The notes below the pieces were generated by a model. That model ran no database searches, was not told the DNA's origin, and saw nothing but the letters and a program-made list of their open reading frames with translations. Position numbers and translations under genes: made by a program. Of a DNA stretch of 64,000 bases, positions 1-64,000 are shown piece after piece. Source of the DNA: Paramecium tetraurelia (taxonomy: Eukaryota > Ciliophora > Oligohymenophorea > Peniculida > Parameciidae); assembly GCF_000165425.1 (NCBI RefSeq), contig NW_001799377.1:261204-325203 (forward strand), given 5' to 3'. Each line of letters starts with the position of its first letter. Within the stretch, counting starts at the first letter, position 1.

Positions 1-232
1 ACAGCAGGAATAGGCAGAGCCCCTTCCATAGTAGTTCTTTACTTAGCATCAATCCTCCAATATGATTTAAAAGATGCAATAGAATTTGTCAAATAAAAAA
101 GGCAATAATTTTACATTAATTATTGTAATAATAGCAATCTAATATTATTTAGCAATGTTAAAAAAGTCGTACTAAAAAGCACTTGTATTTAATCATGGAT
201 TAGGTTATTAGGAGTTAGCTTTAACATTTTGA
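1..232 (+). CDS. Dual-specificity (phosphoglucan/SEX4-type) phosphatase, 3' end only
   Basis: The gene enters from outside the window, so only its C-terminal end is present. The first codons read TAGIGRAP, which continues the dual-specificity phosphatase signature HC-x-AG-x-GR-x-P; the catalytic Cys would lie just before base 1. The following stretch (VVLYLASILQYDLKDAIEF, then KQKR) matches the helix after the P-loop in plant SEX4 and laforin-type glucan phosphatases, which remove phosphate from starch or glycogen. A 28-nt GTA...TAG intron at about 136-163 restores the frame, and the protein ends at TGA 230-232. Glucan substrate is inferred from the AG-x-GRAP spelling; a protein-tyrosine substrate is possible. 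The family call is firm, the subfamily tentative. Confidence 0.75.
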
Positions 233-533
233 GATTGAATAGAGTCCTTGTTGTATAGATTTATTAATTTCATTAATAAATAGTAAATAGTAAATCTATC
301 TTTAATAAAACCTAAAACAAAATTAATTATATATATAAATATCATAATTTTGAATTATCTTATAATTCCAAATATTCTTGATCAACATTGATATTGTTAT
401 CTTTTAATTGTATGATTTCTGATGATTGTATATTATTCCTTAAAATGTAATTTAATGCCTCCTAAGCTGCTGTTTATTTTCTATTCCTAATTTTATTTTC
501 CTATAATTAATAGTACATATGATAATTACAATT
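233..533. other. Convergent intergenic spacer
   Basis: AT-rich spacer between the 3' ends of the phosphatase and the large minus-strand membrane protein. I see no coding frame or RNA gene in it. Confidence 0.5.
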
Positions 534-3500
534 TCAATCAGTTATTTGTCTTTCTATTCCTTCTTCAAGTATCTCATCATGGCATGCTTCTTAATTAAAT
601 TGATCACAACAACTTTCTAGCCAATTTATTTGAATAATAGTTTAGCTCTGAGTCTCTCTCCTAAAAAGAGTTTTCTTAAATATTTAATATTGGATACTTT
701 CTAAGAATTAATAATAAATTACTCTTTGAATTTGTTCGATGTTTACAAACAAAACTGGCAACAAAACAATAAATAATTTCCAAGCCATCCATAAAGCGTA
801 AACTGCATTGATACCAGCCAATATCACTTCAAAAAAGATGATGATTGGTTCATTAGGATCAGTAAATTGATTCTTGAGAGATGCAATGACAAGTGCTATG
901 TAAATGGTTCCAAAGGCTGTGAAACTGGAGATGACATTTACAAAATTCTATCTTTTATAGCCATAAGGTTATGTCACAAATGATGCAATTCCATAAATCA
1001 AGACTATAATTAAACATGATTCTGCCATATAGATATTATCATAAAAAAAGATTTCAATAGCTGTTTAGATCAGAATCTTTTCCAACAATCTGACAAACTC
1101 CCAATAATAATACTTTTCTCTGAATTCACCATTAATGTAATAATATTTATACTTTCTGAGTGGTCTCTTATCTTTCTTCCTCATGTCATTTCTAATGTGA
1201 TATAAGAGCATACAAGGAATGTAAATGACAAAGAAAAATAGACAAGGGATGGATATAAAAAGAGTATAGAAGAAATGTTAAGTGCCATAGCAATTTTGAT
1301 TTAAATCTGGTTTAAGATACCTGCCATCTCCAATATCTTTGCAATTCAATAATTGAAGTGTTTTTTCGTAAAAGCTTGGTAGGTAAAACAACCAAATGAC
1401 TAGCCAAGTAGCAGTGTAGTAGATTCCTCGTTTAATCTTTTGGTTTCTAAATAGGATTGTCCATATGAACATGAAAAATAACATTGATGATACTGGTTTT
1501 AATACTTCGATAATGTAATTCACATAAACCATAGGAATGTAATTATCAACATTGATCATGGGGCATTCCAAAGAGAAATCAAAAATAGAAGGATCTTGGG
1601 AATCTTGTAATTAGGAAGGAATGTCAACAACGATTTTAGTAACTAAGGAAGTCTTTTAATAGTAGGCCAAGAATATTTTCATTAATGAATTTAAATCTTT
1701 GACTTATCCTAAGTTGGATCCAATCTTTTTTAAAGGTGGTAATAATTAGTTTAAGCATGGCAATACACATAGGATGACAACATCTTAAGCCAGAAAGAAG
1801 ATGGACATAGTGAAATATATCAGAACTCCAATACTGGTCAACAATATTATAACTAATGGCCATTCTACTTAAGTACAAACAACACACATCGATCTTGTAT
1901 CTCTAGCATAATTGTTATCATAATCACAGGATTAGCACATCCTTCCCATATATCCTAAACCACATTAAGATTAAGAGACTCCACCTAAGCAATTGCTAAA
2001 TTAAGTATCACATTTATAGATCTCCAATGTAGTGATGTTCTCTCTCCAATAATTGGATTCTAAGTTTGTCTCAGCTCCTCCATAGCATTAAATGTGATAG
2101 GTTGATACGAGTGGACACACTTAACATTATCCAGGGTCTTCATCAGTTGGAATACTAAATGAATAAAAGCCTTGAGGACATTTATAACAAATTGTTTGGC
2201 TGTCAAAACTCTATTTGATTTCCCCGTATAAACATTTACGGAATATCACCTTCAGAGTGTAATTGTAATTGTTAGTGTAGTAATAATTGAATTAGTTGGT
2301 CGACTTAACTTCGTCGGATGTAAAGTAATAAGTGAATTCAGTACTCGGGTTCCCAATGAGAGTGAGTCCATCTAGAAAGAATCCAGTTTTTTCGAATTTC
2401 ACTTGGCTATCAGAACTGGAAATGGATAGTGAATAATTTTCATCATTTGATTGAAAGATCTTTAAATAAGACTATTCCTTGTACATAGTGATATTTTCTG
2501 AAGATTTCAATACCAATTATAGAGGCGTGTTCATAGTGTCTCCACTTTTGAAATTACTGATTATATATTCACCATTATCTGAATCTTGTACAAAAAAGTA
2601 ACCATTTGCTGGCTATAGTTTTTCATCATATACTTATTGGATCACTCCTTGATCTACTAAGGGTCCACTCAAATATAATGAAGTTGGATATGAACTTATT
2701 TCACTACCCTCCACCAAGGCACTGTTATTCCAATAAAAGACGCCAGTTATAAACGGCGAGAATACTTAAGTCTTAATTCCTCCTCCATATTTATAAGCTA
2801 TATTATTTAAAAAGTAGCTTTAAGTAATGGTAATCACTGGAAGATCCAATACTTCCGATAATTTGAACTATTAATCAAATGAATTGATGTATAATCCTCC
2901 TCCTGACCCTAAAACTACATTCGAAGAGAATGTGCAATTTATGACCTTCAAATTAGACACGTTCTATAAATCTGCTAGAATGGATCCCCCATCAAATTGT
3001 GCATAATTATTTATCATACTAACATTCTCAAACTATGCAAATTACTCCTTTAATGTCAAGTAAAAACAGCTACCAAAATTCCCCTTATTTCCTTAACATG
3101 ATCCTCCTTTTATGTATGAAAAGGTATTCTTTAAGTAAAATCCACTTGATAAACAATTAGAAGGATCACAAGATAGTTACTTGAGTTATGGAGTTAACAT
3201 ATAAATTGCAGAATCATATAGTTAAATTAAACTCGAATTCAGTTTATAAGCTATCTGACTAATATTCTACAAGGTTAGTGTATTTATACTAAAATAAGAA
3301 GTCATTAAATATAACAAATGCGAATTCTTTGTAATAATGTTGGAGAAGTTGCTTTATTAAATAGATATCCAAGTCTGGTTTGCATAAATGATCTATCCTT
3401 CCTAGGCCTGAGTAGAGAATGATTATATATTCTTTATATTCAATTGAATGGCATTAAATACGCAATGCTCAAGATAGAATAGGGAACCTTAATTTATTTG

Positions 3501-6500
3501 ATAAGGATTAAAGACTGCAGGTGTCTACGTTAAATTATTATATAAGAAAGTATTGTTCTTCATTGTTACGTTGAATAGCTCTAATTTAAAGATGGATCCA
3601 TTTTGGGAGTATATGTTTGAAAAGTTATTTTCTATGAGGATTAATTATTTCGTAAATTTGTAAGGAGCCACATTGGAAATATTGGATACATCAACATCTG
3701 TGAAATTTAAATATGGATAAGTAGCTGTTTCTTCTTTTTGAAAGAATAATAGGCCTCCTTCTTATAAAGAGAATATTGAATTGATTTGATTCTAGGATAA
3801 GGTGATAATTGTATTTTCTAAGGTGTTGTCTATATAAATGGCACCATTTCCAAATGAAAACACATTGTTAATTCTGTTATTTATAAAGGTGATTTTGGGA
3901 CTAGTCGAAGCTGAGTGATACATCTATATTAAAAAGACAGAACCACTATAAGAATATACTTACATGAAATTACTATTCTAAACATTAAGAGTGGTACATG
4001 AAACTTATACAATTCCACCAATTACATCTTAAACTCCATGATATGTTGCATCAGTAGCATTAAATTAATTTACACTTGAAGAACTTAAGGTTATGATCTA
4101 AGCATTCAAAACCAATAAGCTTGTGCCAATACTACAGTTAATATAATTGAAATTAGATTAATCAATAGATAATTGGGATTGAAATCCTTTAAAATATAAA
4201 CCAGTTGATGACACAATAAAATTTTAATCTGCCTACTTTAATTATAGGTTTGCAATTGTAATATATGATAGGCTAACAACAAATTAGCTTTTGACATCTA
4301 TTAGAATTCCATAACAGGTGTTTAACAATGAAGTCGAAGTAATTTGGAAATTAAAAATACTTACTGATGACATCTTGATGCTGCATGAATTGGCCAATGA
4401 GCAATCGTAGTCATTTTGGTTGGATATTGTGATTAATCCATCTTAATATATTGTTCCTTGATCGAAGTAGATCTAGTTGATGTTAATTTAGGGGATCTCA
4501 GAAATAACTAGACTTAATGTGGATGGTGTTGAAAATGTAAAATCATTTAGAGTGATAGAATCAAATGTTTATGCATAAAAAGAACTATTATCTAAGATGA
4601 GGTGTGATGCATCAATTCTTTTTCCAAAAGAAAACTTAAAAGCGTAATTGATTCCTTATTTATATTGATTGTTAAAAAGTTGAACTGTATTTAAAGTAAT
4701 TATTGATTGATAGAATAGATTACTCAGTTGTTGATTGAGAATTGGTGCATTTAAATAGGATGAAAAACTATTATCTTAAATAATCACATTAGTTAACTTA
4801 ATCATGATGGGTTGTAGTGATTCTATTAGGATATTGTTAAAGATTGTGCTACAAAGTTGATTTTAACTAATAATTACATCTGAAGCCTAAAGTTAGTAAT
4901 ATTGAAATAATTAATTAATAGAGGTTGCAGATGAAGAACATTATGAATTAGAGATGGTTACAGTATTTAATGTTAATGAAGTTTTATCTGAGATTTACAC
5001 TAACTATTACAATTTGGAACCTGATATCTAGAGGTTTTCTATTTGAATATTAACTCCTTGGCTTGATTAAATTAATGGTGAGGACATCTCGAAATTATTA
5101 ACTTTGAAATTTTACAATGTGAGTTGATACACATTATCCAAAATTAAATAAGGACATTATTAAGATTAAGCATTTGTAATTTAGCAATTCTCAATATTAC
5201 TTAATATGATATTAGTGAAATATAATTTACAAAGCGGGACTATTATGGTAAGATCCTGAAAATGGACTTCATTAAACTTTTCAATGCTTTTCCTAATGAT
5301 CAAACTAGATTATGAGGGAGAAATCCCTATAAAAAACAATTTCACGCTTTGATTGATCCCCTAATCTATGATGATTCTGTCCCAATCGATATTTTATTTG
5401 TTGATGTTTATTGTACCTCTGACAGAAAATAGATTTTCTAATGTCTAATACAAAATGTAAAAATTGGTTAATGATATTTAAGTATTAATATAAGAGAAGA
5501 CATTGCTGCTATATGTTTGAGTGAATTCGCATTCAACACCAGTTGACCCTACTTAAAAAAACTCATTCAATTGTAAGGTCATTACATACTATTTAAACTA
5601 GATAATTAGATAGTTATTATTCAAAATAAAATACTAGCTAAAATATTGGGTTCTGATCACATAAACAGATTGATCATTCGATTGAATAAGATAACTTAAT
5701 TAGTAAAATGACAAGGTGTACGATTACTATTCTAAGACCAACAAGTAATCTTTATAAATTTGAATTTGTTTGTAAGATTGTCCGGGCTCTTTGATTATAT
5801 AAATGAAGATAATTACATTGCAAAACAACAGGATTGGAGGGATCACTAAGTAGACTTATTTGGATAGCTTATCCATTAGTAATCACTTAATATGTTTGAT
5901 CCTAAGTAACTTAATTCACATTCTGCAATTACAAATTAATTGAACCGGGAGTGTTCTCTTATTAAATGGCTATGCTAAGAGGATAACTATTTAAGTAGTT
6001 GCTTGATAATAGAACTTAAATGGACGTACTTGTGATCAGCATTTAGACAATGTTACTCTACAAATTTTATTAGTTTGTGGGAGTATTACTAAAGACATTG
6101 TTTGTAAAACTATAAAAGCTAATATCTTAGTCCAAAGCATAAGCCACATAGATTACATTATTATATTGAAATTATTAGATCATTTGAGTGGTGTAGGTTG
6201 CAACATTCTAAGATTGAAATTAATTTTATAAATTGTATGTATAGCATTGATACTAGGTAAACTAACAAGTGAATGATGTTTCAGACAATGAGATTACCAG
6301 ACCATTTGCATAAAGAATCAAAATTATATCAGATTAGATTATCTGTATAGCAGGATTGTTGTTATTATTGATTGTTATTATTTATTGTAATTAGAACCAT
6401 TGATTAAATACTTGAATATTGCTATTGGTTGAACCTACTTGTAAAACATATTATGATTTTAACATATATGATGCACTAATGCTTTAAGTGGAGTAATAAA

Positions 6501-7554
6501 ATGATCTAATTTTAGTACCACTAAGATTTTGATCTACTTAGTATAATTGAATCATTTCTGATCCATCAGTTGGATTGTTGATCAATATGATAATTATTAG
6601 ATCATCATAGTTGAATAGAAGTTGTTTTATATTGTTTGGACAAGAGCCAGCTGATATCCATGAAGAGGCAGTTCCTAAACTATTTTACTTGATGTCGTAT
6701 CTCTGAAACTAGCAATCACCAGAGAAGAAGATGATTTCATCTTAAATTAAATACATGCTAATTGGACTTATCCCTAAATTAACAGTTTGGCTTGTGAGTG
6801 AAATTGTCTAAGCATTATTATTGATTTTATATATGGTCAGAGTGGTTGAGGATACTGCATAAAAGAACGTATTGATATTGGTTTAATCTTATTGAGTTGA
6901 TGTCATTTGACTTAAATCAAATTAAGTTAATGTGAAACTTTTCAAGAATTATTACATATATGAGGAGTAGTACTCTAATTGATAGGTTCCGCCACTAGTG
7001 ATCCCAATTAAGATGTTGTCTGCATATTAGTCGATCTAAACTTGATAATTTATTAATATATTCAATAAAGATTATGCTAAATTTCTAATATATAGAATCT
7101 CTTACATTTTGTTCTTCCTAAAATATTATTTTGTGCCATATTCCAAATCAGAGCCTCACTTTGATCTGTTGCAATGCTGATTACATCATTCGCATATTAC
7201 AAATAGTTGATATTGCCTTAAAATGACAACTACCCTTGTATTGGATTGTCTTCGTCCAAGCTATAAATTTGTAATTGATTTGATTTCCCTACAAACAAAT
7301 ATCCCTGTTGTGTCTACATAAAGGTTACGCTCTATCCATCAACTGGTTACTTATATTAACTTACTTGGCTTTAATTATCTCAGTGTTCCTGACTCAGCTT
7401 AAATAAAAACTATTGCATTTTGGACAGATGCCATAATATAATTATAATCACTCTAATAGGTGATCAAATTAGCTTGTTCTTAGAAGTTGCTCAAATAAAA
7501 CACCTATGGACAATTCAATCCTACTCCCAAAGCAATCAGAAAGATAAACCACAT
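534..7554 (-). CDS. Giant membrane protein: signal peptide, repeat ectodomain, Cys-rich/EGF-like module, multi-TM C-terminus
   Basis: About 2300 residues. The chosen start (ATG 7552-7554) opens a signal peptide, MWFIFLIALGVGLNC. After a 22-nt intron ending CAG near residue 65, beta-propeller-like repeats follow (for example GYLFVGKSNQLQIYSLDED). A very long middle part is rich in short Asn/Ile/Ser beta repeats such as DGLITISNQND, as in parallel beta-helix proteins. A Cys-rich module (GYMGRMCQSCDYDNNYA) lies near 1900-2100. Then come several membrane helices (VEWPLVIILLTSIGVLIY and others down to about 720) in the pattern of large ciliate surface proteins with a TRP-like C-terminal domain. 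The final frame is open from 1571 to TGA 534-536. I did not check every codon of the middle, so further introns are possible. The gene directly upstream (7603-11646) is on the same strand, 48 bp away. Function unknown; a surface or sensory receptor is a guess. Confidence 0.75.
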
Positions 7555-7602
7555 TAATTAATATAATTAAATAACTCTATATAATCAACATTGTAATTTC
7601 TC

Positions 7603-10600
7603 TCATTTTTTTAAAGTACTCTAAAATGGATTCATTTTGTAATCAATTTTTTTCTTTTTCGCTGCATTCTTAAAAGTCATTTCTGATTCATTTCTTTTAT
7701 GCGATTTCTTCATCTTCTCCGCTTCATTTGTCTCCTCAATCTTTTAAAGTGTCTCCTCCGTTTACCCCTTCCTATGATGAACTAACTTCTTTTCCACAAT
7801 TATCTCATCCAAGCTTCTCAAATCAAAAACCAACCTTTAATTTTCTTTTCCATCCACTTCTGTTGATGCCTCTATCACTTATAGTTTTTATGGAGTTTCT
7901 CTTTAAATCAAAATCTCAGGCTGTTATTATTAATCCTACTCTCCTTCATTGATTATTTTCACCTAAGAATAACTCCCAAGTAAACAAGCTTATTTTGTTT
8001 ATAATAGTTTTTAAAAGGCTTAAGAATTGATTACTCTCTTCTAAAACGAATTTGCTAAGTCAACAAATTTTTCTCTATTTTGTAGATTTTCAATTAACTT
8101 TTTCTTAAATTTGTTGAACTACTCAATCAATTCAGTCACGTTCGCAATTTAGTAGACCATAGCAATGCTTCCCCTTTTCACTATAGTCTCAAACTTATTT
8201 TATATTTAAACCTCCTCATTGTCTGAAGATAATTATTTCCATTATAAGATATTTTAGAACTCTTCTATTGTTTATTCAATGTTTTTGAAATGCTCAAATA
8301 TTTAATTAGTGCTTTTCTATTTCATGAAAATACTCAGTAAAATAAGCTAGCACTTTAATACATGGTGCTACTTTAAAGGAAATTATAAGTATCTATCGTG
8401 AATTTCAATTACACTATGAATTTACGCTTCTATTTCTTTTGCACTCAGTTTATCCAAAGATAAGATCAGATACTTATCCTAAACCAAACCGTAAATCTCA
8501 TCCTTTTTGCTCTTATTTAAAGCTTTGATCAAATCCCCAAGTAATTTAATTGCCTTACTCTATCCATCTGTTCTCATCAAACCCTAAATGTGAATAATCT
8601 ATTTTCCGAACTTATCCAGCGACACCGATGTCTTCATTGTAATTGGCTATTTAAAATACAATGTTTGAAATGTCTGACCCAGAGATTCATTTAATGTTTA
8701 AAATAAACTCAAATCTTCCTCAGATCTCACTTGCTGTTTACTTTTTATTCTAATAAAAGCCTTCTTCAATTTTGAAATAATTTGAATTTTTTTAGCTTAA
8801 TAATGCATTTGGATTACAAAATTATTACACTTGGCATAGGTTAGTGTTCTATTAGAACGTTCGATAAATCTAATAGCACTTAAATATTATCCATTAAATT
8901 CAAAGATAGACCCTATTATAAACTACAATTTAGATATTATCTTCTTCTTAAACTCTTTCCCATTCCTATACTACTAATTCATATCATTAGCATAAAATAA
9001 TGCAATGTTCATAGCATGACCTATATCATCTTGCAGAACATGAATCTATAATTACTATAACACTAGAAACACTACTTCTTCTGCATAAATGTGAAATGAT
9101 CTTAACATCAATTCTTAAGCTCTTTTAAGACATGATAATGAATTTTCTTAATCATGCATATCAAAGTAACTCATCCCAAGTAGGAACTCTACTTTGGCTT
9201 TATTGCTTGTAGCCAAATTTTTAACGCTTACATCTTTATATCTTATTTAGAATGGATTATACTCTGATTTATCTGCAATGTCACTTTAATCTTCTACCTA
9301 CTTATATTATGGAAAGAACTGATTGTAAATTACTAAACTCATTTCTAAATTAAGCATAGCTGAAATTGGGGCTAAACTTAACCTTGCTATCTCTCCACTC
9401 ACTAAGAGTGAATAACCATAAGACAATGATGCTTGGTGCTGGTTTTTCAATTAAAATCCTATTGCTTTCTAGATTTTGCTGATGGCTTAAAAATAATTGT
9501 CTGAATGAAGATAAGACAAAGCTGACCATACTTATAACATCACATGCTTTTTTTGTTCAAGTAACCCCTTTGCTTAATTTTAACTCCTTAATCTATGATC
9601 CATTTGCATTTTCTGTTTCAGTTGATTAGAAATACATTTCGATAATTAATTTAAAATCACTATTGGCTTTTTTTAAGATAAAGTCATAATCTAAAATAAC
9701 AGAGTAATATGAAAATTATCAACACTATCATCTTTAACTTTTTTAATAAGATCAATCACCTTGTCCATTTTTTAGGATACCCTTATTAATTTCTCCTGCC
9801 AAGAATCCTCTCGATTCTATTCTTTAATAAAATAGAATATATTCAGTATTTCCACATAACAATTTTAAAATATTGGCTTCTATAAATTTTGAAACTTTTC
9901 GTAATAGGCTTGAAATCTGTTTGAATAGAGTAATGACTGATATATTATCTCCATGTAGGTTTAATCAATCTCAGATAGCTTACTCTTATTTTGAGCAATT
10001 TATTTGTAATCCTCACAGATATTTACTGGAAAACTTTCCATTACTTTTGCTTCGTTTAAATCATCCAAATCAACAGAATTAGAATTAGACAATTTTTGCT
10101 ATTCAACTTATTGATCCATTTGCTTTGAATCTTACTAAAAATCTATTTCATATAATTCTTTTCGAAGACTCTCGACAACTTATTTGAGATCCTAAATAAA
10201 TTTATCAACATCTGCCAGATCATATGAATATATTGCCATTTTAATGAATTCAAGTAAGTAACGATCTGAATTGTGGCTGAATACCTTCTCAGCCAATAAG
10301 CAATAATTCTTTTCATCGTCTAAAATCTCTCCATGCTCTTTTTTCAAATTTGCAAAGTATTTTTTCCTAATTGTTATTATGGTTCTTAAGTTTTAACTCT
10401 AGACTTTTTTGAAATAGATGATAAGATCAACAATTGCAAATAAATCCTTCTTGAAACTTTTAACGAATGCCTTATACTTCTTTTCTTCCAAAGTCTTTAA
10501 GGCCACTTCTGGATTTTGACCAAATTATACGAGTATTTTCATTCTACCAAAGGATTCTATTTTAAAACATTTATATTTTGGAACATAGAATATTGTCGAT

Positions 10601-11646
10601 AACGTGAAATTAAGTCTGTAAAGATATTTCTCATAGCAACCAATAAGAATCTATATTAAATTTAATGACAGTTTTTTATGTAAGGTGTTGCTTAACTCAC
10701 TTTTGTCCTTCAGTAAAATCTGTTAAAGATCTTTCAGAGAATACGATAGTTTATCATAGAACAATGCCAATCTATACATATTAGGTTGATCAAATTAGGG
10801 AGGTATATCAAACAAAAAAGTAGTATTGGTAATAAAAACTAAATACTAATCCAGGTTTTGGTGATAGTGCTATAGGATTAAGTGAAATAACACATTCAAA
10901 AATCTTGATTGTTGCTCAATATCTACTACAGTTATTATTTCAAGCATCTCTAAATTGGAAGTCACAATATAATCATTTTAATTTTTTTGATTTGCATTTT
11001 ATTCATGAATTACACTCTATTTTTTCTTTAATTTCATCTGATATTATTTGAGTGAAATGATCCTTTCAACATTAAGCAAATTCTCAAACGAAATAAAACT
11101 ATTTGGGCTTTCCTTATCTATATTGAAATAATTATCAGTAGAAAAAAAAGTAGGTATTCGAGAATATGAATTTGCCTCTTTAAAGGTATCTGGTTTCAAA
11201 TGGAAGAGGTCAAAATCTGCTTAAGTGATCAGGATTCCATTTACATGAGCATAATGTACACAATCTTTAATTTTTGTTCCAATTGTGATACTATAATATT
11301 TTTTTTGGTCATCTTGGATTAATTCCACAATCAAAGAGAAAACAGTAAGTACGTGATCGGACCTTCTATAATAATTAGCATCATCTTTTGTGGACTTTGT
11401 CTTCTTTTTAGAGGCCTTTGCCTATTAGGGCTCACTCTTCTGAACTTCTTGTTCAGTTTAATGAATTGTAACTTAGTTTCCATTTGTGTTAAGTGTAGAT
11501 TATTGGTTACAAATAGAACGTCTCGTTGTATGTTACACTTGAAGCTCCTCCTCTATCTTGAGTTATTTCTACTCAGCAACTGTTTTCTCTATTTATAATT
11601 ATATTCCTGCTTCCTTATCTGATTTTTTCGAACCACAAATTCCCAT
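7603..11646 (-). CDS. Uncharacterised 1347-aa helical protein with possible N-myristoylation and TPR-like repeats
   Basis: One uninterrupted exon in the ciliate code from ATG 11644-11646 to TGA 7603-7605. The N-terminus MGICGSKKSDKEAG has Gly2, Ser6 and a nearby Cys, the textbook pattern for N-myristoylation plus palmitoylation, so membrane anchoring is likely (inference). After a Gln/Lys-rich linker the chain is almost entirely helical. The central region around residues 650-900 has degenerate TPR-like helix pairs (for example KVEFLLGMSYFDMHDQENS, FIIGSIFEFNGQYLSAIRF). The last 100 residues are charged and basic (AAKKKKIDYK near the end). I recognise no named family. The ORF length without TGA and the consistent amino-acid use make it a real gene. 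Confidence 0.85.
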
Positions 11647-13279
11647 TAATATTTAAATAATTGATTCTTCTCATAGATTATCCTAAATATTTAAAGAAAG
11701 AAATTAGTAACAACGATAATTTATTATAAAATTCAAGTTAGAAACTGAACTTAAATAATTTCATCTCCATTCTCTTTCCTTTAGAGGTTCAGTACCCTAA
11801 ATAAGCTATAAGCAAGGGATAGATTGAACTAAATTCATATAGGTAAAAAAACGATAATAATTCTAAAATAAATTATTTAATTCCAATAAATATAATGTAA
11901 TTTAATTTTTTTTATTTTTTATTTGTTTAAATTGACCCGCACACATATTTTAATTTTTAAATAAAATTTATGATTCTCTCAAATACTTGCTCTATTAACT
12001 AACCAATCAATTAAACTATTTTGATGTATCTTTGAGTAATCCCATTGTAATTTTAGATAAAATTTAATTTATCCATTCAAGGAGAGATATACTTTAATTT
12101 AAAATTTTTTAAACTTCTTTTGTATGTTATATTCTTTTCAGGCAATTAATTTGGATAGAATTTCAATTCTATATAATTATCCTTATTGGCATAACCATAT
12201 TATGTTTTATATCATAGTATATATGTTTTCAATTTCAACTTCCTAAATAATTGCTGTCAATGTGAAATTTCATATTATAAAACGATTCTATTCTGATTCA
12301 GTTGATATTAATTATTCATCTTCGATTATCAAATAGTTAAACTCTATTTTAATTTATCAAAATGTTATTAATTTAAAAACACAATATGAAATTTAAAAAA
12401 ATAAAAGCTATGCCTCTTTAATACTTACTATCTATGATTATTAAATAATAGTTTTTGAAATTTCTTATTTCATTGAATAATTTTCAACCTAATTAAATAA
12501 ACTTTTTGATAAATAAAAAAAGTCTATAATCTTTAGATATAAATTCCCATTTAGGTTTATATATATATCTAAATGAAATTGTGTTAAATATTTGAACATT
12601 TCATATTTTTCGAGTAAATAATTAAATTTGAGATTTATTATATTTCAGAAAATATTTGTACGATCCATTATGGATATTCATAAAAAGCGATCCAAATTAC
12701 AATTAAATTCGGAATTTCATTTAGTAAGAGGCAATTTATCTAAGTAAAAAGATTCAATAATAATAAATATGGTTATGGCAATCAACCAGAAATTCGTGTT
12801 GATGTTTGAATGTATATTAATACGATCTAAGATAAAATGAAATAAAAATAGTAGGTATGTATATAGGAAATGAGTAAGAAAAGTTTAATTCACAAATGGG
12901 GTGGTTAGTAAGGTACTTTGTATTTATCTATATAATTAAATAACTTCTCGTTGATTACAATACTAATTCTTTGGATGTTATTTTAAAATTGGAGAAAGTG
13001 GAAATTGCCTCAATGCAAGGGTTGTTAATGTTAACTCATGATTGGATAAGAAATTGGATATGATAAATTTAGAACTGAAAAAAAGTTAATCACAAAAGAA
13101 CTCGAATAAGTTTTTGAAGTTACAAAGTGATGCTATGTTAAAGAAGAATTAATAAATTGAAATATTATTATTAATAATTAAATGACTCACAGGTACTAGT
13201 ATGGTTATAAGAAGTCTTACAGTAAGTTATTTGAGATGAATTGTTAGTTGAAACTCCGAAACGCTATTAATATCAATCA
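11647..13279. other. AT-rich intergenic region with an unresolved coding-like patch
   Basis: 11650-12900 shows only AT-rich, low-complexity sequence. From about 12950 to 13260 all three plus frames contain coding-like pieces (for example KLITKELEQVFEVTK in one, DVILKLEKVEIASMQGLLML in another). These could be extra 5' exons of the PP2C gene or a small separate gene, but I could not join them with plausible introns. Confidence 0.35.
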
Positions 13280-14204
13280 ATGGATCGATTACCAAAATTG
13301 CCATCGATTACTTCTGATGCTAAGTAAGAGTGTAATCTTATTCAGACAGTCTTGGAAAGTAGGTCGGAAGGAATAATAGACAAATTTGGGAGTTATGAGT
13401 TTGCCTGGTTAATTGATGAGTGGAAAGTAGAAGATTAATTAGGATGCTTTCATTATAGAGAAGAGACTTAACTTTTATGGAGTGGCTGATGGACATGGAG
13501 TGAATGGTGAACGTGTTTCTGGGTTTATTCGGATCACTCTACCAAAATATATTGAACAAAGTCTTTTAGATCCAAAAGAGACATTGATAAAAGGTGTTTT
13601 ATAGACAAATAGTGAATTGGTGAATAATTCAAAAATTGAAACTGTCATAGCAGGTTCAACGTTGTGTTGTGGTTTGATCAAATTAAATAGATTATATATA
13701 GCAAATGTTGGGGATAGTAGATGTGTTATAGCAAAGTAAATGGGTAATTCTTGGTAAACCATTGAATTAACAAAGGATTAAAAACCATCTCGAGAAGATG
13801 AGGCAATAAGAATATTAAAGGCAGGTGGACGTATAGCTGCTCAATAAGACATTTATGGTAATTAAGTGGGTCCACTTCGAGTCTGGTTAAAAACATTGAA
13901 TGCACCAGGACTAGCTATGACTAGGGCAATGGGAGATAGATTGGGTGCATAGGCAGGAGTGATAGCTACACCTGAGATCACAGAGTATGAATTAACAAAT
14001 GAGGACAAAATCTTGGTATTTGCTTCAGATGGGATTTGGGAATACATGTCTTCTCAAGAAGTAGTTTCAATTTTGAGTTATTGTTACGATAAAAATATAA
14101 GTGCTGAATTGGCAGCATAAAAATTACTAAATTTAGCAGTGGATGCATGGAAAAGAAATAGTTTAGCCAGAGATGACATTACTTGTGTAGTCTTATATTT
14201 GTGA
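13280..14204 (+). CDS. PP2C-type protein serine/threonine phosphatase
   Basis: Metal-dependent (Mg/Mn) phosphatase, 300 residues after removal of a 22-nt intron at 13324-13345 (GTAAG...TTCAG). Motifs in order: KINQDAF (43-50), VADGHGVNGE with metal ligand Asp63 (61-70), AGSTLCCGLI (118-126), LYIANVGDSRCVIAK (131-145), AMTRAMGDRLGA (206-216), FASDGIWEYMS with metal ligand Asp243, and the terminal LARDDITCVVL with Asp292. All catalytic positions expected of an active PP2C are present. The start MDRLPKLPS is the first ATG in the frame that precedes the intron. An upstream coding-like patch means an N-terminal extension cannot be excluded. The substrate is not indicated by sequence. The gene converges on the GTPase-Hsp20 gene, whose stop lies 114 bp away. 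Confidence 0.92.
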
Positions 14205-14318
14205 ATTAATTACATTTCATAATTGTTTACTTATATCATATTGAGTAATTAACAATATATGTTGTAATTAGTTAATAGATTTATATAAATATATATAATA
14301 AAAAAGAAATAAATTAAT

Positions 14319-16256
14319 TCATTCATTTTAACTCATAAACTAATTAGGAATGATATCATCCTTATCTTTCTCATATACAATTTTTAAAACTCCATTTTCT
14401 ATTCCAAAATGTTTCCATTTTCGTTCGAAGTTTTCTGGAATTCTAAAACTTAATGTAAATTCACCATATTTTCTCTCCTACTTTTTGATATGATCACTTT
14501 ATTCTTCCTAATAGGGTTTCTTTCGGTTTCCTTTAACTATAGTCACAACATTTTATCTATACATTTCGATATCTTCTTCGCTTATTCCTGGTACATCCAT
14601 ATAAATAGTATATTTATCATTAGCTATGATATCTGTGGCAGGTGCAAATGAATCTGGTCTTGCTAATATCAGACCAGATTGATCAATATTAGTTTAAGGG
14701 ATTTTTAATTGTCCATTATATAAGTGGGCCTCCTTTTACACAATCTTCTTTACGAATTAATTATCTGTGTCAATCAACTTTACATTAACTTCCCTCTTAA
14801 AATACTATGTTAATTTGCTGGTTGCATATTACAAGATACTTTCACAAACAGAAAATTATCTGTTAACAGGTACAAATACTGATTTTAACCAATATTTCAA
14901 TAATGAAAATACCCAAGGATTTACATCTAATCCTAATTAACTATCATCACTAACCAAACAGACATGTCTTGTATATTAGGTTTTGAACCATAATACATGT
15001 TTAGCTTATAACTCATTATTTCTTGGATTATTGGCTGCAACTTTGGTTCTTTGAATAGATCCACCAGTAGAATAAATTTAAGTCACTTGAGTTATCCAAA
15101 CATGTTGTAAGATTTCAGAAGTCTCAATTTCCTTCAAATTATGAACTACTATGATTTCTCTAAATGTCTTTGAACTATTCTATATTTGTCTAGACAATCT
15201 ATCTAAATATCTCTGATCTAAAGAAGTGAAGTCATTTACAACACAAATGAAGTAATCACTCAATTCAAAGACAAGATCTATAATAAAATGCTCAGTTGCC
15301 TCTTTCTCTACTATGCTTAAAGCAGATTAAATTTTTACAGGAGAGTAACTACCTGCTGTATCAACTAAAATTAACTAAGTTCCTGAATCAACATCAACAT
15401 GTTTGAAAGATATCCCTTTAGTAGTTACTTTTTTTCCTGATGGTAAATTTGATTGAGTTAGATTATTAAGAACAAATGTCTTCCCTTTATCATAAAGACC
15501 AACAACTGCCACTGTGGCACCTTCCCATTTAATTGAAGACTTAAATTCATTATTGTTATTCCCTAAACCCACTAAATCCATTTTAGCCTGGAATGGCTTG
15601 CTGATATAAACAGGCCAACCCAATTGAACATTGTTTATCAAATCAATGTCCAATATCCAATCGTACACTTGAGTCTCATCAATACCATCTTGAGTATTAT
15701 ATTTTATTGGATCATTAAAGATATTATCTTAGATTTTATCATACAATCTTGATTACTCTTCGAAATCATAGCTAGTTATAATATTAGATTAGATGTTATT
15801 ATTTTCCATATTCAAATTATGATTATTCTCTTTGAATTATAGAAATCTTCCAGTCTATCTCAAAGATCGAGTCTTTTAAAATTTTTGTGATGTTTCCAAC
15901 TCTTTTAAGGCATTCCTCATTTGGCTATCTAGATTGGCTTATTGTTATAACCTGTTATTATATCGGATAAATTACAGATACTCCTCTTGTTGATTAATTT
16001 CATCCATTATCAACAATTTATCGTTATTTCGTACACTCATTTCATAATTAATCATTTCCATTATCTCATACAATTCCTCTATTGATCTTGCTTCTTTTGT
16101 CATTTTATTGAATTATTTCATAATCTCCTCCTCCTCCTATTAGATATCTTTCAGCATTGTAACCAGTGTCTGAATTTTCTATTTCAATAGTATTCTTACT
16201 TAACTTTTATCAGCAATCACTTATTTTAAAGACACCTCTTTGAATAACGATGACAT
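14319..16256 (-). CDS. GB1/RHD3-like GTPase fused to a C-terminal Hsp20 (alpha-crystallin) domain
   Basis: Single exon, 645 residues. Residues 1-190 are coiled coil, including an EEEEIMKQF patch and Gln/Asn-rich stretches. A GTPase domain of guanylate-binding-protein style follows: P-loop GLYDKGKT (253-260), a switch-I-like VTTKGISF (277-284), G3 LVDTAGS (297-303) and a degenerate G4 VVHNLKEI (370-377). Residues about 534-629 form an Hsp20-like beta-sandwich: YTIYMDVPGISEEDIEM, then FTLSFRIPENF, then NGVLKIVYEK carrying the G-x-L core motif. A large GTPase and a small-heat-shock domain in one chain is unusual. It suggests a nucleotide-regulated chaperone or membrane scaffold (inference). The absence of TGA across both domains rules out two adjacent genes. 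Confidence 0.88.
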
Positions 16257-16433
16257 TTGTATATTTTTATTAAATAATAAAATGCCATAAAATCTCAAGT
16301 AATATAAACTATCATTACCCTAGATTTCCCTAAAAGTATTTCAAAGTATAACAAGTAAGAATTAGTAATTATTAAACTAATCCGTTGATTGAGATCAGAA
16401 TTTAAATTAAAAATATTCTCTCAATCTAAACAA

Positions 16434-16774
16434 TCAATTTAAAACATCAATTACTAATTCTTTATCAGAGTATCTTATTCCTAGAATTTTCAAAGCGATC
16501 CATAATATTTTTTTGACAAATTTATTAAACCTAATTTCATCCTTGATGTAAAATAAAGTATAAGAAAATTACTAGTCTTAAGCTTTCCTTTCTAAATTTA
16601 GAACTGGTAATCAATAGTACTTTCTGTTTGTTAATTAAAATAAATTAAAAGTTTTGTTTGAAAATTATAAATTGAAATCCTGTAAATTGTAACAGAACAA
16701 AATTAAGTAAACAGTCAATATTTACTATACTCAATTTTAAGAAACAAAATTGCAATTTGTGTCACTAATTTCAT
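16434..16774 (-). CDS. Possible small multi-exon gene
   Basis: The 3' part reads well as protein: after a 29-nt GTA...TAG intron come YIKDEIRFNKFVKKILW and LGIRYSDKELVIDVLN, ending at TGA 16434-16436. Upstream, an ATG at 16772-16774 opens a hydrophobic MKLVTQIAILFLK, possibly a signal peptide. The exons between them do not join cleanly with introns of normal size. No family recognised. It may be a real secreted or membrane protein of roughly 100 residues, or a decayed gene. Confidence 0.35.
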
Positions 16775-17147
16775 CTTTCTTGGCTGGCTATTAAATTGAA
16801 TTGAATATTAAATAAAACTATTTATAATATTTAGAATAAAATCAAAACTACCTTCAATTACAATTCTCATAGATATGAAATTCAAGAGAAAAATGATTAG
16901 TATTATTTCAATTGAATAATAAGTTGTATAACAATAAAAAAATAGTTAATAATATGATAAAATCAGGATTTTAGTTGATCTTACTAATATTGGATATCAT
17001 TACTCAAAATATCCCTGTAACCTCAAATCTCTGTAATAAATTTTAGCAATTCCATTAAGTAAGTTTAATTTTAGACAAATCATTTGGGTCTTTAAATATA
17101 TATATATGTAATTGATATCTATTAACCATAATTAATATTTTAATATT

Positions 17148-17372
17148 ATGTTTGTTCGATTGATATCGAGAATGGCAATGCCTATTTTAAGATGTTAGAG
17201 ATTTTAATTCAGCCCAGCTTTGACGATCTTGAACAATAGATTAATAATTCATAATTTAACGTAAATTAGAATTCCCATAATGGACGAGTTAACAGAATCT
17301 GATTAAGATGAAGAATTACAGTATATCTAAATTAATCAACTTAGGGATGGCCTCAGTTTAACATCTGCATGA
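17148..17372 (+). CDS. Small ORF, possibly a mitochondrial precursor
   Basis: A 74-codon ciliate-code ORF. The N-terminal half is basic, amphipathic and free of acids (MFVRLISRMAMPILRCQRF), like a mitochondrial presequence; the C-terminal half is acidic (MDELTESDQDEELQ). It ends at TGA 17370-17372. Only one stop codon exists in this code, so ORFs of this length also arise by chance. The contrast in composition between the halves is the main argument for a real gene. Confidence 0.35.
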
Positions 17373-18986
17373 TTCTTATGAAAATATTCAAATCATTATT
17401 ATATTAATTTTTAGCTGTTATTCGCCTTAGCACAAAAGAATCCGAGCAAACTATATCAAATATTCCACTTTTTAATATTCTAGATATACATTAAGCATTG
17501 CTCTAAATTAGATTGTTATATAATTTATAACACATTAAAAATGAATATTAGGTATATAGAGAGAGTGAATACAATTATATATCATATTCTCTTTATTCTC
17601 CATTCAAATCGAAACGAAATCCTTATTTATGAATTATTTAAATGGATTTAATAACAATTTTAAGAGATATACAATAAGCAAAGATATTAAAAATCCAGTT
17701 GAAAATAATAAAAGTTCTGTTTGTAAATTTTAAGAGAGTTCAGACTACTCTCAAAATATAATATTTATCGTTTGCTAATTATAAATAGTATTGAATAAGT
17801 AAATAATTTATTAATGTTAAATTTTTATATATTTACTATTATTTTTATATTTTTGAGAAAAAGTCAAATTTTTTAATAAATATCGATAGGGTAGTCCAAT
17901 CGTATACCAAATATAATCATGAATTCATATTAAAAAATAATATATTTGTTATCAATATGGGATGACATCATAATAGCAACATGATCTATTCAGCAAATTG
18001 GTAAAATTTCTAGTTTTTCGTCTTAAACCAGAATTTGCTATTATTTTTATTTTACACATTCTTGCAAGAATTTGTATTATAAATAATTTGAGAGGTTGGT
18101 AATTGGCATAATATTAATATTGGCAACAATCTAACGTATTGGCAGATTTTATTAATTCAGTTATAGTTCACAGTACTTCACAAAATTTTTATTATTTCTT
18201 CTATGAAATAAATTAGAATTGGCTGTCTTTGAAACTTCAAAAGATATTATTATAATAAATATGGGACAACATAAAAACTTTGATTACGAAGATCACCAAA
18301 AAAAATTAATTTTAACAAAATGAACAAGAATTTCATTAAAAAATAAAATAATTCATTCTGATTTTTATAGTTTTCCACCCACCAAAGAGACAATATTAAT
18401 ATTTCTCTTATTTTTGAGATTGTCTAAAGGAAGAATTAAACAAGGTTTCTTGGATTTGAAGATAAGTTTTTTCCTTACCACTTTCTTTCTATAATTAAGA
18501 ATGATTGTTTTGGCAGTAGCGTACTTTAGTTATAATTATTAGGCTGCCTACGTTTACAATTACTCATACTTGCTTAATCTTCAACCCATTTTGAAAAACT
18601 TTTAGTATCAAGGATTTCTTTGTGTAAGGAGGAATCTTTGTATAACTCCTATTCTGTGAACTTTATTCTGTCATGATAAAGAAAATATTCAATTTAGATT
18701 TAATTTTTTGTAGCATAAAACGTAATGAATAATTCGTATCTATAATTGATAAATATGATATTGTTAATTAATTATATTGTGAAGTGGAATAAATAATTAT
18801 AAAGGTTCTCAATATATTAATTTTGATTGAAACGTTATTCAAATTTATATAAAGTAAAAATTTAATTAGTTTAGAATTCTATTCTCATTCAGAAGCACAT
18901 CCGCTAATCTTTAATTTTGTAATTTCAAAATTTATTGTAATTAATAAATAAAATCAATATATTTATAATAATAATTATAATAATTA
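17373..18986. other. Gene-poor AT-rich region
   Basis: Mostly low-complexity A+T sequence. The only item I noticed is a 49-codon plus-strand ORF at about 18508-18657 (MIVLAVAYFSYNYQAAYVYN...), which I cannot separate from chance. No RNA gene or repeat array seen. Confidence 0.4.
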
Positions 18987-19475
18987 ATGAGTGAAATACA
19001 AGAATTAATAGATAATTTCGAAAGAATAGAAATCAAAGAAAATGATAAAAAAGAGGACATAAAGGAGTAAAAAATAGAATAATTGAATAATCAAGATGAA
19101 TCAAAGGATACAAGTATTAAAGAAACAAATGATGATTAAAAATAATAATAAGGATAGCTCTAGCAATATTAAAACAATAAAGAAGAATCAAATAATCAAA
19201 ACAATACTAAGGACCTTAATAATGATTAATTCAATGAAAAATAGTTAGAAGAAGCATTCACTAATAAATTAGTTATTCAGGAATAAAATAAAGGAGAAAA
19301 AAAATAAGAATAAGATTAAACTAACAATGATGATTAATTATAGAAATAAGAACATACGGTTATAAAAGGTACAATGAGAAGTGATGGAACCATGAGAAAA
19401 GATATTAAAGTAAGAGCTGGATATAAAAATGCAGACATGGTGCAAAGATATGTGATACCTTAAAAAAGAAAATGA
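18987..19475 (+). CDS. Gln/Asn/Glu-rich protein with C-terminal PYM-like (Mago-binding) motif
   Basis: Single exon, 162 residues. The first 120 residues are low complexity, dominated by Q, N, E, D and K. The last 40 are conserved-looking and basic: KGTMRSDGTMRKDIKVRAG followed by YKNADMVQRYVIPQKRK. The pattern x-RPDGTxRKxxRVRxGY is the core of the PYM/WIBG domain, which binds the Mago-Y14 dimer of the exon-junction complex and helps remove it from mRNA in translation. In PYM proteins this motif sits at the N-terminus; here it is C-terminal, so the assignment rests on one motif. Gln residues are encoded largely by TAA/TAG, so the gene is invisible in the standard code. Confidence 0.55.
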
Positions 19476-20335
19476 CTCTATACTTTATAATTAAAGATGA
19501 TATAATAATAATAACTTGAAATTTTCAGTTTTTCTAAAATCAATCAAGTATATTGACTTCATAATTGGAAATTGACTGAAATATTCTTAGTATTTTAATA
19601 TAGTGTATCAGAAAATTAATGATTAAGATGGAATTTTCAGTATTGCTTTTTAAATTATATAATTAATTATTCGTTTTAATTCACTTTTGTGTTTTTCTGA
19701 GATTAATATCATTAATTTTAGATTCACCTTGATTATTTCTTTAAGTCAAGAGGTACTGTTATAAACAATAAAAATAATGTATTATCATATTATCTGTAAT
19801 TCATAGGCTTTTAAAATATTTGAGAAATCTAATAATAGAAATTTGAATAGCATGAAGCTTAAATAATAGCATTAAATACATATTAATAGTCTCATCCAAA
19901 GTAAATGTTTCAATAATAGTATCTTAACTTTTGTAGGTAAATTCAATAAGTAACCAAAATATTTATTTTAACCTTAAGATAATTTTATTTTCTTCAATAT
20001 GAACATTTAACTCTTGAACTCTGCGACTTTGACCTGCTTAGAATAGTAACTTAAATTAGACAATATAAAGCCATAGGATTATGGTTTCCTCCTATTTTGA
20101 CTTTATTTTCATTATCGACTCCCATTCGTATTTTGGAGATGCCTTATAAGTGTTGGCAACAATGACAGCAAATTGTAATTTAAATATTGCTATCCCTATA
20201 AAATAAGAAAGTTCCTTTGAAAAATTATGGAGAAGTAATATCTCAGGGTATGAAATTTATAATTTATATAAAAAGATATATGATCTAATTTAGAAATATA
20301 AATTCAGTAAACGATTTAAGTGATATTTAATTTAA
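19476..20335. other. Spacer with two overlapping candidate small ORFs
   Basis: On the plus strand about 20086-20328 reads MVSSYFDFIFIIDSHSYFGD... for 80 codons. On the minus strand ATG near 20132 opens MGVDNENKVKIGGNHNP then MALYCLIQ, ending within about 45-110 codons depending on an unconfirmed intron. The minus-strand reading looks more protein-like, but I recognise neither, and only one of them can be the real gene. Confidence 0.3.
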
Positions 20336-21108
20336 TCATTTAACTTTGAGTAAATTTCTTATAGTTTCAGAACTAATTGAATTATTTTAACTGCCTTTTT
20401 TTGCACTACTACTATGTTTTGTTTAACTTCTACTTGGTTTACTGGATTGAATATTGCAAATTTCTGCTAAGGTTTATCTTCCTTTCATCATGTATTAACT
20501 AATTTAGATATTGTTCGAGCGTTAGCTTATTTAGGCTTATTGTTATTAAAGTAACTTATTATATCTCTTGAATAACTCATCACAGGAACTCCTATGTGAG
20601 GAGTACCCATGCTAAGACAACGATTCTTTGTTCTTTGGTGATGCATTCCTTTGGGTCAAAGAGGCTTCTTGACTCTTCTCCTTCCTCTTCTAAGATTCTG
20701 ATAACCACTATTATACAATATTAGTACTATATCGAGATATTTCCGATTGCAATCTCTTGATTTCTTGAGATGCCTCGTCTAATTTGGATTGCAACTAATC
20801 CTAGTACAGCTTCATCTATTGTTCCAACTAGTCATTGATTAAGAAATTCTAATTACACTAATGTGATTTCGAATGTCGGCTTCCTGCTATTGCAAAACGG
20901 ATTCCAATTTCTTGTATTCCTGGTTGCTATTCATAATTTCTCTAAATGCCTTAGTAATTCTCTGTATTAAATCATTGCAGCTGTAGTACTCAATTCGCAA
21001 ACATTTTTCATTTTTAAAGTTGAGCATCTTTGTTTAATAAGGTTTTGATACTTCTTCCAATATGGCACGTAATCCAGACACTATTTCTGATTTCTCTTAT
21101 CTGTTCAT
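20336..21108 (-). CDS. Coiled-coil protein with Ser-rich tail
   Basis: 247 residues from ATG 21106-21108 to TGA 20336-20338, with one 29-nt GTA...TAG intron whose removal restores the frame. The middle is a clear coiled coil (KLDEASQEIKRLQSEISRY; WLSESQKRKEKSQEASL). The C-terminal part is rich in Ser, Gln and Lys (SSKPSRSQTKHSSSAKKG), typical of a phosphorylated flexible tail. No named family recognised. The start lies 40 bp from the start of the divergently transcribed PP2A scaffold gene at 21149, so the two probably share a promoter region. Confidence 0.8.
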
Positions 21109-21148
21109 TTAACGAAAATAATTAAAAGTAATTTAATTAATTATTTAA

Positions 21149-22952
21149 ATGGAGGAAGAAGACTGCACTATCTTTATTGAAGAACTCAAAAGTGATGATC
21201 CAAACCTGAAAATCAATGCAGTCACAAAAATAGTATCAATAGCACAAATTCTTGGTCCAGTCAGAACATGCTCTGAACTCATTCCATACTTAATAGACAT
21301 TATTGAAGAATAGGATAATGAGGATGAATTTCTAATTAAATTGGCCCAAGAACTTGTGAATCTGAAACCTCACACAGGGACTAATGCCCACCTCTTAAAT
21401 GTGCCTTTAGAAATTCTGAGCTCGATGGAAGAGCCATTAGTGAGGGAAAAAGCTGTAGAATCATTGTTATTGTTAGCAGAAGATATGCCAGACAGTAAGA
21501 ATTCAATAAAATAATAAAAGGCTTTTTTGAAAATCACTTCTTTTAGATTGTCTAACAATTGGGATAATGGGACAATTTCCCATCACGTATTTCTGCAGCT
21601 AGTCTATTTCCATTAACTTATAAACATGTCTCATTTGAAAAGAAAAACATACTTTGGGAGTTATATAAACAATTATGTGGAGATGACACGCCTATGGTGA
21701 GAAGAGTCTGTGCTGGTGTGTTGTCTGATCTAGCCAAAATAAAATGTTAACCTTAATAGTTACTTACAATTTGGGAGACTTTACTTAAAGATCCTGTTGA
21801 CAGTGTTAAAATTAAGGCCATTGAAGGTTCACAATAAATGCTTAAACTTATCGATGACAATAATGAATTAGACACTCATCTTCAAGCATATTTTTCATTA
21901 GCAGATCCTAGAGAAAAGAGTTGGCGAGTCAGGTACACTGTCCCAGAATGCTTAGAAAGTATAATTGAAGTAGTCGTCAAATTGAGTAACTATTTAATCT
22001 GAATTATTAGATAAGGATAAGACTATACTCAAAACTAAAGCTGTCCCTGTCTTTCAGCAATTACTCAAGGATCCAGAGCCTGAAGTCAGATCTATTACAG
22101 TGATGACTATTTATAATCTGTTGAAGGAGATACCAATTACATTGAAGGACTAATTTCTACCCTTCTTCTAAGCACTCTCCACTGACACCTCCTAACATGT
22201 ACGAATGTCATTGGCTGAATAAATTTGCAAAATATCCAAATAGTATACAGTCTAAGTTGTAATACAAACCTTCATTCCTTTAATATCTACTTTAATTAAA
22301 GATGATGTTTCTGAAATCAAAATCAAATTGGCTCATAATCTAGATCAATTGTCTCAAACCATAGGACCTGAGAACTCTAAAAAACACTTGGTTCCTCTTA
22401 TTTCTTCCTTTGCTACTGAAAAACAATGGAGATTTAGACTTGAGATGATGTCCATTATACCAAAACTTCTAAAAGTTGCAGGATATGATAGTTTTCTAGA
22501 ATTGTAGGAGATTTATCTTGACAAAGGAGTTCTTAATCATTATTAAGCTATTAGAGACCAAGCAATTGATAATTTGGTGCCCATCTGTGAAAATTTTGGT
22601 TATGACAAAATTCGAGACTTTATCTTAAGATGCATTTCAAAATAATTCGAATAACCCAATTATATATTTAGAGTTTCAGCTATGCATAGCATTACTAAAT
22701 TAAGAGATGTACTCTCTATTGATGATCTACTTAATTTATTTAAGGTAGTTTGAACCAGTTATCATTTTCTAGGATATCACTTCTAAATCAATCAATGACA
22801 GAGTGCCAAATGTTAGGTTGAATGCTTTTAAATTATTTAGTGCCATTCAAGATAAATTAGATTACAGAACATAAAATGAATTTAAAGATAAGTCAAGATT
22901 CTTATAACAAGATGATGATAAAGATGTACAATTTTATGCATCAACAATTTGA
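21149..22952 (+). CDS. PP2A scaffold (A / PR65) subunit, HEAT repeats
   Basis: 574 residues after removing three introns (26, 25 and 28 nt); human PR65 has 589. It is built of HEAT repeats that hold the PP2A catalytic and regulatory subunits together. Family-specific landmarks: NFPSRISAASLFPLTY (compare the WFxSRxSAxGLF repeat signature), KDPEPEVRS, EKQWRFRLEMMSIIP and PNYIFRVSAMHSI, and VPNVRLNAFK near the C-terminus (compare the VANVRFN repeat). The first intron appears to end in AAAAG instead of TAG. For the third intron, 28 nt (GTAGTTTG...TTCTAG) is preferred. Its interior happens to encode FEPVIIFQ, which resembles PR65, so a 40-nt alternative that keeps this stretch is possible. The start MEEEDCTIF is the only reasonable ATG. 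Confidence 0.9.
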
Positions 22953-23175
22953 AATGCAATTTTCATTTATTAAATTTATTCATTTACTTTATTTATAATA
23001 TAAATAATATATCTAATTGATAAAAATTAGTTCTGAAGTATGTTGTAAATTTCTTTAATTACATTATTTAAGTAAATACTATTTAACAATCAATCAGACA
23101 TAATTAGATATAACTTTTATATAGAATAAAATATTTATAATATTATTAATATATATATAATTGAATTAAGTAATA

Positions 23176-24438
23176 TCAAGTAGATGATTAAGGTTTGTAA
23201 TTTTTAAAGAATTGTTTTTACTCATCAGTCATAGTTACATCAATTTACTTTGCATTGTTAATTATATTAGTAACATCAATTTATTATTGATCTTTGTTAA
23301 AGCCAGTGAAGAATTCTGAGATTTAGCCAATATCTTTTTAGTACAGGCAATGTCCAAATTCACTGAGAAATGCGATACTCAGTTTAATGATTGAAAATAT
23401 ATCAGTGGCCAAAATAAAGTCCCAAAAGAAAATCACAGTATCAATTGGAAACGTGTATAAAAACTAAGTTAAAATCCATTGCCAAATATACTATTAATCG
23501 CTTATGCCTTCATCGTAGAAATGTTGATAGAGTGCTGGTAGTTATGCATTAAAATTTTTTAAAAACACCTAACATAAAGCTTTGGTGTAATTAAAGTTGA
23601 CTCTGTAGATCTCCCACCATAAGAAGAGAGGATTAGTATTGATGAAATGTATTAACCAAAAGACTTCCTCTTCTTTGCCTCCACTGACAATCAAGGAGAA
23701 TCCAACTATATAATTCATTCCTTATACATATCCAATGTCTTCATTGAGGATGGATAAGGCCTTGAGAATTGAGAACAATTGTTATTGACCCTAATTGTAG
23801 TCCTTGAAGTGGTCATGCGAAGGGAAAGTCCGATTAACATCTTTGCCAATGTCTTCAAGGACTTTTTGAGAAGGAGTCTGATTTTTCAACTTTGAGTAAA
23901 GAAGGGGATCATAATCTTTGTTCCTATAGACCTGAGCCATCCAGAAATTCCATCTATATTTGGAGATGGCTCCATCCATAAGAATATTTTTAAAATCTTC
24001 GTTATTGATTTCTTTTAGTAGGTAAGCATCCATAATATCTTGATTTGTCAATTTAAAAGGGCCATCAAGTGATTAAGCTAGCGACATTAATATTTTTTTA
24101 GAGAACAGCTTGTTTGAATTGAGTTTTGGCTCTTTACATTGATCATCTTCATTAGTCTGTTATTCTAATTACTCAATGGATGTTGATCGTCTGAACAAAG
24201 CAATATATGTCTCTTCGTTTATAACTTCATATTTTTTTTGATAGTATCGATTCCATTTAATTTGTTTCTATGAATAAGCTGGATCATTTTTTTCAATTTC
24301 TTATTGAAATTCTTCACCAACATATTTGTGTGTGTTTGTAGTTTTTGGCGGCGCATTAGGAGTTGGTGTATTTCCAGGTTTTGCACTACCTCTGATGACA
24401 ATCTTGTTTGTTTTATCTTTTGTACAGATAGGTCCCAT
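23176..24438 (-). CDS. TBC-domain Rab GTPase-activating protein
   Basis: Single exon, 420 residues. After about 150 residues of linker (with the basic motif KWNRYYQKKYE) a TBC domain begins at SKYRWNFWMAQVY. It carries both catalytic fingers used to accelerate GTP hydrolysis by Rab proteins: IGKDVNRTFPSH (197-208, Arg finger R203) and IGYVQGMNYIVG with the Gln finger Q239. Later TBC landmarks are FWLIHFIN, LPALYQHF, WQWILTQFLYTFP and WDFILATDIFSII. So the domain is complete and should be active in membrane trafficking. The target Rab cannot be read from sequence. The N-terminus MGPICTKDK follows in-frame stops and is the first ATG. Confidence 0.92.
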
Positions 24439-24471
24439 TTAACTTAAATAATTTATATATATGTAAGAATA

Positions 24472-25941
24472 TCAGTTTTTGTAGATCCTAATAACATCTT
24501 GGATTTTGGTTCTGCAGATGGGACAATCCTTCAAATTCTTGCTGCATTTGAGACAAGCAGTGTTATGTTTACAGGGCATGTACAGAGCATCCCGATCATT
24601 TTCTATGCAAATTATACAACTATTCTCATTATTCTTATCAGCAACCACCTAAGTAGTTCTTTTACATTAATAAGTAGAAGTGGTTCCAATCTTGAATACT
24701 GTTTGGTTCTCTAAGGGATATAACTATGAGAACTATCCTTCTTTAGACAACCTAATCCAGGAACTGTTAATCAAATAAATTAAAATACCCATTAGTGGAT
24801 CCCATGTCCTCCAAATAGACACGTCCCTCAATAAGACAAATCTTGGCATGTATATTTGAGAGATGATGATCTTCACTGAAGGTGAGATCTGCAGTTTATT
24901 TTCTACCTATTGTTGTAACACACTTTTAAGGATTCAAAGCAATTATGTGCTTTTCAGATGAATTCAACCCCTCCACTATCAACATGACAATCTACATTAG
25001 GATGATAATAGCTTACTTCAACTATTTGATTATTCATACTCAATTGCTATATCTCAAATTGATTGCTTCCAAGCTCTATAATCATTCCAACTTTCAATTC
25101 CAATTTGCTCTCTACTTTGATGAAAGTCCCAGTTGTTGATCCTATATCTTTTATGAAAAACTATCCCATACAACATTAATTATTTACTTCTTTATTTTAA
25201 AACACAATTTCCGCGTGAAATCTACTTATACTTTCTTCTAATATCAAAATCTAGTTGTTGGAGTGCCTTCCTATTTTACCTCCTGATTCCTTAATACAAT
25301 AGAAATTAGTCTATGGTCCTTCAGTAGGTTGAATTATGAGTTCATTTTATACTTGTGATTCTAAGTTTTCTATTTCTTATTCTAATTAATTGCCGGTTTA
25401 TTATTTCTTTAAAAACTAAGGCTTGTTTTCACTATGTTATGATGCATCTCCTTACATTTCACATAATGGTTGTTGGAACTATTGAGATAACATTTCATTA
25501 TTCTTAATGTAATTAGTCATCATATCATGTTACACATTTATTTATCCATATTGTGCTTGTGCGGATTCTGTATTTTCAAGTGAAGTGTTTTCTTATTCCA
25601 TCCTATCACATCGCTTATCATCAATAAAAACTGATTTTATGTGTTAAGCGTACTCTTTTAATCCAATTTTCAACCCTTTCTTAAAATATTTATTTACAAT
25701 GCATCAACTTTTTTCTAACTATCTTACTGTTGATTCCTAAATCATCAATGAGGTCGTTTTCTTCTATTAATTCCAAACAGGATCCATCAATTGAATTATT
25801 TGCTACTTCTAAAAATAAATACGTACTGAAAGTGCTTTCCAGAGACTACAATCCAACAAATTTAAGCCATTATGACACATCCTCCCGAGACCATTTTTTT
25901 GGTTCCTTGGGTAGAATGACAAAGAGAGTTTCATAATCCAT
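24472..25941 (-). CDS. SAM-FHA-FHA-RING protein, putative E3 ubiquitin ligase
   Basis: 465 residues after removing three introns (22, 25, 25 nt). SAM domain 15-85 (KKWSREDVSQWLKFVGL ... LIDDLGINSKIVRKKL). Coiled-coil linker 100-195. FHA1 about 205-292: GRHS 217-220, SRFHAEI 232-238, DIGSTTGTFI 258-267. FHA2 about 318-402: GRKQ 330-333, SNIHA 346-350, DMGSTNGSWI 363-372. C-terminal C3HC4 RING with ligands C418, C421, C433, H435, C439, C442, C449, C452. FHA domains bind phosphothreonine; the RING should recruit a ubiquitin E2. The layout suggests phosphorylation-dependent ubiquitination, with the SAM domain for oligomerisation (inference). The combination resembles CHFR/RNF8 logic (FHA plus RING) but with two FHA domains and a SAM. 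One intron appears to end in AAAG and another in CAG. Confidence 0.9.
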
Positions 25942-25984
25942 ATTTTATATTTTAAATTTAAAAGCACTAACTGAAAATAATTAT

Positions 25985-26939
25985 TCACAAATATAATTCT
26001 TTTATCTTACTATTTGCCAAGTACACCAATTCTCGATTTGCAAATCTTTTAACATGGGTTGCTCTTATTATGCTTTTTCCAATCAATTCTGACTCTTTTT
26101 TCTTGATTTAGTACGAATATCCAAGTTATATCAAGGAATTGGTCTTGATCAACTTTCAGTGACAGTCTCATTTAATTCAGGAATCTTCGCTCAAAATATT
26201 TTTCAACTAACTCAATCTCATTATCATGCTTATCCTATATTTGCATCACATATAAATTATGAGTATCATTCTTAGATATCAAGAAGGGATTAAAAGTGAA
26301 TGTATTACCATACTTAAAATCGCTATGTTAAATCTTCATAAACTTCAAACTTATAGTTGCTATCTATTTGATTCATCCTTTGGTAAATTCAGATAGTTCT
26401 AGCAAATAATTCTAGTCGCAAAAAATCTTTATCTAATTCCTTGGATTATTTTTTCTTCCTTTTCATATTAAATTTAGCTTTATCTAATATAAATGATTTT
26501 GGGCACACATTATAAGTAATAGTAATAAATCCTAATTCTCAATTAATTTTTTAGGATAAATATTTTTGAAGAATTTTCACATACGAACTCAAAGTATTCC
26601 AAAATTATCTGTTTTTTTGGTTCATCAATATCATCATCGTTTAACTATTATTAGTGTAAAGGCATCATCATTACAATTATCCCTTCTAAATCATGAAATC
26701 ACAATTTGCAAACGAACATCATTTTTAGTGTCCAATTCCAATTGATAACTATATGGCTACTAAATATTGGGATAACTTAGGAATTTATTAATTATAAACC
26801 ACTCTCTATGAAATCCAAACTGATTTAGAAAATGATGTAATGTTCTCTCATATTTGCACTTTGTAATTGATATTGATCCTTCTTCAATAAAAATAGATCC
26901 ATTTGACTCTTGCTTCTACAATTACGAATTTTGAGGCAT
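25985..26939 (-). CDS. Uncharacterised multi-exon gene
   Basis: Starts at ATG 26937-26939 (MPQNSQLQKQESNGSIFIEE) and reads well through HHFLNQFGFHREWFIINKF and YSYQLELDTKNDVRLQIV. The frame then shifts, through an intron I could not place exactly, to IDEPKKQIILEYFEF. Further down are TFTFNPFLISKNDTHNLYV and FLDITWIFVLNQEKRVRIDW. The stop is probably TGA 25985-25987, 44 bp upstream of the SAM-FHA-RING gene on the same strand. The pattern of beta-strand-like segments hints at tandem C2-like or calpain-type sandwiches, but I cannot support a family. Roughly 270-300 residues. Confidence 0.5.
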
Positions 26940-27428
26940 AGTGAATAAATTAATACAATAATTATTAAATATTATATTATCACTTGAATTATCACTTCAG
27001 TAATCCCTTACAAATTGAATTACTTTTTATGAAATATGAAGAGTATACTTAAAAATGATTTTATGATCATTAAGTCAACAATCGATCAAGAAAATTAATG
27101 ATTTACATTAAAACCTAAAAATTTCAATATATATTATAATTTTATCCCTCCAATATTCTATCTCTAAATATCTATTCTGATTATTTAATAAAGTGTTAAA
27201 AAGACTGTTTTTTTAGCAGAAATTAATTTATTATGAATATAATGAGTCTTACATTTAATGTATCTTACTAAATATTTTGTTTTCTAAGCTATACGAGTCT
27301 CTTATTTACATATCACCTAAAACTTTAATGTTAAAAACACTTTTATATTGAGAGCATAAAGAATGTACATCCAAAGTAGTAAATACTCATAACAAAAATA
27401 GCTTTCTTAACATATATATTATAAATCA
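26940..27428. other. AT-rich intergenic spacer
   Basis: 489 bp of A+T-rich sequence between two same-strand genes. I see no convincing coding frame, RNA gene or repeat. Confidence 0.5.
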
Positions 27429-30400
27429 TCAATTTTATAAGCTTAAAATACCAGGAATTTCCTTAAGCATAGTTTAGGCATCTGAGTTCTATTAGACATT
27501 ATCATCTTTATTCTCCTCTTAATTAATAGGTTCTAGAAGCTGATTTTATACAGAGTCTGTTTTTTAATTTTATGCCTTTTGCATTTTTTTGAGAGCCCTA
27601 TAGTTCTCTATGATATTCCTGAGTTTTGGGTCCTCCATCACGTCGATGTAATCCACAGGCTACGATATGATAGTATTAAAAGGTGCCTTGCATTCTTTAA
27701 TATAATAAATAAAACAAAGGCGATCTTGGAATTTCTTAAGAGTATGATAATTTTATAAATTGTTCATGATTTGTTGATTTCTATTATAATATTATTAAAT
27801 AATCTTACTCAAATTGATCCCTCATTAGTATCCATTTAGTAGCAGGTTTTAACTTCTTTAAGAAATTATAATATATTAAGGTCAATCCTACATTTCCCTA
27901 TTTAGTGCCAAGGCATTATTTGGAATTCTTCAATTTATCTGCAAGATTAAAAAGGTCTCCAGCCACAGCTATATTTTTGGAATAAACCCATCCTACAATC
28001 ATTTTGTATTTAGACTTGTTTTGAGTAAAATAGTCAACAACTGTTCTAACAGATGAATAATTTTCACAAGTAAGTGTAATCAATTCTGGCCTTGGAAGGA
28101 ATTAAGCATATTGATGATCATATGTTAACAATTATGGTCGTATTAACCATGATTCTCTGATCTCATCTGGCCTCTTCTTCAATAATAGATTCAGTTCTCC
28201 TATATGTATCAATTATTTTTTCTCTTTGATTTTAGATATTTCAATCTAGGCCTAGGCTTCAGGACATTATAACAATGATTAACCTTATTTTCTATATTGT
28301 TAGAATAGCATATCCTACTTTTTTTGTTTTTCTGATTCATTATGGTACAATGATTTCTCATAAAGTATTGATGGAATTTATTAGGGGGCTACTTCAACAA
28401 TTTTAATTGCCTATTATTGTTATTTTTTTTTCTTTTCAATAATGGCTTATTAATAACTCTGAGATTACTTGTTTGTTGAGCGATCTTTCACTTTCTTAAT
28501 TTCTTCATATGTTAAACTATAATATATATAGATAAATACTTTTTCTATTTGTTTAATTTGATGATTTCTTGAACATTCTAAATCTCTTTTAAGTATTTCT
28601 CTTTATTCAAATTCATTTCCAAAAAGATTTATGATTCTAAGTTGAGTATCGATTATTCATTCACTTATCTCCAATTTTTGAATCTCCCTAATAATCTTGT
28701 GAATCTCTCTTTCGATGCTTTTCTCAAATCTCCCCAAACATCCTCTACTTTAGTTGACTATTCCTTTTTATTTTGAATTTTCTCCTCTTTCAAATGTTTC
28801 TTATTTTATGTTTCTTAATCAAGACATTGATTCACATTCTGCATGTTTTCTTTCATCCACCCTATCCATTCAAAATCATCCCTTAAACTCTTAATATTAA
28901 TTTATATATCTTACATAATCTATAAATTTTAGATCTGCACTATTCGTATTCTTTTATCTCTGTTTATTAATCTGCCCTAATTTTTATTGCCATTCCTCTC
29001 CTCCAAAAGTAACTAACAGCTCAACTTCATTCAGTCTTTCTTACATCTGATCATTCGAACTTCTTTATTTCAAACATCTTAAGGATTGTTACTTGATCAG
29101 ATTGTACATCAATTATAGACTAAATCCTTGAATTTTCAAATAGCAATGACAATAACATGTTCGTATTTTTAGTAACTATTAAATATACAGATTATTATCA
29201 GGCTATTTCTGTACAAGTTCATTATATTGAGACAGTACTTATTTTACTTCCTAAAGATCATCTCCCAAATCCTTAAATTTGAGTCCTTGAAATTACTTAA
29301 CTTGATTCTATAATTCACTCATGATTTCAGCATCTGGTTTATTCTCCAAAAAGGTAAAGTATTATTAATATGTTTGCAAATTGTTAATCTAATCTTTATT
29401 TCTTAACCAAATTAATCTTTATTCTTAATAATCTTTGATTTTCTAATTCAAATCATCGTAAATCTTTATATTTTCTCTTAATTTAACCAATAATTGATTA
29501 TTTGGTTTGATATTTGCAATTTGAGCGCTGTTGATCAGAGTTCTTATGCTTAGAACATTTGCATTTTAATCTAAGAATTCCTCAGCCTTTTACATCCAAA
29601 GCATCTAAATATAGAATGTCCATAATCTACTTTACACATTTGGTTCATAATAACAATTGTTGTTTATTATTTAAATGAATATGTATTGCTCTGGAGCTTT
29701 TGAACCCTCCAATTTGATCTCAAACTCTCTCAAAGACTGTAGCCAAACTTCATATTTAGATTTTATCTTTTGCATCAACATCAAGTAATAATGATCTTGT
29801 ATCTAATTATCACTATTCAATAATTTCAACACTTAAACAATATTGTATTTCTTTTTTCCATTTTATGCTTCAACATTTTTAGATTCATTCAATAATTTCT
29901 AACATTCGTATCTCCATTGTATTTATCTAAAACTCAATACAATTTATGATATCTCATCAAAGACTACTTCTGGGATCTTCACCTATGCAATAAGTTCATT
30001 ATTAAAATCTAAATCTCTAATCTCCTTCACTCTCTATAACATTACTTAAATATTATCTTGTCTCTTATAAGCTACATAAAATAATTGCCGAATAAATTCC
30101 ACCTATTATTGACTCTACTTAATGTATTATTCAAGATCACCAGATTTCAGATATCTATATTAATCCAAATTATCTAAAATCCTAGGCTTACTTTCAACTA
30201 TTTCAATTGCCTACATTAATTCTGTCTTACGAGTTGAAATATCTAATTCGAATCCATTTGAGTTACATAGCTTTTCAATATCTTCCAATTCCTTCAGTGT
30301 TAAGATCTCCTTCAATTTATGATCAAGTTCTTTGAATTGTTTAAGCTTTTTTTTGTAATTCTCTAAATATTCGCTTGTCAATAAACATTTATCCATCAAA

Positions 30401-32532
30401 GCTATTATATCTTAACAAAATTAACTTGTTATTTTCTCTTAGCTTTAACATTTATTGTGAATTTCAACCAATTAATCAAAGACTCTTTTAATCACTGGCG
30501 ATTCTTAAGCTGCTCTTTAGATATTTTCAAAACTATAAAGTCCTTAAGACTCTCTTTCAGTCAATCTGCAGTTTCTATCTATTTTCGATTCCAAGTCTGT
30601 TCTAAATTCCTAGATCAATTGAGCTTCAAAATGAGATTAAATTTGATTTAACAATTTGTCACTATTAAAAGGGAATTCTATGATTTATTAAAAGTTATTT
30701 TGGATATTTACATCTTCGAGAGTTATGCTTTCAGATATTAGTTTTTCTATTAATTTGACACATCCCATTGTAATATTACTTTTATTGGCCATCTTTTTTA
30801 ATTCAAACAATTTCTCCACAAGTGGCTTACTTTTTTAATTTTTCATCAATATATATTACTTGTAAACAGTCAGTTCTAATTAGCTCTCTATGAATGGAAC
30901 ATCCCATTAAAACTTCGCTCCTTCAAAGAGTTTTTTAAATTCTTTCTTAATATTTGATGATACAATATAGCGATTAATTAATTATAATAGAGTTTCATTA
31001 GGATGGACAAACAATTTATGTGGATCAATTACGCATTCATTCAAGAGATTCAATGTAGTTTCAATTAAAAAACCATCACCAATCCCTTTTTCAATTTTAA
31101 GTTTCATTTATTTTCGTGACAATATATATGATTTTATCGCTTTTCTTTCCTCTTTATCGAATGAATACCCTTTGTTTTTTAATTAAATTGTTAATTCATC
31201 AAAGAAAGAGGCATTATTTTCTAACTAAATCGGAAGTATAGATAACATTTACTATTTCAGTTCTTCCAATAATTTCTACTTCAATAATATTTTATCCAAT
31301 TGAATTTCTGCAGATGGTTTTATTGGCATAGAAGCTAAAAAGGATTTTAGATGTTTCAGATTCTAATAGTCATCTTAAGTTAAAGGTAATCTGGGTAACT
31401 TTCTCATAATAGCCTCCATGTATAATAATAAAGGTAAGACATCCAATAAATGAATTTTTAATATTTCTTTCGGAATTACTAAATCCTCTAAACTCAACAA
31501 GATAGGATCATCCAAATCAATTTTATATCTTCTGCTGCTCCATCTCTTACAAGATTCACAAACATAGGAATCTTGTTTGATTTGTTTCTTTTTAATGCAC
31601 ACAAAATGAAACCACTCATAACAATGATCACATTACACCATTTGTTAGTTATTTAATGATTTTCTACAAATACAAAAAATGACATGACTCTCCATATGAG
31701 ATTAGCAATAACCTTCAATTTTATCATTATCTGACCAAAATTATTCTTTTTTTTTGGGTATTGAATAATTTTGAAAAATTGATTCTAAATTAATTAATAC
31801 TTCATTCTTCAATTGACTGGTTGATTTGTCATTCTTTTATTGAACATCAAAAATGTTATCTATTGAAATTGAAAAGGCCTCTTAGATATCGTCTAATTCA
31901 TTTTTAATTTCCTATTAATCTACTTCTATGCTGTTTGGATCCTAATTATTGCCATGAAACCTAAGATTTAGAATCCATTATTCATTTTCAATCAACTCCA
32001 ACTCTTTCTAAACTCTCTCTTTCATAATACAATGTGGATGTGCAAAACCATCACAATCCAAACATTTTATTGATGCTCCAGGCTTATCACAATTCAAGCA
32101 TTTTTCCTTTGTTTTTTTATCTTTCTACTCTTATAAACCAAATGACATAGTATGGTAATCTCTCACTTGTATACAAGGATCAAAAATAGCACAGAGTACA
32201 TGTACATACATACCATTATATCCAGAAACTCTCCTAAGCAATCCATCCTACCCACAAATGTAACATACAGGTTTCTAAACATTATCTTAGCAAGGATCAC
32301 ATTCTTCATCTAAATTATTATACCCATAACAAAATCTATGATATTTTAATTTACATTTTTGGCATTCCTTCTATTGACAACCTTTATCTTTTCTTAAGAA
32401 GTTCAATCCGCAAACTGAGCAACTCATTTATTATTATTATTTCTACTCCTTAAATACTTTTTATAATTCATGCTCAAATATTACCTGCCATTGTATTAAA
32501 TCATTAATCTAAATCAATCTATCACAACCCAT
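27429..32532 (-). CDS. Large PHD/extended-PHD finger chromatin protein
   Basis: About 1675 residues with three introns (25, 23, 28 nt) near the 3' end. The N-terminal 350 residues hold Cys/His zinc modules: CSVCGLNF ... CQKCKLKYHRFC ... CDPC; CYICGQDGLLRRVSG then YVHVLCAIFDP; CLNCDKPGASIKCLDC and GFAHPHC (an extended-PHD arrangement); then a second PHD finger, FCICRKSLNNQQMVQCDHC ... WFHFVC ... YVCESC. Such fingers read histone H3 tails. The next 1100 residues are long helices and coiled coil, comparable to the helical region of KDM5/PLU-1 type proteins, but I see no JmjC domain. Near the C-terminus APFNTIISQPVDYIDVMEDP resembles a bromodomain ZA loop. Start MGCDRLIQIND is the first in-frame ATG; an alternative joins an upstream exon (MNYDQSYVTYGD...) through a 20-nt GTT...TAG intron. 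Confidence 0.8.
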
Positions 32533-33226
32533 TATTATCTATACAAAGGACTTCTCAATTACCACTTTTCAACAGTCAACATTATCCAATTATGATCAAT
32601 TATATCCCCATATGTGACATAAGACTAGTCATAATTCATTTATTCTTTGCCTAATTTTCATATTCATAAAGCACGAGAACTGTCCACATTCACTCGTAAT
32701 ATAATACAATTAATTATAATATTATATATTAATAAGAAAATACCAGTCTCCTTTGGCTTTATTATGAATAATGATAAAAACTAAATTTTCACTTGCTTAT
32801 TTACATTTTTTCATTTTTTCAAATTTATTCTAAATTTCAAAATGGTTTTATATTTAAGTTTAAAGTCTAATATTGGACCTTATTACAAAATTTAATAAGC
32901 ATCCTATTTCACTCATTTACCCATAACCTTTTTATGGTCAAATTCGATTGTAATGGCTCTAATCTAGTTCTATTTTTACACATTTTAATTATTATAAAGA
33001 ATAGAGTAATTTATTTTTAATTTAATTTAAAGTCATCTTTTTCAGTTATTTGAAAATTTAAAAATTTCCACATTCATGAAGACTTTCATCTAAATTCGAA
33101 TTGTCTAAGTTGTAATGAATGTGGTGGTTTTGTCTATGTAGTTGAAAATGTTAGGAACAATTATTAGATACATACTATATTTTATTGTTTCTTTGATTCA
33201 ATTTAAGTTAATAATATTTATATTTA
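32533..33226. other. Divergent spacer with zinc-finger-like open segment
   Basis: Between the PHD gene (minus) and a small plus-strand gene. On the minus strand, directly upstream of the PHD start, frames contain ECGQFSCFMNMKIRQRINE and LVLCHIWGYN, which resemble a PHD half-module but are broken by TGA codons. The rest (about 32700-33220) is AT-rich with nothing recognisable. Confidence 0.4.
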
Positions 33227-33591
33227 ATGGCAAAATTTGAGTAATTGGATTCTCCATATGCAAAAGTATTTTTCATGTTGCAATAATTAGTGAAAGCAGA
33301 ATTGATTACTCAAAGTGAGAAAGATCAATTTAAGGGTATATAAGTATATGCTATTTAGACTTAATAATTCAAAACGACTAGTCAATAATGAATTTTATCG
33401 TTATAGAAGGTTATCAGGAACTATTTGAAAAAGTTTAAGAATTCATTTATAAAAAAAGAGTCAGTTTAGAAGGGTTATCCGATTTTGAGGATGATGATTC
33501 AACTACCAAAAGTCTGAGGTAGTATTTGAGAAATAAATTAAAACTGGAATTAAAACAGAGTAATTTTAATTTGTCAATTAAGAAAATTTGA
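33227..33591 (+). CDS. Small uncharacterised acidic/basic helical protein
   Basis: 113 residues, one 23-nt intron (GTATATAAG...ATTTAG). The protein begins MAKFEQLDSPYAKVFFMLQQ, followed by LVKAELITQSEKDQFKDLII and FEKVQEFIYKKRVSL, then an acidic LSDFEDDDSTT and a basic tail RNKLKLELKQ. Predicted all-helical. Exon junction, length and stop (33589-33591) are consistent. The start follows a non-coding AT stretch and is the first ATG. No family recognised. Confidence 0.75.
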
Positions 33592-34108
33592 TTATATAAT
33601 TAAATGTATAATATTTCTGCGATTACATATATAAATTGTTTACATTCTTTTAAGTAATCTCATGGTTACAAACCATTCTACAATAATTAATTATTGTAGA
33701 GTGTTGAGAATTCGTTCCATTTATTCAAATAATTAATCTAATTAGATTAGCATGGCAACTAATATAAATACTGTTGTTATGGAGATACAAACCCTAGAAA
33801 TGGGTTCATCATTTGAATTCCTGGATATTGATTAATAACATAAGGTAATTATGGGATTTTGAATGGCTATTATTTGGTTTGCAGTAATTGTTGTTGAACT
33901 GAATTTTGATCTTAAGTAATTTTTGGACTAGATTCTTTCAAAGGCATGTTATTATTTATGAATTATTAAAATACATTATTATTGAGGATCATTGGGGAAT
34001 CTTAATAAGATTTATAAGGTTGATAAGACTATTAAAGTATTATAGAATTAAAATTATTATGATCTAATTACTATTAATTTTCTTCTTTGACATTTAGGAC
34101 TTGATCAT
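33592..34108. other. Spacer with unresolved short open frames
   Basis: An ATG near 33751 opens MATNINTVVMEIQTLEMGSS then FEFLDIDQQHK before a possible 40-nt GTA...CAG intron and an early stop. Another frame reads a Cys-rich YKYCCYGDTNPRNGFII interrupted by TGA codons. This could be a decayed gene. The segment also contains the palindrome listed separately. Confidence 0.3.
33677..33700. repeat. 24-bp perfect palindrome
   Basis: Two 12-base arms, tctacaataatt and aattattgtaga, are exact reverse complements with no spacer, so RNA from either strand could form a hairpin or the DNA a dyad binding site. It lies 86 bp after the stop of the 33227-33591 gene and about 50 bp before the next plus-strand ATG. 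Possible 3' processing or termination hairpin, or protein-binding dyad; AT-rich sequence makes chance palindromes commoner, but 12 matched bases per arm is long. Confidence 0.6.
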
Positions 34109-35072
34109 TCAAATTAGATGTGATATTTTAGCATCCTTTATGAATATTTAAATAGAAATACCACTATTAATTTTAATATTTTGATCCTCATTAGAACTGA
34201 CTATTTTCTAGCTATTTTCATCTTTTTATTTATTCACTTTTGATCTTGTTAATATTTAACAATTTTCTGAACAAACCTCTTATGTTTAAATTTTTTTAGA
34301 TTTTGGCTCTTCCTTTTTTGATATAGGTAATCTTCTTCTTTTTAAAAGTTTAATTTTATCATCTTCTTAGGAAGAAACAGAATCTTCTTGGATATCATCA
34401 TCATCTGAATCATCTAGATCACATTGGTATCTTCTCTTAAGGTTGGCATAGTATCTATTTTTAACCATGTTTTCCTACATCTATAAACATAAGATAATTA
34501 CAGGTCTTCCTTTTAAAAAACTAGAAATATAACTCCATTTAGTTCCAAATTTTCTATACAATTTGAGGATCAACTTATCCTCTTCTTCAGTCCACTTATC
34601 TTAATTTATTGTCCCTTATAGTTAATTTAAATAACGCTCTCGAACTTATTTTCCTGTTCTCCAATCCATTACTGTACAGATCTTACTCCATTTTTTACCA
34701 AACTTTTAAACTAATTCTTTCAATTATTCATCTTCTTCTAAAGTCCACAACTGTCTCGAAGGAGCCTAAGCTTATATACACATTCTACTAAATTTGGATG
34801 GAGCTATTGCCATTTATACATGCATTCTAATGGTGTAGGACCATCTAATAATGCGCTTATAGATTTCCAGTTCCCTTGCTACTAAATATGGAGCTCCTTA
34901 AGTTTTTCCTATCTTTAAGGGGTCCATTCAAATTTTGTCTGAAATTATATTAATGTTATGTAATTACTTCGCTCTAGGTCTGGTTGAGTGCATTTTCTTA
35001 TTTCGAGTCTTGTGTAATACTCATTCTGTATGCAGAAATTATTTTAAATATATTATCAAAAATATCATCCAT
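34109..35072 (-). CDS. Three-repeat (R1R2R3-type) Myb transcription factor
   Basis: 294 residues after removal of three introns (29, 23, 27 nt). Repeat 1 at 37-83 (EWTPQRQEKLKELHIQQQGN then WKSISALL), repeat 2 at 89-134 (LWTLEEDEQLKELVQKFG, KKWSKICTVMDWRTGKQV, RERYLNQL), repeat 3 at 141-188 (KWTEEEDKLILKLYRKFG, TKWSYISSFL, KGRPENMVKNRYYANLKRR). Each repeat keeps the spaced Trp residues and the recognition helix, so it should bind DNA. In plants and animals 3R-Mybs bind AACNG and control cell-cycle genes; that role is an extrapolation. The C-terminal 100 residues are an acidic patch (DLDDSDDDDIQED) then Lys/Ser-rich. The start follows an in-frame TGA. Confidence 0.93.
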
Positions 35073-36491
35073 TCTTCATCACCTTTTATACATTAAATAT
35101 GACGAAATAATATATTAAGTATCTTTATTAAACTTTTCTAAATAAAACTGCAAAACAAACTGCAATTTATCAATATGCAACCTTAATATCACTATTTTTC
35201 TAACATCGACGTTAAAGATTACTTTGCCAGTTTTAACTCCAAAGTTCTGATGTTTATTACTGATTTTCGCTCTTCAAGTCCCCTATAAAAAAATATTTAA
35301 ATCATAAATAACAATATGTAAATAATATATTATATTTATCTACCGTTAAATAATAGAGCTCACCATTCCATTTTTCTCAATTAAATAAAATTCAAAATTT
35401 AATCTATTTTTTATACACTATCACCTGTTTTATTGATTAGGATATTTTAGACTTACTTTGTTTTGATAACATTTAATATATTTTAGTATATTTTTATTAC
35501 ATTAATTAAACACCTTTTACCTATTGTAAGATAGTATTGATTTCTATGTTTGAATTAAACAATTCACTCTTAAATAAATAATATTTCCCACAAATATCAG
35601 TATTTGTGTATCTATTGATAATTGGAGTATTCAATATTATTTTGATTGATGTGTGCATTTCTTGTTATATTAGACATTTGTGATCTATCTCTCATTACAA
35701 AAATCATCTAATATGAGTATTTACATGATAAATTTATCTATCTAAAATTCATTATCAGAGACTAGTCATTATATTTTTTTTAGAAAATAATTAAATTTTC
35801 ATCAATGAATACTTTTAAAACATGTATACTTCAACTTTAAATACTTCTCAACTAGCATTCGAATTTTGATAAATCTTCTAAATATGGGATCCAAAGAATT
35901 TCTGAAAACAAGTTCTTTCCTTTTTATTTTCTATATATTCAATATTGATAGTAGCCAGACTATAATTTAAATATAATAAAGGCTAGCAATGATTTCTTTT
36001 AGCACAAATGGAGTTCATGATGATTAATTCTAATTATAAATATTATTATTATCCTTGTATATCATATACTTCGAAAAGGTTATTTTAATTACACAATTAA
36101 TTAATCAACTATTTAGTTAAGGTTTATTCAGAAGTAAAAGTTTAATAGGATGAAAATATTTTATATAATAATGATATAATTACAATATAAAATCTTAGTA
36201 ATAACACAAAGTATAAGACATATAATATATATTAATTTAAATATTTTCTTATAATTTATTAATAAAGGGTATCTTATTTGGATTTGCTAACTTTTTAATC
36301 TAGATGAGATATTATAATACTTATTGAAAGAGTTTCTGATTTTTTTAATCAAACCGCCTTTTAATAAATTAAATAGTGGTTTTCTATTGTTCAATATAAA
36401 ATTCATTATTTCCAAACTAAACCAATCTATTGGAAATTATGCAAATAAGATCGTAATAAATATAATTTTTAAATAATATGAGTTTTAGATA
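35073..36491. other. Long AT-rich spacer
   Basis: 1.4 kb upstream of the Myb gene and downstream of the TPR gene. On the minus strand near 35175-35290 a short open segment (LKSENQQQTSELWSQNWQ) looks protein-like but lacks a start and partners. The rest is A+T-rich and unassigned. Confidence 0.4.
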
Positions 36492-37835
36492 TCAATCCTC
36501 TAAGTACTTATCTGAGATTTAGGACATTAAATTTTAAAGTTAATTTACCTAAGATGAGTTTATTTACATTTTCTAGTTTATAAATATTAAATACCTAATA
36601 AATTTCTAATGACTTTTGATAATCAAGATATGCTTATTTATATCGGCCTAGTTCTTTATGGCAATCTGCACAATTTTTAAGGGTAATGGCTAAGTTCCCA
36701 TGCATTTTGCCACATAACTATGTATATATTTTAATAGATTCTTCAAAACAATTGACAGCTTCTTCGTATTACTTTCTTTCAAAATAGGATCTTCCAAAGT
36801 TATTTAGAATAATTGCGATGCTTGCATGACTATCACCATACAAGGTTTTTAGGATATCTTAAGATTTTTTGAAATATTATTCGAATACATTTGAATTCAA
36901 ATTCTAAGCCTGAATTTTACCTAATGAATGATAACAATCAGCAATATCCTAAGAAGATTCTCCAATTATTTTGAGATTTATTTCTAAACTTTCAGTAATA
37001 AGTTTTTCAGCAGAAGATAAATCTAGAATAATAAAATAATACTACTTTCTTGAGTATTTTTCATTCGTAGGTAGAGATTGCCCTTCAAATAGATGGATTT
37101 CGCAGTTTTTATATGTTAATAGCCTAAGACTTCTGTCCAAATGGAAATAGCCTCTGTAATTGAATTCATTGCTTCTTCAATTTTCCCTTCATCTGAGAAT
37201 AATTAAGATAATCCATGTAATGAATCAGCCACTTCCTTCAATATAAACAAATAGTACAATTGATTATCTTGTATACAATTCTTCTCGAATTTTGATACTT
37301 TCGAATAACATTTATTCTGCCAAATCATCTTAAAACATAAATCTGTAATAATTTCCCAAAAGTGTTAATGTCATGGCATAAACTCCAGTTTATTTTAGGT
37401 TATGCTTGATTAATAATTAATAAGCATAATCAAGGTATTTGAAGGTTTATTCATAATAACAACAATAAAAGCAGCATCTTCCTTAAATTATTGTAGATTG
37501 TTACCAATTTTAGCATAAGAGTTACATAATCTTAAGATGCTCTCTTTGTCATTCTGAGTTTTGAAAAGTTCTTTTTCTATTTTAATCATATTAATTAAAT
37601 ATTGCATGGCTCGATAGACTTGATTGATATCAATAAAGATTTGTGCATATCTCTCATAAATATTGCTTTAGAGAATCTTATAGATTGTAAATAATACTAA
37701 TTCTGCCTCAGAGGATTCCTCAGGGTTATTTACTTTAGTGTTCAATTCATTTTACAATTTTCCAAGTTTAGTTAAACATTTTTAGAATTATTATTTTCTT
37801 ATAAGCATGTCGATATTCTTAAAATGTTCTTCCAT
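36492..37835 (-). CDS. TPR protein of kinesin-light-chain/NB-ARC-TPR style
   Basis: 417 residues after removal of four introns (23, 22, 23, 22 nt). It contains a series of about 42-residue tetratricopeptide repeats of the kinesin-light-chain type: TGVYAMTLTLLGNYYRFMF, then EVADSLHGLSQLFSDEGK, AKSIYLKGNLYLR, IADCYHSLGKIQAQNLNS, HASIAIILNNFGRSYFERK, HGNLAITLKNCADCHKELG. Such repeats form a solenoid that binds partner peptides. No catalytic domain accompanies it, so the role is as an adaptor. The last intron (22 nt, GTATTTAAT...CTAG) fixes the tail and the stop at 36492-36494, and is the least certain. Confidence 0.82.
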
Positions 37836-37954
37836 CTTTTGTCAAAAATAAATTTTATTAAATTTATTGAATTTATTCTTAAATTATGAACGCAAGTAAA
37901 TTAAACCAACAAAATTTAATAACAAGTATAAAAATTAAATAAACTCAAAGCATT

Positions 37955-39287
37955 TCAGTCACTACTAGAGGAGATAAGTTGATCAATATCATGAGCAAAG
38001 TCTTCTTTTCCATAATTTTCTAAATTACACCAGCTGAAAAGCTTAGAAATAAATTGAGAGATTTCGTAATTATTGATCTCATCAACAAGATGATGAAATC
38101 TTCTACTTTCATAAAAATTATTTAATTCCTAGTTGTTCAATGCTTATTGAGTAATCCTTTAATTAAATTGAAAGACTTACAATTAATAAAAGACGAGACC
38201 ACAATCCAGAATATCTTTTTCTAATGAGAATCCATTGCTGGTAAATAAATTCATCTCGGTGAAATAGTCTTAAGTAGACAAAGTTTTGATTGATTTGATG
38301 TGTCTTAAACTAGTAATGTCATAAGTCTTTTATTGACCAAAATCTATTAAAGTGATTTGGTCCAACATTGAACAATAGAAGATGTTCTCTAATTTGATGT
38401 TTTAATGGCTGAATCCCTCGTTATGTAAGTATGAAACCACTTATAATAAATCCTATGATAGATTTGAATTTATACTTTCATTATTTTTAAAATCTAATTC
38501 TTACTAAGAATATGTTTCTTAATATATTTATCTAGAGAAGATCCTTCTACGAATTCGTATATTATATATTAATGGCTTTATTCGATGTAGTATTCTTTTA
38601 ATTTTGGAATAAATTTATGCTTTAAAAATTGAAGGGCAATTACTTCATTTCGAAATTCCTAAATTAGAATATAAAGTATACTTGTTCAAATTCAGCCCTT
38701 CCTTATTTAAATATTTTACAGGTTACTAACTCTTCGTTATGGATGCTCCTCATGCGAACTATCTATTAAAGTATGATTAAAATATATACAGAACCAAAAT
38801 TTCTTTTTTAAATATATTAGGCAATCTTGTAATGATTATTTATTCCTTCAAAACACACTTTTCCATTCAAGAACTCTTTCAATAGAATTCCAATATTCGG
38901 AGCAAATTTGTAAATAGACTTCTTTTTATTGAGGAACAATTCAAAAGAGATGATTTCTGAATTATCGTTGGTAATCCACGTGATTTTTGGATCAAAGGAA
39001 TTAAGTTAAATCACTAATGTATGTTAATCCTAAATTAAAATATTAAATATACGTTGGACAATTGAAGCTCGTCTTTTAACATAAAAATTTTGTACTTTTG
39101 GTGTGAAAAGAAATTGCTTTTGTAGCAGATCATGTATGTTATTTTATTATAAGATAATAATAATAAATATATCTTGTATCTAATTAACTCCTTTTAAAAA
39201 TCGTTTATTTTCTTTATAATTGAAGTATCGGTTTTTTTGCAAATGAAAGTTTGCCAATCTGATGTCATAGAAATAACAACAATTCAT
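37955..39287 (-). CDS. Protein kinase-like protein, probable pseudokinase (HQN in place of HRD)
   Basis: About 410-428 residues. The N-terminal third is a PH-like segment common in Paramecium kinases (VQNFYVKRRASIVQRIFN, DPKITWITND). The kinase domain follows, with a weak Gly-loop (KRNFGSIVRMRS after a 27-nt intron), VAIK-type Lys in LVTCKIFKQG, hinge YIIYEFVEGSSLDKY, catalytic loop FSHQNIKLENI and LIDFGQQK. The catalytic-loop Asp of HRD is Asn, because the codons read CAT TAA AAC, while Lys and DFG are retained. ATP binding may persist but phosphotransfer should be lost or weak. Introns of 27, 23 and 23 nt are required or likely; a 24-nt in-frame intron near the 3' end is optional. The activation segment is short and lacks a clear APE. 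Confidence 0.8.
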
Positions 39288-39556
39288 GATATTATTATAA
39301 TCAGTTTGTATAAAGGTCTATAACCCAGTTTAAAGACTTAGATAATGGTACTTTGGTCTATCTGTTTCCTGACACAACTTAACATTACTTGAACTAAATG
39401 TTTTAGAGCAAATAATTGGGAATTTTGATTGATAAGAAATATGCAAATTATTGTTATTCAGCACTCAAAGTTGGAGACTAAGCATTTGAGAGTTCATTTT
39501 TGAAATGTTTATGTGGTTAAGAAATATCAATTATTTAAGTATTGAAAAATGATCAC

Positions 39557-40705
39557 TCAATCATTTAAACCACTAATTACTTTACTTAAAACCATTGATG
39601 TCTGCCTTACTTACTTGGATATCAGTTGCATAGGTCCTAGTTTTTATTCGATTTATTCAATTTCATCATGAATTTTGAATCGTTTCATCGGCAGAGTTTG
39701 GACAGATAACTTCTATTCATCTTCACCCATTCCCAATTCAGATTGAATCTTTTGAACTTACTAGGTTTCTTTTGTAATCTTATATTATTATAACTGATTA
39801 CATTTTCACTTATACGATTAATGTATTGGATCTCATTTTATAATAATAGATTCCCTATCATGTCTGTTAAATATGCTAAATCATCATATAATGATAAATC
39901 AAACTTGTCCACTACTTTCTATTCTCCGAATACATATTGAATCTCTCTTACACAACACATTTTACTTATATCTTAAAAGTCAATCAACTCATCCCCATTC
40001 TATTTTAACATCACTTTACGAAGATTCTTTCTCAATCCGATAAGTTACTTAATTACTTAAAATAACTTTCTATCATTATTGATGTAATCCTATAATTAGA
40101 GATGTCAATACTTTTAATTTGCTAAGATTATGATTCAGTTCATAGATCTGTTAACTAAATTTGATATAAGATTAAGATTGTGGATTTTTAATATTAAGAA
40201 ATACAGCAATTGATTTCTTTGAGGTATTTTCCTTGACTCTCTTGAACTTCAAATCTCCATACTGTACAATTTCTGTTTCTGTTTTCACCTTTTTGAATTT
40301 GGTTTGTCTCTGTGTGTTTTTTTATGATCTCAATGTATTAAGATGATCCAAATAATCTTTGATGGTTTTCTCATCAGATGCATTTGATCTGATGGTTGAT
40401 AGAGGTAACTTTGGTCTTTCGTTGGAATTGGCTTTTCTAATAGGAGGTAAACTGAAATCATTATTCTCAATTAGACTGTGTTAAACTGGAAGTATTTTTT
40501 CTTAGAGCGCCCTTTAAGTTGTCAGTGTCTTTTGAGATGACTTTAGAGTACTGTTGTTATTGGATTGAGAGTTTTGAAAAGGGATAGTTTCATTCAACTT
40601 GAATTCAGGCAATATTAGATGATGCTTATATATAAGACTCATAATTATATTAAAATGATTTAAGTATTTCTTTATTATGATTCTCAATAAATCCAATACC
40701 TCCAA
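39557..40705 (-). CDS. Uncharacterised helical, Lys/Ser-rich protein
   Basis: 346-367 residues with two introns (22 and 23 nt). The N-terminal third is disordered and Ser/Asn/Pro-rich (SLPPIRKANSNERPKLPLS). The rest is helical with conserved-looking segments QTKFKKVKTETEIVQYGDLK, GLRKNLRKVMLKQNGDELI and SLYDDLAYLTDMIGNLLLQN, and a coiled-coil tail (IHDEIEQIEQKLGPMQLI). Two in-frame ATGs are possible: 40703-40705 (MEVLDL) or 40640-40642 (MSLIYKHH); the second gives a more ordinary N-terminus. No family recognised. It is transcribed divergently from 40757. Confidence 0.75.
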
Positions 40706-40756
40706 AACATTTAGAAACAGATTTACTTAAAATTTTAGTTATTGAAATGATATATT
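40706..40756. promoter_or_regulatory. Short bidirectional promoter region
   Basis: Only 51 bp (or 114 bp if the inner ATG is used on the left) separate two divergent start codons. Both genes must draw their promoter elements from this gap or from within the neighbouring coding sequence. The sequence is AT-rich with no motif I can name. Confidence 0.5.
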
Positions 40757-41669
40757 ATGATTAATATGATTAATTAGAATAATTCTAAAAGTTTTGTAGC
40801 TGTTAATCGAAGTCAAACAAACAAAACAGTGTAAGAGTTTATTCGATAAGACTTAAAAAAACTTAGACGAAAGAAAAAGAATTTGAATCAACTCTTTTAG
40901 GAAGTTGAAGAAATTGCTTAGATTTCCTTATCAAAGAATTATTCGGAAGACAATCTTGATGAAGATGATTAAGACACAGCCGAATTGATTAACTAGACTT
41001 ATTAATTAAAAAAATAAGAACTAGAATAGAATTCATCATAAAATAGCAGTAGAATTTTGCCAAATGTTTTAAGTAAGCAGAAATCAGACAGGTCATTAAG
41101 AGAATCAAAAGATGTAAGCAAATTAACTAGCATTACAAAAATACACATTACTCAAAACGACGACTCACTTCTAAGTGATAGGAGTATTAAATTAAAAAAG
41201 ACTTCTTACACACAACGTAATATCAAATCAATTAGACTTACTGATTAACAATCTAAAACATAACCAAAAGTAAGGCTTTCAAACAAAAAGTAATAAGTTC
41301 AAACTACTTAAATTGATGAAAAAGATAAGTTACCTTTAATTTGGCAATAATATTATAATATTTAACCAGAAACAGAAAAAGTAGAAGTGAAAAACTCCTT
41401 TTTGAAATTAAATGATCAATTCAAAAAAATGAGAGAACAAGTACTTGAGCCGTTCTTAAAAGATCAAAAACTCAAAGTGAAATTAATGGCACCACTTATT
41501 ATTAGAAAGGATAAACCGTACTTTGTGGCTGAAAATAAAGATAATAGTATTCTAATTTTAATAATAATATCTAGAGAATCTAATTGATAATATGAAAAAC
41601 GAAAATACGAATCTAAACAAAGATGAGTACTTAATTGTTAGTTATGAGCATATCTTAGATTATATATGA
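40757..41669 (+). CDS. Uncharacterised basic, Ser/Lys/Gln-rich protein
   Basis: 294 residues, one 28-nt intron near the 3' end (GTATTCTAAT...ATCTAG). An in-frame TGA precedes the first ATG (40757). Features are an N-terminal coiled coil (DLKKLRRKKKNLNQLFQEVE), an acidic patch (SEDNLDEDDQDTAEL), a long Ser/Lys/Arg-rich disordered middle (SDRSIKLKKTSYTQRNIKS), and a C-terminal folded-looking part (FLKLNDQFKKMREQVLEPFL; KLMAPLIIRKDKPYFV). It ends 9 bp before the 3' end of the convergent TFIIH p34 gene. No family recognised. Confidence 0.78.
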
Positions 41670-41678
41670 ATTATTCAG

Positions 41679-42545
41679 TCATGAAACATTATGAAAATAA
41701 TTATTACACTTTGTGCATTGTTTTGTTGCATGAGATTTCTCACATTGAACTATTATATAATTTTTAAATTACTTGTCAAACAACTTGAACAAGCATAAGC
41801 AATAGGATTTGTGACTTTATTACAACAAGAGCAAAATGATTTATATTACAACTCACTCAATTTGGCCTAATAGAATCCATAAATATCTCCCGGATTGAAG
41901 GATGATAACTAGTTCTATTCATCTATATACCAAAAGTTCCGCTAAAATCTTATTGAAATTTTTATCCTATTTCACTACATGGACAATTCCAGCTGTCAAT
42001 TGCACTCCCAATTTCAATCCTTCATTCCCCAACACATCCTATTTAAGTTCACTTTGAGCCTAGATGTCAATTTGCAATAAATCCAACCGAATTTTCTCTT
42101 TGCTAGCATGAGTGCACAATTTCAAGTATTTATTGTAGGATTCCTACCCTAATTGGAAAAATTGTGAAGTAATGAACGTGATTTTAGAATCCTTACATGT
42201 CTATCGGTCCTTATTAACCCGACACATTATTTAACTTAAGCATTTTATTATTTTTGATTCCCACACATCATCCACTCCCTTCTTCTAAACGATATCATAC
42301 AAAGTCTTCAAGACCTATTGAAATTCAGAATTGTATTCAAAGCCTGAATTCTCCCCACTTCTGTATAGTTAATAGATGTCATAAGTGTCTATCGCGTAGA
42401 TTGTAAATAAATTATGGAAATCAGTACACAACTACAATCCCAAACTAGTCTTAATACACTATAGAATTGCTACGAAATTCTCCTTCAAAGCCTTCAAGAA
42501 CTTAGAGTTTATGTCCAATATTAAATAGAGTTGATGATTTTACAT
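41679..42545 (-). CDS. GTF2H3: TFIIH subunit p34 / Tfb4
   Basis: 273 residues after two introns (22 and 23 nt); human p34 has about 308. p34 is a structural subunit of the TFIIH core used in RNA polymerase II initiation and nucleotide-excision repair. It has a von Willebrand A-like fold followed by a zinc finger that contacts p44. Seen here: an N-terminal LYLILDINSKFLKAL (vWA strand 1 with Asp), a central TFITSQFFQLGQESYNKYLK, then LGVQLTAGIVHVV (the GG-L-type segment of p34). The C-terminal zinc module runs CSCCNKVTNPIAYACSSC (231-248), then C253, C262, C265 and H270, which match the FCH-x-GYVCSVC spacing in p34. The start is the first ATG in the frame. Divergent from a kinase gene only 21 bp away. 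Confidence 0.82.
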
Positions 42546-42566
42546 TAATTAATTAAGATAAATCGA
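42546..42566. promoter_or_regulatory. 21-bp gap between divergent start codons
   Basis: TFIIH p34 (minus) and a kinase (plus) begin only 21 bp apart. Their 5' UTRs must therefore overlap or be almost absent, or the true p34 start is further inside the gene. No recognisable motif. Confidence 0.5.
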
Positions 42567-43470
42567 ATGCAACAAATTCAAGCATTACCTCCCCAGTTTT
42601 TCTAAACCTTAAAAATCTAAACTATCCTGGGTTAAGGCCATGATGCTAAAGTTCTTCTAGCACTAGAAACCAAAGACACCGGAAACCAATATTACGCCTT
42701 GAAGTGCCAAGCCCAAAAAATATAAGACACCGCCATAAACTTATTCGTATTACTTCCAATAACTTGAAGTTACTAAGAATGAAATACAAATTCTCATCCA
42801 CATCAAGCATCCGCATATAATTGAACTATTCGGTTACAGCCAAGATTACACATGTCTGGTCCTTCAATATTGTCCGCATGGCACCTTAATTTAATTGATC
42901 AAATCCTCTCCACTTCCAGTTAGCATTGCATCCTCCCTTCTATACTAAGTAACTCTGGCTCTAAATTACATGCATGAATAAGGATTTACCCATGGGGATC
43001 TTAAATTATCGAATATTCTCATAGACAGTTAATACAACCTTAAATTATGTGATTTTGGTTTTGCAAGGTGGAATGGCAAAATGGCAATTGAAAAATAAAC
43101 TATTGCCGGCAGCGAAGGATACACTGCGCCAGAAGTATGGAAACCAAATCCTAATTATATGAAGACTGACATGTTTTCAGTTGCTGTTATATTTTTCATT
43201 TTAATCACTGGACACCCACCATTCGAATCCAATAATCCAGACAATCATGATCCATGGTGGAATTTAATTAAAAATAATTAATGGGACACTTATTGGAAGG
43301 ATATCAAAACCAACATAGATCAAGAATGCAAAAATTTGTTTGTTTAAATGTTCAGTACCCAACCAGATGAAAGATTAAGCGCAAATCATTTAAACTAATG
43401 GTTTAAATTAAAATAAACTACTCAAGAGAATTTGATTCAAGAAATCAAAAAAAGGTTAGCTGAGATGTGA
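42567..43470 (+). CDS. Serine/threonine protein kinase, compact
   Basis: 290 residues, essentially only a catalytic domain, with one 31-nt intron (GTATTACTTC...ACTAAG). Motifs: Gly-loop LGQGHDAKV (21-29, its third Gly replaced), YYALKCQAQK with Lys46, FNEIQIL with Glu62, HIIELFGY, catalytic loop FTHGDLKLSNI (HGD for HRD, Asp134 kept), LCDFGFARW (Asp152), GSEGYTAPEVWKP (APE 177-179), DMFSVAVIFFILITGHPPF and PDERLSANHLNQWF. Everything needed for catalysis is present. HGD with a short C-terminal tail resembles the CAMK/AMPK-like kinases expanded in Paramecium. No regulatory domain follows. Confidence 0.92.
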
Positions 43471-43906
43471 TATATAATCAATGATCTATTATTTAAATCA
43501 GTTGCCTTTTAAATACTCAAATCAACTATTCTAACTCATTTATTCCTATTATAGTTTATCACTACAATTTCTATTTCTTTTTCTTCAATTTACTCAATTT
43601 TAATACAATCATTTCATTAAGAGAATCTAATACCCATCTATATTTTGGATTACACGCCGTCTAATATTGAAATTAGATGTAATCTAAACTTTTTTGGTTT
43701 TGAAAAATTATATATATAATATATAAAAAATAAATTAAAAGTAAAAAAATTATTCTTCCATATTTTACTATCCATTTTCTTCAAATTTTTATAATTTATT
43801 ATATGAGAATCAAAAATTTTATTCTTAATACTATTATTTTAATAGAATTCAAAGTTTTTACAAATTTGTTAGAATCATATCATTTTTACAAGTAAAATAA
43901 ATATTT
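43471..43906. other. AT-rich intergenic spacer
   Basis: Spacer between convergent genes. It includes T- and A-rich tracts, for example around 43700-43760; no coding frame or RNA gene seen. Confidence 0.5.
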
Positions 43907-46273
43907 TCAACTTAATCTTTTTTCCAAGTCTTTGTAATCTTTAAATCTTAAGGTGGACTGTGTTAATCTTTCAGTTTATTAAATATGTGTTCTATTTCCT
44001 TTTACATAAATACTCTACTAAAAAAAAGTGAGTTTCTAGGGTTGTAATGAAGGCATTGGACTTTATAAGGAACCTTGATTATCCAATGGCTTCGGTTCTG
44101 TTGTTTATTTCCTTCTAGTCGTTGCTCTTGATGTTGGTAAGCATTCATTATTGATTTTATGAAAAAGTCTGAAGATTTTGCTTGACCATTAAATTTTCAA
44201 TTGTTATTCTAATGGTTTCTTCATTATTTCTTATTTAACATAATTTTCGAATAACTGTAATTAAGTTGCAATTCTATTATATTTAATATTTTCATTGAAG
44301 AATTCTTCATCAAAGAGGGCTTTTATCTAAGATATTATTTATGAAATAAAAAAGGAAAATTCTTCAATTGAATCAAGTTTTCTATTGATTTGTTTCTTTA
44401 AAATATGTTGGTCAAATAGCCATTCAATAGATGATTATATTTCATTAAGGTCATATAACAGAATGTGTTATTAAGAATAAGCTTGGATCTACTATTTTAA
44501 TAACTTTCCTTAAATTATTTATGAAATTTACAACATGATTTACTTGCTTTACATATTAAGCTATTCAATGAATGCTTACCTTCTATCAATCATATGCTTT
44601 GATATTATGCAAATATACGTTTCAAATAAAAGATTACTTACAATTTCATTTTAGGCTTAGTGCAAAACTTAATTAATTGTCTTATTGATAGCTGATGCCA
44701 ACTATTAAAATGGATAAAGGAGTATATGTTATTCCGAAAAATTAGTTTTTGATAAGAAGTTTGATAAAGATTACAGTAATATGATACTATTATTTTAGAT
44801 GTATTTTAACATCAACAAAGTTTAACCATAAATCTTAGAGGTAACATCATCGCTTGCTTTGAAAACGTTAACAGATGTTTAGAGTGAGTCAAAATCACTT
44901 GAATTTCTATTGTCATCTAATATTTAATGAATTATATTGTCTAATTAATTTAAATATACACTTGTCATTTAATTTAAATGGTGAATATTTTGATGAAGTC
45001 TTACAAGCTATTCTTAAGTAAAAATGTCAGACAGTATTTTTAGATCTTATTTACATTTTAATTTAAGATCCTTGCTACATATGTCCTCAGTAAGTTAAAT
45101 TTATTTAGTGTTCACAATTTACTCAAATATATTAATACATATTCTAGTCTTGAGTAATTTTATAATCTGTTGTAAATTCTATAAATTAATATGGTCATTA
45201 TAATTCTCGAGCACTTCTTCTATGTTATTAACTAGAAAATTTGTTTAAATGGATATATATATGTTTTCTATTAATTTCATGGTGAAAGAGTCATAAAATG
45301 TTGCAGAAAATTTAGTTTTATATTTTTATAATAATGACAATTATCTTTATGACATTGTATCGTTCCCCCTTTTATCAATGGAAGAAAGATGTTAAGTTAT
45401 TTTACTTTTAATAGATATTTCTTCATTAACTTTATTGTCATTTGATATAGATTAAGCAATTTTTCCAGGCTTTAGCAATGTGAGGGTAGATTGACGGTGA
45501 TTAGGAAGTTTTTTATTAATTGTTAGAGTGGGCTAAACTTCAGTTTTCTACTTTAACATTTACTATTATTAATCCTTTTAGATGAATAATAAACAAAATT
45601 AACGCTTAATTTCTTATTTGTAGGCATCTTTGATGGGATAGTTTAACAATTAAGCAATTTCATTTTTTTCTGCTAATCTTGATTTTACAATATCATGATA
45701 TTTTTATATTTAAGAAAGTTCTTACTAAATCTTTTCTAACAAATGGTAACACTGCAATCTACTCAATTCACTATCAATTGAACTTGCATAGACCTAAACT
45801 TTAAATTTGTTAATTAATTATTGGATGGATTTGTAAGTTACAACAAGTTTATTGCATTATAAAAACATCATTTTCAATTTTCTAGGGTCAATCTGTTCTT
45901 TAATTGTTTCCAAATCTTTGTCATAATTTTAATAATGCTACAATTATTAATAATGCAGCTTTGAGCTGTCTTGATTCTAAATAAAATCTTTAAGTGGTTA
46001 GACAAAAAGTTTTAGGCAAAATAATTCTAGATCGCACTTGTCTATAACTATAAAAGAACCCATTTCTATTAGTTACTCGGATAAAATATGCATTAACACT
46101 TTTTCTAATAATTATGAGAGATTTGATTAAATGAGTTGAGATTAAGAAAAGTTAGTGTAACTTCTTCTATTACAAGTAATAAGTTGATTAGTAAATAGAT
46201 TTTATGGTTTAATACTTTCTTCGTCCAGAAAATTTTGTTATTATTAATCTTAAGTATTGATCTCATTATCCAT
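43907..46273 (-). CDS. Uncharacterised 788-aa helical protein
   Basis: One continuous ciliate-code exon from ATG 46271-46273 to TGA 43907-43909, with no TGA in 788 codons of AT-rich DNA, so it is certainly selected. TAA/TAG Gln codons are very frequent, which hides the gene completely in the standard code. The chain is almost all alpha-helix: VLMHILSEQLIEMGSFIVID, YHDIVKSRLAEKNEIAQLL, FYDSFTMKLIENIYISIQTN, IEWLFDQHILKKQINRKL. There is a Ser/Lys-rich linker around 240-300 and a basic, Pro/Gln-containing tail (TSRATTRRKQTTEPKP). The architecture recalls vesicle-tethering or cytoskeletal scaffold subunits, but I cannot name a family. Confidence 0.82.
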
Positions 46274-46931
46274 CAAATATATTAATAAATTTTATAATTA
46301 TTAAAAAAAACTCATGAAATATGCAACAATTATTTATAAATACACAACAAAATTAAAGAATATCAAATCAGTATTTTTGTTTGCTTTCAAGTACCAAAGT
46401 TTTCATTTTAGATTCTGAGGTTAATGTGTAAATCCATAGTTATTACATTTTCAAAAACAAATATTCAAACTATTAGTTACATTAGAATTGAGAATTTTGA
46501 TTTCCTAGAAATCAAGATATCATATTTCAATATTTTTATGCAAAAATTTAAGAGATATAAATTCATTTGTGGATTTTTTAAATAATGTGTTATATCTATT
46601 GTGATTTATTGAGTCAATAGTTTATTGGTAAATTAAAGGGAGATATTTTCTTTTATTATTGTATTAAATTTAATTTAAACTTTAGTTTATGAATAAGATC
46701 CTCAGAAAGTATAACTAATCAATATGTTTCAGTCAATTATAAAATTTAGGATGATTGATTAATAACTCTATTGATTAGAGATGTAAGAATAGCCAAATAT
46801 ACTATTATCTTATTTCCAAGAGTATCGATCAATGAAGCGATCATATTTATAAAAAATCTATAATTATATCATCCAAAATTTGAGTTAATTATCTTAAAAC
46901 TTTAGAAATAAAATATATTTAATACCCTATT
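46274..46931. other. AT-rich divergent spacer
   Basis: 658 bp between divergent starts (46273 minus, 46932 plus). Long A/T tracts; I see no coding segment or RNA gene. It probably holds both promoters. Confidence 0.5.
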
Positions 46932-47381
46932 ATGAACCCTCTATATATTACTTAAGATGAGCTTCATGAAATGTTCTAATCCCCAAATCATACAAAGCGA
47001 AGCGCAGATTCTGTAGTTACACTCGAACCGTAAACAGTAAAGTTTTAATAAACATTTTCCAACATTCAAACAAATATTGAAACAATAGATCAATTGAAAA
47101 AAGAGATGGCAGCCAAAGATAAACTGATAAATGAATTGAATTCAAGGACTTCTTAATAAATTGAATTACTTCTCTATCAATAGGAAAAACTAATACAAGA
47201 AAATCTCAATCTCAAAAAAGAGCTCAACAATTCAAAAGCTCAACAGAAACACTAATAGCAAAAACTAGAACTATATTTAACTGAAACAAAGACGCTTCAA
47301 CAACTTCGACTGTAAGAGCGAACAAGATATTAAAGGGATATTAGAATTATCGAACAATTCAATTAATCACTTACTAAGTGA
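46932..47381 (+). CDS. Small coiled-coil protein
   Basis: 149 residues, single exon. After a short N-terminal part with YITQDELHEMFQ, the protein is one long coiled coil (IDQLKKEMAAKDKLINELNS; QEKLIQENLNLKKELNNSK; QKLELYLTETKTLQQLRLQE). It ends IIEQFNQSLTK at TGA 47379-47381. Similar short coiled-coil proteins in ciliates are often basal-body or cortical components, but nothing here proves that. Confidence 0.8.
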
Positions 47382-47500
47382 ATAATAACATATTATATTT
47401 ATATTAAAATTAATTTTCGAATTAAATTGAAGAATTTCATAGAAGAATATATAATAATCAAACTTTATTTATGATAATTGAAAAGTGATGAAATGAAAAG

Positions 47501-48103
47501 TCAATTTATTTTTTCGAGTGGAGTGCCCTTGTCTCTATTTCTGAATTGAAAGCTTATGTGTTTTAAAGGAGTTTTCAAAAGAGGGGCTCTAAATTATTTT
47601 TTTAAAGCAGGTTAAGATTATGCTTCTTCTTTAAATTCTTCTTATTTAAGACCAGGCATATATATTAGACAAGGTGTTGTTCTGAGGAGTAACCCTTCAC
47701 TTTTTCTTTTTTAAGAGAAATTATGATTTCCATGATTAATATTTGGCATACTAGATCTAAATGATTGTTTTGAACTAATTTATCTGCTCATATCGACAGA
47801 ACTAAATTTATTTATTATTTACCTTAGAGTCGATCGTTATTAATTGAATAGAAAAGGTTCATTTTATGGTTCCAGTTGCTATAATTCTGTTTAGAATCTT
47901 GCACTTAGTGTCATAGATTATAGGTTTTTACATAATCTCGTATTTAAACTACTGCTTTCATTGGTGCTTGGTCTAACAGAATGTTTTGCACTACTGATCA
48001 ACATAAAATAATTATTAAAATATAAACTATAATAATCCCATACTAATTTAATCGAATTACATCCTCTGATATCCATACATATTGTTAGAGTAAACAAATT
48101 CAT
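47501..48103 (-). CDS. Uncharacterised basic, Ser/Arg/Gln-rich protein
   Basis: Up to 200 residues, single exon. Two in-frame starts are possible: 48101-48103 (MNLFTLTICMDIRGC) or 48002-48004 (MLISSAKHSVRPSTNESSSL). The second gives a 167-residue, fully hydrophilic protein and seems more natural. The body is disordered and rich in Ser, Arg, Lys and Gln (SFRSSMPNINHGNHNFSQKR), and ends with KTPLKHISFQFRNRDKGTPL. No family recognised. Divergent from the oxysterol-binding protein gene 176 bp away. Confidence 0.7.
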
Positions 48104-48279
48104 TTATGATATTTGTATAAATATAAAGACAACAATTGATTATTTATATCTTTTTGGCATCTTGGTTTTGAGCGAAATAAAGTACATAAATATGCTATGG
48201 GCCTCGAAGATTAAATTAGAGTAAGTGATTTAATGAATTTGATCGTTGAAAATGATTTGTTTTTAATTAAATAAATAAA

Positions 48280-49582
48280 ATGAATAGCACAATGAGTTCG
48301 GAAGATTTAGATAACGATATACGAATATAATAAGTCTAATAAACTGCACCCGATGCTGTGCAATTTTACATTACTGAGGAGTATGAGAATAGCATTATTC
48401 TTATTAGGCCTTTCAATAATGATCCATATGATATTATATAATAAAAGGTAGCTGCATTTCAACCGATTCAGTCGAAAGATGACTCAAGATGTGATTAGGC
48501 ATCAAAGGATGGTGGCAAGAAATTCGAGGATAAGAAACAAATTAAGTGTATGAGGTCTGTAGGGACATATGTGATTTAGCAAATTGGACGTAAAATATTA
48601 TCAGGAGACATGAATCTCACGAAGATTAGTTTCCCCATCAAGGCGATGATTGCGAAATCGGCTTTGGAGAAAAATTTGTAATCTACGATATTCTTCCCTT
48701 TGTATATCAACAGAGCCGTTCAGACTTTGGATTTTATGGAGTAATTGAAATTGGTCATAACTGCTACAATAGCTACATTCCACATAAATTTGAGTTTTCA
48801 CAAACCCTTGAATCCTATCTTGGGGGAAACAGTTGAGGGTTTCCTATCTGATGGAACAAAGTTATACGCAGAGTAAATTAGTCATCATCCTCCTGTAAGC
48901 TAATTTTATGGGGTTGGCAGAGATAATTCATATAAATATTTTGGGTATTGCCTTTGTATATGATAAGAAATTATTGGTACGAAGCCTCTGCAGGACTAAA
49001 TTCGATAACTCTAAAAAACAAGGGGAAAAGAACTATAATATTTAATGGAGGCCAAAGAATTGATTATAATTTTGCATATGAACTTTATAGTGGAACTATC
49101 ATGGGTTCAATGAAAGTTGAAGTATAGCAATTAATAATCTGTTAAGACTCTTGGGGTTGCGACCTATCAGACAAATAAAGGAATGACTGCAACTTTAAAA
49201 TTCGGAAAAGTCAAGAGAAAGGCTACTGATTATTTTGAAGGCACAATTAATATGGGACAATAAGAATTGTGTAAAATATTTGGTACTTACATGGGATACA
49301 TAGAGTTTGATGGAGTGCGTTATTGGGATCACAGACATATGGTACAATTGAATCAATTACATTTAGTAACCACATTAAGTAACAATTAAACCTCCATTTT
49401 TGCCATCTGATGCTCAATTGAGAGGGGACTATACTAATTTAGCCTCTTTAGATATAGATAGGGCACAAATAGAAAAGGAGAATCTGGAGAATTTATAAAG
49501 ACATGATGCTAAATTAAGAACAAAATTTAAAGAGATCAGAAGAAAAAAAGAAGAGAAAAAAAAATTACAAGATCATGATTGA
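48280..49582 (+). CDS. Oxysterol-binding protein-related protein (ORP), short form
   Basis: 409 residues after three introns (23, 25, 25 nt). ORPs shuttle sterols and phosphoinositides between membranes at contact sites. The lipid-binding beta-barrel is present from about residue 95. It has the lid/strand region, LNPILGETVEG (177-187), the family fingerprint EQISHHPP (198-205) whose His pair binds phosphoinositide phosphate, then NYWYEASAG..L, GTYMGYIEFDG and the characteristic C-terminal LPSDAQLRGDYTNLASLD followed by a charged coil (EKENLENLQRHDAKL). No PH domain, FFAT motif or ankyrin repeats are present, so it is a minimal ORP like yeast Osh4-7. The gene converges on the chitin-synthase-like gene, with 18 bp between stops. 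Confidence 0.93.
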
Positions 49583-49600
49583 TAAATTACTATTCATAAA

Positions 49601-52600
49601 TCATAAAAAGGTCTTAATTTATTGGTCTTTTAAATTACCAAAATCATTAGATCGCATCATAGAATCTTTATCTTCAAGCTCACTTTAATGGGAATCAATC
49701 AAGCTCTAAGTTTTTTACTCAAATTCTTCAGTTATGTCTGGTATAACAGGCATATTTATTTTTACGGTTTCCCAAAATTTTATAGTTTAATTTAATATGG
49801 CAGGTTGCTATCTGAATTGTTCTTTTCTTTCCTATTGCAATTCATGTTCCTGCAATTTGTAAAAGTTTAAATTTGCCTCTTACTAAATTTTAAGGAATTT
49901 TTTTTCGTAATTTACACCCTCTAATAAAAACTAATTCGGCCTGAATTCAGTAATGTTGTTCTAGGATTCGTTGTCTTCTTTTTTATGGTTCTTCAAATTG
50001 AAACATAAAAACTTAGATATCACAGTAAAAATAATGCTTCCAAGTGAACTTATGGCAAAATAACTCAAAAAAAATAATAACACATATCCACAAAAATCGT
50101 AATAAGCTTCAACCATGAAACAAATAAATAGGAAAACGATATTATATGAGATCCAAAGAGCAAAAGATTGGACTTTATTATAATAAAACTCTTTAATCTT
50201 CTCATTTTCAATATTGTTATCAGTATTTATCCTCTCATAAAATTTCATCCCAAAATTTACTATCAAATAGTAAAAGATATAACTGAGGTAACCTCTGACA
50301 AACACTGGAATGTGTGACAAATGTAGCAGTATCTTTATTGTTTTTTCTAAAATTACCATCAAGATGCAAATACAGATTATCCATCTATATAATTAGTCAG
50401 TATGAAAGCAGTAATTGAAAATTATGTTTAAAGTAAATATTGCAATAAGGGTCAAGTTAAAGATTGCAATCAAATGATAGAATGTTTTATATTATTCAGC
50501 AGCTTCTCCAATCGTATTTTAATAGTTAAAGCAAATATCTTTACAATCCTTTATTTTTGAAAAGTATTCAACTACTCCATTTTAATTTTTATTTTCACCT
50601 TACTACCTCCTTATTTTAGATAAATTAATAATCTCTTGAAGTATGGTATTTGTGTCAAGTTAGTTAGCTAAATAGATTTATTTTCCATAATAAAGGTATA
50701 AACTCATAACTTAATTATTAGGTGAGGATCCTACGAATTAGACATTCCTGGGATCCAATTATTTATTGCTTTTTTTTATCGTCGAATTTTCAAAGCAGTA
50801 GGAACAAGAATTTGTAAGGGGACTGTAAGATAAATAGAATACTAAATCACCGCTAACTATAATTGGTTCTTCCATTCCTTTTGCCCTTGCTATTTTGTAT
50901 TGACTTCTGAATAGAATTGCAAAAATTAAAAATGTAACTACACTAAATATAAATAATGCTGGGATTGACAATTACAATATATAAAAGTAGTAGTATCCGA
51001 ATGCATTTCCAAAAAAGTCGTAAGAACTTTAAGCAAAAATGAATATAATCGCACTTATACCAAAGTAATTATTCAAACTAGAATGGATATGCATTGTCTT
51101 TAAGGCAATTTATTAGATTAATCTGATAAAAAGATTGATTTTCCAAGTGGAACTTAAAGTTGAATAAGTCTCTAAAAATTAATTATGCGTAGATGCTTTA
51201 GAATTCTTTCTTTTTCTCTATTAGTTCATAATTTTTGATAGTGAATCATTGCAGGAAGCTTATGCTACTATTTTATCTGATCTACCAAATAATAATCCTT
51301 ATTCTGCAGCCAAACTTGGTAATATGTAATTCTCACCTTACACAATTATGTTTTAAACATAATCGCACTCTGACTTAATTATTTTTTATAAATATAGGTC
51401 AATAAATTATTTAATTTTCTACCAGTCATAAAAGCAGAAAAAAGGATTATGATCCAGAACAACAGAGAATAAATTATTCGTTGATATATTCTCAAGGTGA
51501 TCTAATGTTTGCTCTAACAATAGTGCATTAATTGGATTTAATGGATTCCATGAACGAAGGTTATTTTGTAAGATACTACATGTAATTGCACATAGATTCT
51601 TTTATTTGATAGACTTAAGTTATGTATTAATAGAGTGATCTGATTAGATTAAGGAGCATTAAGTTACATAAAAGAAATCAGGGTCAAAATGTTTACCTAT
51701 TCCGTTGTATAACCACCTTTGAATATCATAATTAGATGATTTAAAGTATTTTATAACGAAAATTACCTCATGTTGTAAATTATTTTCACTAAATTAATAT
51801 TATAGCACAAGAGCATTATTGACTGAATATTGATTTTTATCTATTTCAATAGTTATCAGAGTTTATTTCTCATGCTTCAGTAACAATTTTTATCTTAATG
51901 TTCTTTCTAATGAGTCAAGCCCATTACAAAGTATAACCAAATCTATATCCTAATTTCTAAATGATCGAATAAAATCTTCTATTTAAGATAAATTCTCATT
52001 TTCATAGACACCACAAACCAATGTTTTTTTAGACTTACTTTCATAGAAATTTTATACCTTTTAAATTATGAATAAATTATTACTTAGAGAAGACCTTAAT
52101 TTTAATCTCTTAAAGTACCTATTTGACTTAATTAAGCTATATTTTGAGTTCCTTAAAAAACTCTGCTCTGTTATTGATATTCTTAATTTTAGATTTGTTA
52201 AGTTTAAAACTTTAAATAGTTTTCTTATTTTCTCTTTTTATTTGAAGTTTTTAAAAATTAAGTACCCAAAAATATTTTACATGTGGCTTCATACCTTTCC
52301 AAGAAGTTTTCTTAATTATTTTAATTGTATTCTTGTTCTAATTAAACCTTAAAATCCTGAATATCGCTGGCTAAATGTTTAAGATTTCTGTTATTTATAA
52401 ATTCAAATAAAAATTTATCATCTTTCGTTATTGGTCTTTAATATGCCTGAAATTATGTTGAATTATTACGCTTAATGCTAGTTCATGGCTTTCACATTGA
52501 ACAATTACTTTAAAAGGCTATAACAATAATAAATGGTTATCATACTATTTTCTCTTAATCGTAAAGTTGAATCGTTAATGGATCAATTATGGGAGAGCTT

Positions 52601-52617
52601 AGTAATTTAAGTTCCAT
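49601..52617 (-). CDS. Degenerate chitin-synthase-like GT2 membrane protein
   Basis: 979 residues (990 if ATG 52648-52650 is used), three introns (28, 23, 26 nt) at the 5' end. The cytosolic part follows the chitin synthase order: LVCGVYENENL then DLVILCNGLDSLERTLR; VIFVIKYFKSSNYDIQRW and LYNGIGKHFDPDFF (compare FCLKE...RWFFNAFGxxLNP); CAITCSIL...WNPLNPINALLLEQTL (compare GACGEI...NPLVAxQNFEY); SLAAEQGLLFG (compare LAEDR); then MNQQRKRKNSK where active enzymes have QRRRW. At least six membrane helices follow, as in chitin synthases. The usual DxD/DAGT, EDR and QRRRW residues are replaced (FYVTQCS, AEQ, QQRKRK), so polymerase activity should be lost. The family assignment is inferred from motif order, not from identity. 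Confidence 0.62.
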
Positions 52618-53010
52618 AAATATATTGTAATTTATATTTGATTGCTTCATACAAATTATATTTAGATATTAAATAAAAGCTCTTTATTCTATTTGATATT
52701 TGAAAATAAATATTATAAAGCAAAAATTGACGCATTAAATAATTTAATAGGGAATCTATAATCTTTAGAAACTTTTTTCAAGCATAAATCAACAATGAAA
52801 AAAAAAACAATAAGTATTCAAAGTTATGAGTATGAATAAATTTCTTATAAATCTAAGTATTATATTTAATTTAATATTCATAGTTTTTTTCTAAAATTTA
52901 CAGTATTGGTTTAAATTCCATCAAAAAATTTACTATTGCTTTAAAGATCCTACTTTCTCAATGTATTAATTGATTCCTTTTATTACAATTAAGATATGCA
53001 ATGCTCAACT
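52618..53010. other. AT-rich spacer
   Basis: Between the 5' end of the chitin-synthase-like gene and the 3' end of the TPR gene, both on the minus strand. No coding frame or RNA gene that I can support. Confidence 0.5.
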
Positions 53011-54707
53011 TCATCTTAAATTATATCTAATAATAATTTTACATTTCAACTAAACAGCCTCCATATTACCTTGATCAATTTCCAGAATTTTCTTATAGCA
53101 TACCAAGGATTATGGATATTTCCTCATTAATTTTAACACTTCTCCATATCCAAACAATCCTTTTATGTGATTTGGTTATAATTCCAGAGCCTATTTATAT
53201 TCAACTGAAGCGTCATAATTAAATTTTAGCATTCTGAGTGCTTCTCCTTCAAATCTACATGATAAGATACCTTTTCCATAAAGAGATAAGAAATGTTTTG
53301 GGTGGTATTTTAGAGCCCTATCAAAATAAATAATGGCCTTTCTGAATTTGTCCTACATTCTCAATGACTCACCTTCGAAATATATAAAAATGCTAAACCT
53401 TTGCCCCATATGGAACATACATGATTCGGTTTTATTTTAATGGCTTTATCATACCATTCAATAGCATCTTCATAGTTTTCAATCAATCTAAAATATTAGC
53501 CTTTCTTCTTTGAAATTTATACCTTTTCCAAATAAGCTTTATAGATGATTCGGATCCAATTCTAAGGCCTTATCGTAAAAACTGTTGGCTTCTGCATATT
53601 TTTATTGATTTAATAAAATATCGCCTAGAATATATCTAGATAGTGCCTTTTGCTGCATAAATATCGGATTATTTTTCATTATGACCCAAAATAGTTGGCA
53701 ACGATAAAGCTTTATTTATAATAACTTCAGCATCAATTTATTTTTAAAAAGCATTTACACAGAGACCTAAATCTTAATGAAGATTATCACCTTTCCCTGT
53801 AAGTGCTTGTACCTAATTAGGTTTAGTCGATAAAGCTTAATCAAAGTACTTTTATGATTCTAATTCTAGTTCAATTTCTTATTCTAGTTCAATTTAATGT
53901 TTAGGTTTAGCTAAATTTCTGAAATAAAAATACGTTTCCCTTATAATAAGGCTTCAATCTTATATTAATGTAATGCTTTGGCTTTAGTTTATTAATATTT
54001 ATTTACCTTTATCACTTAATTTAGCCTCCAACTATTTATTAAAAGTTGTCTTCTCTATATTTATTTTTTTATATAATACCTTTCTCTTTAAGACGAATGT
54101 CTAACTTCTCTTTGGTTTAATCTTCTAAAAGATACATAGTCATAATCTAATACCCTTTTCTTTGAAACGCTATTCCAATTTTAGCTTTTCTAATGAATCT
54201 AATTATGAAATAAGGAGTTGTTTACCTCTTTCAAAGAGACTAGATTCTGTTTTCTATTTACTCAACACTTTGGCTAGATAAACTTAAAGATAGTAATACG
54301 TTTAGCTAATTTATTAAAATCTAACTCTAATTGATAAAGTGCTTTGGCTATACATTTTTGATTAAAAGAATAAATTACCTTTCCCTACTAAACTGGATAC
54401 GTGATTAGGGGCTATACCCAATGCTCGATCATACCATTATATGGCTTTCTAATATTTATCGAATTGCTACAAAGCATCCCCTTATGTATATTCAGGAACA
54501 GTTACCTTTTCCACATAGTGAATCAACCATATTGGGATCTAGACTTATTGCTGCATCAAACCAATAAAGTGCTTGATTCCTTTTTTATTGTTGCAACAGT
54601 TTTTAACCTAAATTAATAGAATGACAACCTAATGCTATCATAGACTTAATGTCATTAGGGTTTCTTTTTAGAACATCTTCATAATCATATCTCAATATTT
54701 TAGACAT
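53011..54707 (-). CDS. TPR-repeat protein with many short introns
   Basis: Starts MSKILRYDYEDVLKRNPN at 54707. TPR units are recognisable: DIKSMIALGCHSI ... ALYWFDAAISLDPNMVDSL; FDKYQKAIQWYDRALGIAP; and at the 3' end YFDRALKYHPKHFLSLYGKG, YDASVEYKQALELQPNHIKG and SLVCYKKILEIDQGNMEA. These are canonical 34-residue repeats (x8-G-x2-Y/F-x8-A-x4-P). The exons are roughly one repeat long, and introns often follow a KG at the repeat boundary (for example GTAACTGTTCC...ATAAG), so the frame is broken into many pieces. I could not close the middle (about 53550-54350) exactly, and the stop at 53011-53013 is tentative. Adaptor role; partner unknown. Confidence 0.7.
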
Positions 54708-54728
54708 TATAAATTTTAATATACATTT

Positions 54729-55280
54729 TCAATCCTTTTTTATTTTACCTTCCTCAATCAACACAGGGATTTCAGCTGCCAACCAAGGGGCTAACTATAT
54801 TATTTATCAACATTAAATATATTACAGCCAGTTATAGAGCATGAACAATCCCAAACTTGGGTGCATTCTTCTACCATAAAGGAGCGAAATGAATGTCAAT
54901 GCAGATCTTGCCACCTCTGTACATTTTAGGTGTCAAACCATCTAATGATGGAATTTCGATTTCTATAGGTGCCAATGGATATGTTGGTGGAATCTAAATA
55001 TTCATGTTTGCTAACTTCAAATTAAAAATCAAATTCATATCTAATCAAATTATGGACTACCCAGCACTTTCCTTTCCAACTATTAAATAATCCTTCATTG
55101 TTATTACTTTGTGCATTCTTTATTTGCTGGTTCCAATTTTACCCAATCGTTATCTTCACTTTTATTGTTTTTTATATAGTTGATCAAAGCAGCATATTCT
55201 TCTTTTAGTCTATCTATCCATTATGCATCTCTGGGTCCTGCACTGATCGTGATATTAGTCTGTTGTGATTGAGTTTACAT
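54729..55280 (-). CDS. UFC1: UFM1-conjugating enzyme (E2)
   Basis: 156 residues after three introns (28, 22, 31 nt); human UFC1 has 167. UFC1 receives UFM1 from UBA5 and passes it, with the UFL1 ligase, mainly to ribosomal and ER proteins. Landmarks: [59 protein letters not shown] and [16 protein letters not shown] with catalytic Cys110. Then come [20 protein letters not shown] and [16 protein letters not shown]. The MYRGGKIC and [10 protein letters not shown] blocks are specific to UFC1 and not found in ubiquitin E2s. One of the introns starts GTT rather than GTA. The gene sits 21 bp upstream of the TPR gene on the same strand. Confidence 0.95.
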
Positions 55281-55558
55281 AATTATTTAATATATAAATA
55301 TTTCATCTCATTAAAATTAAAATAAAGATTATTAAAATAATGGGGAAGCAGTACAACAGTTTAAATATAGAGAATTTACTCTCAACTTGCTTTTCAATTG
55401 TTTTTTTAGATATTTTTGGAGGGGAATTTTTTTAACATTTGGCTGGAATCACTTAATTTATTATATTGAATATTTACAATATTACTGAATTGCAGAATTA
55501 AGTGTTTCTTTTTTTTCACCTGGTTTATTTTGAAAAGTTTAATGATTGCTTTAATTCT

Positions 55559-56953
55559 TCACTAATACTGAAGTTTTTATTGTTTATAACGTATTAACAG
55601 AATTTGTAATTATGGATTGTTCAGTTACTTCGCTCTAAACTATTTTAAACCAATTATTACATCAGAAATGGCATTTTTTGAAATATCTGAATATTATGTT
55701 ACATATCTAACTCCAGGCAGTGCTTTGAATGATCCTTTTTTTTCATTAACTGTGATATCTGTGCTCTTTTACTAAGGATCATCTTCTTTAAATATTTTCT
55801 ATCCCAATATCAATAATTTATGATTAGAATTTTAAGATCTAAGTTTCTTATCTCCTCTATAATATTTAATCGAAGGTCGAGATATTTTGGAAGGGACTTG
55901 ATTAATCTAATAGAAATATTATTTAAGTTTTTAAATTAGGAAGTGATTAATTTGATTAGCTGCAATTATCTTAGGTTTTATTTTGTCTTCTTCAATTTAA
56001 GACTAGTCTAGATTCTCACTAATATCAATAGATTTTATTTCTCTGATATCTAATTTTTGATTGCATCCAGAACTTAGATGAAACAGAAATGCAAATTATG
56101 CTTTTATCATCACCTAACTTAAAATTCCAATCAATAATGACGTACTGGCAAATTTCATGGCCAATTATTCTTTAGCACTCATCAATTAATTATTTATTTC
56201 ATGTTCCTGGAGATCTTGGAGTGTTTGTTATTCTAATTACTATTATTGTGAAAATTCAGAATCCAATAAACTTACTTATTGAGAATGAATGTTAGCATTA
56301 TAAATGTATTAAGAAATTGTTAGTAACGCTTCTAATTACATTGATTTTATCTTTTATTTTGTTATTAAAGCAATTTTCCTAAATATTTTTGATTATAATA
56401 GTCTTGTCTTGAGAATTTGGAAGTGTTAAGTTTGTTTTTTTCTGAATAACCGCATTAAAATGCTATTGAAGGATATTTGTTTATTTTTTTTGTTTTGATT
56501 ATATTGTAATATATTGAAGTAACTGCGAACACGCTTATTATACATAGATTTAATTAATAAACAAGGCGCAATAGAGAATTTAGGCTGAAACTTGACACTT
56601 TTCTTTTTTGTTGGAGGTGTTAAATATTAAATTTACCCTTATTAATTTTTATTTAAAATCGGCATAGGTATAGGATTAGCATTTGGTGTTTTGGTCAAAA
56701 GCAAAACATCAAAATAATGTTATAACCTTATTGCTTTGATTTTATGGCAGATTCCCACTATCTTATGAGTTGCAAGAACTATTTTCAATTACGTAAATCT
56801 CAAAGCTAATTTGCAGCTTTAATCTTCTTTCATCTCAGAATACACTTTTAATGTTGCTTTGACTGCAGAGTTTCTTTAGGAACTCTAATTGCTCATGCTT
56901 AATAACTAATTCTAATCAGGATTAGTTTTATTTCTTCGTTCAGCAAAATTCAT
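55559..56953 (-). CDS. Uncharacterised 464-aa basic Gln-rich helical protein
   Basis: Single exon from ATG 56951-56953 to TGA 55559-55561. The N-terminal part is basic and helical (KATLKVYSEMKEDQSCKLAL; LRFTQLKIVLATHKIVGIC), with a Pro-rich linker (PNANPIPMPILNKNQQG, LTPPTKKKSVKF). A Gln-rich coiled coil (FSQQQQLEQQTLQDLQEHEI) precedes a short hydrophobic segment (FASTSLLIGILSQVMI). The tail is Lys/Ile-rich and ends LQILLIRYKQQKLQYQ. No family recognised; absence of TGA over 464 codons argues for a real gene. Confidence 0.75.
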
Positions 56954-57150
56954 AATAAATTATATTTCAATAATTAAGGATACTTTTTAAGTCATGCTAG
57001 TGTTGCCATTTTAATTGATATCTAGTTTAGATTGTAATATAAATTAACTAATCACATCAACATCCCCTATCCATGAATTCTTTTGGTTTTGATATCAGTC
57101 AAAGAATTGAACCAAAAAAGGAGGACTTTTTGGAAAGTAACTCATTTAGT

Positions 57151-57900
57151 TCAACACTATATATCTGAAATTAACTGAACTATATTACTTTTTATCAGAA
57201 CTAGCCTCTATTTAGATTTAGAATCTTTACTAATAATTTTAATCTTGAAATAGGATTATAAAAATGTTAGTCTTTAAGTATTGTGATCCATGCTACTTAT
57301 TGGAATCTCATTATTTTCTCTGAATCGATTGAATTTGATGTCGACTAATGAGTTCCTTCTTTATTATTTAAGTTTAAATTCTTTATTTCTTTTATTTTGT
57401 TTGGTTAATAACCTACAAACTTTATCTCTTATTTATAAGATTAACTTTATGTCTAATCGAAACATTTTAAGATAACGAAATCCACCCTAATTGGAAGATT
57501 TGTTATTGAATTCAGTGATTTTAATAATGCTTAATTAGGAAATAGTGATGTAAGATATTATGTTTTGATGTAAAGTTATTTCATATAATGGATCATCTCT
57601 CTATTCTCCTTCTGAATAAATAATTGGCAGCACATTAAAAATTCATAGCCAGATGGATTGATCAGATAAAGGAATTAGATATTGATTTTACATAAAGTTA
57701 TTTTCTTATCTTTATAGAGAGTTACATTTCTAAATGTTATTATCTACAAAATTGTGAAAATGTTATTATGATATACATTTTTATATCAAAAGAAACTTCG
57801 ATTCATACTTAAAAGATATTCCTAACTATACTAAACTTCAACATTTCCATCTACGAATAATGTATGCCATTTGATAATTATCATCTTAAAAAATGTAACA
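57151..57900 (-). CDS. Probable multi-exon gene, structure unresolved
   Basis: Long minus-strand open stretches in more than one frame look like protein: KFLLIQKCISQQHFHNFVDN upstream, NVLPIIYSEGEQRDDPLYE in the middle, then ALLKSLNSITNLPIRVDF and KEGTHQSTSNSIDSEKIM downstream. A 23-nt GTA...TAG intron near 57200 would connect the last part to a stop at 57151-57153; otherwise the stop is 57195-57197. I could not find introns that join all pieces, and the N-terminus is not identified. Between 56954 and 57150 I see only a 31-codon plus-strand ORF (MNSFGFDISQRIEPKKED...) that may be a first exon of something else or chance. About 200-250 residues. Confidence 0.4.
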
Positions 57901-58124
57901 AATCTATAATTCTGTGATCTATTTTATTATTACCACCTTTCTAATTCTTAATCATAAATTATAAGAAATTGATTGAAATTTAACATTAACAACTTAGATT
58001 TCCATTATCTTTGTACACTGTTAATTAATGACATAAATATTATTTGATTATTTTTATAATTCCTTTATCAAATTTAAAAATACTTTGTATTAAATTGATA
58101 AATCTACTTTATAAATAAAAATGA

Positions 58125-59955
58125 TCAATTTTTTTTAAAATCTGTGATTGCATCAATGAAATTCGGAAAATCATCTTTATGGATTTCGATTACTGAAGTT
58201 TCAAAACTATCTTGTCTGAATTATAGATTCAATTCCTAGACTTTTCTTAGGAAATATTATCCAAACTAACTAAAAATGATTAGAATGAATAGGAATACTT
58301 TTTTTCTTGTCCACTAAAACTCATTCCTCCGACCACTCCAACCACCATGAATAACTCACCCAATTGATTAACTAGAATGACTGACTTATTGGATTATTTG
58401 TATCCCTTTTCTTTGTAGATATCCATAAGGAGGAGAGCTAATTTTTATAAGCTTTAAGGATGTTGAAAGAACTTCTTCTGCTAAGGACTTTCATTTTTCA
58501 AAATTCCATATCTGAAATGCTTGCATGGATAAAGCTCGTTGTTTTCGATAAGATTGTTGGCTTCATCAACCAGAGCAGCTTGGAACTCCAAAGCCATTTG
58601 TACTCCTTGTTGGAACAGGTCATCAGATTTACTAATAAGAATAGAGTATTGAGTTGTACCTGCCCAAAGTGTCTAAGGCACAAAAGAAATTCTAGAATTT
58701 GGCTGCAGTTTCAGAGGTCTTCAACTTTTCAATGACTTCAGAACATTGATGTTGCATTAATTGTTTAGAGAGCAATGCTTATGGGTATTCAAGGATTGCA
58801 TTAACAGCGTAAACCATATCGCTGGCTGCAATTTATATTTTAGTATCAGATTGGCGAACAAATGATCTATAAAGAATATCATCCATCTGAAATTTAGATG
58901 CCACCTCAGCAATTTAGGATTTCAATATTTATTTGTATTTCTAATTCATGTATCGAAAATCCTATTTTGCTTCATTTAATGGAATACCTAATTTAGCCAT
59001 AAACTCTTCCAATCTTTTGTTGTCCCTATCCTTCCACAATTTGAGTTTAGTTCCGACATAGGAAGAATAGTACATTGAGTTATAAAGTGATTGTTGTCTC
59101 ATGAGCAAGAATTTGTATTCGTTTTCAATGAAGACTCCTCCAATCTTCTTAGCATCTCCTTGAGTTTCCTCGAAATGGATGTTCAATCTGATGACTTCAT
59201 TCTGCAATTCTTCAAAAATGAGATCATAATTCTTTTGGTTCAATCGCATATGAATATAGGCATCAGTCAATCCCAGAATTGCATACCATAAATGATCGTT
59301 GCAATCGTGATTCATTTGTTAAGCCAAAGTATAAACCACAGTCGAACTTGGTCTGCTGTAATAGGTTCCTTGACTGTAGTAATCTTCATGCATTTGAATG
59401 AGTTATTTGCGAAGACTTCTTTGCAATTTCTGCTATTGCTTCCTTTGAATTTATGATGAATGAGATCCTGAGTCGTCTTCATCGATTGAGTCTTCGTCTC
59501 CATCACTCATTTCTTTGATTTCCTCCTCTGGACATTTCTCCAGTTGTCCCATGCCATCATCTATAATATAGATACTCTTCTCGTTATTCACATTGTTGTG
59601 ATTGATGGGCTTGTGACTGTCAAATATGAAGAACTTGATGTCTCCCTTTATAAAGTCACTCATGTCATACACATTTCCACAATTTAATAAAATTATACTC
59701 TTATACATATTCCCACATTTCTGAATTGCTTCAGTCATTTCAGAGTACCCAGAAACTGGGATCATTCTGAATTGCAGGTTCTCCCTATTCAACAAGGACT
59801 ATCAATAGAATTATGACAATTACAGTGAGAATCCTTAATGCGCATATGGCGTCTACGTCCAAAGATACTATAATGCATACGGAGGTCTTGCCAAATTCAC
59901 TTCTCTTTAAGATTTTTTGGAAACATTCCTTTATATTGTTTAAGAGGATTTTCAT
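58125..59955 (-). CDS. CDC45: CDC45, replicative helicase (CMG) subunit
   Basis: 582 residues after three introns (29, 28, 25 nt); human CDC45 is 566. CDC45 joins MCM2-7 and GINS to form the CMG helicase at replication forks. Landmarks: N-terminal DHH-like strand VSLDVDAICALRIL (30-43), MIPVSGYSEM, FIFDSHKPINHNNV (101-114) and YIIDDG. An acidic loop follows (EEEIKEMSDGDEDSIDEDDS, 136-155), as in all CDC45. Then YYSRPSSTVVYTLAQQMNHD, LWYAILGLTDAYIHM, SLYNSMYYSSYVGTKLKLW, LEEFMAKLGIPLNEAKQDF, SDMVYAVNAILE, FFCALDTLG and the C-terminal DSFETSVIEIHKDDFPNFID. The first exon start (59953-59955) is the only ATG before the conserved block. Divergent from the exportin gene 216 bp away. Confidence 0.95.
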
Positions 59956-60171
59956 GAAAAAAGGAGGGAATTTTAATTATTATATTATTATTTTTAACAA
60001 TTAGATAATTTGAATTAATTAATATGAATTCGCAGTATTCCCTATACATATAGTGGATTTCTCAATCTTACAAAGGATCTAAAAAAAGATGCTTATATTA
60101 TTACCTTATTTACATCTAATAGATTAGGAATAAAATAATTAAATTAATTAAATAATTTAAAGTGAGAGAAA
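59956..60171. promoter_or_regulatory. Bidirectional promoter region of CDC45 and exportin-like gene
   Basis: 216 bp between two divergent start codons. AT-rich, with the dyad-like aattaattaaa tracts common in this genome. No specific binding site can be named. Confidence 0.5.
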
Positions 60172-63100
60172 ATGAATTTAATGCAATTTGATGCTCTATG
60201 TCACGATTGCTGCTATGCTCAATCGGTTGAAGTATTGTACATTTTTATTGCTTTTAGAAGAAATAATTGGCTGATCAAACCATTTATCAATTCATAGAAG
60301 ATATCAGAAATATCGATGGATTGTATTAAATCATAGGCCAAACCCAGTCAGGCTCTACGTTATTTGTCATTTCTGAATTCATAGCCAAAATTATAGTTTC
60401 TGAACGATAATTCAAAGGATTTTAGGTGGCTGAACGATCCTCACAAGAAATCCAAGTTATTGTTGGGCAATGCTATACGGGCGAGGAGGTGGAGATCTTG
60501 TATCAAAAATGCAGAGTATATGAGACTTTGGTGACCTTATTCTGCCAGACTTTGCAGAGAGAATTAGCGACTCATGCGCAAAACTCCATCTGCAATCTCG
60601 TGGGGTTGTTGATATAACAAGTGATGATGTTGAGTGGAACTCAATTCATGAAATTCTAAGACCAACTAAATGTATTTTTTGAGGGAAATTAAATTTACAA
60701 TCTCAGCATTGGCTTGAAATTGATATAGAATGTGATTCAGAATATCTAGCAATATTCATCATACGATTCGTATGTGTCTTATAGGAGAATTATGTTTGGA
60801 TTCTAGAATCAGGAAATATTCAATTGTTTTGAGATCGTCTGCAGAATTGTTAAAAATAATCCACCTCAATTATACAAGTAATCACTGAGCACATTGAAGG
60901 ATATATTGATGTTTAATTTCAATGTGAGTTATTTTGAATTAGAATCTGATTTCGATCCAAATGACTAAAACAACGTTAGTGTAAGAATACATCTATGACT
61001 TTTAGTTTCCAGATAAATTCGCTGATTATTTTACAGATTAATAATTTTTAGAGTTACTATTCAAGATTGTGGAGACCTATTGTAATAAGGACACCTCTTT
61101 GGCAACATTAGCTTTGAAATCATTAAAAAGAATGGCATCAGCCAAGAAGAAGATATTCACTAGCAAAGACAAAAAGAGGTTATTTGCAAAAGCACTATAT
61201 GATGGTTGCACCTACTTATTTTAGAATGTGCAATCAACTAACGAAGAGATCATAAGTGATATCTTAGAATTGAATACTAAATTAAACAATTGTTTCGGTC
61301 TCAGACAAATACGATTCGATTTTGCATTCTGTTAGAAGTGGCTCTATTGTTTATAAACCTATTGCATTCAGATATTGCAGAGACAAATGAAGATTAAAGA
61401 TCCCCACATGTATTAGATGATTGAATTAATGAAGAGACTGCTTAAATTCATTTCTGATTTTAAATTAGACACAACCTTTAAAACCTCAATCTCTTCAACA
61501 ATCACTGAAATTGGAAAATCAGTCATCCATCTACTGCTCAATTCCTAGAACTCCTTCTTTTAAGGCTACACTCCTCAAAATCACAAGAAGTTGAAGAACA
61601 CTCTCAAGGAATTCTTTGAAAATCTATTCCCAATCTTATCCATTGATCTAGGTAATCACATTAAGATGATATATCACTCATTCAAAAATGCCGCTTAGGA
61701 TCAGGAGAAATTCATAATCGAATTAAGTTTAATCAATTACATTGTGATAAATCCATTGATCCTGGAAAGAACATCTGAAGATATCATTTAAATGGTTCAG
61801 ACTGTAATCAAGGAATCTCTGCAATTCTTGTCAATCCCTCAGAACAATCTACCGCCTTTGGTGATTATGTCAGCAATGTCTCTGGCTGATAATCTGTTCT
61901 AGTTTGCCTTGAGTGAATCAGATGAGTCCATAGGGAGATAGAGATCCAACAAAATCTTTTTCGATACTTGTATCAAGCCTATTCAAGTTCAACCATAATA
62001 GGCAACGAACCAGTTGCTTCAATACATCGTTATGCAACTGCAAATTCAAAATAAAGAAATCATCGAATATGCTTTGGTTATAATGAAGGAGACCATTGTA
62101 AGACTTAAGCATCATCTGTACAACGAGTCATTTCAATCCTCAAATGTAGTCACTCAAATAAAGAGTGTATTACTCAATCTAAAGAATTCTGCCTTGCAAT
62201 AGGAGCAGTTTTTTAGTTGCCGCACATTGGCCTCAGAAATCATATCCATACTCCTATTCGATTCAGCCTATGAGAATTACATAGAGTCGATTGTATAATT
62301 AAATCAACTCCTGACAGTTCAGCCGACTTCTCAATCAATCCAAATATATCTATACGAAATGCTTGGCTATTTCAAACATGTAGATGTCAGTAAGATTTTT
62401 AGATTATTGATAAAATAACATTTATTGAAAATAGCAGATTTGACTAGATTTATTTTGATTGATAATCCCTAACAATTTCAGCTGTGTAAATTATGTTTGA
62501 AATTGATGGTTGCCATAACTGAAAATAAGAGTCTCCGATTTCAATACCATAGTTCTTCGATCGTCTAGATTGAATTAGTTAGGACCTTCCAAGGAATCCT
62601 GACTAGCTACGTTCAGCATCTGATTGTTGCCATCTAGAATGAGAAAGTCAAATAAGAATTTTCTGCTTAGATCTGTAGATTGGTAGGATTGGTGTATAAA
62701 ATAATGAACAACATCCTTAAAGGGAAGTACATATCTCAAGCTTGCCAATTGTTATTTGCAGATCGTAAATACTTAGATCTCTTGGTAGCCATTCTAGATA
62801 TCACATACAAGATCTCCAATTACATCATAGTAATCACTCCTTGTTATTTTTTTAGCTGTATAACAAGTCCTGTTTGCAAATGATTCAAGTTCTCCAAGTT
62901 GTCAGTTCACAACAATTGTAACTATTTGAATTGAGTCCGCAGTCCTTATCAACCTTGATGAGCATAGTCGAAAATCTATAGAAGCATTTGCTGGTGCAAT
63001 TGTCTTAAGAATACAAAGTCTCCACTTCTTCCTCATATCATCAACCAGCAGATAAGGTTTCATTAGATCAAACTACAGATATTGTTATTTCGACTTTGGA

Positions 63101-63455
63101 ATTTGTTTCAGAAGAACAGCAACTCACGTAATTGGGAGTGATTCAGTCCTTTGTTGTACCTCTGAATCCTATCATTGATAATATCTTGAATGATTTGATT
63201 GTCTGTTTAATACAAGGCAAATGTTCTCAATAAACATTCAATAAAATCAACAGACAACTCTTTGCCATCATGTGTACATATTATCAAAACTTCGTTAATG
63301 TATTGAGTAGACAATTTGTCAAATCTGAATAACAATTAGGACAGGCCTTGGTTAATGTTTTAACCAAAGATCTAGAACTCAGGATCAAACAACAGAACGA
63401 AGAGTAGTTTAAAAAGAACATGCCCTTATTTTTATCTTAATTTGGAATATTATGA
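60172..63455 (+). CDS. Importin-beta superfamily transport receptor, exportin-7 (XPO7/RanBP16)-like
   Basis: 1068 residues after three introns (26, 25, 26 nt); human XPO7 is 1087. Built of HEAT-like helices throughout. Early helices EKKQLADQTIYQFIEDI follow the N-terminal MNLMQFDALCHDCCYAQSVE. The block LMFNFNVSYFELESDFDPND parallels the XPO7 segment LNFDFIGTSxDESSDD, and LATLALKSLKRMASAKKKIF parallels SPLVLSCLVQIASVRRSLF. The central NSFFQGYTPQNHKKLKNTLK and later RLVGLVYKIMNNILKGKY continue the superhelix. Such receptors carry protein cargo through nuclear pores under RanGTP control. XPO4 and RanBP17 are close relatives, so the exact orthology is open. The start at 60172 is the first ATG after non-coding DNA. 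Confidence 0.75.
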
Positions 63456-63494
63456 GAATATATTTTATTTTGTTATTAAATACATTTATTTTTC

Positions 63495-63836
63495 ATGAAC
63501 AAAAGATTTAATACTCAATATCCTATCGCCCCTCCCATGAATGATATCTCAAACCTATACAAAAGAATCAGAATAGAAGAACAATTATAATTATTCGATG
63601 AAGTTATCAAGAAAGTTAAAATTAAGAAACTAATAATCTAAACACCAAAAAACAAAGAACCCTTCTTGGTTCAAGCTAAATCCATTCAACTCAAAACAGA
63701 ACGGACCCTTTCTGTTCGTTCACCAAGAATTCCTAAAATTTTAAAGAAATAAGTTCTCCCCAAACTCGTAAGACAGAAACCCTCCATTTCTGGCTGGGAA
63801 GTAAACATACACAATGATTCATAAATGTATTATTGA
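63495..63836 (+). CDS. Small basic uncharacterised protein
   Basis: 113 residues, single exon. It begins MNKRFNTQYPIAPPMNDISN and is strongly basic (VIKKVKIKKLIIQTPKNKEP; SPRIPKILKKQVLPKLVRQK), ending SGWEVNIHNDSQMYY at TGA 63834-63836. The same frame continues after this TGA with protein-like sequence (QHYHQIDVYSLHFLNKLTSP), so the true C-terminus may be further on. It starts only 39 bp after the exportin-like gene on the same strand. No family recognised. Confidence 0.65.
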
Positions 63837-64000
63837 TAACATTATCATCAAATTGATGTCTATTCCCTTCACTTCCTTAATAAACTAACATCTCCCTTTG
63901 CGTAATGAAACTTTTTAAATAAGAAACATTTCTTCAGACGCATATGTTGTTATGTTGTTACTAACTAGAAACTCTAATTCGAAAAACAAAAAACAATTAA
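63837..64000. other. Window end with further open sequence
   Basis: Continues the frame of the preceding small gene for about 23 codons, then a second TGA that could lie in a 22-nt GTA...AAG intron (about 63903-63924). Coding-like sequence runs to the window edge. It may be the rest of the upstream gene or the start of another. Confidence 0.4.

Follow-up and report, generated by a model that had tools for sequence, protein, structure and literature searches.

A conserved Paramecium tetraurelia protein family that joins a GTPase to an Hsp20 domain, and its possible role as a GTP-controlled small heat-shock protein

Organization of the locus

The window, by which we mean the whole stretch of 64,000 nucleotides of Paramecium tetraurelia DNA that was analyzed, contains on its minus strand a coding region running from ATG to TGA at positions 14319..16256. 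The gene was read with TAA and TAG as glutamine codons and TGA as the sole stop. Read in this way, the region 14319-16256 consists of a TGA-free frame, 645 codons long as genomic DNA, that holds both a GTPase and an alpha-crystallin (Hsp20) domain.

A protein phosphatase 2C gene (Pfam 3.4e-41) is located at 13182-14204 on the plus strand; it is convergent with the GTPase-Hsp20 gene and about 114 bases separate the two. The closest duplicate of this phosphatase gene (89%) lies on C160. No GTPase-Hsp20 copy was found there and, because C160 does carry the phosphatase duplicate, a GTPase-Hsp20 duplicate has perhaps been lost from it. The other genes recognized in the window encode CDC45 (58626-59801, minus strand, 1.6e-95), a RabGAP-TBC protein (23179-24471, minus strand, 1.2e-49) and a PHD-zinc-finger-like protein (28879-32568, minus strand, 4.5e-22). 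Two very long open frames on the minus strand, 537-5882 and 7606-11670 (1782 and 1355 codons from stop to stop), gave zero Pfam matches at E 0.001.

The initial annotation described the GTPase-Hsp20 gene as a single exon of 645 codons. The open frame is indeed present, but homology to two paralogues, C153 and C191, predicts three exons and a protein of 630 residues. In each paralogue the beginning of the gene is interrupted by two GT..AG introns of 23 nt, and at the same places the window gene has a predicted GT..AG intron of 21 nt (16179..16199, minus strand) and another of 24 nt (15952..15975, minus strand). As both are multiples of three and lack TGA, they are invisible when the gene is read as an open reading frame; their retention would add 15 residues and no stop. 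Removal of the two predicted introns gives the 630 residues mentioned above, compared with 628 for the C153 and C191 products. The window gene is therefore probably composed of three exons separated by two tiny in-frame introns, rather than of one exon.

Both domains are present in one polypeptide

Pfam profiles gave significant matches for both halves of the window protein, which bears out the earlier proposal that a GTPase and an Hsp20 domain are combined in one chain. The HSP20 model matches residues 546-634 (2.5e-14; score 53.6 bits, cut-off 20.8). Two models match the GTPase part: MMR_HSR1 at residues 248-356 (9.4e-8; 32.6 bits against a cut-off of 21.9) and GBP at residues 247-303 (3.8e-5; 23.4 bits against a cut-off of 21.1). 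Dynamin_N stays under its cut-off (0.011; 16.2 bits against 27). The spacing of 230 residues originally given between the two domains needs to be specified: the Hsp20 match begins about 170 residues past the G4 motif and about 244 past G3.

A family of at least nine genes with a constant domain order

A search of the 69-Mb genome with the whole protein (E up to 10) returned 18 pieces, all of which fall within nine loci, a copy number that is a lower bound; no GTPase copy lacking the Hsp20 part was detected in this search. The nine copies form four subfamilies: a trio composed of C175 (the window gene), C153 and C191, and the pairs C199/C101, C225/C224 and C39/C4. In the tree, the three pairs and the trio are each recovered at 99-100% ultrafast bootstrap, and the grouping of C153 with C191 inside the trio at 88%.

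Both domains are present, in the same order, in all nine copies, and in five of them (C175, C153, C191, C39 and C4) a single open exon covers both. For C4, the spliced-alignment script proposed a 27-nt intron between the domains; we discarded it, as the reading frame continues uninterrupted through the proposed intron, which contains no TGA. Also set aside were a 45-nt intron proposed by the script in C225 and C224, and all N-terminal models of C39 and C4. C225, C224, C39 and C4 entered the alignment, selection and motif analyses without their N-termini. The HSP20 model matches seven of the nine rows of the alignment of contiguous exons, with the C225 and C224 rows stopping at an intron ahead of the Hsp20 part. 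Spliced Hsp20 ends, scanned separately for C224 and C199 only, matched at 1.7e-12 and 1.2e-8, respectively. In the genomic DNA, all nine loci exceed the Pfam cut-off for PF00011; in four, what matches is limited to pieces interrupted by introns, at E-values of 0.003-0.010.

No relatives were found in phages (with the window protein as query), plasmids (with the C39 member), viral contigs (with the family alignment) or contigs of prokaryote genomes (with the family alignment and the C39 member). Distant viral or prokaryote relatives may be missed, because the searches of these contigs are seeded by between two and six short peptides. Models of anti-phage systems did not match the family either.

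Selection acts on both domains and on their junction

Recent duplicates were compared using a Nei-Gojobori script applied to the pairs C153/C191, C199/C101, C225/C224 and C39/C4. In that order, dN/dS was 0.002, 0.011, 0.00 and 0.016 for the GTPase core, 0.005, 0.015, 0.00 and 0.049 for the middle part, and 0.016, 0.004, 0.007 and 0.021 for the Hsp20 part. Constraint is weaker at the N-terminus, with 0.066, 0.013 and 0.023 for the first three pairs, the only ones for which it could be measured. Synonymous sites are saturated between the window gene and C153. The low values in the core, the middle part and the Hsp20 part point to strong purifying selection on both domains as well as on the region that joins them. 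Between distant subfamilies, conservation is highest in the GTPase core: C175 and C39 are identical at 81 of 150 positions there, versus 46 of 103 in the Hsp20 part.

These results bear on the explanation that two separate genes have been read as one, or that the fusion is dead. This explanation, to which we give almost no credence, conflicts with the single TGA-free frame, with the nine copies of constant order, and with the near absence of amino-acid change despite high synonymous divergence; we rejected it on the basis of the nine same-order copies and the near-zero dN/dS. The architecture, a GTPase and an Hsp20 domain in one chain, is secure, and the fusion is conserved as a unit and is no accident of gene modelling.

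The GTPase domain

On the basis of Pfam and conservation, the GTPase domain is placed at 14847..15530 on the minus strand (unspliced residues 243-470), with boundaries inferred from conservation. Its motifs are all encoded on this strand. The G1 motif or P-loop, GLYDKGKT (15477..15500), is identical in the nine copies. The G2 motif in switch I, TTKG in the window protein (15414..15425), reads TT(K/R)G across the family, and G3, DTAG (15351..15362), is present in all copies as DTAG(S/T). The G4 motif HNLKE (15129..15143) had been considered degenerate. The sequence HNLKE is present; however, its core N-L-K-D/E is fixed among the nine paralogues, with HNLK invariant and the last position being E in five copies and D in four. 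Since HNLK is invariant, G4 is conserved rather than degenerate.

To which class does this domain belong? All nine copies have features of TRAFAC GTPases, namely GxxxxGK(S/T), a switch-I threonine, DxxG, and an NxxD-like G4 with Leu in place of Lys and ending in D or E. MMR_HSR1 matches the nine members at E <= 1, and in a genome search in which 92 of 150 candidates were scored, 7 of the 9 loci exceeded its cut-off. The GBP model placed eight of the nine loci just above its cut-off in the genome search, and in another scan it scored the C39 member at 20.0, under the cut-off of 21.1. Among PDB sequences, the G domain had non-significant matches to Era, FeoB and HflX (0.14 to 0.85); with a family profile, guanylate-binding protein 5 was matched weakly (0.0022) and Era at 0.013. 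GBP-type GTPases are present elsewhere in the genome (L024-L031; C211, C2, C37, C189, C159, C178), with a best Pfam value of 1.6e-60. Profile-profile comparison of the family's G domain yielded a probability of 97% over 61 columns against 11 mixed HSR1-type loci of the genome and of 91% over 101 columns against six of the eight retrieved GBP loci, both sets having been chosen by an open P-loop exon. A profile search of the retrieved non-family loci, from which the family's own loci had been removed, gave weak matches, the best at 0.00065. Judging from its sequence, we assign this G domain to the TRAFAC GTPases as a separate family.

The domain also differs from well-known GTPases at positions involved in catalysis. 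In Ras, the residue following DxxG is Gln. In this family that residue is Ser or Thr, and the position of the Arg that the six GBP loci have in the P-loop is occupied by an invariant Asp. Neither catalytic helper is present, which suggests that the family would hydrolyse GTP slowly unless assisted by a partner.

The N-terminus and the question of membrane association

The N-terminal region, corresponding to spliced residues 19-113 (15873..16202, minus strand), is predicted to form a charged helix. Its hydrophobic period is 3.50, a periodicity reached by 1 of 1000 shuffled sequences, and in the five copies tested for heptad periodicity between 0 and 5 of 1000 shuffles matched the observed power. 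Proline and glycine are absent from residues 19-113 in the trio. The N-terminus is thus a probable coiled coil. No hydrophobic segment or membrane helix was detected in any of the nine copies as modelled, the highest mean Kyte-Doolittle value over 19 residues being 1.36. The suggestion that the protein might remodel membranes consequently finds no support in the sequence.

The initial annotation also named the GTPase GBP-like. One rival explanation is a GBP/dynamin-type GTPase that assembles with itself on membranes and uses the Hsp20 part as an accessory targeting device. The resemblance is in part real: GLY..GKT and the switch-I sequence TKGI are similar to those of GBPs of the same genome, and the GBP model scores near its cut-off, on the upper side for the window protein and for most loci. 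Against this, MMR_HSR1 scores higher, the C39 member falls short of the GBP cut-off, the P-loop Arg is replaced by Asp, G4 has the form N-L-K-D/E, and there is no hydrophobic segment. We consider this explanation improbable.

The Hsp20 domain

The alpha-crystallin domain is encoded at 14355..14621 on the minus strand, as determined by Pfam and by alignments to Hsp16.9B and other small heat-shock protein (sHSP) chains, and includes an NGVL motif. When only sequences were searched, the PDB relatives of the C-terminal part were small heat-shock proteins, with a best value of 1.1e-8. At the level of sequence, the Hsp20 part is collinear with Hsp16.9B, and also aligns to chains that bear the name low molecular weight heat shock protein, across the beta6-loop region and on to GVL. 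Plant and bacterial sHSPs swap the beta6 loop between subunits; the segment of the family that aligns with it is identified by the position that we take this loop to have in the alignment to Hsp16.9B. GV(L/I) is present in all nine copies.

The domain is followed by a short C-terminal tail (14322..14354, minus strand). sHSPs oligomerise through a C-terminal I-x-I motif. A strict I-x-I/V is absent from the tails of the family, which read DDIIP/DDIVP, DDI at the very end, DDQIV, or ESILP/DSILP.

Search for other small heat-shock proteins and for heat-shock elements

We then looked for sHSPs encoded separately from a GTPase. None was detected in the genome: the matches of PF00011 (E up to 10, nine places) and of NF042420 (nine places) are confined to the nine GTPase loci, and the Hsp20 segment of the window protein used as a query identified 13 pieces, all inside these same loci. 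CS/p23-type domains were found elsewhere in the genome (13 matches, 11 of them above the cut-off), showing that small domains can be detected by this approach. Genome searches with NF041799 and PF17886 gave zero matches and so missed the nine known loci too; the absence of free sHSPs is for this reason provisional, as diverged or intron-split ones may be overlooked.

In the upstream regions of the seven genes other than C39 and C4, heat-shock elements are not in excess over chance: a single two-unit site was found in one of the seven. Heat induction is therefore not indicated.

Discussion

The reading that we tentatively favor, with a confidence that falls a little short of even, is that the proteins are soluble multi-domain sHSPs whose alpha-crystallin domain is controlled by the GTPase in the same chain. 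According to this proposal, the alpha-crystallin domain, with its retained beta6-loop segment, would act together with the coiled coil at the N-terminus to make dimers or larger assemblies, and these would hold client proteins that are partly unfolded or in the course of assembly. The GTPase domain would be the switch: its GTP- or GDP-bound state would alter the packing of the G domains, and this repacking would expose or hide the surface that binds clients, or open and close the assembly itself. The inferred elements of this proposal are that the proteins oligomerise, hold clients and hydrolyse GTP slowly, and that nucleotide is coupled to chaperone. In its favor are the Pfam matches of both halves, their joint presence in nine paralogues, the low dN/dS values, the confinement of the Hsp20 matches to the nine loci, the collinearity with Hsp16.9B, the heptad periodicity of the N-terminus in the five copies tested, and the precedent of Get3d, a protein discussed below. 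Against it speak the lack of an excess of heat-shock elements, the absence of a strict I-x-I motif, the limited reach of the search for free sHSPs, and the report that in Get3d the alpha-crystallin domain is dispensable for client binding (PMC10248533).

Its main rival assigns the alpha-crystallin domain a structural role. As a dimerising module it would pair or autoinhibit the G domains of a GTPase switch that functions in assembly or trafficking, which we regard as possible but somewhat doubtful. The superior conservation of the GTPase core between subfamilies fits such a role, as do the missing I-x-I tail and the lack of heat-shock-element excess, and a regulatory role is one of the options proposed for the alpha-crystallin domain of Get3d (PMC10248533). 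On the other hand, dN/dS values of 0.004-0.021 show that the Hsp20 part, too, is very strongly constrained, and the searches, of limited reach in that NF041799 and PF17886 missed even the nine known loci, detected no further sHSP in the genome to take over client holding.

Returning to the GTP-controlled chaperone, we consider it worth testing because all nine copies strongly conserve the two halves and the searches detected no stand-alone sHSP. A conserved family of this kind, in a genome where free sHSPs were not detected, would offer a direct test of whether a nucleotide can gate an alpha-crystallin chaperone. A more far-reaching version, which we think unlikely, is that the sHSP system of P. 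tetraurelia has been rebuilt as a GTP-gated one, with all alpha-crystallin sHSPs fused to a GTPase that exists only in the fusion. Many small heat-shock proteins are ATP-independent chaperones (PMC10248533). If the far-reaching version is true, client holding, which is ATP-independent in ordinary sHSPs, would in P. tetraurelia be timed by GTP.

Comparison with known systems

The family shares with plant and bacterial sHSPs (Hsp16.9B and low molecular weight heat shock proteins) the alpha-crystallin domain, the beta6-loop-aligned segment and GVL. Unlike stand-alone sHSPs, its members are GTPase fusions of 630 residues that have no strict I-x-I tail and no excess of heat-shock elements.

With the GBP/dynamin superfamily it has in common the P-loop context GLYxxGK(T/S), the switch-I sequence TKG(I) and a GBP Pfam match near the cut-off. 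The six GBP loci compared, however, have an RTGKS P-loop (for example GLYRTGKS, with CTKGMW and DSEG), where the family has GLYDKGKT, with Asp for Arg. GBPs further contain D(S/T)EG where the family has DTAG, and the family has no transmembrane segment. The G4 motif of GBPs and dynamins is of the RD type, whereas that of the family is N-L-K-D/E. Era/HSR1-type TRAFAC GTPases (MMR_HSR1) are the Pfam family that fits the G domain best, and share with it a G4 that starts with Asn. Their consensus is NKxD for G4 and Asn in the P-loop; the family differs from them in N-L-K-D/E, the P-loop Asp and the fusion to Hsp20.

The pairing had been noted as one that no well-described protein has. We found no GTPase with an alpha-crystallin domain, but Get3d pairs another P-loop NTPase with one (PMC10248533). 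Searches of the open-access literature for the pairing, for sHSPs and GBPs in ciliates, and for Get3d gave no paper whose title or opening abstract lines concern a GTPase-Hsp20 protein; the accessible portions of PMC9416717 and PMC3143110 contain nothing on such a fusion. A looser link is reported in PMC2963123: in gas-vesicle gene clusters, an Hsp20 gene accompanies some of the homologues of ArsA.

Get3d, as described in PMC10248533, is a Get3/ArsA-type ATPase with a C-terminal alpha-crystallin domain, whose role there is unclear. Like the proteins described here, it carries the alpha-crystallin domain C-terminal to a P-loop NTPase within the same chain. The two differ in that Get3d combines its Get3/ArsA ATPase with a helical client chamber, whereas in the family a TRAFAC GTPase is preceded by a probable coiled coil at the N-terminus, and in that Get3d lacks the beta6 loop, whereas the family keeps the segment that aligns with it. 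Domains of the Get3d type were not recognized in the family: there was no ArsA match in the window protein, and PF17886 (ArsA_HSP20) gave a best E of 0.12 in two of nine members. By anatomy, Get3d is the nearest described design, with an NTPase of a different class. To the sole described design of a P-loop NTPase with an alpha-crystallin domain that we encountered, Get3d (PMC10248533), the P. tetraurelia family would add a GTPase.
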